Assembly: GCF_008000995.1 (NCBI RefSeq)
Contig: NZ_CP042828.1
Span: forward strand, 62,001-126,000
Direction: 5' to 3'
DNA length: 64,000 nucleotides
Origin: Ruania zhangjianzhongii
GTDB taxonomy: Bacteria; Actinomycetota; Actinomycetes; Actinomycetales; Beutenbergiaceae
Of the stretch, positions 1 through 64,000 are shown piece after piece (the stretch's first letter is position 1; each line of letters begins with the position of its first letter). The position numbers were made by a program, and so were the translations under genes. Below the pieces are notes generated by a model, which saw nothing but the letters and a program-made list of their open reading frames with translations, was not told the origin of the DNA and ran no database searches.

Positions 1-71
1 GGCGCACCCGCCCGGAGCGTAGGACTGGCTCCGTTGGTGGAGGGGTCCGCTATCCCCACGAACTGATCCGC

Positions 72-112
72 ACCACTGCTCCCGCAGCACTGGTCCAGCG
101 TCCGGCCGGACG
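72..112 (-). terminator. Hairpin and palindrome just downstream of pknB
   Basis: Two symmetric elements lie directly after the pknB stop codon. One is a 9-bp hairpin with one mismatch (72-80 against 86-94, 5-nt loop). The other is a perfect 14-bp palindrome, CGTCCGGCCGGACG, at 99-112. Together they could end the fhaA-pknB transcript. Neither has a T-tract, as is common in high-GC actinobacteria. No gene is visible in positions 1-113. Confidence 0.35.
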
Positions 113-113
113 G

Positions 114-2051
114 CTAGCCGCCGTTGTTGCCGTTGCTGTCCGCGCCCGCGTCGGTCTGGTCGTTGTTGTTCCCGCTCGCATCGGCCTCGCCACTGGCGTC
201 CGCGCCGGCGTCATCGCTCGGTGACTCGGTGTCGCCGGACGCGTCATCACTCGGCGACTCCGCGTCGCCGGACGGGTCATCGCTCGGCGACTCGCTCGGC
301 TCATCGGTCGGCTCCGGCACCGGTATCGAGACCACCAGATCGACTGTGGTGTTGTTCGGCACCGTGCTTGCACCGGGGTTCTGGTTGAGCACTCGACCGG
401 CTTGTCCCTCGTCCTCCTGCTCGGTGATGCTCGAGCTCAACCCGAGATCGTTGAGGATGTTACGGACTTCTTCCAGGTCACGGTCCACCAGGTCGGGCAG
501 CTCCACGTTCCCGGTGGCGATGACGATCTCGATCGGGTCATCGGGGTGGGCCATCGTGCCCGCCTCCGGCTCGGTACGGATCACATCGTCCTGCGCCACG
601 TTCGGCACGTCCTCGGTGGCCACAGAGAAGCCTGCCGGATTGAACCCTTCGCTCTCCAGCCGCTGCCGCGCCTGGTCCTGGCTCATCCCGGACACGTCCG
701 GTAGCTCCAGCTCGCCGGGACCGGAGGAGAAGACCACCTCCACCGAGCTGCCCTCGTCCACCATCGTCTCGGTCTCCGGGGTCCAGCTGACCGCCTGGTC
801 CTCGGGGACGTCGGGATCAGCGACCGGGTCTCCGACCACCAGCTCCAGGCCCTCGCTGCCGCCTTCGGGCACGACTTCCAGCAAGGCAGCTCGGGCCTCG
901 TCCTGGGTCATCCCAGCCAGGTCGGGGACGGCCACCTGCGCCGGTGGCGGTGGCGGTGGTTCCGGTCGGTTGATCAGCAGGATCGCGATCGCCGCGGCGG
1001 CGAGTACGGCGACGATCGCCAGCACCCACACCAAGGCCTTGGACCGCTTCGGCTTGTCCTCGTCCGTGGCGTCGCCCAGCGTCTCCCGACGGCTGGGGAA
1101 CACGTCCGGCGGTGCGGTGCCTGCGGCGCCGAGGACCTGGGTGGCGGGGGCGGCGGCTGCCGCCGCCGCGAGGGACGGGGCCTGCACCACGCCGTCGGAG
1201 ATCGCTGCGTCCAGGTCGGCGCGGAACTCCGCCGCGGTGGCGTAGCGGGCGTCCCGGTCCTTGGCCAGGGCCTTCATCACGATTCGGTCCAGCGGCTCCG
1301 GAACGTCGCCGGCCACTTCGCTGGGCGGCTTCGGGTGCTCGCTCACGTGCTGGTAGGCCACTGCGACGGCGGAGTCTCCGCTGAACGGGGGCTGTCCGGT
1401 GAGCAGTTCGTACAGCAGGCAGCCGGTGGAGTAGAGGTCGGAGCGGGTGTCCACCACCTCGCCCCGGGCCTGCTCCGGGGAGAGGTACTGTGCGGTACCG
1501 ACCACGGCCTGGGTCTGGGTCATCGTGGCCGAGGAGTCCGCCATCGCGCGAGCGATACCGAAGTCCATCACCTTCACCGCTCCGGTGGGGGTGAGCATCA
1601 CGTTCGCGGGCTTGATGTCCCGGTGCACGATGCCGGCGTGGTGGGAGTACTCCAGCGCGGCCAGAACGCCCTGGGTGATCTCAACGGCCTCGTCCAGCGG
1701 CAGCGCGGAACCGTCCTTGAGCAGGTCGCGGACGGTGTGCCCCTCCACGTACTCCATCACGATGAACGGGATCGCCACCTCGGCACCATCCACGCCGGTG
1801 GTCGCCTCGTCCCCGGTGTCGTACACCGAGACGATCGCCGGGTGATTCAGCGATGCGGCGGACTGGGCCTCCCGGCGGAAGCGGGCATGGAAGCTCGGAT
1901 CGCGGGCCAGGTCCGAGCGGAGCATCTTGATGGCCACGGTTCGGCCGAGCCGGTTGTCGCGCCCGATGTAGACCTCAGCCATCCCGCCACGACCGATCGG
2001 CTCGCCGATCTCATAACGACCGGAGAGCACTCGGGGAACGTCGTTCACCAC
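114..2051 (-). CDS. pknB: Ser/Thr protein kinase PknB with three PASTA domains
   Basis: Transmembrane eukaryotic-like Ser/Thr kinase that senses muropeptides or lipid II and phosphorylates cell-division and envelope proteins. The kinase domain (about residues 13-275) has K42, catalytic D145 in HRDIKPAN, D163 in DFG, and activation-loop T178 and T180 in a TQT motif like that of mycobacterial PknB. One membrane helix spans about 340-360. Three extracellular PASTA repeats follow (about 373-444, 446-515, 516-577); mycobacterial PknB has four. The last 65 residues are an odd Ser/Asp/Gly-rich tail with PSDD repeats. The GTG start sits behind AGGAA. It is the last gene of the minus-strand cluster, 11 bp after pknA. 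Confidence 0.95.
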   Translation of the reverse strand: MVNDVPRVLSGRYEIGEPIGRGGMAEVYIGRDNRLGRTVAIKMLRSDLARDPSFHARFRREAQSAASLNHPAIVSVYDTGDEATTGVDGAEVAIPFIVMEYVEGHTVRDLLKDGSALPLDEAVEITQGVLAALEYSHHAGIVHRDIKPANVMLTPTGAVKVMDFGIARAMADSSATMTQTQAVVGTAQYLSPEQARGEVVDTRSDLYSTGCLLYELLTGQPPFSGDSAVAVAYQHVSEHPKPPSEVAGDVPEPLDRIVMKALAKDRDARYATAAEFRADLDAAISDGVVQAPSLAAAAAAAPATQVLGAAGTAPPDVFPSRRETLGDATDEDKPKRSKALVWVLAIVAVLAAAAIAILLINRPEPPPPPPAQVAVPDLAGMTQDEARAALLEVVPEGGSEGLELVVGDPVADPDVPEDQAVSWTPETETMVDEGSSVEVVFSSGPGELELPDVSGMSQDQARQRLESEGFNPAGFSVATEDVPNVAQDDVIRTEPEAGTMAHPDDPIEIVIATGNVELPDLVDRDLEEVRNILNDLGLSSSITEQEDEGQAGRVLNQNPGASTVPNNTTVDLVVSIPVPEPTDEPSESPSDDPSGDAESPSDDASGDTESPSDDAGADASGEADASGNNNDQTDAGADSNGNNGG

Positions 2052-2062
2052 TTAGCGTTCCT

Positions 2063-3631
2063 TCACTTTCTGTGGCGGGCGGGGCCCGATAGGTCGATGG
2101 TGGTTGGCAGGACGAGGGCAGCGCTGAGTGCCCACGCGGCGTTGGCAGCGCCCAGCCTAGTGAACCACAGCGCAGCGATGGTGCCGATAGCAGCCAGAGC
2201 GATCACTACCAGGGGCCACCACCAGGCGGAACCGAACTGCGCCGACAGCGCGCTGACCAGCGGGTTTGCCTGATTATGGCGGCGATGGGCGCCCGCCGCC
2301 CGGCGAGAATCGTGACGTGATCGAGATGACGCCGCGCCGCCGCCGGCCGGTGCCCCGTCGGGATCGTTCGGGAGCCGTCGGGTGCGTGCCGTACCGGCCA
2401 GCGGTCGCCAGAGGAGGGGCGAGTTGTCGTCGTCCTCGTCCGGGGCGTCGTCCTCGGCGCCACCGCGCCGGGTGCCCGCCGCACCCGCCCCACCCGCCGC
2501 CTCGGCACCGTGCTGCACAGGACGCCCCCCGCCCCCGGTGCGGGATCCGACCGAGGGCTGTGCCGCCGTCGGCGGGCCGAGCGGAGCGCTGCCTGGCTGC
2601 GGGGAACTGCTCGGCTGCGCGGCCGAACTCGCCTGGCCCCCGGACGGGTTGCCCGGCCCCGCCGGGCCGCCCCCAGAGTCCGCTGCCGCTGCGCCCGCGG
2701 TACCACCGACCGAGGTGAGCGGATCGCTCGAGCCAGGCTCCGCCGTCGTCATCCCGGCAGGCGGCGTGCCGCCGACGCTGGTGGCAGGCCGTTCCGGCTC
2801 GATCACCACCTCGAGCGCGGACGCGATCGCCTCCAGCGTGCGGGCCAGTGAGGCCGCGGACCGGGGACGGGCCTCTGGATCCTTGGCGAGCATCTGCTCC
2901 ACCACCTCGCGCACCCGCGGATCGAGGGAGTCTGGCAGCGGCGGCAGCGGCTGCTTCACATGCGCGAACGCGATGTCCACCTGGTTGGTGCCGGTGAACG
3001 GCCGCTTGCCCACCAGCGACTCGTACGCCACCACCCCGAGGGCGTAGATGTCCCCAGCACCGGTCGCCGCGCGACCCATCGCCTGTTCCGGAGGCAGGTA
3101 CTGAGCGGTGCCCATCACCATCCCGGCAGCGGTCATCGGGGCCTGGTTCGAACCGAGGGAGATCCCGAAGTCGGTGATCTTCACGTTCCCGTCCGGGGTG
3201 ATCAGGATGTTCGAGGGCTTCACGTCCCGGTGCACCACCCCGGCGCGGTGCGCCGCATGCAGCGCGCGTGCGGTCTGAGCCAGTACCGGCAGCACCTGTG
3301 ACGGCTCCAGGGTGTGCTCGCGGCGGAGCAGCTCCTCCAGCGACTCCCCGCGGACCAGCTCCATGATCAGATAGCCGGAACCACGCTGCTCCCCGTAGTC
3401 ATACATGGCGGCGATGTTCTGGTGGGTCAGTGCCGCCGAGTTCACCGCCTCGGCCCGCAGCCGCCCGAGAAAGTGCTGGTCACCGGCGAACTCCTCGCGC
3501 AGCACCTTCGCCGCGACGTGCCGACGCAGGTTCAGGTCGGTGGCCACCCACACCTCACCCATCCCGCCGATGGCAAGCCGCTCGGTGAGCTCGTAGCGCT
3601 CACCGAGAAGGAGGCCGGCCGCCGGTTTCAC
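2063..3631 (-). CDS. pknA: Ser/Thr protein kinase PknA
   Basis: Second Ser/Thr kinase of the division cluster, expected to phosphorylate divisome and cell-wall synthesis proteins together with PknB. The kinase domain (residues 11-270) carries K42, catalytic D136 in HRDVKPSN and D154 in DFG. A linker of about 180 residues rich in Pro, Gly, Ser and Ala follows. The C terminus (about 465-510) holds one or two hydrophobic helices after a WWWPL motif. There are no PASTA domains, as is normal for PknA. It begins at a GTG whose bases overlap the pbpA stop codon (GTGA), so the two are probably translationally coupled. Confidence 0.93.
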   Translation of the reverse strand: MKPAAGLLLGERYELTERLAIGGMGEVWVATDLNLRRHVAAKVLREEFAGDQHFLGRLRAEAVNSAALTHQNIAAMYDYGEQRGSGYLIMELVRGESLEELLRREHTLEPSQVLPVLAQTARALHAAHRAGVVHRDVKPSNILITPDGNVKITDFGISLGSNQAPMTAAGMVMGTAQYLPPEQAMGRAATGAGDIYALGVVAYESLVGKRPFTGTNQVDIAFAHVKQPLPPLPDSLDPRVREVVEQMLAKDPEARPRSAASLARTLEAIASALEVVIEPERPATSVGGTPPAGMTTAEPGSSDPLTSVGGTAGAAAADSGGGPAGPGNPSGGQASSAAQPSSSPQPGSAPLGPPTAAQPSVGSRTGGGGRPVQHGAEAAGGAGAAGTRRGGAEDDAPDEDDDNSPLLWRPLAGTARTRRLPNDPDGAPAGGGAASSRSRHDSRRAAGAHRRHNQANPLVSALSAQFGSAWWWPLVVIALAAIGTIAALWFTRLGAANAAWALSAALVLPTTIDLSGPARHRK

Positions 3632-5097
3632 TCCTCGAGCACCGCCTCGATGATCTCTCGGGCCACGGGGGCGGCGACGGTGCCACCGGTGCCGGCGGCA
3701 CCGAGCTGCTCGTCGCCTTCGAGCATCACGGCGACTGCTACCTGCGGATCGTCGGCCGGGGCGAATGCGGTGAACCAGGCGTTCGGCGCCACCACCCCGT
3801 CGGGGCCCTCGACCCCGGTCTCCGCGGTACCGGTCTTGCCCGCCACCTGCACACCGGAGATCCGAGCGTTCTGCCCGGTGCCGTTGTCCACGACGTTCAC
3901 CATCAGGTCCGTCATCGTCGCCGCCGTCTGAGAGGAGATCGGCTCAGCGAACACGGTGGGGTCGGCCTCGCGAGTCACCTGCAGGTCCGGCCCGCGCTCG
4001 GTGGCTACCAGGTACGGGGTCATCAGCTGACCGTCGTTGGCCACGGCGGCGGAGACCATCGCCATCTGCAGCGGGGTGGTGCGCACATCGAACTGGCCGA
4101 TCGCGCTCATCGCCAGCTGGGCGTCGTCCAAATCCTCACCGAAGATGCTCGGAGTGACCGAGAGTGGGATGTTCAACCGCTGCCCGAACCCGAATGCCTC
4201 GGCCTGATCGGCCAGGGCCTCCTGGCCGTGCTCCACGGCGAGCATCGCGAACGGGGTGTTGCAGGAGACCTGCAGGGCGTACTCGAGCGTGGCCTCACCG
4301 CCGCTACCGCACGTGGCACCGCCGGGGTTGCGGATGTAGGTGTCCTCAGTGCCGGGCAGCAGGTACTCGGTGGGTGCGGGCACCATCGTGTCCGGTTCGT
4401 ACTCGCCGGTCTCCAGCAGCATCGCCAGGTCGATCAGCTTGAACGAGGAGCCCGGGGCGTACAGGTCACCGGCGATCGCGCGGTTGAATAGCGGGTTGTT
4501 CGGATCCTCCAGGAGCTCGGCATAGGCGGCGTCCACCTCGGCGCTGGAGTGCCCGGCCAGCTCGTTCGGGTCGTAGCTGGGGCTGGAGACCATCGCGAGG
4601 ATGGCCCCGGTGCTCGGGTCGATCGCCACCGCGGCGCCGTTGCGCCCGTCGAGAGCGTCCCAGGCGGCCTGCTGGGCCTGAGCATCGATGGTCAGCTCCA
4701 CACTGCCGCCGTTGTTCTCCGCGCCGGTGAACATCGCACGTATCCGGGCCAGCAGCAGGGAGTCGTCGGTGCCGTTCAGCACGCTGTGCGTGGCCCGCTC
4801 CAGCCCGGTCATCTGATACATCCCGTACCAGCCGGTGACCGGGGCGTACAGCGGGCCGTCGGTGTAGACGCGCTGGAAGCCGAACGCATCGTCCACCGGC
4901 TCCGACAGTGCGATCGACTCGCCGTTCACCACGATCGGGCCGCGGTCCCGGCCGTAATCCTCGTAGAGGGTGCGCACGTTCCGGGCGTCGCCGTTCAGGG
5001 ACTCCGCCTGCACGAACTGGACGTAGGTGGCCGAGCCCATCAGAGCGAAGAACATCACCAGCATCACTACCGAGAGCCGGCGCAGCGGAGTGTTCAT
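3628..5097 (-). CDS. pbpA: Penicillin-binding protein 2 (class B transpeptidase) PbpA
   Basis: Membrane-anchored class B PBP that cross-links peptidoglycan and works with the SEDS polymerase encoded just upstream. An N-terminal helix (about 8-28) anchors it. The transpeptidase domain has all three active-site motifs: SSFK with nucleophile S217 and K220, SCN at 278-280, and KTG at 421-423. The length of 489 residues matches actinobacterial PbpA. The ATG start overlaps the rodA stop (ATGA) and the stop overlaps pknA, so the gene is embedded in a coupled operon. Confidence 0.95.
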   Translation of the reverse strand: MNTPLRRLSVVMLVMFFALMGSATYVQFVQAESLNGDARNVRTLYEDYGRDRGPIVVNGESIALSEPVDDAFGFQRVYTDGPLYAPVTGWYGMYQMTGLERATHSVLNGTDDSLLLARIRAMFTGAENNGGSVELTIDAQAQQAAWDALDGRNGAAVAIDPSTGAILAMVSSPSYDPNELAGHSSAEVDAAYAELLEDPNNPLFNRAIAGDLYAPGSSFKLIDLAMLLETGEYEPDTMVPAPTEYLLPGTEDTYIRNPGGATCGSGGEATLEYALQVSCNTPFAMLAVEHGQEALADQAEAFGFGQRLNIPLSVTPSIFGEDLDDAQLAMSAIGQFDVRTTPLQMAMVSAAVANDGQLMTPYLVATERGPDLQVTREADPTVFAEPISSQTAATMTDLMVNVVDNGTGQNARISGVQVAGKTGTAETGVEGPDGVVAPNAWFTAFAPADDPQVAVAVMLEGDEQLGAAGTGGTVAAPVAREIIEAVLEE

Positions 5098-6683
5098 TCG
5101 CCTCTCACCACCTGGGTCGGTTCGTCGCCGTTGCCAAAGCCGTCGTCGTCCTCGTGCGGGCTGCGGTGGTCCGTCTCGTCCCGGCCCTGGTCGCGGACCG
5201 GAGCCAGGCCGACGGCGGTGGCCTGGGTGTCGGAGTCCGGCTCACCCTCCGGGCCGTGCGGCCCGGACTCGGGGCGGTGCTCGCGTTCATCGGTGGCGCC
5301 GATGATCTCCATCGCGGTCTCGGTGGAGACTCCGCCGCCGACCTCGCTCGCCGGGCGGCGGGAGGAGTCGGAGATGCGGATCAGCAGGCCGACGATGATC
5401 CAGTTCGCCACCAGGGAGGAGCCGCCGGCGGCCATGAACGGCATGGTCAGCCCGGTGAGCGGGATCAGCCGGGTGACGCCGCCGACCACCACGAAGCACT
5501 GGAACGCCAGGGTGAACGCCAGACCGGACGCGAGCAGCTTGCCGAATCCGTCCCGCACCCCGATCGCCATCCGCATCCCGCGCTGGGCGAGTACCAGGTA
5601 GATCAGCAGGATCGCCATCAACCCGGTGAGTCCGAGCTCCTCGCCGAGGGAGGCGATGATGAAGTCGGAGTTGGCATAGGAGACCAGGTGGGGGAAGCCG
5701 TCGCCCCAGCCGGTGCCGAGCAGGCCGCCGAGTGCCAGTCCGAACAGCCCGCGCACGATCTGCCCGGATCCGCCGTACTCCCGGTTGTAGATCTCGTTGT
5801 CGAGGGCGTTCAGCCAGATGTCGAACCGGTCGGCGACGTGCGGGAAGACCATGATCGCCACGGTCGCCCCGACAGCGAACATGATCAGACCGATCAGGAT
5901 CCAACTGAACCGTTCGGTGGCCACGTACACCATGGCGACGAACAGCCCGAAGAACATCAGTGAGGTGCCGAGGTCGCGTTCGACCACCAGCACCAGGATG
6001 GCCCCGGCCCAGGCGACGACCAGCGGGCCCAGGTCGCGCAGGCGCGGCAGCTGGAGGCCGAGGAACTTCGGCCCGGCCAGGGTGAGCACGTCCCGGTGGG
6101 AGACCAGGTAGCCGGCGAAGAACACCGCGAGCAGGATCTTGGCGATCTCGGCGGGCTGGAAGCTCATCCCGGCTACCCGGATCCACAGCTGGGCGCCGTT
6201 GATGTTCACCCCGAGACCCGGGATCATCGGTAGGAGCAGCAGGACGATACCGGCCACCATCGCGGTGAAGGTGTAGCGGCGGAGCAGCCGGTGGTCCCGA
6301 AGCAGCACGATCACCAGACAGGCGGCGGCCACCCCGATGATCGTCCACATCTGTTGCCGCGGACCGAACCCGGCAGCCAGACCCCGGCCGGTCAGGCCGA
6401 TGTCGATCCGGTAGATCATCGCCAGGCCGATGCCGTTCAGCGCCATCACCAGTGGCAACAGCAGCGGGTCCGCGTACCGGGCGCGCCAGCGCACCACCAG
6501 GTGCAGCACCAGCGCCAGGGCCACCAGGACGCCGGCGAATCGGAGGAGGTCTCCCGGCAGAGCGCCGCCGGTGTTCAGCCCGACCAGGGCGTAGCCGCCG
6601 ACGCCGAGCAGCACGGAGAGCAGGAACAGCCAGATCTCGGCAGCCCGGCCGGTGCGGATCCGGACCGGTGCGACGGTGGCCAT
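5094..6683 (-). CDS. rodA: SEDS peptidoglycan polymerase RodA/FtsW family
   Basis: Polytopic membrane glycosyltransferase of the SEDS family that polymerises lipid II and pairs with the class B PBP encoded next to it. About ten hydrophobic helices are visible, and the C-terminal cytosolic tail is acidic and Pro-rich. The frame stays open far upstream, but that extension runs through pstP in another frame and is not real. The ATG at 6681-6683 (MATVAPVRIR) overlaps the pstP TAA stop by one base, which fixes the start and gives 529 residues. Position in the cluster favours RodA over FtsW. Confidence 0.93.
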   Translation of the reverse strand: MATVAPVRIRTGRAAEIWLFLLSVLLGVGGYALVGLNTGGALPGDLLRFAGVLVALALVLHLVVRWRARYADPLLLPLVMALNGIGLAMIYRIDIGLTGRGLAAGFGPRQQMWTIIGVAAACLVIVLLRDHRLLRRYTFTAMVAGIVLLLLPMIPGLGVNINGAQLWIRVAGMSFQPAEIAKILLAVFFAGYLVSHRDVLTLAGPKFLGLQLPRLRDLGPLVVAWAGAILVLVVERDLGTSLMFFGLFVAMVYVATERFSWILIGLIMFAVGATVAIMVFPHVADRFDIWLNALDNEIYNREYGGSGQIVRGLFGLALGGLLGTGWGDGFPHLVSYANSDFIIASLGEELGLTGLMAILLIYLVLAQRGMRMAIGVRDGFGKLLASGLAFTLAFQCFVVVGGVTRLIPLTGLTMPFMAAGGSSLVANWIIVGLLIRISDSSRRPASEVGGGVSTETAMEIIGATDEREHRPESGPHGPEGEPDSDTQATAVGLAPVRDQGRDETDHRSPHEDDDGFGNGDEPTQVVRGE

Positions 6684-8086
6684 TAGAAACCGCCCCCGGT
6701 GGTGCCGCTGGTCTGGGTGCCGGAGTGGGCCGGTGCCGGTGCCCCGGCGCCGTCCGAGGGCCGGTCGCGGCCGGTGGGCGTCTCGCTCGGGCCGTTGCTC
6801 GGGCCGGTGCTGGAGTCCTGGCTGGGGCCCCCGCGCGGTGACTCGCTCGGATCCTCGCTGGGGTCCTCGGTGGGTTCTTCCGGTCCGCTCTGCTCCGTGA
6901 GCCGCTCGACGATCTGCTCGGCGTCGGCCAGGTCGTCCGCGCTGATGCTCGCCTCCACCCGGGACTGGACGAACGGTGGCAGCTCCGCCAGCTTGAGCTC
7001 GGTCACCTGGTGCTGACGGGACAGCTCGAGCGGGCCGAGCGTGGTGGGCACACCCTGGTAGATCACCACATGGCTGCCGTCGGTGCCGACGTAGTACTGA
7101 CTCTGTGTCCACCGGTACCCGATCGCGGCGGCACCCGCCAGCAGTGCCAGCACCACCACGACGGAGATCGCCCAGCGCAGCGCCCGCCGCCCCGGTGGCT
7201 CGCTCTCGTCCAGGTCTGGTGGTATCTCCTCGCGGTCCTCGTCCGGACTGCGGGTCAGGGCCGCAGCGCGGGCCGCCGCACCGGTGCCGCCGCGGGTGGG
7301 GCGGGTCCGGTCCGTCTCCGCGGCGCCGACGATCTGCGGTGCGGTGGCGGGCAGGTCCGTGGTGTTCACCACATCGGCGACCACCACGGTGATGTTGTCG
7401 GGTCCGCCGGCGCGCAGCGCCAGGTCGATCAGCTGGTCGGCGCACCGGCCTGGGTCGGCTTCGGCGAGCATCGTCTCGGTGATGGTCTCCGGGGAGACGT
7501 AGGAGGACAGCCCGTCGGAGCAGAGCAGCCACCGGTCGTCCTCGCGAGCCTCGCGGATGGACTCGTCCAGTTCTGGCGCATCCGGGTCGTCACCGAGCAC
7601 CCGGAGGATCACCGACCGCTGCGGGTGGTGCTCGGCCTCTTCTTCGGTGATCTGGCCGGTGGCCACCAGGTGTTCCACCAGGGTGTGGTCGGTGGTGACC
7701 TGGGAGAGCACACGGTCGCGCAGCAGGTAGGCGCGGGAGTCGCCCACATGGATCATGCCGATCTTGCTTCCCGAGCGCAGCAGAGCTATCACCGTCGTGC
7801 CCAGCCCGGCGGCCTCGGGCTTCTCCTCGGAGTACGCCATCAGATCGTGGTGGGCACCGGCGACGGCGCGGCGGAGCTGGTCGAGCAGATCGTCACCACC
7901 GTGGGCCTCGCCGTCCAGAGGCGCCAGGTGCCCGACCGCGATCGAGGAGGCGATGTCGCCGCCGGCGGCCCCACCCATGCCATCGGCGAGCACGAGCAGG
8001 TGCGGCCCGGCATACCCGGAGTCCTGGTTCGTGCTCCGCACCAGGCCCACATCGGAGCGGGCGGCGTAGTTCAACCCTACGGACAC
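6683..8086 (-). CDS. pstP: PP2C-family Ser/Thr phosphatase PstP
   Basis: Metal-dependent PP2C phosphatase that reverses PknA/PknB phosphorylation. The catalytic domain begins LNYAARSDVGLVR and contains DGMGG, GDSRAY, CSDGL and GGPDNITVVV, the residues that bind the two metals and phosphate. One membrane helix follows (ISVVVVLALLAGAAAIGY), then a short extracellular region ending in a Pro/Ser/Gly-rich tail. The GTG at 8084-8086 is chosen because the homologous region begins there, five bases after the fhaB stop. The frame is open upstream to 8218, but that stretch overlaps the conserved end of fhaB. No strong ribosome-binding site is seen. Confidence 0.92.
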   Translation of the reverse strand: MSVGLNYAARSDVGLVRSTNQDSGYAGPHLLVLADGMGGAAGGDIASSIAVGHLAPLDGEAHGGDDLLDQLRRAVAGAHHDLMAYSEEKPEAAGLGTTVIALLRSGSKIGMIHVGDSRAYLLRDRVLSQVTTDHTLVEHLVATGQITEEEAEHHPQRSVILRVLGDDPDAPELDESIREAREDDRWLLCSDGLSSYVSPETITETMLAEADPGRCADQLIDLALRAGGPDNITVVVADVVNTTDLPATAPQIVGAAETDRTRPTRGGTGAAARAAALTRSPDEDREEIPPDLDESEPPGRRALRWAISVVVVLALLAGAAAIGYRWTQSQYYVGTDGSHVVIYQGVPTTLGPLELSRQHQVTELKLAELPPFVQSRVEASISADDLADAEQIVERLTEQSGPEEPTEDPSEDPSESPRGGPSQDSSTGPSNGPSETPTGRDRPSDGAGAPAPAHSGTQTSGTTGGGF

Positions 8087-8091
8087 GCCGA

Positions 8092-8568
8092 CTACCGCTG
8101 CAGCTCGATGACGGTCTGGCCGAGGTGGATCGGGACGCCGGTCTCCACCGGGACCGGGTCGGTCACCTGGGCCGAACCGAGGTAGGTGCCGTTGCGCGAG
8201 CCCAGGTCCTCCACCCACCAGCGGCCATCTTGCGGGAAGATGCGGGCGTGCCGGTTGGAGCAGTAGTCATCGTCGAGCACCAGGGTGGACCCGGGCGCCC
8301 GGCCGATCAGGATCGCCGAGGGGCCGAGTGCCAGCGTGGTGCCGTTCAACGGCCCGGCCGTGACCCGGAGCCGAGTAGGCCCGCCCCGGGTGCGACCCCG
8401 GGAGGGGCGTCCTCCGCCGTCGGACCGGGACTTGCGGACCACGCTGCCGTGCGCGAGCACGCGGGTGCCGAACACGTCCCGGCGGAGCACTCCGATCGCG
8501 GCGAGTACCAGCAGCCAGAGCAGCGCCAGGTAGGCCACCTTCATCACGGTGACGATCAGATCGCTCAT
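8092..8568 (-). CDS. fhaB: FHA-domain membrane protein FhaB (FipA)
   Basis: Small phosphothreonine-binding adaptor of the division machinery and a known PknA/PknB substrate in mycobacteria. An N-terminal membrane helix (about residues 8-28) precedes a basic linker and a C-terminal FHA domain (about 80-155) with the GR, SNRHARI and NGTYL motifs that read phospho-Thr. The length of 158 residues is typical. ATG start, nine bases after the fhaA stop. Confidence 0.93.
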   Translation of the reverse strand: MSDLIVTVMKVAYLALLWLLVLAAIGVLRRDVFGTRVLAHGSVVRKSRSDGGGRPSRGRTRGGPTRLRVTAGPLNGTTLALGPSAILIGRAPGSTLVLDDDYCSNRHARIFPQDGRWWVEDLGSRNGTYLGSAQVTDPVPVETGVPIHLGQTVIELQR

Positions 8569-8577
8569 TGCCGTGGG

Positions 8578-9285
8578 TTACCGATCGCCTGAGTCGTCTG
8601 CTCCGGACCAGAACAGGATGCGGGTGCGGCCGATGGTCAGCGTGTTGCCGTCCACCAGGGTGGCGGCGTCCACGTGGTGGCCCTCGATGTAGGTGCCGTT
8701 GGTGGAGCCGAGGTCGCTGGCGATCACACCGTCGGAGGTGATCCGGATCTCCAGATGCCGGCGGGAGACACCGGTGTCGTCGACGATGATGTCCGCTTCG
8801 CTGCCGCGCCCGATCACGGTCACGGCGCCGGTGAGCAGGTAGCGCTGACCGTCGATGTCCAGGATCGGGTGCCGGCGGCTGGCCCGACTGGTGGTGGCCG
8901 GGGCGACGGCGCCACGGCGGGAGGCAGAACGGATCCGGAACCGCCCCGGCTCCAGGTCGTCAGCCTCGTCGAACTCCACTTCGACCGGCCCGACGAAGAC
9001 GTACTCCTGGCTGGTGGCGTGGTCGGTGGCGGCGGTGATCATCTCTTCCGCCATCGCCTCCTCGCCCCAGCCTCGCACCTGCTCGTAGTCCTTGGTGGCC
9101 AGTTCCACGGTGAACGTGTTCGGCACCACAGTGCGCCCGCGGGAGAGTGCGGCCGTGCGTTCGTCCATATCCCGGCGGATAGCACTAGCGATCTCCACGG
9201 GCTTGAGGTCGGAGCGGAATGCCTTGGCGAAGGCGTTGTTCACTACCCGCTCGACGCCCTTCTCGAAGCGATCGAGGACTCCCAC
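8578..9285 (-). CDS. fhaA: FHA-domain protein FhaA with DUF3662 N terminus
   Basis: Phosphopeptide-binding scaffold that, in mycobacteria, links PknB to the lipid II flippase MviN. The N-terminal DUF3662 domain (about residues 1-115) begins GVLDRFEKGVERVVNNAFAK; the C-terminal FHA domain (about 150-230) has GRGSEADI, SRRHLEI and NGTYI. A GTG at 9283-9285, six bases after AGAGGGAGG, is the best start and gives 235 residues. The frame is open up to 9348 but lacks a second good ribosome-binding site. It has no long central linker, so it is much shorter than the mycobacterial protein. First gene of the operon. Confidence 0.93.
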   Translation of the reverse strand: MGVLDRFEKGVERVVNNAFAKAFRSDLKPVEIASAIRRDMDERTAALSRGRTVVPNTFTVELATKDYEQVRGWGEEAMAEEMITAATDHATSQEYVFVGPVEVEFDEADDLEPGRFRIRSASRRGAVAPATTSRASRRHPILDIDGQRYLLTGAVTVIGRGSEADIIVDDTGVSRRHLEIRITSDGVIASDLGSTNGTYIEGHHVDAATLVDGNTLTIGRTRILFWSGADDSGDR

Positions 9286-9632
9286 AGCGCACCTCCCTCT
9301 CCTGGTCTCGTGGCCGGTGACGACCCGACAGCCTGCACGTGGCTGCACTGGTCCTCACGGAATCGTAAGCCGAATCGCGCGCGCGTGGGTTCAGGCGTGC
9401 CGGTCGAGCACCTATCCTCTGCCCACGCAAGCGACCTTTGATCGTGTCCGCCGAGCCCTCAGTCTGGCGGGGTGGAAGGCCGCTGCGCCTCCCACTGCTG
9501 CGGGTTCGGCGCGCCTGCAGCGGGCCGGTTTCGGGTGACTGAGCACACGTGCCCGGTTACGTTCTGGCCCGGTGCGCGTGCTAATCTGCATGCGGCGATC
9601 AGCACGGCCAGGGTCGAGTTAATCGCCAACAA
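9286..9632. other. Intergenic region between fhaA and tRNA-Leu
   Basis: The 347 bp separate the divergent fhaA operon and tRNA-Leu and should hold promoters for both. For the tRNA, a -10-like TAATCT lies at 9582-9587, about 46 bases before the mature 5' end, without a convincing -35. No fhaA promoter stands out. Open frames here have no plausible protein sequence. Confidence 0.4.
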
Positions 9633-9716
9633 GCGCGAGTGGCGGAATAGGCAGACGCGCACGGTTCAGGTCCGTGTGCCCGCAAGGGCGTGGGGGTTCA
9701 ACTCCCCCCTCGCGCA
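9633..9716 (+). tRNA. tRNA-Leu (anticodon CAG)
   Basis: All arms fold. The acceptor stem pairs GCGCGAG (9633-9639) with CTCGCGC (9709-9715), with discriminator A at 9716. The anticodon stem pairs CACGG with CCGTG around loop TTCAGGT, placing CAG at 9667-9669. A long type II variable arm (GCCCGCAAGGGC) follows, then the T arm GGGGG-TTCAACT-CCCCC. The length and variable arm are as expected for Leu, and CAG reads CUG, the favoured Leu codon here. CCA is not encoded. Mycobacteria also place a tRNA-Leu near fhaA. Confidence 0.97.
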
Positions 9717-9722
9717 CAGTAG

Positions 9723-9768
9723 GAAGCCGCAGGATCCCAACGATTTCAAGGGTGCTGCGGCTTCTTTC
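9723..9768 (+). terminator. Intrinsic terminator after tRNA-Leu
   Basis: A perfect 10-bp stem, GAAGCCGCAG (9723-9732) with CTGCGGCTTC (9755-9764), closes a 22-nt loop and runs into TTTC. It starts seven bases after the tRNA. Between here and the hip operator at 9983 I see no gene. Confidence 0.75.
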
Positions 9769-9982
9769 TGCCCGAGGCATAGATTCATGCACAGAGTGTG
9801 GAGCCGACCCTGCCTTGCCCGCCAGTGACGGCGAGGCAAGGCGATGACGACGAGAAGTTGCCGCGGCTTCGGCGTTCGCCACCGTTGCTGGAAGCACCGA
9901 TACCGGGAACCATGCGTAGATTGGCCCGCCCGCCCGGAAGGGTGGCGGGCGGACGGGATCGGCGCAGCGTATGCAAGAGCCC

Positions 9983-10026
9983 GCACATAGTCGGATGTGC
10001 AAGTACTTGCACTTCCGACTATGTGC
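9983..10026 (+). promoter_or_regulatory. 44-bp palindromic operator of hipBA
   Basis: Two concentric inverted repeats. Outer arms GCACATAGTCGGA (9983-9995) and TCCGACTATGTGC (10014-10026) surround the 14-bp palindrome TGCAAGTACTTGCA (9998-10011); only one base pair is mismatched over 44 bp. A further TGTGCAAGTA runs into 10031. A possible promoter overlaps it: TTGCAC at 10007-10012, 17 bases, TACCGT at 10030-10035. The array suggests two or more HipB dimers bind and repress the operon. If that promoter is used, transcription would start almost at the hipB ATG, giving a leaderless mRNA. Confidence 0.8.
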
Positions 10027-10041
10027 AAGTACCGTTACATC

Positions 10042-10320
10042 ATGGCTCGAAGCATCGACAGCGTCCCTCGGCTCGGCACCGCGATCCGTGATGCTCGCGC
10101 CCGGAGCGGTATGACCCAGGAAGCCCTGGCGCACGCCGCCGGAGTGTCCCGGAGATGGCTGATCAACCTGGAGACCGGCCGAGGCGAACGCAGCGAGATC
10201 GCGATGGTGATGGCTACCGCCCGCGCACTCGGGCTGAGCCTGGTCTTGGCATCGGCCAGCGAACCCGAACTGACTGACACCGAGCGGGAGCTGCTTGAGC
10301 TCTACGCCGAGGACGGCTAA
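10042..10320 (+). CDS. hipB: HipB-like antitoxin (XRE-family repressor)
   Basis: A 92-residue helix-turn-helix protein expected to bind HipA and repress its own operon. The HTH covers about residues 10-60: RLGTAIRDARARSGMTQEAL then the recognition helix VSRRWLINLE. The start is the ATG at 10042 (MARSID). Upstream in-frame ATGs fall inside the palindromic operator and are unlikely. No Shine-Dalgarno sequence precedes it, consistent with leaderless translation. Its TAA overlaps the hipA ATG (TAATG), the usual coupling for a type II toxin-antitoxin pair. Confidence 0.9.
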   Translation: MARSIDSVPRLGTAIRDARARSGMTQEALAHAAGVSRRWLINLETGRGERSEIAMVMATARALGLSLVLASASEPELTDTERELLELYAEDG

Positions 10321-11585
10321 TGGCGTCCGGGCGGAGCCTTGCAGTACTGCTCTACGGTGAGCACCTGGCCGACCTGCACCAGACCGGTGGCGGGGCACAC
10401 CGCCTCCAGTACCGAGAGGTAGGCCGCGGCGCCGGAATCTCGCTCGCGATGCCCCCGCGGGAGCATCCGTACACCAAGCGGCAGGTCGACCCCTTCCTCG
10501 AAGGGCTTCTGCCCGATCGGGAGGAGACGAAGGAGGCGCTCGGCAGGAAGTTCGACGTCTCCGGGCGCAATCCGTTCGCGCTTCTGGAGCACATCGGCCT
10601 TGACTGCGCTGGGGCAGTGCAGTTCTGTCGTCCCGACCAGGTGCCCGACGTCCTCAACCAGGCCGGAGAACTGATACCGCGCGAGGAGCGCGAAATCGGA
10701 GACCGGCTGCGCGAGCTGCGGGCTAACGATGCCTCGTCGTGGACGGCTGCGCGCGAAAAGTGGTCCCTTGCCGGTGCGCAAGGCAAGTTCGCTCTGCGGG
10801 TTGAATCGGGTGCCTGGTGCAGCGTGACAGGGGCAGAGCCCACCACCCACATCATCAAGCCAGGGGTATCGGAGTTCGGAGCACAGGCCCTGAACGAACA
10901 TATCTGCCTTGCCACAGCACGCCGCCTCGGACTGCCTGCGGCCACGAGCCAGTACCAAGAGTTCGACGGGCAGCCCGCTATCATCGTGGATCGCTACGAC
11001 CGGCGTCGCACTGAGGACGGCCGGGTACTGCGCGTGCATCAGGAGGACCTCTGCCAGGCCCTGAGTGTCTATCCGCGAGACAAGTACGAGAGTACGGGCG
11101 GTCCGCGGGCCGTGCAGATCATCGACCTGCTCCGCCGAGCCTCGACCACTCGTGGGGGGCTCGATATACACCAGTTCCTGGATGGCCTGGTCCTGAACTA
11201 CCTGCTCGGCGCCCCGGACGCCCACGCCAAAAACTACAGCGTGCTCCTGATCGGAAGGACGGTGCGGCTAGCGCCGCTCTACGACATCGCATCCGGGTTC
11301 CCCTACGACGCCGACGACCAACATGGGCTGCGCAGCGCGGCCATGAAGATCGGTGGCGAGAGCCGGTTCGGTCGAGTCGCGCGACGGCACTGGGAACGCT
11401 TTGCCACCGAGATTGCCTACCCGGCCGAAAGACTCATCGAGCGCGTGGAAGAGCTGGCCCGCCAGCTGCCTGATGCGCTGTCCTCGGTGCTGGATGCCGA
11501 GCGGGAGGTCGCAGCCGAGCTGCGGAACAGACTCCTCGATCCTGTCGCCACGAACTGCCAGAAGACCAGGCAAGACCTCAGATGA
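10320..11585 (+). CDS. hipA: HipA-like serine/threonine kinase toxin
   Basis: Toxin of the HipA kinase family. E. coli HipA phosphorylates glutamyl-tRNA synthetase, stops translation and promotes persistence. This 421-residue protein keeps the fold signatures: the Gly-rich loop SLAGAQGKFAL with S149 at the autophosphorylation position, K180 in THIIKP, DRYDRR, the catalytic DAHAKN motif with D300 and N305, and metal-binding D322 in APLYDIAS. All key residues are present, so it should be active. Start overlaps the hipB stop. Its position next to tRNA-Leu suggests acquisition by transfer. Confidence 0.93.
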   Translation: MASGRSLAVLLYGEHLADLHQTGGGAHRLQYREVGRGAGISLAMPPREHPYTKRQVDPFLEGLLPDREETKEALGRKFDVSGRNPFALLEHIGLDCAGAVQFCRPDQVPDVLNQAGELIPREEREIGDRLRELRANDASSWTAAREKWSLAGAQGKFALRVESGAWCSVTGAEPTTHIIKPGVSEFGAQALNEHICLATARRLGLPAATSQYQEFDGQPAIIVDRYDRRRTEDGRVLRVHQEDLCQALSVYPRDKYESTGGPRAVQIIDLLRRASTTRGGLDIHQFLDGLVLNYLLGAPDAHAKNYSVLLIGRTVRLAPLYDIASGFPYDADDQHGLRSAAMKIGGESRFGRVARRHWERFATEIAYPAERLIERVEELARQLPDALSSVLDAEREVAAELRNRLLDPVATNCQKTRQDLR

Positions 11586-11599
11586 ACCAAGGAGTCGAC

Positions 11600-11753
11600 A
11601 TGCCCCTCACCGTTGCCGGTGTCGCTGGCAATGTTCCCCCCCGGCGCGGCCAGGATCATCCTGGCGCTCGAACCGGCCGGCCACCGCACGTCCACTGGCG
11701 CCATCAATGAAGTTCACACGCCGAACATGCACTGCGGCACGCGAGCCTCGTGA
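11600..11753 (+). pseudogene. Small frameshifted ORF behind a strong ribosome-binding site
   Basis: AAGGAG at 11589-11594 sits five bases before an ATG at 11600. As read, the frame gives 36 residues (MPLTVAGVAGNVPP, then Arg/His/Pro-rich) and stops at 11710. Skipping one base in the run of C residues near 11635 gives a more protein-like 50-residue reading that continues ARIILALEPAGHRTSTGA and ends at 11753. It may be a decayed gene fragment, a real 36-residue peptide, or a slippage or sequencing artefact. It lies 14 bp after hipA. I do not recognise the product. Confidence 0.35.
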
Positions 11754-11766
11754 CTGGGGAGCGAGA

Positions 11767-12678
11767 ATGTACCACTGGAGAACCGGGACCGATAGTGGCC
11801 AGCTCGCGCGCATACAGGAGTTGGCTAGCCGTATGTGGAGCTGGTCCAGCAGATGGCACCCAGGGGAGCTGACGTGGTTCTGGTGGGAGACGAGCCGATC
11901 CTCATCGGCATGGTGGGTGTCCACCTGGGTGTCCAACGGGCAGGCGGTGGCGTGGGCCTGGTCCCGGTCCCCGGGGCGGTTGGACCTGCAGGTCGACCCC
12001 GTGCATCTCGCCTTGTTGCCAGAGATCCTCGGTCGGTACGCAGAGTCGTGGGGCGGCTCCGGGTGTGTCATCACGGTCATGGACGCCGAGGTCGAGCTGA
12101 TCGACGCGCTCAGCCAGTGGGGGTATCGGCGGGACGACAGCGGTCCGTACTTCGCGCATCTGCGGCGCAACCTCATCGACCCGCTCGTGGTGCCACCGGT
12201 GCCGCAAGGATTCACCCTGCGGGCGGTGCGCACTCCCGACGATGCGCAAGCGCGAGCAGCGGTACACCGCGCAGCGTTCGCCGACTATGGCGGAGAGCAT
12301 AGCCTCACGACGGATGTCTACAAGCAAGTGATGGCCGGCCACCCCTACCTCGCCGACCTGGACTGGATCGTCGAGGATACGGAGGGAACCGTTGCCGCAT
12401 TCTGCCTGTGCTGGGTGGATGTGGAGAACGCCACAGCAGTCTTGGAACCGGTGGGCACCGATCCGCGGTTCCGACGGCGCGGCCTCGCGCGCGCAGCGGT
12501 CGCAGCCTCGCTGCGGGCCGCGAGAGAGCGCGGAGCGCGGTACGCACGCGTTTGCGCTCGCGGCGACAGCGCCTACACCGCCGCAGCGGCCACGTATGAG
12601 GACATCGGCTTCTCCCGCTATGCCCGCAACATTCGTCTGATCGATGACGGCCCGAGGTTGGCGGCGGGCGGGGCCTGA
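11767..12678 (+). CDS. GNAT-family N-acetyltransferase
   Basis: Acyl-CoA-dependent acetyltransferase of about 303 residues. The C-terminal GNAT domain (about 155-295) shows the acetyl-CoA-binding region VGTDPRFRRRGLARAAV and the ending YEDIGFSRYARN, both typical. The N-terminal half is Trp-rich and resembles a degenerate second GNAT domain, as in tandem-GNAT proteins; the substrate cannot be read. The ATG at 11767 follows GGGGAG with suitable spacing. The frame is open upstream to 11353 but there runs through hipA. It stands alone after the hip locus. Confidence 0.85.
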   Translation: MYHWRTGTDSGQLARIQELASRMWSWSSRWHPGELTWFWWETSRSSSAWWVSTWVSNGQAVAWAWSRSPGRLDLQVDPVHLALLPEILGRYAESWGGSGCVITVMDAEVELIDALSQWGYRRDDSGPYFAHLRRNLIDPLVVPPVPQGFTLRAVRTPDDAQARAAVHRAAFADYGGEHSLTTDVYKQVMAGHPYLADLDWIVEDTEGTVAAFCLCWVDVENATAVLEPVGTDPRFRRRGLARAAVAASLRAARERGARYARVCARGDSAYTAAAATYEDIGFSRYARNIRLIDDGPRLAAGGA

Positions 12679-13159
12679 TACGCGGCAGATCGCAACGGAG
12701 GTACCTGGTGCGGTCGGAGGTAGTCCGTGCCAACCTCAGACGGTCGCACGTACCTCCGATGGAACGCTGCGGCCATCACCGGCAATGTTCAGACAAGCGG
12801 ACATTAAAGCACCCCTGCTGCACCAGGCCCTGGATGTTGGCAGCGGACCATGCGGCCGTCGCCAGTCCTGCACCACCAGGCATCATCGCAGGTCAGCGCG
12901 TACAGCACCGGACCCTGGTTGCTGTGAACGGGCGTGAGGCGTACCTCGGTGACAGCACCGGTTTGACAGGACGTAACCCCTTGACCACAAGACATGCGTG
13001 TGATCGACTGGAACCCGTCGCGACACCCGAGTGACGGGCGAAGCTGAGTGGCTCCGCACCGCCGTCGGGCGTACGCAGCAGCGCCTGCCCCGGATGCCCG
13101 GTACAGGCGCCTGGGCACTGTCCTGCCCACCACGACCCCCTCGATCATGGAGAACCACC
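12679..13159. other. Intergenic region upstream of the sugar ABC operon
   Basis: 481 bp without a convincing gene; several overlapping open frames have poor protein character. It holds the inverted repeat at 12696-12758 and should hold the promoter of the ABC operon. A TTGACA at 12963-12968 is the only -35-like hexamer noticed, and no good -10 follows at the right distance. Confidence 0.4.
12696..12758 (+). terminator. Inverted repeat after the GNAT gene
   Basis: Perfect 9-bp arms CGGAGGTAC (12696-12704) and GTACCTCCG (12750-12758), with further inner pairing (GTGCG with CGCAC, and a GGAGGT/AACCTC pair). It begins 18 bases after the GNAT stop. It could be a large T-less terminator or a regulator site for the operon downstream. 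Confidence 0.45.
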
Positions 13160-14554
13160 ATGCGTAGGAAGACGGCAGCCGGCGCAGTCGCCGGTATGAC
13201 GATCGCGGCCCTGACCCTCGCCGCCTGCAGCGGCGGTGACGACGGCGGCGGCGATGGCGACAGCGGCACGCTGACCATCGTCACCAACGCGATCAGCGGC
13301 GGGAAGAACGAGGCCGAGGCGGACTGGATCAACGAGTGGGTGATCCCGCAGTTCGAGCAGGCAATGGCCGACGAGGGCCAGGACGTCACGGTGGAGTTCG
13401 AGGCCCAGGGCGTGGACGACGAGGACTACAAGACCAAGATCGCCCTGGACCTGCAGTCCGGCGGCGGCGCGGACATCATCGGTATCGACGGCATCTGGGT
13501 CGGTGAGTTCGCCGAGGCCGGCTACATCAACCCGCTCGAAGAGGTCGGTGGCGACGCGGTCACCGACTGGGAGGGCTGGGAGCAGATCCCGGACGCCGTC
13601 CAGAACGGTCTCTCCTTCAACGATCAGGTCTACGGCGTCCCACAGGGTGCCGATGGCCGCGTGCTCTACTACAACAAGGAGCTCTTCGCCCAGGCCGGCC
13701 TGCCCGAGGACTGGCAGCCGACCAGCTGGGAAGAGGTCCTCGAGGCCAGCCGTGCCCTGGCCGGGATCGAGGGGGTGATCCCGATCCAGCTGAACGCCGG
13801 AACGGCGATGGGTGAGGCCACCACGATGCAGGGGCTGCTGCCGATGCTGGCGGGAACCGGCGCCGAGGTGTACTCGGGCGACCAGTGGATCGGCGCCACC
13901 GACGAGATGCGCGAAGTGCTCGACCTCTACCGCACCATCTATGTGGACGAGGGCCTCGGTGATGCGGTGCTGCAGCAGGAAGCCTCCGGCCGGGACACCT
14001 CGTTCAGCCTCTTCGCCGAGGGCGAGATCGGCATCCTGCTCGAAGGCGACTACTTCTGGCGCTCGGTGGTGGACCCCGAGGTGGGCACCGCGCCGATGGA
14101 GAACCGGGACGAGGTGGTCGGTTACACGATGATCCCCGCGCAGACCCCGGGCTCGGGCGTCAACGGGCAGGACTTCGTCTCCATGTCCGGCGGCACCGGC
14201 CGGGTGCTGAACCCGAACTCGGACAACCCGGAGCTGGCCTGGGAGCTGCTCGCGTTCATGAACTCTGCCGAGGCCTATGAAGCCCGTGCCGAGTACGGCG
14301 GCTTGAACATCAGCCCCCGTACGGACGTGAACGAGACCCTGCTCGAGGGCAACGACATGCTCACCTTCATCAGCGACGAGGTGCTGCCGATCACCACCTA
14401 TCGGCCCGGTCTGGCCGCCTACCCGGAGGTCTCGGTGGCCCTGCAGGAGGCCACTGCCGCGGTGGTCGGCGGAACATCCGTGGATGAGGCGTTGACCGGC
14501 TATTCCGATTCGGTCGCCGGGATCGTCGGCGAAGAGAACGTCAACAACGGCTGA
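13160..14554 (+). CDS. Extracellular sugar-binding lipoprotein of ABC transporter
   Basis: Substrate-binding protein, family 1 (carbohydrate uptake), 464 residues. A lipoprotein signal peptide ends in lipobox LAAC with C23, then a Gly/Asp linker and the bilobed binding fold (TLTIVTNAISGG..., IGIDGIWVGEFAEAGY, YYNKELFAQAGL). The ATG at 13160 follows GGAGAA. First gene of a five- or six-gene run with two permeases, an ATPase, a PHP hydrolase and an alpha-mannosidase. This context suggests mannosides or mannose-containing oligosaccharides as substrate, which is an inference. Confidence 0.9.
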   Translation: MRRKTAAGAVAGMTIAALTLAACSGGDDGGGDGDSGTLTIVTNAISGGKNEAEADWINEWVIPQFEQAMADEGQDVTVEFEAQGVDDEDYKTKIALDLQSGGGADIIGIDGIWVGEFAEAGYINPLEEVGGDAVTDWEGWEQIPDAVQNGLSFNDQVYGVPQGADGRVLYYNKELFAQAGLPEDWQPTSWEEVLEASRALAGIEGVIPIQLNAGTAMGEATTMQGLLPMLAGTGAEVYSGDQWIGATDEMREVLDLYRTIYVDEGLGDAVLQQEASGRDTSFSLFAEGEIGILLEGDYFWRSVVDPEVGTAPMENRDEVVGYTMIPAQTPGSGVNGQDFVSMSGGTGRVLNPNSDNPELAWELLAFMNSAEAYEARAEYGGLNISPRTDVNETLLEGNDMLTFISDEVLPITTYRPGLAAYPEVSVALQEATAAVVGGTSVDEALTGYSDSVAGIVGEENVNNG

Positions 14555-14563
14555 TCGAGGTCG

Positions 14564-15493
14564 GTGGTGAGCGTGAGCACCGCGTCCGCGCGCGCGTCCG
14601 GGCGGCGCACCAGGCGTCGTCCGGAGGACGTCGCCGGGCTGGGCAAGGCGGGCGCCGGCACCTTCATGACCCCGGCGCTGGCGCTGATCGGGCTGTTCCT
14701 GATCTTCCCGGCGCTGTGGACCATCTACCTGGGGATGACCGACTACCGGCTCACCGGGCTGGCCGCCGCGGACCCCTCGTTCGTCGGCGTGGAGAACTAC
14801 ACCCAGATCCTCGCCGATCCGGAATTCTGGAACTCGCTCCGGCTGACGCTGATCTTCGTGCTCGTCTCCGGTGTGCTCGGCCAGACCCTGCTCGGGTTCT
14901 CGGTGGCCTGGTCGCTGCGCCGATTGCCGCGCTGGGCCAAGGGGATCGTGGAGACCCTGGTGCTCGCCGCCTGGGTGGTGCCCACCTCGGTGGGTTCCTT
15001 CCTCTGGCTCGCGCTGCTGGACCGGCGGGACGGCACGCTGAACTGGCTGCTGGACACCCCCGGGATGGCCTGGCTGATCGAGTACCCGATGGCCAGCATC
15101 ATCATCTTCAACATCTGGGTGGGCACCGCGTTCTCGATGCTGCTGTTCTCCTCCGCCCTCGGCGCGGTCCCGCCGTCACAGATGGAGAGCGCCCGGATGG
15201 CCGGCTCTTCCACCTGGCAGCAGCTGCGGGACGTAGTGATCCCGAACATCCGGGGGCACATCCTCACCAACACGTTGCTGATCACGCTCTGGACGTTCAA
15301 CACGTTCACCCCGTACCTGCTCACCGCGGGCGGGCCGAACGGCGCGTCGGAGATCCTGCCGGTGTATATCTACCGCACCGCCATCCCCGGTGGGCAGCTC
15401 GGGGTCGGCGCAGCGATCTCGCTGCTGATGCTGCTGATCAACCTGGTGATCGCGCTGGTCTACATGCGCATCGGTAGGGGGCGGAAGGCATGA
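14564..15493 (+). CDS. Sugar ABC transporter permease (MalF/UgpA type)
   Basis: Inner-membrane permease of about 309 residues with six predicted helices, forming the channel with the next permease. The cytoplasmic EAA loop (MESARMAGSSTWQQLRDVVI) that contacts the ATPase is present. Three in-frame GTG codons at 14564, 14567 and 14573 are possible starts; GAGG at 14557-14560 fits the second best. It follows the binding protein by nine bases and overlaps the next gene by four (ATGA). Confidence 0.9.
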   Translation: MVSVSTASARASGRRTRRRPEDVAGLGKAGAGTFMTPALALIGLFLIFPALWTIYLGMTDYRLTGLAAADPSFVGVENYTQILADPEFWNSLRLTLIFVLVSGVLGQTLLGFSVAWSLRRLPRWAKGIVETLVLAAWVVPTSVGSFLWLALLDRRDGTLNWLLDTPGMAWLIEYPMASIIIFNIWVGTAFSMLLFSSALGAVPPSQMESARMAGSSTWQQLRDVVIPNIRGHILTNTLLITLWTFNTFTPYLLTAGGPNGASEILPVYIYRTAIPGGQLGVGAAISLLMLLINLVIALVYMRIGRGRKA

Positions 15494-16358
15494 CCGCGCA
15501 GACCGCAAAGCCGCTACGGCCCGCCGCCGCGCCGGGGCGCACCGTGAAGAAGTTCCTCGTCCGGATCCTGTTCGTGATCGCCATGGTGGTGATCGGGTTC
15601 TTCTTCGCGCTGCCGCTGGCGTGGCTGGTCACGGCGCCGTTCAACTCCACCCCGAGCCTGACCGTGTCCTGGCCGGACTGGACGCTGGACAACTTCTCCG
15701 TGCTCGCGGAGAACCCCTACGCGCTCACCTCGATCGGCAACTCGCTGATGCTCGGGCTGGGCACGATCGCCGTGGTGGTCACCACCGGGTCACTAGCCGC
15801 CTACGCGCTCTCCCGGGTGCGCATCCCCGGCCGAGACGGCCTGCTCTACGGCCTACTGCTGCTCTCCTCGGTGGTCACCGGCACCGCCGCGATGGTGCCG
15901 CTGTTCCAGTTGATGGTCACCACCGGCCTGATCAACACCCAGACCGGGGTGATCCTCGCCCTGTCCGGCGGGGTGCTGCCCACGGTGATCTTCATCCTCA
16001 AGGACTTCATGGACTCGATCCCGAAGTCCTATGAGGAGTCCGCCCGGCTCTACGGCGCCAAACCGCACCAGATTCTCATGCACGTGGTGGTGCCGATCGC
16101 CCGGCCCGGGCTGGCGTTCGTGGCGGTGTGGGCACTGGTGCAGGTGTGGGGCAACTTCCTGCTCCCGTTCATCCTGCTCCGCTCCCCGGAGTCCCAGCCG
16201 GCCGCGGTGATCATGTACACCTTCTACACCGAGAGCGGGCAGGCGGACCTGAGCCTGATCTCCGCCTTCTCCCTGGTGTTCTCCATCCCGGTGATTCTGC
16301 TCTACTTCCTCGTCAACCGCCGGTACGGCTTCCGTTTCCATGGAGGGATCAAGTCCTG

Positions 16359-16359
<1 letters not shown>
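15490..16359 (+). CDS. Sugar ABC transporter permease (MalG/UgpE type)
   Basis: Second permease subunit, 289 residues, six predicted helices. It has the EAA-loop sequence EESARLYGAKPHQILMHVVV and the conserved C-terminal YFLVNRRYGFRFHGGIK ending seen in this family. The start codon overlaps the stop of the upstream permease (ATGA) and its stop overlaps the ATPase start (TGATG), so the three are translationally coupled. Confidence 0.92.
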
Positions 16360-17414
<1,055 letters not shown>

Positions 17415-17426
<12 letters not shown>

Positions 17427-17444
17427 ATGCGGATCGACTGAATG
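17415..17444 (+). repeat. 15-bp tandem duplication at the ATPase/PHP junction
   Basis: CGGATCAACTGAATG (17415-17429) is followed directly by CGGATCGACTGAATG (17430-17444). Each copy carries a TGA and an ATG. The first TGA ends the ATPase gene and the second ATG starts the PHP gene; between them lies a four-codon frame, ATG CGG ATC GAC TGA. The duplication probably separated a formerly overlapping stop and start. Confidence 0.85.
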
Positions 17445-18686
17445 CCTCACACCGAGGAACGCTTGCACCTCACCCTCGATGACCAGATCGCCACCCGCTA
17501 CCTCCCCGTGCCGTTCGACGTGCCCAGGGGCGCGCCGTCGGTCTCGGTGCAGCTGAGCTATGACACCTCCGCCGGCGTGATCGACCTGGGCTGCGAGGGC
17601 GCGTCCGGCTGGCGCGGCTGGTCCGGCGGTGCCCGGGACCGCTTCACCATCACCGCCGAGGCCGCTACCCCCGGCTACCTCCCCGGCGAGCTGGAACCCG
17701 GAACGTGGCAGGTGATCCTCGGTCTGCACAAAGTGCCCGCGACGGGACTGGACGTCAGGCTACGAATCGCATGCCCCGCCGTCGAGCAGCCGGAACGCGA
17801 ACGTGAGGCACCACCGCAGCCCCGGCAGGTGCGCGGAAGCGAGCGGAACCTGCCCGCCCCGGCCGGCCTGCGCTGGTACGCCGGCGACTTCCACGCCCAT
17901 ACCGTGCACTCCGACGGCAGTCTGAGCATCAGCGAGCTCGCCGCCACCGCGGTGCGCGCCGGGCTGGATTTTCTTGCCGTCACCGATCACAACACCGTCA
18001 GCCACCACGCCCATCTGCCGCGGGTCGGCGCCGCCCACGGCATCACTCTGCTCCCCGGCCAGGAGGTGACCACGGCACGCGGGCACGCGAACGCGTTCGG
18101 TGACATCGGCTGGATCGATTTCCGAGAACCGGCCGATACCTGGGTGGCCGAAGTAGAACGGCGCGGTGGAGTGCTCAGCATCAACCACCCGATCGACGGC
18201 GACTGCGCTTGGCAGCACCCGCTCACCGCGCTGCCCGCCGCGCTCGAGCACTGGCACATCTCCTGGTTCCGTGATCTGACCTCGACCGCTCCATGGGCGT
18301 TCCACCAGCGGTGGGACCCGGGTGCGGTGCTCCTCGGCGGCAGCGACTTCCACTCCCCGGACCACGGCTACGCGCTCGGCACCCCGACCACCTGGGTGGC
18401 CGCCGAGGACGACTCCCCGGAAGCGATCCTGGCCGGTGTGCGGGCGGGGCGGACCGCGATCAGCGTGGGAGTGGGCGAGGACCGGGTTCCGCGTCCGCTG
18501 CACACGCCGATCCTGCTCCGGGTGGAGGAGGATCTGCTCGCGATCGACGCCGAAGGCCTGGTGCTGGCCGACGCCGAGGGACGGCGCCGGCGGATCACCG
18601 ACTCCTACGAACGCCTCCCGGCCAGCTGGGGCAGCGGCCGGCTACACCTGCAGGACGCCACCCGCCGCGTGCTGGCCATCGCCTGA
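17442..18686 (+). CDS. PHP-domain metal-dependent hydrolase (CehA/McbA-like)
   Basis: 414 residues. The N-terminal 130 residues look like a beta-sandwich. The PHP domain follows with metal ligands H151 and H153 in DFHAHTVHSDG, the TDHN motif (181-184), LPGQEVTT, SINHP and GSDFHSPDHG. Members of this group hydrolyse phosphoesters or carbamates and often sit beside sugar ABC transporters. The substrate cannot be read; the neighbours suggest a phosphorylated or otherwise substituted glycoside. The ATG at 17442 lies 15 bases after the ATPase stop, within a tandem duplication. Confidence 0.82.
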   Translation: MPHTEERLHLTLDDQIATRYLPVPFDVPRGAPSVSVQLSYDTSAGVIDLGCEGASGWRGWSGGARDRFTITAEAATPGYLPGELEPGTWQVILGLHKVPATGLDVRLRIACPAVEQPEREREAPPQPRQVRGSERNLPAPAGLRWYAGDFHAHTVHSDGSLSISELAATAVRAGLDFLAVTDHNTVSHHAHLPRVGAAHGITLLPGQEVTTARGHANAFGDIGWIDFREPADTWVAEVERRGGVLSINHPIDGDCAWQHPLTALPAALEHWHISWFRDLTSTAPWAFHQRWDPGAVLLGGSDFHSPDHGYALGTPTTWVAAEDDSPEAILAGVRAGRTAISVGVGEDRVPRPLHTPILLRVEEDLLAIDAEGLVLADAEGRRRRITDSYERLPASWGSGRLHLQDATRRVLAIA

Positions 18687-18740
18687 GCCGGCCTCGCCTG
18701 AACCTGGCCGTCGCCTGAACGTGACGGTCGCCTGAACGGA
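18679..18740 (+). repeat. 17-bp imperfect tandem repeat, each unit with a TGA
   Basis: Units beginning TCGCCTGA start at 18679, 18694, 18711 and 18728. The two middle units are 17 bp, the first is 15 bp and the last is partial. The first unit supplies the PHP stop codon and the following TGAs are redundant. The array fills the gap before the mannosidase gene. Confidence 0.8.
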
Positions 18741-18746
18741 GAAGCT

Positions 18747-21524
18747 ATGACGGACGCCGACCCCGCCGCACCCGGACCGACAGATCCGGCCTCGCCCACC
18801 GACGCGGGGATCGCTCTGGTCCCACACACCCATTGGGACCGGGAGTGGTACGAACCGCACGAGGTGTTCCGACTCCGCCTGGTGCACGTGCTCGACGACG
18901 TGATTACCCGGCTGGAGGCCGATCCGCAGTTCCGGTTCACTCTGGACGGGCAGACCGCCGCGATCGAGGACTACCTGCAGATCCGCCCCGAGATGCGTGA
19001 ACGGGTCGCGGTGCTGGTGCGCGGCGGACAGCTCGCCGTGGGCCCGTGGCTGATCCTGCTGGACGAGTTCTGCTGCGACGGCGAGACCATCGTGCGCAAT
19101 CTGGAGCTCGGCATCGACCGGGCCGAGCGGCTCGGCGGGGCGATGGGCGTGGGCTACCTGCCGGACATGTTCGGGCACACCGCGCAGATGCCACAGATCC
19201 TGCGCGGGTTCGGGATCGAGCACGCTGCGCTGTGGCGCGGGGTCCCGGCTGCGGTCACCGAGCACAGCTTCACCTGGCAGTCCCCGGACGGCTCGAGCGT
19301 GCGCACCGAGTACCTCTTCGATGGCTACGGCAGCGCCCTGGACCTGTTCGCCCTGCCAGATCGCCTCGCCGAGCTCGCTACCGCCTACCGCGAGCAGACT
19401 CGCCCCTGGTACGGGCAGGATCCCGTGCTCGGCATGTTCGGCACCGACCACATGGCCCCGCCGCCGGAGCTGATGGACCGGGTGCGCGCCCACAACGCTG
19501 GTGCGGACGCCCCGCAGATCCGGGTGGCCACTCTCTCCGAGGTCGTCATGTCAGAAGTGCGTCATGGCGCACCTCTGACAGGACGACCCGAGGTGGTGGC
19601 GGGGGAGCTGCGCTCGCACGCCCGCGGAAACCTGCTGCCCGGGGTGTTCTCCATCCGCACCAACCTCAAGGCAGCGATGGCGGAGGCGGAGCTGACCCTC
19701 ACTCAGGCCGAACGGCTGGACGCGCTGTACTCGGCCGAGGACCACCGGTCCTTCTTCGACCTTGCCTGGTACCGGGTGGTGGAGTCCACGGCACACGACT
19801 CGATCACCGGCTGTGGGGTGGACGAGACCGCCGACCAGGTAGCCGCCCGGCTCGCCTCCGCCGCCCAGATCGGCCGCGCCGTGAGTGAGCGAGTGCTCGA
19901 TGGCCTCGCCGCCGACGTTCCCTCCGATGCCTACCTGCTGGCAAACACCCTGCCCTGGGCGCGCACGGTCCAGACCGAGGTGGTCGTGGCAGGTGACGAC
20001 GGCGGCGGCTCAGGCGGGCAGGTGGTCGGCGAGCTGGACACGGCGCTCGGGGACGAGACGATGACCTCCGCGGAGCTGGTGAGCATCCTTCGCCGGATCC
20101 ACGGCCGGGAACTGTTCGGACAGCAGATCAACGGTTACACCTGGGGCGCGGACTCGTTGCACTTCACCGTCGGCGAGGTGGCCGAGGGGCCGTTCGACCT
20201 GGCTACCCTGACCGCGGAGATCGAGGCCGCTGCCACCGCGGATCCCGAGGGTCGGCGCCACTGGCAGGTGGTGACCACGGCGCAGCCGCGCCGCCGGGTG
20301 ATCCTGGCCGCGGAGGTGCCCCCGCTCGGGCACGTGAGTATCCGCGCGGCTTCCGGTGCCGGGTCCATGACCACCTCTGGCGCCGAGGCGACCACGAGTC
20401 CTGCCCAGGTGCGCGCTACGCCCCGGAGCGTGACCGGGGACCTGGTCTCCGCCGTCGTTGATGCGGATGGCACGCTCACGCTGACCGGAACCGACGGCAC
20501 CACCTTGACCGGGGTGGGTCGGCTGGTGGACGAGGGCGACCGCGGCGACTCCTACAACTATGGGCCACTCGCGCACTCCCCGGCGCTGGAGACGCCCACC
20601 TCGGTGCACACCGACGTGGTGGCCGAAGGCCCGGTGCGCGCAGCGATCGAGGTCACCCGCCGCTATGACCTGCCGCTGGGTGTGGACCCGGCTGACCGGG
20701 ACCGGCGGCTGGAGAAGACCGAAGAGCTCGCCGTCCGGATGCTGGTGGAGGTGCGCGCCGGCGAACCGTTCGTGCGGCTCACCCTGTCCGCGGTGAACAC
20801 CGTGGGTGACCACCGGTTGCGGCTGCACGTGCCGCTCGGGGAGCAGGTGGACACCTCCTTCGGTTCCGGGCAGTTCGACGTCACCCGGCGGGGCCGCACG
20901 GCCGAGGGTGGCTGGGGCGAGTACCCGCTGCCCACCTTCCCGGCCACCGGCTTCGTCTCCGCGGGGAACGCGCATGTGCTGTTGGCCAAGCTCACCGAGT
21001 ACGAGGTGGTGGGCGGCGCGGCCGGCGACGAGCTGGCCCTGACCCTGCTGCGCGCGGTGGGAATGATGAGCGTGAACGTGCACCCGCTGCGGGACGAGCC
21101 GGCTGGGTCGGAGATTCCGGTGCCCGGCGCGCAGTACCTCGGTACCGAGGTGAGCACCCGGCTCGCTGTGCTGCCGCGCGCAGGTGGCTGGGAGCGGGCG
21201 GAGGTCGCCCGGTGGGCGGAGCACTTCCGGCACGAGCCGTTGGTGGTGCGCGGACATGCCGCAGCAGGGGGTGCGCTGCCCGCCGCTGCGGCCGGCCCCG
21301 AGCTGACCGGTCCGGCGGTGCTGAGCAGCCTGCGCCAGGTCGGCGACGGCGGAGCTTCCGTGGTGGAGGCGCGTCTGGTGAGCATGAGCTCGGCCGAGCA
21401 GGACGTGCGCCTCACGGCGCCGGACGGGGCGGCCTGGCAGGTGACCGACCTGCGGGGGCGGCCCTCCGGGGTGGCCCCAGACGCACCGTTGCGTGCGGGC
21501 GAGGTGCGCACGCTGCGGGCCTGA
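18747..21524 (+). CDS. Alpha-mannosidase, glycoside hydrolase family 38
   Basis: Retaining alpha-mannosidase of 925 residues. The GH38 catalytic domain opens with HTHWDREWY (H27, H29 and D31 region, zinc ligands). The nucleophile is probably D140 in GYLPDMFGHTAQMPQ, and the distal zinc ligands are in ESTAHDSITGCGVDE. A middle helical domain and C-terminal beta-sandwich domains follow. No signal peptide is seen, so it acts in the cytoplasm on mannosides imported by the adjacent transporter. ATG start after GGAGAAGCT. The lacI-type gene follows after 114 bp. Confidence 0.93.
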   Translation: MTDADPAAPGPTDPASPTDAGIALVPHTHWDREWYEPHEVFRLRLVHVLDDVITRLEADPQFRFTLDGQTAAIEDYLQIRPEMRERVAVLVRGGQLAVGPWLILLDEFCCDGETIVRNLELGIDRAERLGGAMGVGYLPDMFGHTAQMPQILRGFGIEHAALWRGVPAAVTEHSFTWQSPDGSSVRTEYLFDGYGSALDLFALPDRLAELATAYREQTRPWYGQDPVLGMFGTDHMAPPPELMDRVRAHNAGADAPQIRVATLSEVVMSEVRHGAPLTGRPEVVAGELRSHARGNLLPGVFSIRTNLKAAMAEAELTLTQAERLDALYSAEDHRSFFDLAWYRVVESTAHDSITGCGVDETADQVAARLASAAQIGRAVSERVLDGLAADVPSDAYLLANTLPWARTVQTEVVVAGDDGGGSGGQVVGELDTALGDETMTSAELVSILRRIHGRELFGQQINGYTWGADSLHFTVGEVAEGPFDLATLTAEIEAAATADPEGRRHWQVVTTAQPRRRVILAAEVPPLGHVSIRAASGAGSMTTSGAEATTSPAQVRATPRSVTGDLVSAVVDADGTLTLTGTDGTTLTGVGRLVDEGDRGDSYNYGPLAHSPALETPTSVHTDVVAEGPVRAAIEVTRRYDLPLGVDPADRDRRLEKTEELAVRMLVEVRAGEPFVRLTLSAVNTVGDHRLRLHVPLGEQVDTSFGSGQFDVTRRGRTAEGGWGEYPLPTFPATGFVSAGNAHVLLAKLTEYEVVGGAAGDELALTLLRAVGMMSVNVHPLRDEPAGSEIPVPGAQYLGTEVSTRLAVLPRAGGWERAEVARWAEHFRHEPLVVRGHAAAGGALPAAAAGPELTGPAVLSSLRQVGDGGASVVEARLVSMSSAEQDVRLTAPDGAAWQVTDLRGRPSGVAPDAPLRAGEVRTLRA

Positions 21525-21638
21525 GGGCGCCGGTGCCCCTCGTGCTGGTGCGGAGAGCAGGAGAACAACGCTGCTGGGCTACCGTAGTGGCGGCCCGGTG
21601 AGGCGCGGCGGGGTGTCGAGACGGCGAGGAAGGTACTG

Positions 21639-22664
21639 ATGGGACGAAGCCCGCAGCATCCGACCCTGCTGATGATCGCCACGGAGACGGGCGTCTCCGC
21701 CTCGACGGTCTCCCGGGTGCTCAATGCCAAGACCGATGAAGCGGCTCGACGATGGGCCTCGGCGGAGACCATCCGGCGAGTACGTGAGACCGCCGCCGAG
21801 CACGCCTACCAGCCGAACCCGCAAGCAGTGAGCCTGCGGACCCGCCGGTCGAATTTCATCGGCATGGTGGTGCCCAGGCTGCAGGACTATGTGCTCGCGA
21901 CCATTCACGAAGGCGTCGACGAGGCTGCCACTGCCCATGGGTACGCCACCTTCGCTGCGAACTCCCTCGACGACCGTGGCAGGCAGCAGCGTGCGGTAGA
22001 GCTCCTCCGGTCGCGGCGGGTGGAGGGGATCATCTTCGGCGATGCGTTCTACGACGGGGAGTTCCTCCGGTACGTCCGGCAGCAGGGCGCGAAGTTCGCT
22101 CTGGTCTCCCGCCGGGTGCCTGGGTTTCCCTCGGTCACCTGCAACGACGAGCTCGGCGGGCGGCTGGCCGGAGTGCACCTGGCCGCGATCGGCCGGACCG
22201 ACGTGGCGGTGCTGTCCGGGCAGCCCTATGCCTCCACCAGCATCGACCGCACCCGGGGCCTGGTGTCCGCGCTCGCCGTGGCGGGGATCGACGTCCCGGC
22301 GCACCGGATCATCCATGGCCCATTCGATGCTCAAGGGGGCCGGGCCGCCACCGAGGCGCTGCTGGCCCAGGGCCGGCCGTATCCGGATGCCATCTTCGCC
22401 ACCAACGACTTCGCCGCCATCGGCGCGATGGGTGCGCTCCGGGACCGGAAGCTGAGCGTTCCGGACGACATCGTTCTCATCGGGTACAACGACACCGCCC
22501 TGGCCGCGGAGCTGCCCACCCCGCTCACCTCGGTGCACTCGCCGATGCACGAGATGGGCAAGCAGGGGCTCCAGATGCTGCTTCGGGTGCTCGACGGCGA
22601 AGATCCCGATCCGGTCCAGCTCACCCCCACGCTGGTGGTACGCGAGTCGACCGCCGGCGGCTGA
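21639..22664 (+). CDS. LacI-family transcriptional regulator
   Basis: Sugar-responsive repressor of 341 residues. The N-terminal HTH (LLMIATETGVSASTVSRVLN) carries the family signature and is followed by the hinge region and a periplasmic-binding-protein-like effector domain ending VHSPMHEMGKQGLQMLL. The residues between HTH and hinge include a short unusual insert, KTDEAARRW. ATG start behind GAGGAAGG. It lies between the mannosidase and the MFS operon, and a CAAACGTTTG operator is found 103 bp after its stop. It may control both clusters. Confidence 0.92.
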   Translation: MGRSPQHPTLLMIATETGVSASTVSRVLNAKTDEAARRWASAETIRRVRETAAEHAYQPNPQAVSLRTRRSNFIGMVVPRLQDYVLATIHEGVDEAATAHGYATFAANSLDDRGRQQRAVELLRSRRVEGIIFGDAFYDGEFLRYVRQQGAKFALVSRRVPGFPSVTCNDELGGRLAGVHLAAIGRTDVAVLSGQPYASTSIDRTRGLVSALAVAGIDVPAHRIIHGPFDAQGGRAATEALLAQGRPYPDAIFATNDFAAIGAMGALRDRKLSVPDDIVLIGYNDTALAAELPTPLTSVHSPMHEMGKQGLQMLLRVLDGEDPDPVQLTPTLVVRESTAGG

Positions 22665-22721
22665 GCCGAGCCCCCCGCCGTTGTTGAACCCATCCGTGGC
22701 GGTTGAGCCGAGCACCGGCAG

Positions 22722-22776
22722 TTGACATGTGACTGCGCTCACGATTAGCCTCCCGATCGTCGTACTCAAACGTTTG
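22722..22776 (+). promoter_or_regulatory. Candidate promoter and LacI-type operator
   Basis: A perfect 10-bp palindrome CAAACGTTTG at 22767-22776, with the central CG typical of LacI-family operators, lies 84 bases before the MFS start. Upstream, TTGACA at 22722-22727 resembles a -35 element, with a weak -10 in ATTAGC near 22744-22749. A degenerate second half-site (ACAAACCTTTGGG) is found near 22797. Repression by the LacI protein encoded just upstream is the simple reading. Confidence 0.65.
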
Positions 22777-22860
22777 TGGACATCGCGACGAGCACCACAC
22801 AAACCTTTGGGTACCGGAATGGACCGGGCAGCACAGTGGCCACGACCGAGGAGCGAGCAC

Positions 22861-24246
22861 ATGGGAGCAGTTCCCACCGAGCCTGCGGGTAGCCCGCCGG
22901 CCAAGGGCCAAGAGCCCTGGAACCGGGTGATCAGCCGCAAGGACATCACCGCCGTCAGCGTCATCGCGTTCCTGGCCTGGGTGGCCTCGGTCTACGACTA
23001 CACGCTGTTCGGCACTCTGCTGCCGGTCCTGGCCGAGGACTTTGGCTGGAGTACCGCCGAGTCCACCACGATCAACACCCTCGCCACTGTCGGGGTGTTC
23101 CTGGTGTCGATCGCCGTGGGACCGGTGCTGGACAAGCTCGGCCGCAAGCGCGCGCTGATCATCCTGATGCTCGGCGGCACGATCGCCTCCGGGCTGACCG
23201 GTCTGGCGATGGGGGCGGTGAGCGTCATCCTCATCCGGTCGGTGACCGGGCTGTCGCTGTCCGAGGAGGTGGTGAACTCCGTCTACCTCAACGAGATGCT
23301 GAAGAAGGTCAAGAACCGGGGCTTCGTCTACAGCCTGGTGCAGTCCGGCTGGCCGGTGGGCGCCCTGCTCTCCGCCGGGATCACCGCCGTGCTGCTGCCG
23401 GTCATCGGCTGGCGCTGGTCTTTCCTCGTGGCCGGCGTCTTCTCCATCCCGATCATCCTCGCGGCGATCAAGTTTCTGCCGGAATCGCCCACTTTCCTCG
23501 CCATCAAGGAGATCAAGCGGCGGCAGGCGGCCGGGGAGAAGGACGCGGCGCGCGAGCTGGCGGTCCAGCACGAGCTGACCGAGCTCACCGACTCCGAGCA
23601 GATGTCCGGCGGTCTGAAGGACATCATGGCGCCGGCGCTGCGGCGGCACACGATCTGCCTGTCCGGTGCCTGGCTGACCAACTGGATGGGCATCCAGGTC
23701 TTCTCCGTGCTCGGCACCACGGTGCTCGTCGGGGCGAAGGACGTCTCGTTCGAGAGTGCGCTGGTGGTGCTGGTGCTGTCCAACGTTGCGGCGTTCGCCG
23801 GCTACCTGTTCCACGGCTGGGTGGGTGACCGGCTCGGCCGCAAGCTGACCGTGACGATCGGCTGGACCCTCGGTGGTCTGGTGTCCATCCTCATGCTGAT
23901 CCTGCCCACGGGCCAGGGGATGACCATCTTCATGTATGCGCTCACCCTGTTCTTCCTGAACGGGCCGTACGGCGCGATGCTCTTCTACATGGGCGAGTCC
24001 TTCCCCGCTCACGTGCGCGGCACCGGCGCCAACGTGGCCCACGTGATGGCCCCGGTCGGCGGAATCGCCGGATCCGGTCTGCTCAGCGTGCTCCTGGCCG
24101 CCGGCCTGCCGATGACCACTGCGGCCATTGGCGCGGGCTCGGTGTTCATGCTCGTATCGGGGGTACTGATGCTCGGTACCCGCACCACCAACCGCATCGG
24201 CGACCACGCCCGCGAGAAGATGGAGGCAACCCATGACCAGCCGTGA
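22861..24246 (+). CDS. MFS transporter, sugar/organic acid uptake type
   Basis: Twelve-helix major facilitator permease, 461 residues, of the metabolite:H+ or sugar porter type. It has the loop 2-3 motif (GPVLDKLGRKRALI) and its repeat in loop 8-9 (GWVGDRLGRKLTVT). The start is the ATG at 22861, after GAGGAG. An upstream in-frame extension to 22729 would run through the operator and is rejected. First gene of a run of five; it overlaps the next gene by 14 bp, so the substrate is probably metabolised by the enzymes that follow. Confidence 0.87.
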   Translation: MGAVPTEPAGSPPAKGQEPWNRVISRKDITAVSVIAFLAWVASVYDYTLFGTLLPVLAEDFGWSTAESTTINTLATVGVFLVSIAVGPVLDKLGRKRALIILMLGGTIASGLTGLAMGAVSVILIRSVTGLSLSEEVVNSVYLNEMLKKVKNRGFVYSLVQSGWPVGALLSAGITAVLLPVIGWRWSFLVAGVFSIPIILAAIKFLPESPTFLAIKEIKRRQAAGEKDAARELAVQHELTELTDSEQMSGGLKDIMAPALRRHTICLSGAWLTNWMGIQVFSVLGTTVLVGAKDVSFESALVVLVLSNVAAFAGYLFHGWVGDRLGRKLTVTIGWTLGGLVSILMLILPTGQGMTIFMYALTLFFLNGPYGAMLFYMGESFPAHVRGTGANVAHVMAPVGGIAGSGLLSVLLAAGLPMTTAAIGAGSVFMLVSGVLMLGTRTTNRIGDHAREKMEATHDQP

Positions 24247-25015
24247 TGACGGACTCGAAGGCAAGGTCGCACTGATCTCGGGCGGTGCCAGCGGTATCGG
24301 CCGAGCGCTCGCCATCGCCTATGCCCGCGCCGGGGCGAGCTCGGTAGTCGGCTCCTACCCCGGTGACCCGCACGATGTGGACGAGACCGTGTCCGCGGTC
24401 GAGGCGGCCGGTGGCCGATGCCTGGCCGTGGAGCTGGACGTGCGCTCCTTCGAGCAGACGGAGCAGTTCGCACAGGCCGGGCTGGACGCGTTCGGCCGCC
24501 TGGACATCGCGGTGGCCGCCGCAGGCATCCTGCGCCGCCAGCCGATCGAGGAGATGACCGACGAGGCCTGGGACGACATGATGGCCGTGGACCTGTCCGG
24601 CGTCATGCGGATCTTCCGGTCCAGTGCCGCCCGGATGGCAGACGGCGGAGCTCTGGTGGCGACGTCGTCGATCGCGGGTGGCGTGTACGGGTGGGAGGAC
24701 CACGCGCACTACGCCGCCGCCAAGTCCGGGGTGCTCGGCCTCTGCCGCTCGCTGGCGGTAGAGCTCGCCCCGCGAGGAATCCGCTGCAACGCAGTGATCC
24801 CGGGTCTGATCGAGAGCCCACAGTCCCTGGACGCGGAGAACTCGCTCGGCCCGGAAGGGCTGAAGGCAGCGGGAAAGATCATCCCCCACGGCCGGGTCGG
24901 CACCGTGGACGAGTGCGCCCGCGCGATCCGCTTCCTCACCAGTGACGATTCGGCCTATGTCACCGGGCAGGAACTCATCGTTGATGGCGGCCTGACCATC
25001 CGCTGGCCGAGCTGA
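24233..25015 (+). CDS. SDR-family oxidoreductase (first of pair)
   Basis: Classical short-chain dehydrogenase, 260 residues. The Rossmann nucleotide loop is SGGASGIG (16-23), followed by AAAG at 96-99. The catalytic Ser lies at about 145 in ATSSIAGG, and Y160 and K164 lie in YAAAK. The C-terminal TGQELIVDGG is typical of NAD(P)-dependent alcohol dehydrogenases of this class. The substrate is unknown. The start overlaps the MFS gene. Confidence 0.92.
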   Translation: MTSRDDGLEGKVALISGGASGIGRALAIAYARAGASSVVGSYPGDPHDVDETVSAVEAAGGRCLAVELDVRSFEQTEQFAQAGLDAFGRLDIAVAAAGILRRQPIEEMTDEAWDDMMAVDLSGVMRIFRSSAARMADGGALVATSSIAGGVYGWEDHAHYAAAKSGVLGLCRSLAVELAPRGIRCNAVIPGLIESPQSLDAENSLGPEGLKAAGKIIPHGRVGTVDECARAIRFLTSDDSAYVTGQELIVDGGLTIRWPS

Positions 25016-25031
25016 GCGAAGGAGAAGAACC

Positions 25032-25763
25032 ATGGGACAGCTTGATGGGCAGGTAGCCGTCATCACCGGAGCAGCCAGTGGGATCGGCGCCGCGATCGCT
25101 CGACTGTTCAGTGCGGAGGGTGCCGCGCTGGCACTGTTCGATCTCGCGGAGCCGAGCGATGAGCTGCAGCAGCGAGGCGACGTCAGCACTCACCGGGTCG
25201 ATGTCACCGACGCCGAGTCCGTCCGCAGGGCGGTCGAGGAAGTGATCGAGCGGCACGGCCGGGTCGATGTCCTGGTCAGCGCAGCCGGCATCCTCGACGA
25301 AGTGCCGTTCCTGGAGATGAGCCCGGAGCGGTGGGAGAAGACCATCGCCGTAGACCTGCGCGGGGTATTTCTTGCCGCGCGCTACGTGGCCGAGCACATG
25401 GTCGAGGCCGGTGCGGGGCGGATCATCAACATCTCCTCGCAGCTGGGGATCAAAGGTGGGGTCAACCTCGCCCACTACGTCTCGGCGAAGGCGGGAGTGA
25501 TCGGCCTGACCAAGGCGCTCGCCCAGGAGCTGGCGCCGAAGGGCGTGCTGGTCAACGCGATCGCGCCCGGACCGGTCTACACCCCGTTGATCGACGGCCT
25601 CTCCGATGACTGGAAGTCCGCCAAGTCCGCGGAACTGCCCCTCGGCCGGTTCGGCCGGCCGGAGGAGGTCGCCCCCACGGCGCTGCTGCTGGCCAGCTCA
25701 CCGGGCGGGGACCTCTACGTCGGCCAGACGCTCGGGCCGAACAGCGGCGACGTGATGCCGTAA
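25032..25763 (+). CDS. SDR-family oxidoreductase (second of pair)
   Basis: Classical short-chain dehydrogenase, 243 residues. Nucleotide loop TGAASGIG (12-19), SAAG at 83-86, catalytic Ser about 135, Y149 and K153 in YVSAK. Only moderately similar to its neighbour, so the pair probably acts on different intermediates rather than being a recent duplication. ATG start after GGAGAAGAACC, 16 bases after the first SDR gene. The C-terminal end (GQTLGPNSGDVMP) replaces the usual DGG motif. Confidence 0.92.
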   Translation: MGQLDGQVAVITGAASGIGAAIARLFSAEGAALALFDLAEPSDELQQRGDVSTHRVDVTDAESVRRAVEEVIERHGRVDVLVSAAGILDEVPFLEMSPERWEKTIAVDLRGVFLAARYVAEHMVEAGAGRIINISSQLGIKGGVNLAHYVSAKAGVIGLTKALAQELAPKGVLVNAIAPGPVYTPLIDGLSDDWKSAKSAELPLGRFGRPEEVAPTALLLASSPGGDLYVGQTLGPNSGDVMP

Positions 25764-25804
25764 CGGCAGGCACATCGTAAGTTCGAAACCAGGAAGGGGA
25801 CCTG

Positions 25805-26779
25805 ATGGCACGAGTGGTCGTTCTCGCCACCGGCGGGACCATCGCCTCCGCGGCCGGCCCAGACGGCGGCGCCGTGGCGCAGCGCACTGTCGGTGAGCTG
25901 ATCGGGACGATGGGCAGCAGCAGCAGCGTCGAGGTTGAGGGCAGAGACGTCGTCAACCTCGGCTCCTATCTGATGCGCCACCGAGACATCCGAACGATTG
26001 CCGAGGCAGTGGCTGAGGAGATTGCCCGCGCCGACGTGGACGGTGTGGTGGTCACGCACGGCACGGACACGATGGAGGAGACGGGGTACCTGCTCGACCT
26101 GCTGCACGACTCGGCGAAGCCGGTGGTGCTCACCGGTGCGCAGAGGCCGGCCGACCAGCCCGACACCGACGGTCCGCGCAACCTCCGCGACGCCATCGCC
26201 GTCGCGGCGGCGCCCCAGGCACGCGAGCGCGGTGTGCTGCTAGCGTTCGGCGGACGCCTCTTCGCGACAGCCCGTACCCGGAAGTTCTACACCGTGGCAG
26301 CGGAGCCGTTCGTGACCATCGGTGGTGGACCGATCGGACGAGTGGCCGCCGGCGAGGTGGTGCTGACCGCTCACCCGGTCCGTCCCGCACCGCTGCCGCC
26401 GCTCGGCGAAGGCTTCGACAGCACCCGCGTGGACGTGGTGGTGGCCTATCCCGACGTCGACGCCGCGCTCGCGGAGGCCGCAGTGGCGGCCGGGGCGCGC
26501 GGGGTGATCCTCGCTGCGCTGGGTTCGGGTAACGGCAACCATGCGCTCCTCGACTGGGTGCGCCGGGCAGCCGCGGACGGGGTAGCCGTCGGCCTGTCCA
26601 CCCGAGTGCCCGAAGGGCCGGTCGTGCCGATGTACACCAACGGTGGCGCCGTGGATCTGATCGCCGCCGGTGCCCTCAACCTCAGATCCCTACCGCCCTT
26701 CCACAGCCGCATGCTCTTCGCTGCGCTGTTGTCGAGCGGCAAGCCGGTCGACGAGCAGGCGATCGCGCCGTATGTCTGA
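25805..26779 (+). CDS. Asparaginase-family amidohydrolase
   Basis: 324 residues, bacterial type I/II asparaginase fold. Nucleophile T12 is in LATGGTIAS, and the second catalytic Thr-Asp pair is T87-D88 in [12 protein letters not shown]. No signal peptide, so it is cytoplasmic. The Lys usually seen after the TGA motif is not obvious (TGAQRP), so substrate specificity may differ from asparagine. In this operon, beside a possible imidase, it could hydrolyse a half-amide to a dicarboxylate. RBS AGGAAGGGG precedes the ATG. Confidence 0.87.
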
Positions 26780-26838
26780 CCGGCACACGGAGTAGCTCGT
26801 CTCGGCAGTCGACCGTGACCCACTGGAAAGGATGGATT

Positions 26839-27717
26839 GTGGCAAAGGAAATCTTCGTAGCACTGGGAATCGACGTGGACGCCGTCGGGGGGTGGCTGGG
26901 CTCCTACGGGGGCGAGGACTCTCCCGATGACATCTCCCGCGGCATGTTTGCCGGCGAGGTGGGCGTCCCCCGGCTGAACAACCTGTTGAAGAAGTACGAC
27001 CTCCCGGCCACCTGGTTCTGGCCCGGGCACTCCATCGAGACGTTCCCGGAGCAGTTCGATGAGGTGATCGCGGCCGGGCACGAGATCGGAGTGCACGGCT
27101 ACAGCCACGAGAACCCGATTGCGATGACCCGCGAGCAGGAGTCGACCATTCTCGACTACTGCATCGACCTGATCAAGGCGCGGTCCGGGCAGGATCCGAC
27201 CGGGTACGTCGCTCCCTGGTGGGAGTTCTCGCCGGTGACGAACGAGCTGCTGCTCGAGCGGGGGATCAAGTACGACCACTCGCTGATGCACCGTGACTTC
27301 GAGCCCTATTACGTGCGCGTCGGAGACAGCTGGACCAAGATCGACTACGAGAAGCTGGCCACCGAGTGGATGAAGCCCTTGGTGCGTGGGCAGGAGACCG
27401 ACCTGATCGAGATCCCGGCCAGCTGGTACCTGGACGACCTGCCGCCGATGATGTTCATCAAGTCCAGCCCGAACAGCCACGGCTTCGTCAACCCGCGCGA
27501 TATCGGGCAGATGTGGCAGGACCAGTTCGACTGGGTGTACCGCGAGATGGATTACGCGGTCTACACCATGACCGTGCACCCGGACGTCTCTGGCCGTCCG
27601 CAGGTGCTGCTCATGCTGGAGCGCCTGATCGAGCACATCAACTCCCATGAGGGTGTGCGCTGGGCGAACTTCAACACCATCGCCGACGACTTCAAGCAGC
27701 GTCGGCCGCGGTCCTGA
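26839..27717 (+). CDS. Polysaccharide-deacetylase-fold hydrolase; possible cyclic imidase
   Basis: 292-residue NodB-like (carbohydrate esterase 4) protein without a signal peptide. Metal ligands appear as D12 or D14 in GIDVDAVG and H86 and H90 in VHGYSH. The length and ligand spacing match the Helicobacter HP0310 / allantoinase PuuE / cyclic imide hydrolase branch rather than secreted chitin deacetylases. The GTG at 26839 is chosen for its AAAGGA site six bases upstream. Last gene of the operon, 59 bp after the asparaginase. It probably opens a cyclic imide or amide ring; deacetylation of an intracellular sugar is the alternative. Confidence 0.78.
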
Positions 27718-27799
27718 CGGAGCGATGAACCGGTGCCGGTATCCGGGCTCTGGTCCCGTGCCGGCAGCGGGCCGTACGTCGTAGTTCGAAGGGTGACTC

Positions 27800-28363
27800 A
27801 TGTGTGGTGCGTGTGGTGGCGCCGGTCCGGACTGGTCCCTGCCCTTCGTCTCCGGGGTGCAGCGGCGCTCGTCGATCGCGAAGTTCCTCACCGCGATCTG
27901 CCGAGGGGTTGCGGTGGGGACGATGTCCCAGGGCTGGACCGTGCGCACGGCCACCGGCGGATGGTCGGTGGCGCGGACGTTGGACGAACTCGTGGAGGCC
28001 ACGGCGCGCCGGGCTGTGTGCACCTCGTGGCCGGACGTGCAGGCGGTGGTTCGTGCCCGCTCTAGCGCCGACGGCGGAGCAGCCAAGGGCGGGCACGCGC
28101 GGCCTGCCTCTGTTCGACCGTTCCGCAACGAGGACGACGGCCGGCTTGCCGTGCTCGGGGCAGTCGCTGAACCGGTGCTCCCCGAGGGCGACCTGCACCT
28201 CCGGCTGACGGGTTTCGTGCTGGGCGTGCGCGCCTTCGAACGGGGCCCTGTGGCGATCGACATTCTCGACGGCGGCTCTAGTCGGCGCCTTGTCGGCGCA
28301 GAAGGCCGAGTTCTCGGTCTGGTCGGTCAGAGTCTCACCGCACACGCATTGCTGCGGACTTGA
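27800..28363 (+). CDS. Uncharacterised protein with N-terminal CGACGG motif
   Basis: 187 residues, not recognised. It opens MCGACGGAGPDWSLPF, a CxxC motif directly at the N terminus that could hold a metal or form a disulfide. The rest is an alpha/beta-looking cytosolic sequence without membrane helices, ending in VLGLVGQSLTAHALLRT. It lies 82 bp after the hydrolase and may be co-transcribed. An ATG at 27804 in another frame is also open for 134 codons but has poorer protein character. Confidence 0.6.
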   Translation: MCGACGGAGPDWSLPFVSGVQRRSSIAKFLTAICRGVAVGTMSQGWTVRTATGGWSVARTLDELVEATARRAVCTSWPDVQAVVRARSSADGGAAKGGHARPASVRPFRNEDDGRLAVLGAVAEPVLPEGDLHLRLTGFVLGVRAFERGPVAIDILDGGSSRRLVGAEGRVLGLVGQSLTAHALLRT

Positions 28364-28546
28364 GGTGATCCCTGCCGCGGATACCCCGCTTCAATGCAGG
28401 CGACGTCACCACGTTCGCCGCCGCAGAGCGGGATCGGCTCGACCTGCGCATCGATTGCGAGACCGCTGAGCGATACCCGCCTCCCGTCGTCGGCGAACCG
28501 GAGAGACTGGCCGGCGAGGCCGCTCACGGCAACCTCTGCACGCCAC

Positions 28547-29869
28547 CTACGGCGCCGCCGCGCCGGGCTGATCGCTGGTCCGGATCCCGGATCGGCGGAT
28601 CAGCGCGGCGGTCGCCCCAGCCGAGAGGACGTAGAAGGTGAGCATCGTGACCGACAGTGCGACCGCCGTCGACCCCACCAACCCGAGCAACGGTGCGGCG
28701 AGGGCGCCCGCCAGGCTCATGCTGGCGGTCAGGAACGCCGCGGCCGTGCCGCTGCGTTCGCCGTGGTGGGACAGCGCGATCGTCTGACTGTTCGGGATGA
28801 TCAGCTGCTGGCAGGCCAGCGCGCCCCAGACCGGGATGAGTAGCCCCCACATGCCCCCGGTGCCCGAGGCGGTCAGTGCGGTCATCACGGCCCCGCAGGT
28901 GATCACGCCGGTCAATCCGAGGATGAGCACCTGGCCGGTACTCCGCCGGCGCAGCAGCACCGGGTTCACCTGGCTCATCACGATCATGCCGATCGTGCCG
29001 GCCGAGAACAGGTAGCCGAACTCACCGGCATCCAGTCCGTAGCCGTCCTGCAGGATGAAGGACATCCCCGAGACGTACGAGAACGAGGCGGAGAACATCA
29101 GCGCCTGGGTCAGCAGCGCGCCGATGTAGATCCGGTCCCGCAGCAGCCTGCCGATCGTGCCGGCCATCGCACGGGGCCGGGCGGGGATGCGCGCCCGTAC
29201 CGGCAGCGTCTCCGGTAGTGCCAGCGCGCACACGGCCACCACGACCAGGGACGTGGCGGCGAGCACCAGGAAGATTCCTCGCCAGCCGGTAAAGGACATC
29301 ATGAATCCGCCCACGGCCGGAGCCAGAACCGGCGCGATCCCGGTCACCAGCATCAGCCGGGAGAACATCGTGGAGGCGCCGCGCCCGGTGAACAGGTCCC
29401 GGACGATCGCCATCGCGGTGATCGCGCCAGCCGCTGCGCCGAACCCCTGCAGTACCCGGAGCGCCATCAGGACGCTGATCGACGGGGCGGCGATCATTGC
29501 CAGCGAGGAGAGCACGTGCACGCTGACGCCGAACAGTACCGGGCGGCGTCTGCCCACAGTGTCCGAGAGCGGGCCGATCACCAGCTGACCTGCCGCCATC
29601 CCCAGCAGCGACCCGGTCAACGTGGCCTGCACGCTCGCGGTCGAGGTGCCGAACTCGTCTGCAAGCTGCGGTAGCGCCGGCAGATACATGTCCACGGTGG
29701 CCGGTCCCAGCCCAGTCATGATGCCGAGCAGCACAGTGATACGGATCAGCTGCCGACGGGAGAGTTCCAAACCACGCGGCAGCGTCCGGGGAGGCGTCAG
29801 CCGGGGCAAGCGGGTGACACGGCGCGCGGAAGTGCGCCGAGGCGCGCGGAAGCGCACCGAATGAGGCAT
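28547..29869 (-). CDS. Bcr/CflA-like multidrug efflux MFS transporter
   Basis: Twelve-helix drug:H+ antiporter, about 440 residues. Helix 1 has the Bcr/CflA signature TVDMYLPALPQLADEF, loop 2-3 has GPLSDTVGRRRPVL, and helix 5 has the antiporter motif GIAPVLAPAVGG. The N-terminal 40 residues are Arg/Pro-rich, so translation may start further inside. Faces the preceding operon; no regulator is adjacent. Substrates cannot be deduced. Confidence 0.87.
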   Translation of the reverse strand: MPHSVRFRAPRRTSARRVTRLPRLTPPRTLPRGLELSRRQLIRITVLLGIMTGLGPATVDMYLPALPQLADEFGTSTASVQATLTGSLLGMAAGQLVIGPLSDTVGRRRPVLFGVSVHVLSSLAMIAAPSISVLMALRVLQGFGAAAGAITAMAIVRDLFTGRGASTMFSRLMLVTGIAPVLAPAVGGFMMSFTGWRGIFLVLAATSLVVVAVCALALPETLPVRARIPARPRAMAGTIGRLLRDRIYIGALLTQALMFSASFSYVSGMSFILQDGYGLDAGEFGYLFSAGTIGMIVMSQVNPVLLRRRSTGQVLILGLTGVITCGAVMTALTASGTGGMWGLLIPVWGALACQQLIIPNSQTIALSHHGERSGTAAAFLTASMSLAGALAAPLLGLVGSTAVALSVTMLTFYVLSAGATAALIRRSGIRTSDQPGAAAP

Positions 29870-30193
29870 GGGGCATCCAACGATTGCAGACAGGTGGACA
29901 CGAGGACCTGATCATCGTGTCATGGCCCGCCCCGGTCGGTGATTCGCGCCAGCGTCGTCACCCTTGTGTCGTCGGTCACCTGTGGGTTGGCCGAGGGAGG
30001 GACCTGGCGGATCGATATCGCCCAGGGAGTGCGTGCCCTCTGGCGCGCTCTACCGCCTACTTGCAGGGCCAGGGTGCTGACGCACCTCTCTGCGCGGGCG
30101 TCGCTCCTGAGGCTGCTACCCTCCGTGGACAGAATCGGGGAGGGGCCTGCGGGGGGTCGCGGGCTGCCTGTTCCACGGGGAAAGAGGGGTCCT
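29870..30193. other. Divergent intergenic region
   Basis: 324 bp between the efflux pump start and the beta-propeller gene. The beta-propeller frame stays open back to 29939, but the codons before 30194 have no family resemblance. Promoters for both genes are expected here. No repeat or operator was identified. Confidence 0.35.
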
Positions 30194-31708
30194 GTGTTTG
30201 TTGTGTCCACGATCGGCCTGGTGGCAGGCCTGGGATTGGCGGCTTGGGCGGTAGTCGAGCCCCAGCTGACGAGGTACATCGTCGGGGTGGTTCTGCTTGC
30301 GGCAAGCGTCGCAGCGTTGCTCTACCGGTGGCGGCGCCAGCGGGTGGAACGCACCGAGCCTGGCGGCGGAGCTAGGTGGCGGTTCCGGTTGAGCGCCGGC
30401 GGCCTGAGCGCAGCGGTGGCCGTGCTGCTTGCCGGCGTGGCCCTAGCAGTGCCGTACCTGGACCACCGATCCGAGACCGAGGACGGTGTGATCTGGCGAG
30501 CGGACAGGTTCGGTGGCCAGGTCGCGGTCGCTGCCGGCACCGCCTTCGTCACCGATAGGCCGGACGGTGAGGTGACCGGCGCCGTCGACCTCGACGATGG
30601 CTCGCTTGAGTGGTCTATTCCGGACGGCCGATGGCTGACCCAGGAAGGGGACGTCATCGCGGCTGATGCCGACGGGCTCCGCTACTACAGCTCGGCGGGC
30701 GAGCAACTGTGGGAGTTCGATGTCGATGGTGGTCAGGAAGCCATCGATGCGGTCCTTGCTGCGCGGGAGGGGCACATCGCCTTCGCCAGCTGCGGTTCGC
30801 AGGATGAGCGTCGGTCCTGCCACCTCGTCGGTATCGATCCGTCCGGCCAGATGACCTGGGAACGGGAACTCGATGTCGCAGGTACGTTCCTCGGGAACTT
30901 CCGGGCCTGGGAGGGTGAGTTGCTGCCCGAAGTGGTGACCGTGGCGCCGCTCGAACCCGAGGTCGGACTGATGATCGATCCGGAGTCTGGCGAGCCCATG
31001 GGTGACTTTCCACGGACCGGAACGCTGCGTCACTACGGCTTTGGTGAGGTTCTGGTGGTCGCGAGTCCACCTGATACTGACTGCCGGCTCCACGGTTACC
31101 GGATCAGCGACGGGGAGCAGCTCTGGAGCGTCGACGACCTGTGTCCCGGCGAGGAGCACCTCGAGCCGGTGCCGCCGAGATGGGCCGGAACGGAAAACGT
31201 CATGTACGTCGAGGTAGTGGGTGACGACCAGGCGGAGTCGGTCCTCGCGGTCAGCACGGCCGATGGCACAGTGCAGGAATTGCCCGCCCGGGACGTCGGC
31301 AGGGTCACGTCGCAAGGCCTCAACATCGAGGACGCCTCTGCGGGTGACCTCCTGTTCCGCTGGCGGACCACGAACGTCACCGCGGCTCATGCGTCGACCT
31401 TGGAACAGCGCTGGCAGGTCGAGGTGCCGGGGCTTCGGGTTCGGACCGTGGGCGGCGACCGCGAGACGGTGACGATCGTCAGTGATGCGGCAGCATCGGA
31501 GCACAACCCGTGGGTGCCTCCGCTTCCTGATGACACCGACAGGGGCATGCTGGAGTACCCCACCTACGTCACGGTGGTGGACGCCGAGACCGGGGAGATC
31601 CTCTCCACGACTCTCGTACCGGAGGGCGTCAGCGATGTCCAAGCGCTGCCCGGTCAGCGGGCGCTGGTGACGACCTACGAGGGCATGGTCCTGGTGGGAG
31701 CGGCCTAG
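30194..31708 (+). CDS. Membrane-anchored PQQ-like beta-propeller protein
   Basis: About 504 residues. Three membrane helices lie near the N terminus (VSTIGLVAGLGLAAWAVV; YIVGVVLLAASVAALL; AAVAVLLAGVALAVPYL). Then comes a large extracytoplasmic beta-propeller with PQQ/WD-like blades, seen as repeated D-x-x-[TSD]-G-x-x-x-W or L patterns (VDLDDGSLEWS, YRISDGEQLWSV, VDAETGEILST). No enzymatic residues are evident; such proteins often act in envelope assembly or sensing. The GTG at 30194 behind AGAGGGG is chosen; an upstream extension to 29939 is possible. Two Cys pairs may form disulfides outside the cell. Confidence 0.72.
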   Translation: MFVVSTIGLVAGLGLAAWAVVEPQLTRYIVGVVLLAASVAALLYRWRRQRVERTEPGGGARWRFRLSAGGLSAAVAVLLAGVALAVPYLDHRSETEDGVIWRADRFGGQVAVAAGTAFVTDRPDGEVTGAVDLDDGSLEWSIPDGRWLTQEGDVIAADADGLRYYSSAGEQLWEFDVDGGQEAIDAVLAAREGHIAFASCGSQDERRSCHLVGIDPSGQMTWERELDVAGTFLGNFRAWEGELLPEVVTVAPLEPEVGLMIDPESGEPMGDFPRTGTLRHYGFGEVLVVASPPDTDCRLHGYRISDGEQLWSVDDLCPGEEHLEPVPPRWAGTENVMYVEVVGDDQAESVLAVSTADGTVQELPARDVGRVTSQGLNIEDASAGDLLFRWRTTNVTAAHASTLEQRWQVEVPGLRVRTVGGDRETVTIVSDAAASEHNPWVPPLPDDTDRGMLEYPTYVTVVDAETGEILSTTLVPEGVSDVQALPGQRALVTTYEGMVLVGAA

Positions 31709-32047
31709 TGGCGCGAGTTCACCAGATGGTGCGGCCGGTGGCGAGAATGACGGCGAGGTCGAGTGCCGAATAGCTCGGTCACCCGCCGGTCCAATGCTGG
31801 GATTCAGCGGCTGTCCTGAACGAATTCGGCCATCGTGGCGGGGCGCGGTGGCCCCTCGAAATGAGCGGCGATCGACCATCCATTTCCCATGACCCAGCGT
31901 CACGCCGATGTTGAGGGCATTCCTACGTGAGGCACCGAGGACGTTTCGCGGGCACCTTCCGTGAGTTTCGTCGAAGAGGTTGCAAATCAGTGTGATGTGG
32001 GTAACATGGCGCACAGCAAGCCGGAGATATTTAGGGGAGAATCCAGC
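31709..32047 (+). promoter_or_regulatory. Intergenic region with candidate promoter
   Basis: 339 bp without a gene. Near the right end, TTGCAA (31980-31985), 16 bases, TAACAT (32002-32007) forms a plausible promoter for the secreted-protein gene that starts at 32048. AGGGGAGA at 32033-32040 is its ribosome-binding site. Confidence 0.5.
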
Positions 32048-33595
32048 ATGCGTCACAGAGCAGAGGGGCACCAAAACGGTGTAACCCGGTCGCTCCGATG
32101 GGCGATGCGGGGCGCTCTGAGTCTTGCTGGCGCGGCGCTTCTAGGGGGCGCGTTGACTGCGGCAGCTTCGGCCGACGATTCCCTCGTCGGCGGTCTGCTC
32201 GAGGATGCCGGTGAGGTGGTGGAGGACACCACAGGGATCGTCGGATCTGTCACCGATGTGTCTGAGTCGGAGGGCCTCACAGTTGACGTGGGCGAGTCCA
32301 CCGAGAACGAGCCAACGGACGAGTCGGCGTCCATCGTGGCGGAGGTTGTCCAGCCGGTGGTGGAGACGACCGAGGCGGTGACTGAGGCTGCTGAGCCGGT
32401 GGTGGAGACCACGGAGGCGGTGACTGAGGCTGCTGAGCCGGTGGTGGAGACCACCGAGGCGGTGACTGAGGCTGCTGAGCCGGTGGTGGAGACCACCGAG
32501 GCGGTGACTGAGGCTGCTGAGCCGGTGGTGGAGACCACCGAGGCGGTGACTGAGGCTGCTGAGCCGGTGGTGGAGACCACGGAGGCGGTGACTGAGGCCA
32601 CCGAGCCCCAGGCTGACATCGACACAAGCGCGGCGTCACAAGCCCCGGCTCCCTCTGCCACAGAAGGTGATGAACAGGCTGAACCGGTTGTATCGGAGAG
32701 CACCGTAGCCGTGGAGGACTCGGGGTCATTGCTCCGCGAGGTCACCGGATTGCTCGCACCGGTGACATCACCGATCGACGATGTTGTCGAGCCGGTGACC
32801 GGTGAGCGGATCACATCCACCGTGGGGCGGGTCGCCGACCGTGTACGCGTTCCAGTTGTGGACGAGCTGGCCGCTCCTGTGGTGGACGACGTGGTTGCCC
32901 CGGTCCTCGCCCCAGTGGTGGACGACGTGGTTGTCCCGGTGGTTGATGGAGTCGCTGCCCCCGTTCTTGCCCCGGTGCTGGACCAGGCTGCCCCGGTTCT
33001 TGCTCCGGTTCTGCAGGATGTCGTGACGCCGGTTGTCGGTTCGGTCGCTACTGAGGTGGCAACTCCGATCGTTACCTTCGTGGCAGGGGAACCCTTCGCC
33101 GCGGTGGTGATCGGTGCACCGATGGATGTCGATGACTACTCATCTGCACATCTCGTGAGCGTTTCACCGTCGATACCGCTGGATGTTGATCCTCCCGCGG
33201 CGGAGTGGGTTGACGTCGAGACTCCGGTGTCAGAAGCGGGAGACGTGAACGCCGGGCGAGTGTCCGCGCCTTCGGCCGAGCTTGCTTTCGTTGCTCAGCC
33301 TTTTGCCGAGGTGGACGCGAACGCCACTAGCGCGCCGAACGGAACTGCCGTTGCGGCCGCGGCCAGCAATCCTGGTGCAGGTGAGGCTGGCGGCCAGAAC
33401 GCACCGACCCCGGCGGGAGCCCCCACGTCCGCGCCGACCACCGCAAGTTCGGCCGGTCAGGCGTTCGGGGCGGGATACGCCGACGCTGTCGGCGGGCTGT
33501 TGCTGCCTGCAAACGCTTTGAGCACTGACTTGGCGGCGTCAACGCTGCCGACTGTCGCTGAGGTCATCCTCAAGGTCGCTGTCGCTCCTGACTGA
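32048..33595 (+). CDS. Secreted Val/Thr/Glu-rich repeat protein
   Basis: 515 residues, not recognised. A Sec signal peptide (about residues 1-43) ends AASA before DDS. Residues 103-186 are six copies of a 14-residue unit PVVETTEAVTEAAE. A second Val/Pro-rich repeat region (about 270-345) has units such as APVVDDVVAPVLAPVV. The C-terminal part is Ala/Pro/Gly-rich and ends in a helical segment without a sorting signal or basic tail. Start at the ATG at 32048, seven bases after AGGGGAGA, rather than the upstream ATG at 31961. Heads a run of three repeat-rich secreted proteins; an extended envelope or matrix protein is likely. Confidence 0.75.
   Translation: MRHRAEGHQNGVTRSLRWAMRGALSLAGAALLGGALTAAASADDSLVGGLLEDAGEVVEDTTGIVGSVTDVSESEGLTVDVGESTENEPTDESASIVAEVVQPVVETTEAVTEAAEPVVETTEAVTEAAEPVVETTEAVTEAAEPVVETTEAVTEAAEPVVETTEAVTEAAEPVVETTEAVTEATEPQADIDTSAASQAPAPSATEGDEQAEPVVSESTVAVEDSGSLLREVTGLLAPVTSPIDDVVEPVTGERITSTVGRVADRVRVPVVDELAAPVVDDVVAPVLAPVVDDVVVPVVDGVAAPVLAPVLDQAAPVLAPVLQDVVTPVVGSVATEVATPIVTFVAGEPFAAVVIGAPMDVDDYSSAHLVSVSPSIPLDVDPPAAEWVDVETPVSEAGDVNAGRVSAPSAELAFVAQPFAEVDANATSAPNGTAVAAAASNPGAGEAGGQNAPTPAGAPTSAPTTASSAGQAFGAGYADAVGGLLLPANALSTDLAASTLPTVAEVILKVAVAPD
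32354..32605 (+). repeat. Six tandem copies of a 42-bp unit
   Basis: In-frame repeat coding PVVETTEAVTEAAE. Copies differ at only a few bases (for example gacgacc against gaccacg or gaccacc), showing recent expansion or homogenisation. Copy number is likely to vary between strains. Confidence 0.95.
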
Positions 33596-33606
33596 CGGGT
33601 GGACGG

Positions 33607-33651
33607 CTGGATTAGTTATCCAGCACGTCACCATGCGCCCGATGGGCGCAT
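33607..33651 (+). terminator. Two small hairpins between the first two surface genes
   Basis: CTGGAT-tagtt-ATCCAG at 33607-33623 and ATGCGCCC-gat-GGGCGCAT at 33633-33651 (perfect 8-bp stem, 3-nt loop), followed by TTCC. They begin 12 bases after one stop and end 27 bases before the next start. They may partly terminate or attenuate transcription, or protect mRNA ends. Confidence 0.5.
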
Positions 33652-33678
33652 TCCACCCAACCAGTCAGGAGTATTTCC

Positions 33679-36570
33679 ATGCATACCTACTTAAGGCGCG
33701 CGCTGTATACATCGCTGCTCGCCGGTGGGCTTACGATCGTTGGATCGGCAGGAGCTCAAGCTGTTTCCGATGGGCCCCCGATAGTGATGGAAACCGTCCA
33801 AGGGACCATCGCGAATGATGCCGGCATGACCGGCCCTGCACCCACCACAGTCGAAGCGTGCGACGCGCCTTCGGATGAAACTTCCACGAATGACAGCGGG
33901 GACGCCAGCGACGCTGGTGGACTCGTTTCTTCAGTTGTCGGCACCGTGGAATCGGCAATCGACCTTGAGGATGGCGGGATCCTTGAGGGGTCCTCCTCCG
34001 TTGAGGATGAACAGGCCGTGGACGAGGGCACAGTTGAAGCGTGCGCCACGGCCGAGGCACCAACTGACGCCCAAGAGGACTCGTCCTCGCCAGACGCTGC
34101 CGATCAGACCGAGCCGAGCGCGACTACAGCCTCGACCGCGGTAGTCCAGCCGGACGATCAGGCTGACAGCTCAGAGCCTGATGCTCAGAATGCGGCTTCA
34201 GACAGCGGTGAGAACGCAGAGGCGAATCACGATGAGTCGGCAGTGGCCGTCACCGCCGAGTCCACTGAAACGGTGGCCGAGACGGACGACGGCCAGGACG
34301 AATCGGTGACTGCTACCGCTGGTACCACTGCTGAGACCAACCAGCCTGTGAGCGCGGAAAGCACTGACGATTGCTGCTCGGTGGAGGATGTCACCAGCGA
34401 GGGCGCCGATGGGTCTGACGGGTCCGATGGGTCTGATGGCACGGACGGGTCTGATGGCACGGACGGTTCCGATGGCACGGACGGTTCCGACGGCACGGAC
34501 GGTTCCGACGGCACGGACGGTTCCGATGGCACGGACGGTTCCGATGGCACGGACGGTTCCGATGGCACGGACGGTTCCGATGGCACGGACGGTTCCGATG
34601 GCACGGACGGTTCCGATGGCACGGACGGTTCCGATGGCACGGACGGTTCCGATGGCACGGACGGCACCGATGGCACCGACGGCACCGATGGATCTGACGG
34701 GACAAGCGGCGGCGATGAGGCGAAGCCGTGCTGCACGATCGATGACGTGACCGGCGAGGAAAGTGATCGGACCGACGGTCTCCTCGGAGGTGTCACTGAC
34801 GGTCTGCTTGGTGGTCTGCTTGATGGTGGACTTGGTGGTTTGATCGGTGGGTCTGATGGCACGGACGGTTCCGATCGCACCGATGGCACCGATGGCACCG
34901 ATGGCACCGACGGCACGGATGGTTCCGATGGCACTGATGGCACTGATGGCACTGATGGCACTGATGGCACCGACGGGTCTGATGGCACCGATGGCACGGA
35001 TGGCACGGATGGTTCCGACGGGTCTGATGGCACCGATGGCACGGATGGCACGGATGGCACTGATGGGTCTGATGGCACGGATGGTTCCGATGGCACCGAC
35101 GGGTCTGATGGCACCGACGGGTCTGATGGCACCGACGGGTCTGATGGCACCGATGGCACGGATGGCACGGATGGTTCCGATGGCACCGATGGCACCGATG
35201 GCACCGATGGCACCGATGGCACCGATGGCACCGATGGCACGGATGGTTCCGATGGCACCGATGGCACCGATGGTTCCGATGGCACCGATGGCACCGATGG
35301 CACCGATGGCACCGATGGCACCGATGGCACCGATGGTTCCGATGGCACCGACGGGTCTGATGGCACGGATAGCACGGATGGCACCGATGGCAGTGATGGG
35401 TCTGACGGGTCCGGTGGTCTGCTCGGTGGTGTGACTGGTGGTCTGCTTGATGGTGGACTTGGTGGTTTGATCGGTGGTTCTGATGGCACGGACGGGTCTG
35501 ACGGCACTGACGGCACCGATGGGTCTGATGGCACCGATGGCGCTGATGGTTCCGATGGCGCTGATGGTTCCGATGGTTCCGGTGGTCTGCTCGGTGGTGT
35601 GACTGGTGGTCTGCTTGATGGTGGACTTGGTGGTTTGATCGGTGGTTCCGATGGCACCGATGGGTCTGACGGCACCGATGGCACCGATGGCGCTGATGGG
35701 ACCGATGGTTCCGATGGTTCCGGTGGTCTGCTCGGTGGTGTGACTGGTGGTCTGCTTGATGGTGGACTTGGTGGTTTGATCGGTGGTTCCGATGGCACCG
35801 ATGGGTCTGACGGCACCGACGGCACCGACGGCACCGACGGCACCGACGGCACCGACGGGACCGGTGGTTCCGATGGGACCGATGGCACTGATGGTTCCGA
35901 TGGTTCTGACGGCACCGGTGGTTCTGACGGCACCGATGGCGCCGATGGGACCGACGGCGACTCCGACACGGTGGTATTCACCGTGGACGAAGCCATCCTG
36001 GAGGCGGAAGGTTCCGGCGAGCAGGTGCGGATGACGATCGTGGTGACCAATAGCAGTGACACTGCGGTCGAGAGCCTGATCGCTCGGTCGGACGTTGGTG
36101 AGCTGACCTGTCAGTCAACGACTTTGGCAGCCGGTGAATCCACTAGCTGTTCGGTCACATTCACCCCAACCGACGGTATGGATACCGTGACCGTGGCATT
36201 CGTCGATGAGGCGGATCCGACAACGGCCACGACGTACCAGTTCGCGTACAACGGCCCGAGCGGCGCCGGAGACGGGACCGCGGGAGTAGTAGGTGTCTCG
36301 GACGTGACTGGTGGCGTGACCTCGCCGAGTGGCGGGTCGATCGTGACTGGTGGCGTGACCTCGCCGAGTGGCGGGTCGATCGTGACCGGTGGCCTCGTTG
36401 GATCCATCGTCCCGGGCGATAGTGGTCTCACGGGCTACCCAATCGGGGTAGAGATGACTCCTCAGCTCGCAGCGACAGGTGCTGGCACGTATTACCTTGC
36501 TGGGATCTCGGCCATGTTGATACTTGCTGGCCTGGTTCTGATGCGTCGTCGTCGGACAGTAACCAACTGA
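33679..36570 (+). CDS. Collagen-like Gly-Ser/Thr-Asp repeat surface protein with LAATG sorting signal
   Basis: 963 residues, unknown function. Signal peptide about 1-28 (ending GAQA), then an acidic Ala/Ser/Glu/Asp stalk to about 230. Long arrays of Gly-Thr-Asp and Gly-Ser-Asp triplets follow in blocks. Between them lie Gly/Leu modules (GLLGGVTGGLLDGGLGGLIG) near residues 370-395, 577-600, 637-658 and 683-705. CC pairs (C232-C233, C351-C352) flank the first array. A beta-sandwich domain covers about 762-865, with Cys in VGELTC and TSCSVTFTP. The end is LAATG (930-934), a hydrophobic helix and RRRR: a class E sortase signal. Probably a wall-anchored fibre; the triplets could bind Ca2+. Confidence 0.8.
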   Translation: MHTYLRRALYTSLLAGGLTIVGSAGAQAVSDGPPIVMETVQGTIANDAGMTGPAPTTVEACDAPSDETSTNDSGDASDAGGLVSSVVGTVESAIDLEDGGILEGSSSVEDEQAVDEGTVEACATAEAPTDAQEDSSSPDAADQTEPSATTASTAVVQPDDQADSSEPDAQNAASDSGENAEANHDESAVAVTAESTETVAETDDGQDESVTATAGTTAETNQPVSAESTDDCCSVEDVTSEGADGSDGSDGSDGTDGSDGTDGSDGTDGSDGTDGSDGTDGSDGTDGSDGTDGSDGTDGSDGTDGSDGTDGSDGTDGSDGTDGSDGTDGTDGTDGTDGSDGTSGGDEAKPCCTIDDVTGEESDRTDGLLGGVTDGLLGGLLDGGLGGLIGGSDGTDGSDRTDGTDGTDGTDGTDGSDGTDGTDGTDGTDGTDGSDGTDGTDGTDGSDGSDGTDGTDGTDGTDGSDGTDGSDGTDGSDGTDGSDGTDGSDGTDGTDGTDGSDGTDGTDGTDGTDGTDGTDGTDGSDGTDGTDGSDGTDGTDGTDGTDGTDGTDGSDGTDGSDGTDSTDGTDGSDGSDGSGGLLGGVTGGLLDGGLGGLIGGSDGTDGSDGTDGTDGSDGTDGADGSDGADGSDGSGGLLGGVTGGLLDGGLGGLIGGSDGTDGSDGTDGTDGADGTDGSDGSGGLLGGVTGGLLDGGLGGLIGGSDGTDGSDGTDGTDGTDGTDGTDGTGGSDGTDGTDGSDGSDGTGGSDGTDGADGTDGDSDTVVFTVDEAILEAEGSGEQVRMTIVVTNSSDTAVESLIARSDVGELTCQSTTLAAGESTSCSVTFTPTDGMDTVTVAFVDEADPTTATTYQFAYNGPSGAGDGTAGVVGVSDVTGGVTSPSGGSIVTGGVTSPSGGSIVTGGLVGSIVPGDSGLTGYPIGVEMTPQLAATGAGTYYLAGISAMLILAGLVLMRRRRTVTN
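34401..34698 (+). repeat. First Gly-Ser/Thr-Asp triplet array
   Basis: About 98 consecutive G-X-D triplets. Most of it is an 18-bp DNA unit coding Asp-Gly-Thr-Asp-Gly-Ser, repeated a dozen or so times with almost no sequence drift. Flanked on both sides by Cys-Cys motifs. Confidence 0.9.
34849..35415 (+). repeat. Second and longest Gly-Ser/Thr-Asp triplet array
   Basis: Roughly 185 triplets, interrupted only by single substitutions (SDR, DSTD). The ratio of Thr to Ser is higher than in the first array. Third positions vary (gat/gac, acc/acg/act), so it has been homogenised less recently. Confidence 0.9.
35416..35963 (+). repeat. Alternating Gly/Leu modules and short Gly-X-Asp arrays
   Basis: Three nearly identical copies of a module coding GLLGGVTGGLLDGGLGGLIG begin at about 35410, 35581 and 35725. 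Each is followed by 10-30 Gly-X-Asp triplets. The DNA of the modules is almost invariant, which indicates recent segmental duplication. Confidence 0.88.
36466..36567 (+). other. Class E sortase sorting signal (protein segment)
   Basis: Codes LAATG at residues 930-934, a membrane helix of about 20 residues and a C-terminal MRRRRTVTN tail. LAxTG is the motif recognised by class E sortases of high-GC actinobacteria, in place of LPxTG. No sortase gene is in this window. Confidence 0.8.
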
Positions 36571-36585
36571 TCCACTGACTCTGAA

Positions 36586-36622
36586 AGCTCGCCGTTCGCT
36601 TGCCAAGGCAAATCGACGAGCT
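36586..36622 (+). terminator. Hairpin after the collagen-like gene
   Basis: Outer arms AGCTCG (36586-36591) and CGAGCT (36617-36622) with an inner TTGCC/GGCAA stem. It starts 16 bases after the stop codon. Probably a rho-independent terminator without a T-tract. The remaining sequence up to 36804 shows no gene. Confidence 0.55.
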
Positions 36623-36804
36623 CCCGAGAACACCCTCTTATCGGACGGCTGATGCGCCGTCCCCAGAGCGGCGTCAATCAGCAACAGATGACAAACCCTT
36701 CAGTATCCCTTCGACCCATTGAGGGCTACTTGATTTGAGACTGGTGCGATCCATCGGCCTCATGAACACCTGAGAAATCACGATGATGAGAATGGAGAAT
36801 GAGA

Positions 36805-39369
36805 ATGTCCTTCACTACCTGGGGTCGCCGACAAGGTGACTCCGAACACGGAAGGGTCGAGAGGAAGTTGTCTCCGGCACTCGCACGCCGCACGACACGG
36901 ACTGCGGCATCGGTCGTCATTGCCGCAGCCGCGAGCGTGGGACTGATGTCCTCCGCGATGGCAGCACCGGATGACCCGGATGATGCACAACTGGTGAGTA
37001 CCACCGGTGCCGCCCAGGATGGCACGGGGTCTGGAGGCCAGGACAGCGGCCACGGTGGGCACGGGAGCGGCGACGCTGAAGAGTCCAGTGGTGGGCATGG
37101 GAGCGGCAACGCTGCCGGAGAGTCCGGTGGCGAACACGGAGGCCACGGGGGTGGAGACGCCTGTACGTTCTTCCTGGACCACATGTGGGCCAACGAAGAC
37201 GGCATTCCGCTGATCGGGACGTTTTCCCACTTCAACGAGTTCCACACAGATGACGCCTACGAAAATCTGGTTCTTTCGCTGGCCAGCGGCGCCATTGGTA
37301 ACTCCGACATGCCGGTGATTGACATCTACGGCGGTCCGTTGGGCTGGATTCCCGTCTTCAATCCCTCGCACGTGAAGGGGCACGGTACCGACTACGTCAC
37401 CTTGCTCACCTCGTGTGGCGGGATTGGTATCCCTCTGGACACCAATGACCTGACAACTCTGAATGTCCCGTCGGTTGAGGAACTGACGAACCTTTCAGAC
37501 TTGATTATTCCGGGTCTGCCGAGTCCAGAAATGCTGACGGATCCCAGCTACATCTGGGAGACGACGGACGCGTCTGCCATCCTGGATCGGCTCGATCCTG
37601 AGACGATGCTGAACGTGAATGACTACGTGAGCTTCGCCGGTGATCATCTTGATACCTGGCGACTGCTTTGGGAAACGGCGCTGGAGAGTGTATCTAGCGG
37701 CAACCCCACCGAAATTCTGGAAGTCCTGCAGATTACGGAGAACATCAACACCCTCTCATCGCTCTCCACCGTTCTCGGCGGAGATGCGTCGAGTGACACT
37801 GGCGACGGTGAGGGCGGCCTGCTTGGTGGTCTGCCGACGGATGACCTCCTTGGTGATTTGCCGGTCGTGGGTGGCGATCCGGCCGACGGGAGCGATGAAA
37901 CCGACGGCACCGATGGGACCGACGGCACCGATGGGACCGACGGCACCGATGGGACCGACGGCACCGATGGGACCGATGGGACCGACGGCACCGATGGGAC
38001 CGATGGTGACTCGGGCACGGTGGCTTTCACTGTGGACGAGGCGATCATGGAGGTCATTGCGGCTGCTGATACCCCGGATGGTGTGGGGGAGCAGGTTCAG
38101 GTGACGATCCCGGTGACCAATAACGGTGACTCGCCGATCGCGACTCTGGCTGCTCAGTCTGATGTTGGTGAGGTGACCTGTGAGGTCGCGGAGCTGGCTG
38201 CTGGGGAGTCCACCACCTGCTCGGTGACGTTCACGCCGACTGAGGGCGAGAACGCGGTGACGGTGACGTTCGTCGACGAGACGGACGACTTCAAGACTGG
38301 TTCCTTCCAGTTCGTGCTCACCTACGAAGGCACAGACGGGACCGATGGTTCTGACGGCACTGACGGCACTGACGGCACCGACGGCACCGACGGCACCGAC
38401 GGTGACTTGCTGGGTGGTCTGCCCACTGGTGACCTGCTCGGTGGTCTGCCCACTGGTGACTTGCTGGGTGGTCTGCCCACTGGTGACCTGCTCGGTGGTC
38501 TGCCCACTGGTGACTTGCTGGGTGGTCTGCCGACCGGTGACCTGCTCGGTGGTCTGCCGACCGGTGATCTGCTCGGTGGTGACTCGGGCGAAGGGACTGA
38601 TGGCGGTTCGGGCACGGTGGCTTTCACTGTGGACGAGGCGATCATGGAGGTCATCGCGGCTGCTGATACCCCGGATGGTGTGGGGGAGCAGGTTCAGGTG
38701 ACGATCCCGGTGACCAATAACGGTGACTCGCCGATCGCGACTCTGGCCGCTCAGTCTGATGTTGGTGAGGTGACCTGTGAGGTCGCGGAGCTGGCTGCTG
38801 GGGAGTCCACCACCTGCTCGGTGACGTTCACGCCGACTGAGGGCGAGAACGCGGTGACGGTGACGTTCGTCGACGAGACGGACGACTCCAAGACTGGTTC
38901 CTTCCAGTTCGTGCTCACCTACGAAGGCACCGACGGGACCGATGGTTCTGACGGCACTGACGGCACTGACGGCACCGATGGCACCGACGGGACCGACGGG
39001 ACCGACGGCACCGATGGTGGATCGGGCACGGCGGCTTTCGTTGTGAATCAGCCCACCCTGCAGGTCGTTCCGGCCGCTGATACTCCTGACGATGTCGGGG
39101 AGCAGGTCCGGATGACCATTCCGGTGACCAACAACGGAGACACCACCGTCACGTTGGGCGCTCAGACCGAAAGTGGTGAGGTGACCTGTGAGGCGGCGGA
39201 GCTGGCTGCTGGGGAGTCCACCATGTGCTCGGTGACGTTCACGCCGACTGAGGGCGAGAACGCGGTGACGGTGACGTTCGTTGACGAGACGGACGACTCC
39301 AAGGTCACTTCCTACCGGTTCCTCTGCAACTACGCCAGCGCGGCCAGTGCTGGCGGGAGCCACTCCTGA
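36805..39369 (+). CDS. Secreted protein with His/Gly-rich segment, Gly-Thr-Asp arrays and three beta-sandwich domains
   Basis: About 854 residues, unknown. Signal peptide to about 56 (ending SAMA). Residues 70-120 are Gly/His-rich (GHGGHGSG type), possibly metal-binding. A unique domain of about 200 residues follows (CTFFLDHMWANEDGIPLIG..., GHGTDYVTLLTSCGG). Then come Gly-Thr-Asp arrays, six GDLLGGLPT repeats, and three beta-sandwich domains with a conserved Cys pair (EVTCE and TTCSVTFTPTEGENAV). The same domain ends the upstream protein. No sorting signal, so it may be released or attach to its neighbour. The ATG at 36805 is chosen because GGAGA lies six bases upstream. Confidence 0.76.
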   Translation: MSFTTWGRRQGDSEHGRVERKLSPALARRTTRTAASVVIAAAASVGLMSSAMAAPDDPDDAQLVSTTGAAQDGTGSGGQDSGHGGHGSGDAEESSGGHGSGNAAGESGGEHGGHGGGDACTFFLDHMWANEDGIPLIGTFSHFNEFHTDDAYENLVLSLASGAIGNSDMPVIDIYGGPLGWIPVFNPSHVKGHGTDYVTLLTSCGGIGIPLDTNDLTTLNVPSVEELTNLSDLIIPGLPSPEMLTDPSYIWETTDASAILDRLDPETMLNVNDYVSFAGDHLDTWRLLWETALESVSSGNPTEILEVLQITENINTLSSLSTVLGGDASSDTGDGEGGLLGGLPTDDLLGDLPVVGGDPADGSDETDGTDGTDGTDGTDGTDGTDGTDGTDGTDGTDGTDGDSGTVAFTVDEAIMEVIAAADTPDGVGEQVQVTIPVTNNGDSPIATLAAQSDVGEVTCEVAELAAGESTTCSVTFTPTEGENAVTVTFVDETDDFKTGSFQFVLTYEGTDGTDGSDGTDGTDGTDGTDGTDGDLLGGLPTGDLLGGLPTGDLLGGLPTGDLLGGLPTGDLLGGLPTGDLLGGLPTGDLLGGDSGEGTDGGSGTVAFTVDEAIMEVIAAADTPDGVGEQVQVTIPVTNNGDSPIATLAAQSDVGEVTCEVAELAAGESTTCSVTFTPTEGENAVTVTFVDETDDSKTGSFQFVLTYEGTDGTDGSDGTDGTDGTDGTDGTDGTDGTDGGSGTAAFVVNQPTLQVVPAADTPDDVGEQVRMTIPVTNNGDTTVTLGAQTESGEVTCEAAELAAGESTMCSVTFTPTEGENAVTVTFVDETDDSKVTSYRFLCNYASAASAGGSHS
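37888..38010 (+). repeat. Gly-Thr-Asp array in the third surface protein
   Basis: Tandem ACCGACGGCACCGATGGG-type units coding Thr-Asp-Gly, shorter than in the upstream gene. Similar short arrays recur at 38334-38400 and 38931-39018, each between two folded domains, so they act as spacers. Confidence 0.88.
38011..38333 (+). repeat. Duplicated 323-bp beta-sandwich domain, copy 1
   Basis: Nearly identical to 38608-38930, with an offset of exactly 597 bp. I see only about three base differences (for example gtcattgcgg against gtcatcgcgg). This points to recent duplication or gene conversion. A third, more diverged copy lies at about 39019-39350. Confidence 0.92.
38401..38562 (+). repeat. Six tandem 27-bp units coding GDLLGGLPT
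   Basis: Six full copies and a final partial unit to 38580. The units alternate between two codon versions (gacttgctg and gacctgctc), so the true duplication unit was probably 54 bp. Confidence 0.93.
38608..38930 (+). repeat. Duplicated 323-bp beta-sandwich domain, copy 2
   Basis: Second copy of the segment at 38011-38333. The following Gly-Thr-Asp spacer is also duplicated for about another 50 bp. Confidence 0.92.
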
Positions 39370-39413
39370 TTCAGGTAAGCGCCTGAGGAATGGCCTTCTG
39401 TTGCAGGTCCATG

Positions 39414-39443
39414 GGCAGGACGCTCTGTACCGAGCGTCCTGCC
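39414..39443. terminator. Strong hairpin after the surface-protein cluster
   Basis: Perfect 12-bp stem around loop TGTACC; core arms CAGGACGCTC (39416-39425) and GAGCGTCCTG (39432-39441). It lies 45 bases after the stop of the third surface gene. Confidence 0.75.
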
Positions 39444-39458
39444 TGTGGATGACCGATC

Positions 39459-39495
39459 TGTCGGCGGCGCTGGCTGTGTGCCAGCGTCGCCGACA
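39459..39495. terminator. Second strong hairpin, in tandem
   Basis: Fifteen-base arms TGTCGGCGGCGCTGG (39459-39473) and CCAGCGTCGCCGACA (39481-39495) pair fully apart from one G-T wobble, with a 7-nt loop. Tandem with the hairpin at 39414, it should insulate the surface genes from ycnI. Confidence 0.72.
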
Positions 39496-39773
39496 GGGGG
39501 CCGATGGTTCTGGGGCCGGGTTGTAGCCCAGAGGTCATCGCGGGCCCCCCTTCATGGGACGAGATCGCGATCGTCCCACTTCGCCGTCTTCGGGCGTCTA
39601 CGCGCTCTTGCGGCCTAACTGGGACACCCCGGAATGTTGTCTCGGGCACCGCGATGAGTCCGGGGACCCAGTGCCGACGACCGTCGGCTGAAAATGGGCC
39701 CTCGCGTCACACGCACAGGTGCTCGCTCAGCGGGCCAAGGAGGGCGAGGTGGGCCAGAGGAAAGGGAGACACG
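39496..39773 (+). promoter_or_regulatory. Leader region of the ycnI-copCD operon with inverted repeats
   Basis: No gene is visible in the true upstream region of ycnI, although a frame stays open from 39504. TGGGACGA (39555-39562) and TCGTCCCA (39571-39578) form an operator-like inverted repeat around GATCGCGA. Further on, ACTGGG/CCCAGT with CCCCGGA/TCCGGGG (39618-39672) folds into a larger hairpin. A copper-responsive regulator site is possible, but I do not recognise a CsoR consensus. Confidence 0.45.
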
Positions 39774-40505
39774 ATGACAACACGACGCACGAAGAGGCCC
39801 TTGCTGGTCGGAGGCGGAGTGCTTGCGGGCGTTGCCGCACTGGTTCTGGGGGGCGCGGTTGCTGCAAGTGCGCACGTGGGCATTGCGGAAGAGACCGTCG
39901 AAGCTGGCGCATACGAGATCCTGACCGTCAGCGTCCCGCATGGGTGTGAGGGCTCTGCCACCAACGAGGTCGCCATTCAGATGCCCGAGGGAATCAACGC
40001 CGTCACACCGACCCGCAACCCCCTGTACACAGTTGAGGCGGTCATGGAGGATCTTGATGCGCCAATCACCGATAGCCATGGCAACGAGGTCACCGAGCGG
40101 GTAGCGCAGGTCGTGTACACGGCGGAGACGCCGCTGCCGGACGAGCAACGAGATGCTTTCGAGCTCTCCTTGCAGATCCCGGAAGACGCGGCAGATTCCA
40201 CGCTCTATTTCCCGACGGTGCAAGGCTGCGAAGAGGGTGAGGCCGCATGGGTACAGATCCCCGAGGACGGCCAGGATCCCGACGATCTGGACGCCCCCGC
40301 CCCCAGCGTCGACGTTGTCGCAGCCAGTGAAGATAGCTCCGAGGTGAGCGGTGGGACTACCGACACCACGAGCGATGCTCAAGGCCCTGAGGAGGCCTCC
40401 TCGGCAGCGGATCAGACGCCGCTGCTGGTTACCTCGCTCGTGGTCGGCGGCCTCGGTCTGGTTGTCGCGGTGATTGCCCTGCTGAGGGGGCGCAAGAAGG
40501 CGTGA
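39774..40505 (+). CDS. ycnI: YcnI-family copper-binding protein (DUF1775)
   Basis: 243 residues. A signal peptide ends SASA|H, leaving His34 as the mature N terminus, which in YcnI proteins coordinates Cu(II) in a brace. The DUF1775 domain (about 34-160) includes VSVPHGCEGSATNEVAIQMPEG and AAWVQIPE, whose Trp lies near the metal site. A low-complexity Ser/Asp/Thr linker, a C-terminal helix (about 215-235) and a basic tail follow. ATG at 39774 after AAAGGGAG. Its stop overlaps the CopC-CopD start. Confidence 0.9.
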   Translation: MTTRRTKRPLLVGGGVLAGVAALVLGGAVAASAHVGIAEETVEAGAYEILTVSVPHGCEGSATNEVAIQMPEGINAVTPTRNPLYTVEAVMEDLDAPITDSHGNEVTERVAQVVYTAETPLPDEQRDAFELSLQIPEDAADSTLYFPTVQGCEEGEAAWVQIPEDGQDPDDLDAPAPSVDVVAASEDSSEVSGGTTDTTSDAQGPEEASSAADQTPLLVTSLVVGGLGLVVAVIALLRGRKKA

Positions 40506-42214
40506 TGACCTCCATCGCCGGGAAGCGACAGCCGCCACACGGCGTTTCGGCGGCCCGCTACCTGCTGGCGGCGATTCTGCTGGGCGGCTTGTTGGTTCTC
40601 ACCGGCGCGCAGTCCGCGTCCGCGCACGCAGAACTGTTGAGCACCACGCCCGAGGACGGCGCAGTGCTCGAGCAGGCCCCCGCGGACGCGGTGCTGACGT
40701 TCAACGAGCCGGTGCAGCTCATCGACGGCAGCATCCGCCTGTTTCCCGGCGATGGAGATCCCCTCATCCTCGACGCACACGTCAGCGACGCCAACGTGGT
40801 CGCGCCACTTCCCGCCGATGCGGAGAACGGTCGGTATGCGTTGAGCTACCGAGTCGTCTCCGCAGACGGACACCCGATCTCCGGCGCGATCACCTTCACC
40901 ATCGGCAATGCCAGTGATACCACCGCGGCGCCGGTCGTCGATACGCACACCTCGGCGGACGCCCAGTTCGCCCTGAGTGCCCTGACCGCGATCCAGTACC
41001 TCGGACTGCTCGTCTTCGCCGGACTGATCCTCTTCGACCGCGCGGTGCTGCGTAACCTCGGGGCGGCGGACCCACGAACCGTGCGCGTCCTGCGCTGGAC
41101 CGGTATCGGCGCAGCCGGCGCATCGATCCTGCTGGTTCCGGTGTCCGCCCTGAACGTGACAGGTGACTCCCTGTCCGCCCTCGCCACGCCATCCGTCTGG
41201 TGGGCCGGTGTGCTCTCGGCTCCGGTCACCGCAGCAGCCGTCGTGCTCGTGGGCACGGTCGGCGCATACCTTCTGGCGACGCGCAGCGCCGAACGCAGCG
41301 CCGCACGCCTACTCGCACTGGTGCCTGCCCTCCTTGCTCTTGCCGCTCCAGTCTTGGTCGGCCACACCCGACTCGTCGAGCCCCGAGCACTCGTCGCCGC
41401 CGCCGATCTCGGACATCTCCTCGCTGGCAGTTTCTGGGCGGGAGGAGTCGTGGGTCTGCTCTTGCTTCTGGCCTCGGCACGCGCCGCGGGCGACGGCGCG
41501 GCCAGCCCTGATCCGATGGGCGCCGCAGCGGTCGTCGCGAGGTTCTCCCGACTGGCGATCTGGAGCGTCGCGATCCTCGCGATCAGCGGCACCGTCATGG
41601 GCATCCTGATCGTCGGAAGTTTCGCGACGCTGTTCACCACGGGATATGGGCTCACCCTTCTGTCGAAGGTCGGGATCATCATTCCCATCGTGGCGATCGC
41701 CGGCTACAACCGATTTCGGGTCCTCCCCAAGCTCTCCACGCATCCGAGGGCACACAGGTGGCGCCACCTCAGGCGAACCCTTGGCTGCGAGGCTGCGCTC
41801 CTGGCCGTTGTCCTCACGCTCACCGGTTTCCTCACCAATCTCAGCCCGACGCACGAGCGCCACGGTGACGCCATGGGCAACACGGCGGCCGCCGAGACAG
41901 CCACCATCAGCGCGGATACCCAAGGACTCACGATCAACGGTGCTCTCGAACCTGCGTTGGCCGGTACCAACACGCTCTCGTTCACGCTCCAGTACGAGGA
42001 TGAGCCGGTCACATCGGACGAAGTCACGATCCGCGCGAGCCTGCCTGAACACGAGCTCGGACCCTTCGAGATCACCCCCGATCTCGACCCGGCGAGCGGC
42101 GAGTACTCCGCGCAACTCGCCCTACCCGTCGCAGGAACCTGGCACCTCCAAGTCATCGCTCGAGTGTCGACGTTCGCTGAACCGATCGTGTCGGTACCTG
42201 TCACTGTGCGCTGA
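40505..42214 (+). CDS. CopC-CopD fusion copper transport protein (YcnJ-like)
   Basis: 569 residues, copper uptake or resistance. A signal peptide is followed directly by mature His41 and a CopC domain (41-140: HAELLSTTPEDG, DGHPISGAI) that binds copper outside the membrane. Then comes a CopD integral membrane part of about eight helices (about 160-450), and a C-terminal YtkA-like immunoglobulin-type domain (about 465-569). Start at ATG 40505, overlapping the ycnI TGA; GTG at 40502 is an alternative. Same arrangement as Bacillus YcnJ next to YcnI. Confidence 0.9.
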   Translation: MTSIAGKRQPPHGVSAARYLLAAILLGGLLVLTGAQSASAHAELLSTTPEDGAVLEQAPADAVLTFNEPVQLIDGSIRLFPGDGDPLILDAHVSDANVVAPLPADAENGRYALSYRVVSADGHPISGAITFTIGNASDTTAAPVVDTHTSADAQFALSALTAIQYLGLLVFAGLILFDRAVLRNLGAADPRTVRVLRWTGIGAAGASILLVPVSALNVTGDSLSALATPSVWWAGVLSAPVTAAAVVLVGTVGAYLLATRSAERSAARLLALVPALLALAAPVLVGHTRLVEPRALVAAADLGHLLAGSFWAGGVVGLLLLLASARAAGDGAASPDPMGAAAVVARFSRLAIWSVAILAISGTVMGILIVGSFATLFTTGYGLTLLSKVGIIIPIVAIAGYNRFRVLPKLSTHPRAHRWRHLRRTLGCEAALLAVVLTLTGFLTNLSPTHERHGDAMGNTAAAETATISADTQGLTINGALEPALAGTNTLSFTLQYEDEPVTSDEVTIRASLPEHELGPFEITPDLDPASGEYSAQLALPVAGTWHLQVIARVSTFAEPIVSVPVTVR

Positions 42215-42250
42215 GTCTGCCAATCTGCTCCTTCGCGGCAGGGTTCAGCG
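42209..42250. terminator. Bidirectional terminator covering two stop codons
   Basis: CGCTGA (42209-42214) pairs with TCAGCG (42245-42250), and CTGCC (42217-42221) with GGCAG (42237-42241). The hairpin contains the stop codons of the convergent copCD-like and AGCS genes, which are only 30 bp apart. Confidence 0.65.
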
Positions 42251-43654
42251 GGAGTCGAGCTGGCCGGTCCCGTGCATGGTGGACTCGACCGGTTCGTGCA
42301 GCAGGGTGGGATCGCGCTGCAGGTACGTCTTCGTCTCCCGAGCGATCAGACCAGCGCAGATCACCAGCCCGATCAGGTTCGGCAGCGCCATCAGCCCGTT
42401 CATCACGTCCGCGAAGCTCCAGACCACGGACAGCTCGGTGGTGGCCCCGACGAAGATCACCACGCTGAACACCACCCGGTAGGGGATGACGCCCTTGATA
42501 CCGACCAGGCGCTCGAGGCATCGCTCACCGTAGTACGCCCAGCCGAGCACCGTGGAGAAGGCGAAGAACACCACTGAGATCGTCACGATGTAGTGGCCCC
42601 AGTCGCCGACCCCGCGGTTGAAGGCCTCGGCCGTCATCTCCGCACCCTCCAGCCCGCTGCTCCAGGCTCCGCTGATCACGATCACCAGACCGGTCATGGT
42701 GACCACGATGATGGTGTCGATGAACGTCTGGGTCATCGATACCAGGCCCTGACGCACCGGGTGGCGGGTCTGCGCAGCGGCCGCCGCGATGGCCGCTGAC
42801 CCCAGGCCGGACTCGTTCGAGAACATGCCGCGGGCCACACCGAACTGGATCGCCGCCGCCACTGTGGCGCCCACGAAGCCGCCGGTCGCCGCGGTACCGG
42901 TGAACGCATCGCTGAACACCAGGGCGAGGGCACTGGGGATCTCGCCGACGTTCAGCACGAGCACGAGCATTCCGCCGGCCACATAGAGCACGATCATCAA
43001 CGGCACGAACCCGGCCGTGACCCGTCCGATCGACTTGATCCCGCCGATCAGGACCACCGCGGCGAACACCGCCATCACCGCACCCGACACCCATCCAGGC
43101 ACTCCGAACGTGTTCTCCACCGATGCGGCGACTGTGTTCGCCTGGGTCATGTTCCCGATGCCGAAGCTGGCGAGCACGGCGAACACAGCGAAGAGGATGG
43201 AGAGCACCAGGCCGAACTTGTTCGGGATCGCCTTCGCGAGGTAGTACTGCGGCCCGCCGGAGATCTTGCCCTTGGCATCCTTGGTGCGGAACCGCACCCC
43301 CATGAACGCCTCGGAGTACTTGGTGGCCATCCCGAGTACACCGGTGACCCACATCCAGAACAACGCGCCCGGTCCGCCGAGGTAGATCGCGGTGGCGACT
43401 CCCGCGATGTTTCCCACACCGACGGTGGCCGCGAGCGCCGTCGTGAGCGCCTGATAGTGGGAGATGTCCCCCTCGGCGTCCTTGTCCCTGCGCCCCACTA
43501 GGGCGAGCCGCATCGCCCGGCCGAGGGTGCGCAGCTGCAGCCCCTGCAACCGGATCGTCAGGTAGATGCCGGCGCCGAGCAGCAGGGGGATGAGCAGCCA
43601 TGGCCCCCAAACGAACGTGCTCGCCGCGTCCAAGCCCTCTTGCAGCGTATCCAT
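42245..43654 (-). CDS. AGCS-family sodium:alanine/glycine symporter
   Basis: Sodium-coupled amino-acid importer, 469 residues, about 11 helices. Family signatures GVGNIAGVATAIYLGGPGAL near the N terminus and GMFSNESGLGSAAIAAAAA are complete. The first contributes to substrate and Na+ binding in AlaCP/AgcS. ATG start at 43654. It is a single gene; the 108 bp to the divergent MFS gene should hold both promoters. Confidence 0.93.
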   Translation of the reverse strand: MDTLQEGLDAASTFVWGPWLLIPLLLGAGIYLTIRLQGLQLRTLGRAMRLALVGRRDKDAEGDISHYQALTTALAATVGVGNIAGVATAIYLGGPGALFWMWVTGVLGMATKYSEAFMGVRFRTKDAKGKISGGPQYYLAKAIPNKFGLVLSILFAVFAVLASFGIGNMTQANTVAASVENTFGVPGWVSGAVMAVFAAVVLIGGIKSIGRVTAGFVPLMIVLYVAGGMLVLVLNVGEIPSALALVFSDAFTGTAATGGFVGATVAAAIQFGVARGMFSNESGLGSAAIAAAAAQTRHPVRQGLVSMTQTFIDTIIVVTMTGLVIVISGAWSSGLEGAEMTAEAFNRGVGDWGHYIVTISVVFFAFSTVLGWAYYGERCLERLVGIKGVIPYRVVFSVVIFVGATTELSVVWSFADVMNGLMALPNLIGLVICAGLIARETKTYLQRDPTLLHEPVESTMHGTGQLDSR

Positions 43655-43762
43655 GGAAGACGACCCTAGAGGTGATGTCCATCACAGTACAGACCCACGG
43701 GCGTCGACGCGGCGATGGCGAGTGCGGTTCGGCCTCGGGTGGCGGGCTGAGACAATCACCGG

Positions 43763-44917
43763 GTGAGCAGCGGTCAGCCGGGGACACAGCGCGCTGTGCC
43801 GTTCCGTCGCCTCGGCGGGCTCACCTGGGCGCATTTCCTCAACGACGGCGCCTCGAACTACCTGCCCGGTGTGCTTCCCGCGGTGCTGGTGACGATCGGG
43901 CAACCGGTACAGATGGCCGCGGTGCTGGTCACCGCCCTCACCGTGGGCCAGGCGCTGCAGCCGGTGGCGGGCCGGATCGCCGACCGCCTCGGCGGAAAGA
44001 GTCTGGTGCTGATCGGACTGGCGATGACCTCCGTGGGTGGCGGTCTGATCGGCGTGGTGCGCTCGACCTGGCTGCTGGTGGTGCTGCTGGTGCTGATCGG
44101 AGTGGGTAACGCGTTCTTTCATCCCCAGGCGATCGCCAGTGTGCGGCAGATGATCAGCGGCCGGCAGGGTTTGCTCACCTCGGCCTTCCTGGTCGGTGGT
44201 GAGCTGGGTCGCGGCTTGTGGCCCACGATCGCCAGCCTGATCGTGGCCCGCGCCGGCCTCGAGTACCTCTGGCTGGTGGCGGTGCCCGGTGTGCTCACCC
44301 TGCCGTTCCTGGTCCGATGGCTGCCCGCTCTGCCGCCGAAACGTGCCCGCGGGCCGGCGATCCAGCTCAGCGTTCATGCCCGACCGATGGCGCTGCTGAT
44401 CGGCTACCAGGGCGTACGGATGGTCGGCATCTACGCCTTCGCCACCTTCATCCCGGTGCTCTGGAGCCAACGAGACCAGCCGCTGGTGGCCGGTGCCTCG
44501 CTGATCACGACGATGATGACCGTGGGCGTGATCGGCAATATCGGCGGCGGCTATCTCACCGACCGTATCGGCAGCCGCGCCACGCTCATCATCTCTGCTG
44601 TCGGCAGCGCCGTGCTGATCGTGCCCACCGCGTACCTCACCGGACCGATGGCCTGGGCGGCCGCGGGCCTGCTCGGAGTGATGATGTTCCTCAGCGCCTC
44701 CACCACCGTGCTGCTCGGACAGGACATCTTCGCTGAGAACCCGTCGATGGGCTCCGGGATTGCGATCGGCCTGGCGAACGGCATCGGGGCCGTGCTGGTA
44801 CTGGTGATCGGCATCTGGGTGGGCGATTCGGTGCAGCCGGTGTTCTGGTTGCTCGGCCTCCTCAGCCTCGCCTCCGCAGCCCTCGTGCCGTTGTTCGACC
44901 GTCGTCTGGTGGGCTGA
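43763..44917 (+). CDS. Fsr-like MFS transporter (fosmidomycin-resistance type)
   Basis: Twelve-helix exporter, 384 residues. The start GGLTWAHFLNDGASNYLPGV matches the Fsr branch of the major facilitator family, with loop GRIADRLGGKSLVLIG. Fsr proteins export fosmidomycin and probably small metabolites; the natural substrate here is unknown. GTG start at 43763. Divergent from the AGCS gene. Confidence 0.85.
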   Translation: MSSGQPGTQRAVPFRRLGGLTWAHFLNDGASNYLPGVLPAVLVTIGQPVQMAAVLVTALTVGQALQPVAGRIADRLGGKSLVLIGLAMTSVGGGLIGVVRSTWLLVVLLVLIGVGNAFFHPQAIASVRQMISGRQGLLTSAFLVGGELGRGLWPTIASLIVARAGLEYLWLVAVPGVLTLPFLVRWLPALPPKRARGPAIQLSVHARPMALLIGYQGVRMVGIYAFATFIPVLWSQRDQPLVAGASLITTMMTVGVIGNIGGGYLTDRIGSRATLIISAVGSAVLIVPTAYLTGPMAWAAAGLLGVMMFLSASTTVLLGQDIFAENPSMGSGIAIGLANGIGAVLVLVIGIWVGDSVQPVFWLLGLLSLASAALVPLFDRRLVG

Positions 44918-45094
44918 GATCGCTCCAGTGGCCCCGCGATCGCTGCAAAATGCCTTGGCCACCGACAGGCGCCCCATGCCAGCCTGGGCTCCTCGCCGCC
45001 CGGCCGGGTGGGCGAGGAGGGGAAGAGGGGCCTGTGCGAGTGTGCGCGCCGACAGAGGCGCTCCGCACCGTGCTCATCACCGATGGAGGAAGAG

Positions 45095-45850
45095 ATGACT
45101 GAAACCACAACCGACCAGGCCGGGACCGAGGACCCGCTGCCGCTGCCGGGCACCGGCGCGATGTTGACGATCAACAGCCCGCTGTCCGAGGAGTCCGTGC
45201 ACCGGCTGGCCCGCGCCGCAACAGCGCACCACCCGGCATCGATCCTGGATTATGGCTGCGGCTGGGCCACCATGCTGCTCGCCTGCCTGGACCAGGCCCC
45301 GCACGCCCGCGGCGTGGGACTGGACGTGCACCAACCCGATATCGTCCGCGGGAGCGCCGCCGCGCAAGCCCGAGGGCTCAGCGACCGGGTGGAGTTGCGC
45401 GCGGCGGAGGCGGCCACGAACACCGATCGGGCCGATCTACTGATCAACCTCGGCGCCTTCCACGCCTTCGGCACCATCGGCGAAGCCCTGACCGCACTGC
45501 GCGGCCGCCGCACCGAGGGCGGGCGCCTCCTCTTCGGGTGCGAGTACTGGGTCACGCCGCCGACCACCGACGAGCTCGCGCACATGTGGCCCGAGGCATC
45601 GGTTGCCGACTGTGACAGCCTCCCGGAGATTGCCGATGCCGCGCTCGCGGCCGGCTGGCAGATCCTGGACCTGCATGACAGCACCCGGGCCGAGTTCGAC
45701 GCCTTCGACCTCGGACACCTCCGTGAGCGGCAGGAGTGGCTCACCCGCCATCCCGAGCACCCGGAAGCCGGCCAGATCTCGGCCGAGGTCACCGACTGGC
45801 TGCGCGGCCACCGCCGCCCGATGGGATTCGCCACCTTCCTGCTCGGCTGA
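45095..45850 (+). CDS. Class I SAM-dependent methyltransferase
   Basis: 251 residues. Motif I ILDYGCGWATMLLACL binds S-adenosylmethionine; acidic motif II GVGLDVHQPD and post-I LLINLGAFHAF are present. The C-terminal part (RERQEWLTRHPEHPEA) is typical of small-molecule methyltransferases in actinobacteria. The substrate is unknown. The ATG at 45095, four bases after GGAGGA, is preferred over ATG 45083 and the upstream extension to 45008. Ends three bases before a large hairpin. Confidence 0.83.
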   Translation: MTETTTDQAGTEDPLPLPGTGAMLTINSPLSEESVHRLARAATAHHPASILDYGCGWATMLLACLDQAPHARGVGLDVHQPDIVRGSAAAQARGLSDRVELRAAEAATNTDRADLLINLGAFHAFGTIGEALTALRGRRTEGGRLLFGCEYWVTPPTTDELAHMWPEASVADCDSLPEIADAALAAGWQILDLHDSTRAEFDAFDLGHLRERQEWLTRHPEHPEAGQISAEVTDWLRGHRRPMGFATFLLG

Positions 45851-45852
45851 CG

Positions 45853-45907
45853 CGGCTGGTGAGTGAACCAGCCAGGGGATGACCCCACGGAGTTCACTCA
45901 CCAGCCG
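45853..45907. terminator. Large dumbbell hairpin between convergent genes
   Basis: A perfect 16-bp stem (arms 45853-45868 and 45892-45907, CGGCTGGTGAGTGAAC) encloses a 23-nt loop that itself can pair GGGG with CCCC. It sits in the 68 bp between the methyltransferase stop and the stop of the minus-strand I36-like gene. Both transcripts can use it. Confidence 0.82.
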
Positions 45908-45918
45908 TCAGACTGCCA

Positions 45919-46299
45919 CTAGTTGGCGTAGAGCCAGAGGCCGTCGATCGTTGTCAGGTTGACCCAGCCCGCGGTTCCCGCCGTCAGCTCGAACTGGTAT
46001 TCCGGCAAGTCACCAAGGGAGATGACGTTCGCGCCGCCGCTCTGGTTGTTCACGATGTAGTGCGGCCCGAACTCGTTGTAGAGCTGGTGCTTGCCGTAGC
46101 TCCAGTAGACGTGCTCGGGCGTCTGGGTAGCCTCCCCAGCGGGGTTGTAGATGCAGACGGCACCGTACGGACACCCGTTGTGCGGGCTGCCTTCGGCGCT
46201 CGGCGAGTCGCTCGCGTGCGCTGTGCCCACCATGGTCGCCGAGAGCGCGACAGCGGCGCCCGCGCTGGCCACGGCCCTGCGGAGTCGATGTGTGCTCAT
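45919..46299 (-). CDS. Small secreted protein, peptidase inhibitor I36-like
   Basis: 126 residues with a Sec signal peptide (cleaved after AHAS or AHA, about residue 29). The mature part opens with CPYGAVCIYN, the Cys pair and pattern seen in streptomycete metalloproteinase inhibitor-like (I36) domains. Then WSYGKHQLYNEFGPHYIVNNQ and a hydrophobic ending GLWLYAN follow. A role in inhibiting extracellular proteases is inferred from the family only; many such actinobacterial proteins are uncharacterised. ATG start at 46299 with AAGGGAA ten bases upstream. Confidence 0.72.
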   Translation of the reverse strand: MSTHRLRRAVASAGAAVALSATMVGTAHASDSPSAEGSPHNGCPYGAVCIYNPAGEATQTPEHVYWSYGKHQLYNEFGPHYIVNNQSGGANVISLGDLPEYQFELTAGTAGWVNLTTIDGLWLYAN

Positions 46300-46673
46300 A
46301 TCGAATGTTTCCCTTCGTGTCGTCGGAGTCTCTGGTCATGCCCTGAAGTCGGGTCGAGACCAGATCTGGTGGACCGTCGGGCAGGCATCGGCTGTGCTCA
46401 GCCACAGGGACCGGCGGCCGGTGCCACGCCTGATCGGCCCGATTCGGCCCAGTGGCTGAGCCGAATCGACTGGATGGGACACCGGATTCGCCCTGCTCGG
46501 TACCCCCGCAGCCCTCGCTCTGCCGCAAAGCGCTGCCGTCGGCGTCCTCAGAGTCGGTGGCCCCAGGCTCGCAGTGTCAGTTGTTGTCGTCCGGCGAACT
46601 CGCGGCGAGATCAGCCGGTCCGACGATGCTAGGAGGAGTCCGGGATCGGGCCCAACGGAATTTCCGTGGCGGT
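46300..46673. other. Intergenic region between the I36-like gene and rlmC
   Basis: 374 bp without a convincing gene. The main structure is a hairpin at 46440-46468 (CGATTCGGC with GCCGAATCG, plus inner CAG/CTG). It may be an operator for the I36-like gene or a distal rlmC terminator. Confidence 0.45.
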
Positions 46674-47807
46674 TCAGTCTCGCCGCAGGAGCACCAAAGT
46701 CTCGAAGTGGCCGCTCTGCGGAAACATGTCCAGCACCTGCGCGCGCACCGGGTGCAGCGAGCCCATCACGGTGAGGTCCTTGGCCAGGGAGTCCACGTGG
46801 CAGCTGGAGTAGAGCACGTGCCGCACTCCGGAGTTCTCCAACCAGCTGGCCAGCTCGGTGCCGAGGCCGCGGCGCGGCGGATTCACCACCACCAGGTGAG
46901 GTGGCTCGCCTGCCCGGGTGGCGAAGTTCGTGGAATCGCCGACGGCGAAGCTCACCTGGTCGCTCAGGCCGGCATCCGTAGCACTGCGCTGGGCGCTGGC
47001 GATCGCCTGGTCGCTGATCTCCACCCCGGTCACTGTGCGGCCGGAGTCGGCCAGGTGCAGAGCGAAACCGCCTACCCCGCAGTACAGGTCCCACACTGTG
47101 CGCACCCTCAGATCGTGGATCCAGTCCTGTGCTCGCTGGTAGAGCGCCGTCGCGATGGCGGTGTTCGTCTGGAAGAAGCTTTGCGGGCGCAGGTGCAGCA
47201 CTACGTCGCCCAGGTCGAACGGCAGCGTCTCGGTCTCGGTGAGCACGATCTCGCGATCACCCTCGATCACCGCGGCATGCGCCGGCTGCAGGTTCACCGA
47301 GGCCACCACCAGGTGCGGAAGCGCTGCCTGCAGTGCCGGCAGGTGCTTGCGAATGCGCGGCAGCGCCTCAGTGGAACGGAGCACGAACCGGACCATGAGC
47401 TCCCCGGCGGGGGACGCCGTCACCAGGAGGTACTTGAGCTCTCCACGACGGGACGGCACCTCGTACGGGGTGAGTCCCGCCGTCGTGATGAACGAGGCGA
47501 GAGGCCCGAGTGCGGTGACGATCGGCTCCTCGTGCAGCCCGCACCAGCGCAGGTCCACGCCGGTGCCGTCCGGTCCGAGGATGCCCAGCGTGGGGGCCGC
47601 CACCGTTCCGCCGACCACCATCTTCGCCCTGTTTCGGAAGCCCGACTCGGTGGAGGTGACCGGTTCCAGCCAGTCCACTGCGCCGCTGCCAGCCGTGGCC
47701 ACCGCTGCGCGGGCGCGCGCATCTTTACCGGCGAGCTGCTCGGCGTACGGAGTCTCGATCAGCGTGCACGAACGACATCGGCCGCTGTCGTAGTACCCGC
47801 ATTGCAC
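46674..47807 (-). CDS. rlmC: 23S rRNA (uracil(747)-C(5))-methyltransferase RlmC
   Basis: Methylates a conserved uridine of 23S rRNA using SAM. 377 residues, against 375 in E. coli RlmC (RumB). The N terminus MQCGYYDSGRCRSC supplies C3, C11 and C14 of the [4Fe-4S] cluster, and C89 in RWCGLHEE is the fourth. GFRNRAKMVVGG, RPQSFFQTN, DLYCGVGGF (SAM motif), VNPPRRG and catalytic Cys in YSSCHV are all present. The GTG at 47807 fits the RlmC start exactly; the frame open to 48272 is ignored. Divergent from the UspA gene. Confidence 0.92.
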   Translation of the reverse strand: MQCGYYDSGRCRSCTLIETPYAEQLAGKDARARAAVATAGSGAVDWLEPVTSTESGFRNRAKMVVGGTVAAPTLGILGPDGTGVDLRWCGLHEEPIVTALGPLASFITTAGLTPYEVPSRRGELKYLLVTASPAGELMVRFVLRSTEALPRIRKHLPALQAALPHLVVASVNLQPAHAAVIEGDREIVLTETETLPFDLGDVVLHLRPQSFFQTNTAIATALYQRAQDWIHDLRVRTVWDLYCGVGGFALHLADSGRTVTGVEISDQAIASAQRSATDAGLSDQVSFAVGDSTNFATRAGEPPHLVVVNPPRRGLGTELASWLENSGVRHVLYSSCHVDSLAKDLTVMGSLHPVRAQVLDMFPQSGHFETLVLLRRD

Positions 47808-47941
47808 GCACCGAGCGTACGCCGGGCCGGCGCCGACGCCAGATTCAGCAGGACATCGCCAGCAGATCGCTGGAGAATCGGTGCTGGTGCGGCGCGCTTG
47901 CCGACGGTGACGACGGATCCGCACCGAACGGAGCGTGAACG

Positions 47942-48754
47942 ATGGGACTGACCGTTGGTTTCGACGACACTGAGCAGGGCCGGGATGCGCTCGAGCTCGG
48001 CGTGCTGCTCTCCCAGGCGTTCGGCCGCACGCTGACCGTGGCCACGGTCTTCCCGCGGGAGGACAACGGGGTGCTGCACGGGGCTGCCGACAGCCAGTGG
48101 CGCGCGGCAGAGCGAGCCAAGGCCGACGCCGTGCTCGCTGTCGCGCGGGACCGGGTCGGCGACCGGGTGCCGATCGAGACGATCGCCCTCGGCCCGGGCT
48201 CAGCTGCTCGCCTGCTGTACCAGTACGCCGAGGACGAGCAGCCGAGCGCGCTGGTGCTGGGGTCCAGCGCACAGGCCTCGTTCGGCCTCGTCTCTCCGGG
48301 CAGCACGGTGGAGCGGCTGCTGCACGGGATCTCCTGCCCTGTGGTGGTGGCGCCGAAAGGCTATACCGCCGATCCCGGACTCGCCGGCCCGATCGCGGTT
48401 GCCTATGACGGCAGCGAGGAGGCGGAGAACGCGGTGGAGTTCGCAGCGCGGCTGGCAGCTGAGGCGGGTGCTGCCATCCGGGTGGTCGCCGTGGCTGAGG
48501 GTGCGATGCGGTCGGGGCTGGAAGAGCAGGTTCCGGCGGTGGCCGCCAGCCTGGATGTGCCGGCGACCGGTGAGATCCTCCCGGTGCGGCGCAGCGTGGC
48601 CGCTGTGCTCAGCGATCTGCCGGGGGAGCGGCCGAGTGCGCTGGTCTGCGGCTCGCGCGGGTACGGTCCGGTGCGCCAGGTGTTCCTCGGCTCGGTGTCC
48701 GTGCGGGTGGTGCGCGCTGCCGCCTACCCGGTGGTGGTCGTCCCGCGGCCCTGA
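47942..48754 (+). CDS. Tandem universal stress protein (UspA family)
   Basis: 270 residues made of two USP domains (about 1-140 and 146-270). Each begins with a beta-strand plus Asp (VGFDDT; VAYDGS). The second has the ATP-binding GSRGYGPVRQVFLGSVS signature, while the first (GSSAQASFGLVSPGSTV) is partly altered. Such proteins bind nucleotides and act in dormancy or stress in actinobacteria. ATG start; 134 bp from divergent rlmC. Confidence 0.9.
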   Translation: MGLTVGFDDTEQGRDALELGVLLSQAFGRTLTVATVFPREDNGVLHGAADSQWRAAERAKADAVLAVARDRVGDRVPIETIALGPGSAARLLYQYAEDEQPSALVLGSSAQASFGLVSPGSTVERLLHGISCPVVVAPKGYTADPGLAGPIAVAYDGSEEAENAVEFAARLAAEAGAAIRVVAVAEGAMRSGLEEQVPAVAASLDVPATGEILPVRRSVAAVLSDLPGERPSALVCGSRGYGPVRQVFLGSVSVRVVRAAAYPVVVVPRP

Positions 48755-48968
48755 CCGCGCCCGCAGCGCTCCGCTGCCACCGGACCGCGCGCATCCTGGC
48801 CGACCGGGACCTTGCGGTCCTCCTGACGCGCCACCAGACACCCGATGTCCCGGTCGGCGGGCACCTGGCAGAAGTTCTTTGGCGAGCATGTCGATTTACT
48901 CGATCCCCCGTCGACGTCATAGTAAGAGGGCGCAACCGGCGCTCTCTCGACGCACAGGAGTGAGAACA

Positions 48969-49412
48969 ATGAAGTACATGCTGATCATGCGCAGCACCGC
49001 CGAAGCGGCCGCGGAGTTCGAGAACGTCGACTTCGAGGAGATCATCAACGCGATGGGCCGCTACAACGAGGAGCTGATGAACGCTGGCGTGATGATCGAC
49101 GGCGCCGGACTGTCCGACGCCAGCGAGGGCGCCGTCGTCAACTTCGACACCGAGGACCCGGTAGTCACCGACGGCCCGTACGGGGAGATCCACGAGCTGT
49201 TCAACGGCTACTGGACGCTCGAGGTACCCACGAAGGCCGAGGCGATCGAGTGGGCGCGCCGCGCACCGCTCGGTAAGGGCGGACGGCTCGAGGTCCGCCG
49301 GGTCACCGACGAGTCCGACTTCGAGGACTTCTCCGACAACGAGTACATCCAGAAGGAGGAGGGCTGGCGCGCCGAGCAGGAGCAGCGCCGCGCGCAGGCC
49401 ACCGAGGCGTGA
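48969..49412 (+). CDS. YCII/DGPF-domain protein linked to an ECF42 sigma factor
   Basis: 147-residue YciI-like protein that begins MKYMLIMRSTAEAA and has the family motif TDGPYGEI, equivalent to DGPF. The frame is open far upstream, but the ATG at 48969 after AGGAG is clearly the start. It overlaps the following sigma gene by four bases. DGPF proteins are characteristic genomic partners of ECF42 sigma factors and are thought to be their targets or helpers; the biochemical role is unknown. The C-terminal 30 residues are an acidic, Gln/Glu-rich extension. Confidence 0.9.
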   Translation: MKYMLIMRSTAEAAAEFENVDFEEIINAMGRYNEELMNAGVMIDGAGLSDASEGAVVNFDTEDPVVTDGPYGEIHELFNGYWTLEVPTKAEAIEWARRAPLGKGGRLEVRRVTDESDFEDFSDNEYIQKEEGWRAEQEQRRAQATEA

Positions 49413-50647
49413 GCGAGGACCTCACCGACCGGCTGGATGCCGTCTGGCGGATTGAGGGCTCCTCGGTGATCGCCACGCTCGCCCGGATGACCGGGGACGT
49501 GGCGTTCGCCGAGGACCTCGCCAGCGAGGCGGTCGTCGCCGCGCTGAAGCAGTGGCCCGCCGAAGGTGTTCCGAAGAACCCGGGCGCCTGGTTGACCGCT
49601 GTGGCCAAGCGCCGGGCGATCGACACCTGGCGCAGAGATGAACGCCGCCAGGACCGGTATGCCCAGCTCGCGTTGGCGCAGACCGCGAGCATGACCCCCG
49701 AGTGGGAACCGATCGAGGATGACGTCCTCCGGCTGATCTTCATCGCCTGCCACCCGGTGCTCTCCCGGGAGTCCCAGGTGGCGCTGACGTTGCGGATCGT
49801 GGGCGGGCTGACTACCTCCGAGATCGCCCGAATGTTGCTCACCTCGGTGCCCACCGTGCAGGCCCGGATCACCCGGGCCAAGCGCACGCTCAGCGAGGCG
49901 GGGGTGCCGTTCGAGACCCCGGAACCGGACCAGTGGGGCGGGCGGCTGGTCGGCGTGCTCGCCGCGGTCTACCTGGTCTTCACCGAGGGGTATGCCGCCA
50001 CCGACGGCGCAGCGCTGGTCCGCCGGGATCTCGCCCGGGAGGGGCTCCGGGTGGCGCGGGTGCTCGCCGGCCTGGTCCCGGCCGAACCCGAAGCGCACGC
50101 TCTGGTGGCGCTGATGGAGCTGCAGTCCTCCCACTTCCCTGCGCGCATCGACTCCGGCGGGAATGCGGTGCTGCTGCAGGACCAGGACCGGCGCCGCTGG
50201 GACCGGGCGCAGATCCGGCGCGGGCAGGCTGCGCTCGCCCGGGCGGACGCTCTCGGCCGGGGCCGCGGCCCCTACGGCCTGCAGGCGGCGATCGCACAGT
50301 GCCACGCGGTGGCGCCGAGCGTGGCCGCGACCGCCTGGGACCGGATCGTGGTGCTGTACGAGGCGCTCGGGCGGCTGGCGCCCAACCCGGTGGTGGAGCT
50401 GAACCGGGCGGTAGCGATGGCGATGGCCGGCAGCCCGGAGGAGGCGCTCAAGGTGGTGGAGCAGGCGGCCGAGGCGAAGGGGCTGAAGAACTCCCATCTG
50501 GTGCCGAGCGTGCGCGGAGAGCTGCTCAGCCGGCTCGGCCGCACCGCGGAGGCCCAGCGGGAGCTGCTCACTGCCGCGGGCCTGGCCGGCAATGAGCAGG
50601 TGGCCCGCACCCTGCGGGCGAAGGCGGCCGAGCTGGAGTCGCACTGA
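49409..50647 (+). CDS. ECF-type RNA polymerase sigma factor, ECF42 group
   Basis: 412 residues. Sigma-2 region (VWRIEGSSVIATLARMTGD, AEDLASEAVVAAL) and sigma-4 region (LTTSEIARMLLTSVPTVQARITRAK), then a C-terminal extension of about 230 residues rich in Ala with TPR-like helices. The extension is the hallmark of ECF42 and takes the place of an anti-sigma factor. It contains the conserved AVYLVFTEGYAATDG and LNRAVA segments. GTG start overlapping the DGPF gene. Many genomes carry several such pairs. Confidence 0.92.
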   Translation: MSEDLTDRLDAVWRIEGSSVIATLARMTGDVAFAEDLASEAVVAALKQWPAEGVPKNPGAWLTAVAKRRAIDTWRRDERRQDRYAQLALAQTASMTPEWEPIEDDVLRLIFIACHPVLSRESQVALTLRIVGGLTTSEIARMLLTSVPTVQARITRAKRTLSEAGVPFETPEPDQWGGRLVGVLAAVYLVFTEGYAATDGAALVRRDLAREGLRVARVLAGLVPAEPEAHALVALMELQSSHFPARIDSGGNAVLLQDQDRRRWDRAQIRRGQAALARADALGRGRGPYGLQAAIAQCHAVAPSVAATAWDRIVVLYEALGRLAPNPVVELNRAVAMAMAGSPEEALKVVEQAAEAKGLKNSHLVPSVRGELLSRLGRTAEAQRELLTAAGLAGNEQVARTLRAKAAELESH

Positions 50648-50680
50648 CCGATGGCGGGGCTGACCTGCCTCCCCGTGGTG

Positions 50681-51679
50681 CTACGAGGAGCCGGGGGTAG
50701 TCGGGGCCTGCTCGCCGAGAAGGGCGGGAATGCTACCGGCGTACAGCGCATCCAGAATGCGGTCCGGTACCTCGGCGTCGACGATCTGCACCTGCACCCA
50801 GTCGCCGCTCTCGGTCACTTCGGTCGCGCCGAGCAGATCCTGCCACGGCTGGCCGTTGCGAGGGTCCACGCCGTTGGCCAGCGACTCGCGGACCGTGTCT
50901 GCCATGGCTGCCGGGTCCTCGCTGCGCACGCACAGAGTGCTGGCGGGCTCCTCGGCGGTTCCGCTGAACCCGATGGCTAAGGAGGTGGCCGGCGCCGCCC
51001 GCTCACCTGAGTGCAGCTCGGCCGCCACTACCTCGCCCAGGCAGTCCGTGACGCCGGTGTAGACCTCGGCGTCGGAGACACGGTCGTCGGCGCCTTCGAC
51101 CAGGGAGACCACGGCGCCTTCGGTGGTCGCTCCGATCAGGGTGGTCTCGCCCACCCACACGGTGTTCATCGTGGCCATCACTTGCGGTGGGAGGGAGTCG
51201 TCCGCGAGGTCGACCTCTCCGTCAGCGCGCCGGACCAGCAGGCTGCCGTCACCGAGATCGCTGCGCTCACCATCGGCATCGGCGAAGAAGTCCTCGGCGG
51301 CCGCGCCGTCCACACCGTCGAACCGGACGGCCGTGTTCGGCGGCTGGCCCACCCACAAGGCCGATGCGCCGTCGGAGTCGGAGGCCGGCAGGAGCGCCGG
51401 ATCGAGCTGGGAGATCACCGGGGCGAGGCCGCCGTACCCGACCCGGCCGGCGGTCGCGAACGGATTCGGGAAGTCCTCGTACGCGCCCAGCTCGGTCGCT
51501 GCCGAGACGTCGGTGTAGGCGATCATCAGCAGGTTCTGGTCAGTTGCCGGGATCGCCGCGAGTGCGTCGCCCAGGCTGCTCGGCGGTTCCTCGACCGGGC
51601 TGCTCGGGGAGCAGGCGGCCAGCGTGAGGGTACTGGCCAGGGCCGTAACGGCGAGCAGAGCGGGAGTGCGGGTGCGCAT
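50681..51679 (-). CDS. Putative lipoprotein of unknown function
   Basis: 332 residues. A lipoprotein signal peptide ends in LAAC with C23, then an acidic Ser/Pro stretch. The mature part is alpha/beta with two Cys (DCLGEV, TLCVRS) that could form a disulfide. No enzymatic motif was found. The ATG at 51679 with AGGA seven bases upstream is chosen over the open frame to 51760. Sits alone between two sigma-factor genes. Confidence 0.75.
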   Translation of the reverse strand: MRTRTPALLAVTALASTLTLAACSPSSPVEEPPSSLGDALAAIPATDQNLLMIAYTDVSAATELGAYEDFPNPFATAGRVGYGGLAPVISQLDPALLPASDSDGASALWVGQPPNTAVRFDGVDGAAAEDFFADADGERSDLGDGSLLVRRADGEVDLADDSLPPQVMATMNTVWVGETTLIGATTEGAVVSLVEGADDRVSDAEVYTGVTDCLGEVVAAELHSGERAAPATSLAIGFSGTAEEPASTLCVRSEDPAAMADTVRESLANGVDPRNGQPWQDLLGATEVTESGDWVQVQIVDAEVPDRILDALYAGSIPALLGEQAPTTPGSS

Positions 51680-51785
51680 GGTCTCATCCTGACAGCCGGG
51701 GAATGAAAAGCAATGGGCGCAGCAGGTCACCTCAGCACCGGTGTGCCCCGCGGAGGTCACCGCTGCGGTCTGAGGCGCTCCGCGC

Positions 51786-52682
51786 CTACCTCCGATCGCC
51801 CCACGTCCCTGCGATGGCGGCGCTCAGCCGCTGTGGGTCCGCGAGCACATTGATCTCGGTGATCCGGCCGCCGGCCACCGAGAACGCCATCACCGACCGC
51901 ACCTGGCCGCCGACCACGACCACCACCCCAGGTGCTCCATTGATCCAGGCCGGCCGCAGGTTCGGCGCGAGGCGGCCATACATCGTGGCCTGCGAAGCGA
52001 CGTCCCGCTGCCCGCGTAGCAGCAGGGTCAGCTCGCTCGGCCCGTCCCCGCCGTCGCAGCGCAGCAGGACCTCAGGGTGCAGCACGCGAACCAGCGCTTC
52101 GAAGTCACCCGCCTGCGCGGCAGCGAAGAATGCGCTGACCGTCTCCTGACCACCTGAGCCTGCGCCGTCGGGACCTGAGGACTCCGCCGGCGCCTCCAGC
52201 TGCACCCGGCGGCGAGCTCGCGAGGCGAGCTGGCGGGCGGCGGCGGGTGACTTCTCCAACAGGTGGGCGATCGGGTCGAACGGGACGTCGAAGAGGTCAT
52301 GCAGCACGAAGCTGACCCGTTCGTCCGGGTTCAGCCGGCCCATCACCACCAGCATCGCCACACTGACCGACTCCCGCCACGCCACACGATCGGCGGGGTC
52401 ATCGATCGGCGAGACCACCGGGTCGGGCACGCTGGTCTCCAGGGAGACCTCGGGGCGGCTGCGCTGCCCGCGCAGCATGTTCAGGCAGACCCGCCCGACG
52501 GCGGTGGTCAGCCAGGCGGGCAGGCTGCGGATGTCCTCGTCGCCGGTGCGCGCCAGGTGCAGCCACGTGTCCTGCACGGCGTCCTCGGCGCCCTGGTGGG
52601 AACCCAGCATCCGATAGGCGATGGCGTGCAGGCGTGGCCGCTCCTCCTCGAAGGACTGAGCCAAGGTGTCGGTCGGTGTCAC
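51786..52682 (-). CDS. ECF-type sigma factor, ECF41 (SigJ-like) group
   Basis: 298 residues: sigma-2 (RMLGSHQGAEDAVQDTWL), the WLTTAVGRVCLNML segment, and sigma-4 with a weak HTH. Then comes a SnoaL-like C-terminal domain (about 175-290) ending NVLADPQRL, close to the conserved motif that regulates ECF41 factors from within the protein. GTG start at 52682. Divergently placed to an NAD(P)-binding epimerase-like gene, the usual target type of ECF41 (carboxymuconolactone decarboxylase, oxidoreductase or epimerase genes). Confidence 0.92.
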   Translation of the reverse strand: MTPTDTLAQSFEEERPRLHAIAYRMLGSHQGAEDAVQDTWLHLARTGDEDIRSLPAWLTTAVGRVCLNMLRGQRSRPEVSLETSVPDPVVSPIDDPADRVAWRESVSVAMLVVMGRLNPDERVSFVLHDLFDVPFDPIAHLLEKSPAAARQLASRARRRVQLEAPAESSGPDGAGSGGQETVSAFFAAAQAGDFEALVRVLHPEVLLRCDGGDGPSELTLLLRGQRDVASQATMYGRLAPNLRPAWINGAPGVVVVVGGQVRSVMAFSVAGGRITEINVLADPQRLSAAIAGTWGDRR

Positions 52683-52683
52683 A
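52677..52683 (+). promoter_or_regulatory. Candidate ECF41-type -35 element
   Basis: TGTCACA, the -35 sequence described for ECF41 promoters, occurs on the plus strand over the sigma gene's own start codon, about 84 bases before the oxidoreductase gene. A matching CGTC -10 about 16 bases downstream is not present (GTTC is found), so the promoter is only tentative. Confidence 0.4.
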
Positions 52684-52766
52684 TTCTTCGGTTCTGTCGG
52701 TTCAGGTCAGTGAAACACACACAGAAGCCGCGGCACAGACCCGGCTCGACCTGAGGAGAACACTTG

Positions 52767-53558
52767 ATGGGCATGAACATCCTGGTCACCGGTGGCACCG
52801 GACTGCTGGGGCGGCAGGTCCTGCCGTTGCTGCAGCAGGAGGACCACACGGTGCGGGTACTGAGCCGCACGGCGGCATCGCTACCTGACGGCGTGCAGCA
52901 TGTGGCGCAGGACCTGCGCTCGAGCGAGGGTCTGGACGAGACGCTGGCCGGTATCGACGTGGTGCTGCACCTGGCTGGCGGCGCCTCGGGTGATGACCAG
53001 ACGACGCAGAATCTGGTCACCGCGGCGGAGCGGCAGGGGGCCTGGCATCTGGTGCTGATCTCGGTGACCGGTGCCGATGCGATGCCGATCGGCTACTTCG
53101 GGATGAAGGCTCGCGCTGAGCAGATCGTGACCGACTCGCAGGTACCGCACACGATCGTGCGGGTGGCTCAGGTGAACAACCTGTTGCTGCGGGCGGTGCG
53201 AGCGATGGTCAAGCTGCCGGTGGTGCCGACACCGGGCGGGCTGCGGGCGCAGCCGGTGGACGCTCGGGACGTGGCCGCCCACCTGGCTGCTCTCACTCTG
53301 GCGGCGCCGGCCGGCCGGGTCCCGGACCTGGTGGGCCCGGACGTCTTCGAGATGGGCGACCTGCTCCGGTCCTACGCCGAGGCCGCCGGTAAGCGCCGCC
53401 TCTTCATGCCGATGCGCCTGCCTGGGAAGGTGGGCGTGGCCTACCGGGAGGGGCGCAACCTCACTCCTGGCGTCGATGCCACCGTCGCTCCGCGTACCTG
53501 GGCCGACTTCCTCGCCGAGCAGGACGTGGCCGGACGACGAAAGCAACCGCAGCGGTGA
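52767..53558 (+). CDS. NAD(P)-binding epimerase-like oxidoreductase
   Basis: 263 residues, atypical SDR/NmrA family. Rossmann loop TGGTGLLG near the N terminus, VVLHLAGGASGD, ISVTGAD, and YFGMKARAEQIV in place of the classical YxxxK. The substrate is unknown. ATG 52767 lies eight bases after GAGGAG; TTG 52764 and ATG 52773 are alternatives. Likely controlled by the divergent ECF41 sigma factor. Confidence 0.86.
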   Translation: MGMNILVTGGTGLLGRQVLPLLQQEDHTVRVLSRTAASLPDGVQHVAQDLRSSEGLDETLAGIDVVLHLAGGASGDDQTTQNLVTAAERQGAWHLVLISVTGADAMPIGYFGMKARAEQIVTDSQVPHTIVRVAQVNNLLLRAVRAMVKLPVVPTPGGLRAQPVDARDVAAHLAALTLAAPAGRVPDLVGPDVFEMGDLLRSYAEAAGKRRLFMPMRLPGKVGVAYREGRNLTPGVDATVAPRTWADFLAEQDVAGRRKQPQR

Positions 53559-53594
53559 TACCCAGAGGTTGACCCCAGGGACGGTAAGCAGTAC

Positions 53595-53604
53595 CTTACG
53601 TAAG
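53595..53604 (+). promoter_or_regulatory. Palindrome at the ArsR gene start
   Basis: CTTACGTAAG is a perfect 10-bp palindrome reaching into the first base of the GTG start codon. Related TTAC/GTAA half-sites lie on both sides (GGTAAG at 53583, CTTACGG at 53611). Likely the autoregulatory operator of the ArsR-type repressor. Confidence 0.55.
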
Positions 53605-53942
53605 TGGCAACTTACGGAGAGGCGTTGACGGCGCTGGCCGACCCCACGCGTCGGCTGGTATTTGAGCGGGTGGCCGATGCTCCGAGCTCGGTCACCGCTC
53701 TGGCGGCCGAGCTGCCGGTGAGCCGGCCAGCGGTGTCCCAGCATCTGCGCGTGCTCAAGGATGCCGGACTGGTGGCCGACCGAGCCGAAGGCACTCGCCG
53801 GATCTATTCGGTGGACCCGCAAGGAGTTGCCGGCCTCCGCGACTATCTGGACGGGTTCTGGAACCGGTCACTGGTCGCCTTCAAGCGTGCTGCGGAGGCT
53901 TCCGCACCCGAGAACGAACCAAGGAGCACTGATGACCAGTAG
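53604..53942 (+). CDS. ArsR-family transcriptional repressor
   Basis: 112-residue winged-helix protein. The HTH spans about 27-58 (VTALAAELPVSRPAVSQHLRVLKDAGL), then the wing DRAEGTRRIYSVDP. No metal-binding Cys are present. It is of the type paired with SRPBCC/AHSA1 proteins, and such a gene overlaps its 3' end by 11 bp. GTG start, with no clear Shine-Dalgarno and a palindrome at the start codon, so the mRNA may be leaderless. Confidence 0.9.
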   Translation: MATYGEALTALADPTRRLVFERVADAPSSVTALAAELPVSRPAVSQHLRVLKDAGLVADRAEGTRRIYSVDPQGVAGLRDYLDGFWNRSLVAFKRAAEASAPENEPRSTDDQ

Positions 53943-54411
53943 CGAGCAGGCCACGAGCACGACGGCCTCGATCCTGGTGGACGTAACGGTGGAGCATGCG
54001 TTCCGGGTCTACACCGAGCAGATCCATACCTGGTGGAATCCCGACCATGTGCTGCTCGACGCGCCGCTGGCGGCAGTGGTCCTCGAACCCGGCGTGGGCG
54101 GGCGGATCCTGGCGCGGGGTACGGACGGTAGCGAGTGCGCCTGGTCCCGGATCCTTGACTGGGACCCACCTCACCGGCTGCTGTTCAGCTGGGACATCAC
54201 CCTGCAGTGGACGATCGAGACCGATCCGAACCGGTGTAGCGAGGTGGAGGTGGCCTTCACGCCGGTGACCGAGAGCCGGACCCGGGTGCAGATCGACCAC
54301 CGCCACCTGGATCGCCACGGCGAGGGCTGGGAGTCGATGGCGCACTCGGTGTCCGCAGCCGACGGCTGGGCGCACGACCTGACGCTGTTCGGCGCTGCCG
54401 CCCAGGCGTGA
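53932..54411 (+). CDS. SRPBCC-family (AHSA1-like) protein
   Basis: 159 residues. START/Bet v1-like ligand-binding fold: SILVDVTVEHAFRVYTEQIHTWWNP, LEPGVGGRILARG, ILDWDPPHRLLFSW, and an amphipathic C-terminal helix GWESMAHSV. This ArsR-SRPBCC pair is common in actinobacteria; the ligand is unknown. The ATG at 53932 follows AAGGAG and overlaps the arsR-type gene. Confidence 0.88.
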   Translation: MTSSEQATSTTASILVDVTVEHAFRVYTEQIHTWWNPDHVLLDAPLAAVVLEPGVGGRILARGTDGSECAWSRILDWDPPHRLLFSWDITLQWTIETDPNRCSEVEVAFTPVTESRTRVQIDHRHLDRHGEGWESMAHSVSAADGWAHDLTLFGAAAQA

Positions 54412-54493
54412 TGCCCAGACCATTCGTCGGGCACGGCTTCGCTGAGCAGGGAAGAATGTTCGCGTCCGGATGTCTGGAGAGAGGAAACCCACG

Positions 54494-54979
54494 ATGACCA
54501 CGTTCACCGCGTGGAAGTTCGACACCGCCGACGCAGCGGAGACCGCCGCCCAGACCCTCAAGCAGGCCTGGAGCGAGCGACTGGTGAAGATCGAGGACTA
54601 CGCGGTGGTCCAGTGGCCTGCTGATGCCGACCAGCCCAAGGTGAAGTACGAGGACCGGGACCAGTGGCGGGCCGCCGGCTGGGGAGCGCTCATCGGCGCC
54701 GTGGTCGGTTCGTTGCTCCTGCTCCCGACGATCGGGGCCGCGGCGGGGGCCGCGATCAACCTGTTGCGCAAGCGCGCCCAGGATGTGGGCATCACCCAGG
54801 ACCAGCTCGATGCCATCGGCCAGCAGGTGGTCGCCGGTACCTCGGCGTTGTTCGTGGTGTCTTCCGACGGCGATCTGGACCGGCTCGCTGAACGGTTCCG
54901 CGGGCAGAATGGTCGGCTGATCGCGAGCAACCTGGTCAAGGGCGAGGTCGAGGACGTCAAGCGGGCGTTCGAGGACTGA
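54494..54979 (+). CDS. DUF1269 membrane-associated protein
   Basis: 161 residues. The central Gly-rich hydrophobic hairpin (WGALIGAVVGSLLLLPTIGAAAGAA) and the following Lys/Arg and Asp/Glu-rich alpha/beta part mark DUF1269, a family of unknown function often linked to stress. Start at ATG 54494 after GAGAGGAAACCC. Confidence 0.82.
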   Translation: MTTFTAWKFDTADAAETAAQTLKQAWSERLVKIEDYAVVQWPADADQPKVKYEDRDQWRAAGWGALIGAVVGSLLLLPTIGAAAGAAINLLRKRAQDVGITQDQLDAIGQQVVAGTSALFVVSSDGDLDRLAERFRGQNGRLIASNLVKGEVEDVKRAFED

Positions 54980-55121
54980 CCCGCTCGCCCCGGTCGCTGT
55001 CTCCCCCAGCGTGGCGCAGGTCGCATCGCTCGTAACCGGCGTGTGAGGACAGGGTAAGAAGTGGGTGAGAACCTCCGGCGGCATCGGGCCGGCGTTCCTC
55101 CTGCGCCGTAGGCTCTGACAC

Positions 55122-56747
55122 GTGAACAAGCGTGCGGGATCCTCGGCCCGTCGGCTCCGGCCGGCGCGGGCGCTGCGGCCTGCCCGCACCGGCCGGCCAG
55201 AGCCCACAGCGCACGTCGGAACCGGGGAGCACGAAGCTGCCGAGCTGGTCGACACCGGTGGCGTACCGGTCCCCCCTCCGGTCCCGCCACTGCGGGCGCC
55301 AGCGAAGGTGGCCACGCGTCCCGATGCCCCGGGACGGTTCCTGAAGGAGAAGGCCCGCCGGATGGTGCTCGGACAGGGCCCACCCACGATGCCGCTGGCT
55401 CAGCTGCGACGGGAGACCGGGCTGAGCGCTGCCGAGGAACGTTCCGTGCTCGACCTCGTGCTGCGGGTGGGGGAGGCGATGATCGGCACCGGAGCCCCGG
55501 TGGCCGCGGCGACCGTGGACATGCTCCGGCTCGCGGATGGTCTCGGCGTGAAGAACCTCACCGTGGACATCACCTTCACCTCCCTGACCGCGACCATCGA
55601 CCGCGACGATGACCCGGTCACCAAGGTGCGGGTGATCTCTGCCCGTACCTCGGACTACAGCCGGCTCACCCAGATCTCCCGCCTGGTGGCAGACGTGGCC
55701 GCCGGGGAGATGGACATCGCGCAGGCGCACGCCCGGATGGAGACCGTGCTCGCCACGCCGCACCCGTACAGCCGCTTGGTGGTCACCGGTGCGCTCGGGT
55801 TGATGGCTGCCGCCGTTGCCGTGCTCCTCGGCGGCGGCTGGGCGGTCTCCCTCGTGGCCGCCGTGACCACGATCCTGGTGGACCGCACCCTGCGGTTCCT
55901 GCGCCACCGCGGGCTGCCCTACCTGTTCCAACAGACCGTCGGCGCCGCGATCGCCACCCTGGTGGCAGTGCTTCTGCTCTGGGGGCAGGACGCGTTCAAC
56001 TGGGACTCGGCGCTGTTGCCGCCCTCGTTGGTGGTGGCCTCCGGAATCATGGTGCTACTCGCCGGACTTTCCCTGGTCGGTGCTGCCGAAGATGCGATCG
56101 CCGGGTTCCCGTTGACGTCGGCCGCCCGCTCGTTCGAAGTGGTCCTCTCCACGGTCGGGATCGTGGTGGGCATCGGTGTCATGCTGGCGATCGCTCAGCG
56201 ACTCGGGGTGACCCTGAGTATCGGCGACCTCGAGGCCCGCGGCGGCGTGTCCCCGCTGGTCACCATGGCGGCCAGTGCGGTGATCGCCGGCGCCTGGGCG
56301 ATTGCGTCCTACACGCGGTTGCGGTTCGTGGCTCTGATCGCCGTGGTCGGGGCGGTCGCCTCGGCGATGTTCAGCCTCGTCTCCGTGGCCGGGCTCAGCC
56401 CGGCCAGCGGCCCGTTCGGGGTGGCCGTCGCCTCGTTCGCCGCTGCGCTGACCGTGGGGCTGATCGCTGGCGGCCTCCGGGACAGGCTGCGGGTGCCGGC
56501 GATGGTGATCGCGGTCTGCGGGGTCACCCCGTTCCTGCCCGGCCTGGCGATCTACCGCGCGATGTACAACATCGTCGACTCCGGGCACCTGTTCGAGGGG
56601 ATGGACCTGCTGGTGCGGGCGCTCTCGGTGGGGCTGGCTCTGGCTGGCGGTGTCACCCTCGGTGAGTACTTCGCCCGGCCGCTGACCGATGAGGCAGACA
56701 AGTGGCAGCGCCGGATGCGCCGGCAGGCCCGCGGCACCAGGATCTAG
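55122..56747 (+). CDS. ThrE-type threonine/serine exporter family protein
   Basis: 541 residues. An Arg/Pro-rich N-terminal tail of about 80 residues precedes the cytoplasmic ThrE N domain (LDLVLRVGEAMIGTGAPVAAATVDM, VDITFTSLTATIDRDDDP) and about ten membrane helices. The conserved VCGVTPFLPGLAIYRAMY lies near the end. In Corynebacterium, ThrE exports Thr and Ser; here N and C domains are fused as in that protein. GTG start. Substrate is inferred from the family. Confidence 0.87.
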   Translation: MNKRAGSSARRLRPARALRPARTGRPEPTAHVGTGEHEAAELVDTGGVPVPPPVPPLRAPAKVATRPDAPGRFLKEKARRMVLGQGPPTMPLAQLRRETGLSAAEERSVLDLVLRVGEAMIGTGAPVAAATVDMLRLADGLGVKNLTVDITFTSLTATIDRDDDPVTKVRVISARTSDYSRLTQISRLVADVAAGEMDIAQAHARMETVLATPHPYSRLVVTGALGLMAAAVAVLLGGGWAVSLVAAVTTILVDRTLRFLRHRGLPYLFQQTVGAAIATLVAVLLLWGQDAFNWDSALLPPSLVVASGIMVLLAGLSLVGAAEDAIAGFPLTSAARSFEVVLSTVGIVVGIGVMLAIAQRLGVTLSIGDLEARGGVSPLVTMAASAVIAGAWAIASYTRLRFVALIAVVGAVASAMFSLVSVAGLSPASGPFGVAVASFAAALTVGLIAGGLRDRLRVPAMVIAVCGVTPFLPGLAIYRAMYNIVDSGHLFEGMDLLVRALSVGLALAGGVTLGEYFARPLTDEADKWQRRMRRQARGTRI

Positions 56748-56749
56748 CG

Positions 56750-56819
56750 GGCCACGGATCAGCCAGCCGGGCACGGGCCACGCGCCAGGCGGCCACGGAT
56801 CAGCCAGCCGGGCACGGGC
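56750..56819 (+). repeat. 29-bp direct repeat, two copies
   Basis: Identical 29-bp units at 56750-56778 and 56791-56819 (core CCACGGATCAGCCAGCC), followed by shorter GGCCACC-type repeats to about 56850. They lie between the convergent ThrE and TetR genes. Confidence 0.85.
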
Positions 56820-56861
56820 ACGGGCCACCGGCCACCAGCCACCAGCGACCCAGCCAGCCGG

Positions 56862-57572
56862 TCAGCGGGAACCGCCGAGACCGGCCGGGAGGTCGGCAAG
56901 GCCGCCGGCGAGCAGATCGAGCGCCGCGTCCGTCGCCGCTGCCACCTCCGCTGCGAGTCGGTCCACCGGTTCACGGGTGAGCAGGCTGCGGCGTACCCGG
57001 AGCACGAGCGCGCGGTGCATCCCAGTGATCGCCGCGGCCGCCGTCCGCGCCACGATCTCTTCCCCACCGGGGCCCGCCTCCTCGAGCAGCGCCGCGGTCA
57101 GTGCCGCCGTGGACCGCTCCATCGCGGCTAGTTCGCGAGCCTGCAGGGCAGGACTCTCCTCGACTACCCGGTTCAGCGTGCGTAGCCGGACTGCCGCGGC
57201 CTGATCACCGGTAGCGGCTCCGGCGAGCAGGCCCCCGGAGTCAGCGAAGAAGGTGCGCACCGCAGCCAGCACCGAGGTACCCACCGGCCGCTGCGCTACC
57301 TGCGCCACCAGCTCCGCGTTGAACTCCTCAAGCCGGGGGAAGAACAGGTCCTCTTTGGTGCCGAAGTAGTTGAACACCGTTGCCGGGGCCACGCCGGCCG
57401 CAGCAGCGACCTGCTGCACCGTGACGGCGTCGTAGCCATGATCGGCGAACAGCTGCCACGCGGTGGACAGGATCACCGTTCTGGTGCGTTCCTTCTTCTC
57501 CTCACGCAGTCCCATGAGCTCCTCGATCTCCGAACGCCGCAGGGGTTGCGGCGGACGATCTTCCTGAGTCAC
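56862..57572 (-). CDS. TetR-family transcriptional regulator
   Basis: 236 residues. The N-terminal HTH (about 33-78) has ILSTAWQLFADHGYDAVTVQ and VAPATVFNYFGTKEDLF; the C-terminal ligand-binding helices are unlike any I recognise. GTG start at 57572, with the operator palindrome just upstream. Divergent from an LLM flavoenzyme, which is its probable target. Confidence 0.9.
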   Translation of the reverse strand: MTQEDRPPQPLRRSEIEELMGLREEKKERTRTVILSTAWQLFADHGYDAVTVQQVAAAAGVAPATVFNYFGTKEDLFFPRLEEFNAELVAQVAQRPVGTSVLAAVRTFFADSGGLLAGAATGDQAAAVRLRTLNRVVEESPALQARELAAMERSTAALTAALLEEAGPGGEEIVARTAAAAITGMHRALVLRVRRSLLTREPVDRLAAEVAAATDAALDLLAGGLADLPAGLGGSR

Positions 57573-57602
57573 TATAGACCCACTCTAAAAATAGAGTGAC
57601 TC
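57566..57602. promoter_or_regulatory. TetR-type operator between divergent genes
   Basis: CACTCTA-AAAA-TAGAGTG (57581-57598) is a perfect 7-bp inverted repeat. Outer arms GAGTCACTATA (57566-57576) and TAGAGTGACTC (57592-57602) match at 10 of 11 positions. The region is AT-rich against the surrounding DNA and covers the start of the TetR gene and the promoter region of the LLM gene. Confidence 0.75.
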
Positions 57603-57624
57603 TAAATAAAAGGAGGGGTCGATC

Positions 57625-58479
57625 ATGCGATTCAGCATCAACGCCACCAATCACAGCTGGTCGAGTCCGGCCATCGAGCTGGCGGAGGTTGCCCGCCGGG
57701 TGGACGACTCCGCAGTGCACACCCTCTGGGTGGATGATCACCTCGTGCTGGTCGATCCCACCGCCGATCCCGACGGCGCAGGTCACCTGGAGGCGTACAC
57801 CCTCCTGGGTCATCTGGCCGCCCGGACCTCTCGGGTTCGACTGGGCACGATGGTCTCGGCAGCTACCTTCCGCGCTCCGGCGCTGCTGATCGCGGCGGTC
57901 ACGACGTTGGACGTGCTCAGCCAGGGACGTGCCTGGTTCGGGATCGGTGCCGGCCATCACGCGGACGAGGCCACCGACCTAGGGCTGGATTTCCCGGGTG
58001 TCGGCGCGCGGATGGACCGGCTCGACGATGTGCTCGCTCTCGCCGAGCAGATGTGGCGGGGTGATCGGAGTGAGTTCATCGGCACCGGGATCCGGCTCCG
58101 CGCACCGCGCTGCCAGCCGGCCCCCGTGCAGCCTGGCGGCCCGCCGGTGCTGATCGGCGGCACCGGCGAACGCCGCACTCTGCCGCTGGTGGCGCGCTAC
58201 GCGGATGCGTGCAACCTCTTCGACATTCCCGACGGCGGTACGACCGTGCGAAGGAAGCTCGCCGTGCTCGGTCGGTACTGCGTCGAGCAGGGCCGCGACC
58301 CCGCCGAGATCGAGGCGACGATGAGCACCCGGCTGAGCCCGGACACCAGCACGGACGATCTGCTCCGCAAAGCCGAAGAGGCCGCTGGCTGGGGGATCAG
58401 CCATCTGGTGCTGATCACCGGCAGCCCGTGGGCCCCGGAGGCGCTGGCGACTGTGACCGGTGCTGCTGCCCGGGTATAG
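57625..58479 (+). CDS. LLM-class F420- or flavin-dependent oxidoreductase
   Basis: 284 residues, bacterial luciferase-like TIM barrel. Typical features are HTLWVDDHLV, RVRLGTMVSAATFRAPALL, the glycine-rich WFGIGAGHH, and GPPVLIGGTGERRTL followed by RYADACN. Short actinobacterial members of this kind use F420. Strong RBS (AAAAGGAGGGG) before the ATG. Regulated probably by the divergent TetR protein. Confidence 0.88.
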   Translation: MRFSINATNHSWSSPAIELAEVARRVDDSAVHTLWVDDHLVLVDPTADPDGAGHLEAYTLLGHLAARTSRVRLGTMVSAATFRAPALLIAAVTTLDVLSQGRAWFGIGAGHHADEATDLGLDFPGVGARMDRLDDVLALAEQMWRGDRSEFIGTGIRLRAPRCQPAPVQPGGPPVLIGGTGERRTLPLVARYADACNLFDIPDGGTTVRRKLAVLGRYCVEQGRDPAEIEATMSTRLSPDTSTDDLLRKAEEAAGWGISHLVLITGSPWAPEALATVTGAAARV

Positions 58480-58490
58480 CAGCGCCCGCG

Positions 58491-58883
58491 TCAGGGCCGG
58501 ATGGCCTCCGGTGCCTGGGGTGGGACCTCGACCACCTCGCAGCCGTCGCGGCGAAGGCGTTCTCGCCCCCACACCCCGAGCGGCCCGAGGGCTTTGTTGA
58601 GGGAGGCGCCCGTCTCCGTGAGGGAGTACTCGACCTTCGGCGGCACCTCGGCGTAGACCTCGCGGCGGACCAGACCGTCCTCCTCCATCTGGCGCAGATG
58701 CTGGGTGAGCACCTTCTCGCTCACCCCCGGCAGCGCACGGCGCAGCTCGGCGAAGCGTCGGGTGCCGAGCGCATCCAGCTCCCAGAGGAGCAGGCCCTTC
58801 CACTTGCCGCTGACGATGTCCAGCGCAGCGTCGATCCCGCAGATGTACGGTCCAGATCGGTTCTTGGCCACCGAGTCCTCCAT
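58491..58883 (-). CDS. HxlR-family transcriptional regulator
   Basis: 130-residue winged-helix protein: DIVSGKWKGLLLWEL, RRFAELRRALPGVSEKVLTQHL, and EVPPKVEYSLTETG, all characteristic of HxlR. A Cys near the N terminus (YICGID) lies at the position of the redox-sensing Cys in YodB/HypR relatives, so it might respond to electrophiles. ATG at 58883. Divergent from the imine-reductase-like pair. Confidence 0.9.
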   Translation of the reverse strand: MEDSVAKNRSGPYICGIDAALDIVSGKWKGLLLWELDALGTRRFAELRRALPGVSEKVLTQHLRQMEEDGLVRREVYAEVPPKVEYSLTETGASLNKALGPLGVWGRERLRRDGCEVVEVPPQAPEAIRP

Positions 58884-58884
58884 G

Positions 58885-58906
58885 CTTACTTCGCGGTAAG
58901 TACCGC
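58885..58906. promoter_or_regulatory. Operator-like palindromes between hxlR-type gene and enzyme pair
   Basis: GCGGTA-AG-TACCGC (58893-58906) is a perfect inverted repeat, and CTTAC/GTAAG (58885-58889 with 58896-58900) overlaps it. Further TAC/GTA motifs lie at 58918-58923. It starts two bases upstream of the HxlR start codon, as expected for an autoregulated divergent operator. Confidence 0.6.
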
Positions 58907-58958
58907 AGTTTGAAGTGGGTACTTCCCGCCGCGGGGGTGTCCCGCTCAGGATGAAGGT

Positions 58959-59888
58959 ATGCCACCACCATCCGCAACTGACCACCAGAGCCCCGGTACT
59001 ACGATTCTCGGGCTCGGCGCCATGGGCAGCGCCCTCGCGGCGCGGCTCCTCGATGCCGGGCATCCGGTGACCGCGTGGAACCGGACCCCTGGCCGCGCCA
59101 CCGCACTGGCCGAGCACGGCGGCGACCTGAGGACCAGCATCAGTGCTGCGGTCAGCGCCCAGCCGCTGGTCGTGGCGTGCCTCCTTCCATACTCCTCCGT
59201 CCGAGAGACTCTCGGCCCGGTCGCGGGCGAGCTGCGCGGGCGGACAGTCATCAACCTCACCACCACCACGCCGAACGAAGCACGCGAGCTGGCTGCCTGG
59301 GCCACTGCGCACGAGATCACCTACCTCCAGGGCGCGATCCTCGCCGTACCGGAGATGCTCGGATCACCGGCGGCACAGCTCTTCTACAGCGGATCGCCGC
59401 AGGCGTACGAGCAGCACCGCCACATCCTGGACGTCTGGGGGACCAGCAGCTACGACGGAGCGGACGTCGGGATGGCACCGCTGATAGACCTGGCGATGCT
59501 CTCCGGGATGTACCACCTGTTTGCCGGCTTCTTTCACGGCGCCGCCATGGTCGGCGCCGACGGGATGCGGGCAGCACACTTCGCCCACCGGGCGGCTCCG
59601 TTCCTGCGGGCCATGACCGAGGGGCTTGCCGGCTACGCCGAGACCATCGACTCCGATGACTACTCCGGCCCTGGGCAGCAGAGCTTGGAGTTCTCCGATC
59701 TCTCCGACCTGCTGCGCGCTAGCGAGGAACAGCAGGTCAACACCTCGACGCTTGCGTCGATACAGGCGCTGATCAGCGAGCAGGTTGCCGCCGGACACGG
59801 CGGCGATGGCCTGGCGCGCAGCTACGAAAGCCTCCGGGCCCCGGCTCGGGCTCGAGCTCAGGCTGTGGCGATCGGCGGTGCGCGATGA
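58959..59888 (+). CDS. Imine reductase family oxidoreductase, Asp type
   Basis: 309 residues, NADPH-dependent 6-phosphogluconate-dehydrogenase-like fold. Rossmann GLGAMGSALA (18-27), NRTPGRATAL for NADP(H), CLLPYSSVRE, LTTTTPNEAREL and QGAILAVPEMLGSP all match imine reductases. The helix with the proton-donor position reads APLIDLAML with Asp (D177). The C-terminal dimerisation domain with GHGGDGLARSYESLR is complete. First of two coupled genes; its stop overlaps the next start. Confidence 0.85.
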   Translation: MPPPSATDHQSPGTTILGLGAMGSALAARLLDAGHPVTAWNRTPGRATALAEHGGDLRTSISAAVSAQPLVVACLLPYSSVRETLGPVAGELRGRTVINLTTTTPNEARELAAWATAHEITYLQGAILAVPEMLGSPAAQLFYSGSPQAYEQHRHILDVWGTSSYDGADVGMAPLIDLAMLSGMYHLFAGFFHGAAMVGADGMRAAHFAHRAAPFLRAMTEGLAGYAETIDSDDYSGPGQQSLEFSDLSDLLRASEEQQVNTSTLASIQALISEQVAAGHGGDGLARSYESLRAPARARAQAVAIGGAR

Positions 59889-60778
59889 CCCCCCGGGCGG
59901 TCACGGTGATCGGTCTGGGCCCGATGGGCCAGGCGATGGCACATACGCTGCTGGCCGCCGGGCGCCCGGTGACCGTCTGGAACCGGACACCGCAGCGCGC
60001 CGAGGCACTGGTCGCTGCCGGCGCGCACCTGGCAGGCACCCCCGCCGACGCAGTAGCGGCCAGCGAGCTGATCATCGTCAGCCTGACCGACTACGACGCG
60101 ATGCGGGCCGTGTTCGAGACCAGCGCCGCCTCGTTCAGCGGGCGCGTGCTGGTCAACCTCAGCTCGGACACCCCGGACAAGACTCGTGCGGCAGCCGAGT
60201 GGGCGCTCGGGCACGATGCCGCCTTCATCTCCGGCGGCATCATGGTGCCCGCACCGATGGTCGGCACGGACCATTCCTACGTCTACTACAGCGGCGACGA
60301 GCAGTCGTTCGACACTCATCGCGACACCCTCGCCCACCTCGGCGAACCACGCTTCCTCGGCGACGACCCGGGCAGCGCGCAGCTCATGTATCAGGCGAAC
60401 CTGGACGTCTTCCTGACCGCGCTGGCCGGTATCGCCCACGGCACCGCGATGGCCGGTGCTGCGGGGATCACTGCGCGCACCTTCCTCGCTGAGGCGATCC
60501 AGCTGTTCACCGCGATACCGGACATCATCGCCGCGGACGGGATCGAAGCGTTCGGCGCAGATATCGACGCCGGCCGACACCCGGGTGCGGACGCCACCAC
60601 TGTGATGATGGCGGCCAGTGCCGACCACATCGCCGGCACAGCCGCGGCTGTGCGGATCGACACCGACCTGCCCCGGGCGGTGCAGCGGCTCTACCATCAG
60701 GCGATCGAGGACGGCTACGGCGCCGACGGGTGGACCCGCACGATCGACGCCGCCCGCGTCCCGTCAGAATCCGCTTGA
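59885..60778 (+). CDS. Imine reductase-like oxidoreductase, Tyr type
   Basis: 297 residues, same fold as its neighbour: GLGPMGQAMA, NRTPQRAEALV, SLTDYDAMRAV, NLSSDTPDKTR, GGIMVPAPMVGTD. At the position of the neighbour's D177 it has Tyr (Y169 in AQLMYQANL). Asp- and Tyr-type imine reductases often differ in stereoselectivity. The C-terminal domain is more divergent, and a beta-hydroxyacid dehydrogenase role is not excluded. ATGA overlap with the upstream gene. Confidence 0.8.
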   Translation: MTPRAVTVIGLGPMGQAMAHTLLAAGRPVTVWNRTPQRAEALVAAGAHLAGTPADAVAASELIIVSLTDYDAMRAVFETSAASFSGRVLVNLSSDTPDKTRAAAEWALGHDAAFISGGIMVPAPMVGTDHSYVYYSGDEQSFDTHRDTLAHLGEPRFLGDDPGSAQLMYQANLDVFLTALAGIAHGTAMAGAAGITARTFLAEAIQLFTAIPDIIAADGIEAFGADIDAGRHPGADATTVMMAASADHIAGTAAAVRIDTDLPRAVQRLYHQAIEDGYGADGWTRTIDAARVPSESA

Positions 60779-60807
60779 CCCCTCGAAATCCCGTCGGAAG
60801 CGGATTC
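60767..60807 (+). terminator. Hairpin overlapping the end of the second imine reductase gene
   Basis: GAATCCGCTT (60767-60776) pairs perfectly with AAGCGGATTC (60798-60807) around a 21-nt loop. The left arm contains the last sense codons and the first base of the stop codon. Probable end of the two-gene operon. Confidence 0.6.
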
Positions 60808-60927
60808 CCAGAGGTGAAGTGGGTTCCGCGGCCGGGGAGAATCTCGCCGGGCCGTGACGGCGCGCCGACTTTCCCGGCCGCCGTCCTGCGCTCATGATGG
60901 AGCCAGAGGCGACGCTGAGGAGGGCCC

Positions 60928-61689
60928 GTGCGAATCGTGGTCACCGGTGGCTCGGGGGTACTGGGCAGCAAAGTCGTCGCGCGGGTGCGCGAGCTCGGGC
61001 ATATCGCCATACCAGCGAGCCGGCGATGGGGCGTGGACCTGACCACAGGCCAAGGCCTGGCCGCTGCACTCACCGGATCGGACGCCGTCGTGCACTGCGC
61101 GAGCAGCCCGGTACGCCCCGGACGCACCGATGTGGAGGGCACGCTACAGCTCCTCGGAGCGCTCGCTTCGATGTCCCCACCCGCCCACCTGGTGCACGTG
61201 TCCATCGTGGGCTGCGACGCGAACCAGCTGCCCTACTACCGGGCGAAGGTGCGGGCGGAGGAGGCCGTGCTCGGCAGCGGCCTGGCGGCCACTGTGGTGC
61301 GCGGCACGCAGTTCCATACGCTCCTCGCCTCGATCGCCCGGGTGGCCACCATCGGGCGCACCCGGCTCGATCTCGACTTCTCGGCACAGCCGGTGGACGT
61401 GGCCTGGTACGCCCGCGAGCTGGTCGACCACGCCCTTGGTACCCCGCCGGCCGGATCGGTCCGGGCGCGGGACGTTGCCGGTCCGGAGCGGATCACCCTC
61501 GCCGAGGCTGCGGGGGCGGTTCGCGAGCACGAGAGCCGGCCGCTGGGCCGGGGGATACGGGTGCCGGCCCTCGGCCGCACGCTGCGTGCGTTCGCCGATG
61601 GGTCCAACCTGCCGGGTCCGGATGCGCGGATCGGCGGCGTCGGGTTCACCGAGTGGCTGGCTCGCGGGCGGGTCAGCGCAGTGTCCTGA
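60928..61689 (+). CDS. NAD(P)-binding NmrA-like protein
   Basis: 253 residues, atypical SDR. TGGSGVLGSKVV nucleotide loop, DAVVHCASSP, VHVSIVGCD and YYRAKVRAEEAV match the uncharacterised NAD(P)H-binding branch also represented at 52767. It lacks a classical catalytic Tyr-x-x-x-Lys with Ser in register. GTG start behind GAGGAGGG. 149 bp separate it from the imine reductase pair. Confidence 0.85.
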   Translation: MRIVVTGGSGVLGSKVVARVRELGHIAIPASRRWGVDLTTGQGLAAALTGSDAVVHCASSPVRPGRTDVEGTLQLLGALASMSPPAHLVHVSIVGCDANQLPYYRAKVRAEEAVLGSGLAATVVRGTQFHTLLASIARVATIGRTRLDLDFSAQPVDVAWYARELVDHALGTPPAGSVRARDVAGPERITLAEAAGAVREHESRPLGRGIRVPALGRTLRAFADGSNLPGPDARIGGVGFTEWLARGRVSAVS

Positions 61690-61706
61690 GCCGCGGCAGC
61701 CCCCGG

Positions 61707-62102
61707 TCAGCCGGTGGCGATCAGCTGGTCGCCCTGCTGTACCTCTTTGCGGGACATTCCGGGCAGGAGGACGCCGACCGTCTCCCCCGCCTGCGCGCTC
61801 TGGATCATCTTCCGGGTCATCTCGATGGCCTCGATCCGGGAGAGAGCTACCACTGCTCCGGCGCGCTGAATGGTGACCTGGTGGCCGACCTGCAAGGTGC
61901 CGCTCTCGATCGTGCCGGTCACCACAGTGCCGCGACCGGTGATCGTGAAGGACGCCTCGACGGGTAGGACTCCCACCCCCGCGCTGCCGCCTGACCCGGT
62001 GTTGACTGGGGGCGGTGGAGTGGACGCGATCGTCTCGGCGCCCGCCGGAGCAAAGCGGGCGTCGTCGAGCGGATCGGAGGTCTTCTTGCGTCGCCAGAAC
62101 AC
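61707..62102 (-). CDS. Free-standing EF-Tu domain-2-like protein
   Basis: 131 residues. A basic N terminus (MFWRRKKTSDPLDD) and Pro/Gly linker lead to one beta-barrel domain (about 47-131). Its sequence tracks domain 2 of elongation factor Tu: FTITGRGTVVTGTIESG, then IEMTRKMIQSAQAGETVGVLL and GMSRKEVQQGDQLIA. There is no GTPase domain, and the full length from start to stop is intact, so it is not a simple tuf fragment. Function unknown. Confidence 0.82.
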   Translation of the reverse strand: MFWRRKKTSDPLDDARFAPAGAETIASTPPPPVNTGSGGSAGVGVLPVEASFTITGRGTVVTGTIESGTLQVGHQVTIQRAGAVVALSRIEAIEMTRKMIQSAQAGETVGVLLPGMSRKEVQQGDQLIATG

Positions 62103-62114
62103 GCTCTCACGGTA

Positions 62115-63023
62115 TCAAGGGCCCGACGGCGGAGCCTCGCCTTCCGTGAGTAGCTCGGCTCGGGCGTGGCGTCCGATGGCAGCCAGCTCCGGGTGATCGT
62201 CGCTGCTCGCCAGCAGCACCCCGGCGAAGCTGGCACCCCAGGCGCGTGCGCGGGACCAGGTGGCGGCATCGGCGCCGGTGCCCGCGGTGTACCGGTCAAC
62301 GAACACCGACCGGCCGGCGGCAGTGAAGGTGAGCCATGCGGTGCCCAGGTCGGTGGCCGGGTCGCCGCTGGTGGTGTCGCCGAAGTCGATGACCGCAGTG
62401 AGTCGGTCGCCGGCGGCGAGCAGGTTCAGCGGGTGCAGGTCGCCGTGCAACCAGAGCGGCGGTCCGGAGTGCACCGGTGCGCTCGCGGACTCCTCGAACA
62501 GCTCGCGCAGCTCGCGTGCACCGGCGAAGGTGCCCGCATCGAAGCGTGCGCGGATAGCCTCGGCCCGGTCGGCCAACGGCACCCCGCGCACCGGGTTCGC
62601 AGGTGCATCGGCCTCCGCGGGGGTGTGCAGGGCGACGAGGAACTCCGCGAGCTCGCCGGCCCACTGGTCGCGTTCGCTCGGCAGCTGGGCGGCGGCGGGT
62701 GCACCGGGCAGCCAGCGCGCCACCGTCCAGGACCACGGGTAGTAGTCCGTAGCGCGGCCGACGCGCACCGGTTCTGGCACGGCGACGGGCAGGCGGTCGG
62801 CCAGCCGGGGCAGGACGAGCTGCTCGTGCTCGACCAGGGCGGCCGCCGCCTGCCGGCGCGGGAGCCGGGCAACCAGCTCCTCGCCGAGCCGGAGCATCAC
62901 GTTGTCCCAGCCGTTGGCCACCACCTCCATCGGCAGGTCGGCCAGGTCCGGGTGCTGGTCGGTGAGCAGCCGGTGGACGAGGGGGAGGTCGACGTCGACC
63001 TCAGCGGCAGGCATCCGGGCCAT
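62115..63023 (-). CDS. Aminoglycoside phosphotransferase (APH) family kinase
   Basis: 302 residues with protein-kinase-like APH fold. Catalytic loop LHGDLHPLN with D195 and N200, and metal-binding D213 in VIDFGD. Most genomic members phosphorylate metabolites or are uncharacterised, so antibiotic resistance should not be assumed. The ATG at 63023 after AAGGAG is chosen; the frame is open to 63149 across the intergenic repeat. Confidence 0.87.
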   Translation of the reverse strand: MARMPAAEVDVDLPLVHRLLTDQHPDLADLPMEVVANGWDNVMLRLGEELVARLPRRQAAAALVEHEQLVLPRLADRLPVAVPEPVRVGRATDYYPWSWTVARWLPGAPAAAQLPSERDQWAGELAEFLVALHTPAEADAPANPVRGVPLADRAEAIRARFDAGTFAGARELRELFEESASAPVHSGPPLWLHGDLHPLNLLAAGDRLTAVIDFGDTTSGDPATDLGTAWLTFTAAGRSVFVDRYTAGTGADAATWSRARAWGASFAGVLLASSDDHPELAAIGRHARAELLTEGEAPPSGP

Positions 63024-63095
63024 CGGGGTCTCCTTCGCTGGTGGTGACGGGTGCGAACCCGCAGCGCTCGCAGAGGCGGCGGGTGCGAGGTACGG

Positions 63096-63163
63096 ATTCG
63101 ATACTTCGTCCGCCCGGGCGATACCGCGGAGCACGCCCGGGCGCGCCAAGTATCGCGTGATTC
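63096..63163 (+). repeat. 68-bp structured repeat, copy A
   Basis: Matches the reverse complement of 63853-63920 at 64 of 68 positions. Inside the copy, CGATACTT (63099-63106) and AAGTATCG (63148-63155) are perfect terminal inverted repeats, CGCCCGGGCG (63111-63120) is a perfect palindrome, and CGATAC recurs at 63119. It lies between the APH-family gene and the phosphoribosyltransferase gene. Confidence 0.93.
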
Positions 63164-63212
63164 AACGTGCGCAGGGCCGGGCGGGCGGTCGGAGCCGTGC
63201 GGGGGAGTGGGG

Positions 63213-63788
63213 TTAGGCGTCGATGTCAGCGGTGCCGGTGACCGGCGGCTGGGCGGACCAGGGGAACGAGATCCACCGGTCAGTGCGCCGCCAGGTGTAG
63301 TCCGGCTCAATGATCGATCGCGGTTTGGTGTACAGCACCGCCGAGCGCGCCTCGCTCGGCAGGTGAGCGACCCGCAACGGTGCCGGACGTTCCGAGGAGG
63401 CTGCGCCGTCGGGCTCTGGAGAGGGCACCCCCTCCTGCAGCAGGTTCATCACTACCTGCAGGGTGCGCCCGGAGTCGGCGACATCGTCCACCACCAGCAC
63501 CTTCGCCCCGGCGAGCACACTGGTGTCCAGTAGCGGCGGCAGTACCACCGGGTCGGGCAGGGTCTCCTCGATATCGGTGTAGAACTCGACGTTCATCGTG
63601 CCCATCGCCTTCACCCCGAGCGCATAGGCGATCGAACCGGCTGGCACCAGCCCGCCACGGGCCACCGCGATCACCAGGTCCGGCATCCAGCCGCTCGCAT
63701 GCACCGTGCGGGCCAGATCTCGGGCCGCCTCCCCGAACCGTTGCCAGGGGAGTACTTCCATCGCGGGCGGAGGAGTCGCAGCGGTCAT
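63213..63788 (-). CDS. Phosphoribosyltransferase family protein
   Basis: 191 residues, type I PRTase fold. The PRPP-binding motif VLVVDDVADSGRTL (97-110) is complete, and the PPi loop is VARGGLVPAG (42-51). Closest in appearance to xanthine-guanine or hypoxanthine-type enzymes, with C-terminal YTKPRSIIEPDYTWRRTDRWI. A salvage role for purine bases is probable. ATG at 63788; ATG 63761 (MEVLPW) is a possible internal start. Enclosed by inverted copies of the 68-bp repeat. Confidence 0.87.
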   Translation of the reverse strand: MTAATPPPAMEVLPWQRFGEAARDLARTVHASGWMPDLVIAVARGGLVPAGSIAYALGVKAMGTMNVEFYTDIEETLPDPVVLPPLLDTSVLAGAKVLVVDDVADSGRTLQVVMNLLQEGVPSPEPDGAASSERPAPLRVAHLPSEARSAVLYTKPRSIIEPDYTWRRTDRWISFPWSAQPPVTGTADIDA

Positions 63789-63852
63789 ACCCGTGACCTT
63801 ACCTGCGCTCGCCGTTCTGCCGCTGCCACCCCGGCCCCCTTCGACTTGACTG

Positions 63853-63920
63853 GAATCAGGCGATACCTGGCGCGCCCGGTCGTGCTCCGCGGTATCGCCC
63901 GGGTGGACGAAGTATCGAAT
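63853..63920 (-). repeat. 68-bp structured repeat, copy B (inverted)
   Basis: Inverted copy of 63096-63163 with four mismatches. It begins 64 bp upstream of the phosphoribosyltransferase start, so it may also act on that gene's promoter. Confidence 0.93.
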
Positions 63921-63935
63921 ACGTGGGCTGTTGGC

Positions 63936-63962
63936 GCTGCTGCCGCTGCTGCCGCTGCTGCC
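63936..63962 (+). repeat. Three tandem GCTGCTGCC units
   Basis: Perfect 9-bp triplication near the window end. No gene is visible from 63789 to 64000 apart from the repeats; an ATG at 63997 may or may not begin a gene beyond the window. Confidence 0.85.
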
Positions 63963-64000
63963 CTCGGGCCCGTGCGCCCCGGGTTACGGTGCGGGAATGA

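Follow-up and report, generated by a model that had tools for sequence, protein, structure and literature searches.

The closest described counterparts of the protein reported here are the streptococcal collagen-like proteins Scl1 and Scl2, which are secreted, carry a long Gly-X-Y region and end in a C-terminal sortase anchor, and the staphylococcal Ser-Asp repeat proteins, such as ClfA and Sdr, which hold long acidic, low-complexity arrays of Ser/Thr and Asp and are sortase-anchored as well. For Gram-positive collagen-like domains, the available part of PMC3368898 puts Pro at 31.0% of X positions, and Thr and Arg/Lys at 48.3% and 9.7% of Y positions, so the picture of bacterial collagens as Pro- and Lys-rich, drawn in an initial annotation of the present locus, is half right. 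For the Ser-Asp repeats, a wall-spanning role has been proposed, and the accessible text of PMC3794999 calls their function unknown. Gene B of Ruania zhangjianzhongii, which lies in a window of 64,000 nucleotides (the whole stretch of DNA that was analysed), resembles both groups in these respects. Literature searches found nothing on Ruania with collagen, nor on actinobacterial sortase-linked collagen-like proteins with GTD triplets, and among the matches listed by a looser search none concerned G-(S/T)-D arrays by title.

Gene B and its neighbourhood

Gene B is a real open reading frame, as the initial annotation had proposed, with AGGAG 7 bases upstream of its ATG, a signal-peptide-like start and a tail of LAATG, hydrophobic stretch and RRRR. 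The features of the locus are as follows.

31961..33595, + strand: gene A, an upstream, secreted-looking repeat protein whose true start is probably internal; counterparts in G015 and G010
33679..36570, + strand: gene B, single open frame of 963 aa, a G-(S/T)-D array protein predicted to be secreted and sortase-anchored; third codon positions are the most divergent
33679..33762, + strand: signal-peptide-like N-terminus, residues 1-28 (inspection only: RR, hydrophobic core, AQA; starts in G015 and G010 alike)
33763..34371, + strand: acidic Ser/Thr/Ala-rich region, residues 29-231, from the translation (charge-hydropathy analysis places residues 29-230 among disordered sequences)
34372..34395, + strand: CC motif 1, CCSVEDVT, residues 232-239
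34402..34698, + strand: array I, 33 triplets, GSD and GTD mostly in alternation
34729..34752, + strand: CC motif 2, CCTIDDVT, residues 351-358
34777..34851, + strand: hydrophobic LLGG block 1, residues 367-391
34885..35370, + strand: array II, 54 triplets without a break (40 GTD, 14 GSD)
35413-35478, 35581-35646 and 35722-35787, + strand: three more LLGG blocks, identical in sequence, with short arrays in between
35785..35955, + strand: final tracts of 8, 5 and 4 triplets
35965..36255, + strand: predicted Ig-like beta-sandwich domain, residues 763-859, with Cys 811 and 824 (ASH 13.3 bits, below the cut-off of 27)
36466..36567, + strand: LAATG sorting signal, hydrophobic stretch and RRRR tail, residues 930-963 (TIGR01167 in the genome frame)
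36799..39369, + strand: gene C, in which three CARDB-like domains, short arrays of GTD and blocks of the LLGG type accompany an N-terminal domain of unknown kind

In the congener G015, the relative of the beta-sandwich matches CARDB above the cut-off (26.6 vs 22.7 bits). A scan for promoters and terminators returned sites no more numerous than in shuffles.

Repetitive DNA opens further frames, here for example an antisense ORF at 34227-36062 that would encode 611 aa, which speaks for a slippage-expanded, untranslated array in which the frame is incidental. Such an artefact is highly improbable, since gene B has orthologues in G015 and G010 and a fragment in G016, the orthologues preserve both ends of the protein and the gene order, and the C-terminal part differs from that of G015 at 51, 36 and 88 first, second and third positions over 191 codons. 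Moreover, the codons of the array change while its residues hardly do: Gly is encoded by GGC79/GGT29/GGG21/GGA1 in Ruania vs GGC41/GGT2/GGG88/GGA73 in G015, yet both arrays encode G-(T/S)-D, which hints at selection acting at the protein level, and the chi-square on these codons assumes repeat units to be independent, which they are not. The dN/dS-like ratios for three species are 0.20, 0.46 and 0.27, with a weak result for G015 (P = 0.068). The triplet is looser in G010, with Asp at Y in 23/39 and Pro at X in 3/39. A plain protein search of the family gave matches in 22 of 24 genomes, which are not counted as relatives because many run through low-complexity stretches and some contain internal stops.

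The CC(S/T)(I/V)(E/D)DVT motifs are conserved, CC pairs lie N-terminal to the arrays in three species, and the codon pattern of CC motif 1 occurs in 3 of the 396 genomes of the order, all carrying gene B. Gene C, which adjoins gene B in all four genomes that have the latter, matches CARDB over three stretches (9.8e-15, Pfam) and holds arrays of 11, 8 and 10 triplets; its N-terminal domain has a structure model of mean pLDDT 40.4, and no relatives of that domain were present in 20 candidates from viral contigs. Gene A has no family over the cut-off in Pfam or NCBIfam scans. A link to copper through the downstream YcnI and CopC/CopD was dropped, as these neighbours are common to G016 and not to G015.

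Export and wall anchoring, another part of the initial annotation that the sequence supports, are predicted from LAATG at residues 930-934, from the class E sortase that is the sole sortase match in the genome (NCBIfam, 266.7 bits, cut-off 160) and from a signal peptide recognised by inspection only. Class E sortases recognise LAXTG, according to the available part of PMC5148588. The anchor model TIGR01167 gives gene B 21.6 bits in the genome frame, over the cut-off, and 15.1 vs 15.9 on the whole protein, and it exceeds the cut-off in G015, G010 and G016. At the threshold used, it also matches 13 of 14 control genomes, over the cut-off in 9, which means that some anchor loci are not real anchors.

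Triplet arrays and the collagen label

When tracts with at least three G-(S/T/A)-D are taken, gene B holds 129 such triplets (76 GTD, 48 GSD and 5 GAD), which make up 40% of the protein and are spread over 9 tracts, the longest being of 54 and 33, with a CC motif, hydrophobic LLGG blocks and imperfect triplets in between. The "several hundred consecutive" triplets of the initial annotation were therefore an overstatement, while its claim that Asp fills nearly every Y holds: in runs of at least five G-x-x, where X and Y are not preselected, Asp is at Y in 127 of 140 triplets. Pro is absent as claimed from the arrays, being at X in 0/140 and missing from the 54-triplet tract, and not from the whole protein, which contains 20. 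In that tract, which also lacks Lys and Arg, Y is Asp in 54/54, and since 2000 shuffles of the protein reach G-x-D runs of at most 4 triplets, the array is not due to chance. By comparison, Asp takes a mean share of 0.06 and at most 0.33 of Y in 28 further collagen-like tracts from the phylum; these were taken from 30 loci on both strands, leaving out the locus itself (L085) and L074 with 7 triplets, and retain some loci possibly in the wrong frame (e.g. L070, L077, L080 and L088). The net charge of residues 29-925 is -212, and the hydropathy of the array, 0.329, compares with a disorder boundary of 0.533 in the charge-hydropathy analysis.

The name "collagen-like" is justified by the glycine periodicity, perfect over 54 triplets, and by the Pfam Collagen model (PF01391), which gives 149.8 bits against a cut-off of 27.2; as a statement about a triple helix it fares worse, the usual stabilisers (Pro at X/Y and oppositely charged pairs) being missing from the long array. 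An unusual acidic triple helix, in which repulsion between the three chains is screened by Ca2+, Mg2+ or salt or eased by Thr glycosylation and the CC motifs act as disulfide locks, would agree with this periodicity and with the position of the CC pairs. It would also fit a genome that encodes a gene of the disulfide-forming VKOR family and a PMT-family gene, the PMT model being non-specific and matching 8 of 14 control genomes. In addition, there are bacterial triple helices that do without hydroxyproline, and BclA is believed to benefit from its glycosylation, as far as the accessible part of PMC8968730 goes. However, Asp in the long tract has neither a Lys/Arg partner nor Pro beside it, and the available text of PMC7824840 describes charged residues at X or Y as destabilising when they are unpaired; no trimerisation domain was recognised beside the tract in Pfam and NCBIfam scans; and Pro at X is missing although a single transition turns Ser TCN into Pro CCN. 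We consider such a helix unlikely. A bolder version casts genes A, B and C as a dedicated surface fibre in which the gene B product, with Asp at nearly every Y, would be a collagen-type trimer free of proline, unable to fold until its charge is screened by Ca2+ or salt, locked by CC knots beside the arrays and laced by LLGG blocks. Such a cation-switched bacterial collagen is distinctly improbable.

The arrays could instead form another ordered fibre that folds with Ca2+, such as a polyglycine-II bundle or an Asp ladder, and serves adhesion or mineral binding. Asp recurs once per triplet at a fixed spacing, 129 times in total, and the acidic triplets are retained despite codon turnover, both of which speak for it. 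On the other hand, the i, i+3 spacing presumably mismatches the EF-hand/dockerin and RTX nonapeptide patterns; no RTX, EF-hand or dockerin family matched gene B in a Pfam scan at E up to 1, and Pfam and NCBIfam scans reported no described Ca2+-binding family. We hold this fibre to be quite unlikely, and Ca2+ binding by the many carboxylates of gene B is plausible but generic.

Two further matches were set aside. The HxsA4 model (NCBIfam NF038313) scores 91 bits against a cut-off of 55, with its best stretch at residues 205-282, where low-complexity acidic and array sequence produces a match of composition. Of the PDB entries matched, 8zxl scores best (E 2.6e-124); its alignment, the one inspected, shares the glycine register with gene B and little more, and is thus uninformative on the fold.

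Acidic linkers and the proposed stalk

Another genus of the family, here represented by the genome G002, places arrays of this type directly before its anchors. In the loci retrieved from the family, a G-x-D run of at least 4 occurs in five anchored proteins, each time between enzyme and anchor; all are from G002, and the enzymes are GH92, GH20, NamZ, a member of the beta-lactamase family and alkaline phosphatase. Such use on unrelated enzymes argues against a triple helix. In the survey of anchor-proximal stretches, 23 of 30 loci could be read in G002 (30 of its 65 matches) and 11 of 16 in the Ruania genome, some of them, e.g. L219 and L232, possibly not real anchors; acidic residues exceed basic ones before the anchor in 22/23 and 11/11, respectively, an excess that exported proteins in general may share. 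The linkers vary widely (PTD, PTE, GAD, GSN and others), with G.[DEN] runs of at least 3 in just 4 of the 23 G002 loci, and many other acidic linkers before anchors have no glycine period, which speaks against a Ca2+-binding fibre. In gene B, the arrays sit between the N-terminal region and the beta-sandwich, and the 150 residues before the anchor are 10% acidic; because its array is not directly before the anchor, the G002 linkers serve as an analogy.

Given the missing stabilisers and the linker use in G002, the acidic triple helix or Ca2+ fibre of the initial annotation is not the best reading. We favour an extended, hydrated polyanionic stalk or brush over an obligate collagen triple helix, with a function likened to that of staphylococcal Ser-Asp repeats, and consider this rather probable. 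The protein would be exported and linked to the wall through LAATG by the class E sortase; its arrays, polyproline-II-like or disordered and strongly hydrated, would let the acidic chain project outward from the wall and hold cations loosely. The LLGG blocks may be sticky points and the CC motifs disulfide points, through which gene B chains could associate with one another and with gene C, which has similar blocks. These motifs and blocks suggest an ordered assembly, conceivably an acidic fibre that depends on cations and is linked by disulfides. That Gly keeps its place in all 54 triplets is more than a merely acidic linker needs, and this too counts against the stalk.

Gene B provides a natural case in which triple-helix formation by (Gly-Thr/Ser-Asp)n can be tested cleanly, and suggests that glycine periodicity by itself can be enough for a Pfam Collagen label. 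A true helix would make gene B a charge-gated collagen without proline, attractive for biomaterials; if none forms, acidic triplet arrays join the Ser-Asp repeats as a stalk module, one that several different anchored enzymes carry in a Ruania relative.

Comparison with known systems

The G002 linkers share with gene B the triplet chemistry, G-(S/T/A/N)-D, the bacterial family and sortase anchoring, and differ in being shorter (no unbroken G-x-D run exceeds 15 triplets), beside the anchor and on enzymes, whereas gene B has no enzyme domain. Viral contigs also contain at least 8 consecutive codon triplets for G-(S/P/T/A)-D, in 56 stretches, but GAD is commonest in 31 of these, and the longest tract with at least 80% GTD/GSD has 39 triplets (L126) vs 54 in gene B. 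The model for Scl2/SclB (NF038329) gives gene B 146.1 and the G015 orthologue 262.1 against a cut-off of 325, and that for Scl1/SclA (NF038330) gives gene B 31.7 against 400. Unlike Scl1 and Scl2, gene B has a long array without Pro or Lys and with Asp at nearly every Y, and LLGG blocks interrupt its arrays, after which comes a predicted beta-sandwich. No adhesive ligand-binding A-domain was found among Pfam domains at E up to 1. Compared with the staphylococcal Ser-Asp repeats, the unit of gene B is the Gly tripeptide G-(S/T)-D in place of the SD dipeptide, and the array stands at a distance from the anchor instead of directly before it.

Layout and predicted anchor of the gene B protein

Three genes of the window are concerned:
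31961–33595, plus strand: gene A
33679–36570, plus strand: gene B, the protein with G-(S/T)-D arrays
36799–39369, plus strand: gene C

The reading frame of gene B encodes 963 aa and contains 76 GTD, 48 GSD and 5 GAD triplets, these 129 G-(S/T/A)-D triplets making up 40% of the protein, and the initial annotation was right about both the kind of feature and its place. Its several hundred consecutive triplets were an overstatement, as the 129 are spread over nine tracts of at least three triplets each, the longest having 54 (array II) and 33 (array I). With X and Y not preselected, Asp occupies Y in 127 of 140 in-register triplets, and consecutive G-x-D never exceeded four in 2000 shuffles of the protein's own residues. 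Residues 29–925 carry a net charge of −212. The protein is laid out as follows:

N-terminal end: signal-peptide-like start, then an acidic Ser/Thr/Ala-rich region
Middle, in order: CCSVEDVT, array I, CCTIDDVT, a hydrophobic LLGG block, array II
After array II: three more LLGG blocks with short arrays, then a domain predicted to be Ig-like, containing two Cys
C-terminal end: G/S/T/V-rich tail, LAATG, a hydrophobic stretch, RRRR

The gene B repeats also open a 611-aa antisense ORF on the minus strand (34227–36062), which is rich in P-S-V/P-S-D triplets and is taken as a side effect.

The genome has one sortase match, ~0.9 kb left of the window, which NCBIfam assigns to class E (266.7 bits vs a cut-off of 160). 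A passage in PMC5148588 gives LAXTG as the signal used by class E sortases, which the LAATG of gene B fits. The sorting signals of its orthologues differ, being LPATG in the relative G015 and in Occultella gossypii (G010), and LPSTG in Ruania albidiflava (G016).

Array composition and turnover

By Pfam score the arrays are classed as collagen, and 38 distinct PDB sequences, mostly named collagens, match at E ≤ 0.01; the one PDB alignment viewed has a shared glycine register and little further agreement. For comparison, 198 genomes of the phylum were searched, 85 giving a match, and the best loci supplied 28 collagen-like tracts with 10 or more triplets. In these tracts, Pro at X averages 0.29 and Asp at Y 0.06, with a maximum of 0.33; array II has Pro at X 0 and Asp at Y 1.00, and is without Lys or Arg. 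For Gram-positive collagen domains, a section of PMC3368898 gives 5.9% Asp plus Glu and 48.3% Thr at Y. The triple helix, in a part of PMC7824840, is described as destabilised by unpaired charged X or Y residues and stabilised by Lys-Asp pairs; the charged residues of the gene B array are of the unpaired kind only.

Between the window's genome (G000) and G015, the non-repeat C-terminus of gene B has 51, 36 and 88 differences at codon positions 1, 2 and 3 of 191 codons. The arrays encode Gly as GGC79/GGT29/GGG21/GGA1 in G000, against GGC41/GGT2/GGG88/GGA73 in G015 (chi-square 137, p 1.6e-29, the p being indicative only because repeat units are copies). As these codons differ and the protein is still G-(T/S)-D, the two sets of arrays have turned over separately at the DNA level. 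Among single steps in a minimum-spanning tree of distinct 9-mers, where a non-synonymous share of 0.73 is expected, 8/23 were non-synonymous in G000 (P = 0.00017), 11/20 in G015 (P = 0.068) and 8/19 in O. gossypii (P = 0.0044). Pro is one transition away from Ser TCN and yet scarce at X (0/140, 1/208 and 3/39 triplets, respectively). The O. gossypii arrays are looser overall, with Asp at Y in 23/39 vs 194/208 in G015.

Relatives and the conserved partner gene

Genus-level grouping puts the window's genome together with R. albidiflava and hence in Ruania, which NCBI places in Ruaniaceae. Gene B orthologues have 1345 aa in G015 and 663 aa in O. gossypii, and that of R. albidiflava is cut by the contig end. 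Gene C directly follows gene B in all four genomes with gene B; gene A precedes it in three, those whose contig reaches that far. Near the gene B locus of G015, a 2466-aa frame (L039, 2553–9950) has a signal-peptide-like start, PGLPGLGD-type repeats and a LAATG end.

The N-terminal domain of gene C (37156–37698, 181 aa) is strikingly conserved: across 11 sequences, identity is 81–93% in nine relatives, including Ruania, Occultella, Arthrobacter, Nesterenkonia and Brachybacterium, and 54% in Nocardioides, with Cys 3/87 invariant and several His. It has no covering family in Pfam or NCBIfam, its best PDB match reaches only E 0.59, and its AlphaFold model (pLDDT 40) is unusable. Seven of the 396 genomes searched in the order have the domain; in three of the seven (G246, G331, G357) gene C is shorter and lacks long G-x-D arrays. 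It had no match in five more genomes of the genus (G017 to G021), so the cluster is patchy.

The codon pattern for CC(S/T)(I/V)(E/D)DVT occurs in 3 of the 396 genomes, every one a gene B carrier (2, 2 and 4 copies); its reversed control gave 0 in those three, and the pattern was not found in R. albidiflava, where gene B is cut. In O. gossypii (L036, 1519–3507) the motif recurs four times with a 20-residue period alongside only short G-x-D arrays, as though one element took the place of the other.

After gene C, YcnI (DUF1775) and a CopC-CopD fusion lie at 39774–42214, as in R. albidiflava; a putative copper locus adjoins the surface cluster in the two species.

Acidic linkers elsewhere and a possible stalk

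Among 41 loci of the family, 12 ORFs, representing 11 distinct genes, have a G-x-D run of at least 4. Five, all from G002, a genome of another genus of the family, have a sortase anchor, and in each the array lies between the anchor and an enzyme (GH92, GH20, NamZ, beta-lactamase family, alkaline phosphatase). No anchor is present in the remaining ORFs, some of which are likely to be in a wrong frame.

Because the first family loci had been picked by likeness to gene B, anchors were surveyed in their own right. At E ≤ 0.5 the LPXTG anchor model has 65 matches in the 3.7 Mb G002 genome, whose acidic linkers cover a wide range. From these matches, 30 loci (L190–L219) were taken and 23 were readable; acidic residues outnumber basic ones in the 150 before the anchor in 22 of the 23, anchor-proximal motifs include GSD/GSN, GAD, PTD and PTE among others, and 4 have a G.[DEN] run of at least 3. 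In the window's own genome, 11 of 16 anchor loci were readable; every one of them leans acidic, though gene B only mildly (0.10) and the locus L232 barely. The anchor model is short: of 14 control genomes, 13 have a match at the survey threshold and 9 have one that passes the cut-off, so some surveyed loci are not true anchors. With this reservation, G-x-D seems to be one acidic linker style among several, whose common feature appears not to be glycine at every third place, the acidity counts covering anchor-proximal stretches only.

Viral contigs hold 56 stretches with at least 8 G-(S/P/T/A)-D codon triplets, and such runs are thus not unique to gene B; GAD is the commonest triplet in 31. A viral contig (L126, IMGVR_UViG_2579778515_000001) has a 39-triplet tract with GSD in 34.

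On balance, the gene B arrays probably form a hydrated, polyanionic stalk or brush in extended conformation. As they are not adjacent to the anchor, they would be the outward part. The rise per residue of an extended chain is 0.31 nm, at which residues 242–762, completely stretched out, could reach ~160 nm. Association or disulfide linkage is suggested by the LLGG blocks, by similar blocks in gene C and by the CC motifs. The genome encodes VKOR-family and PMT-family genes, the PMT model being unspecific (8/14 controls matched).

Within the scope of these searches, new features are the length and purity of the arrays, the CC/LLGG setting in which they lie, the conservation of the B-C pair, and the use of such arrays as linkers in another genus. 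The stalk or brush would work like Ser-Asp repeats, for which PMC3794999 mentions a wall-spanning role as a proposal.
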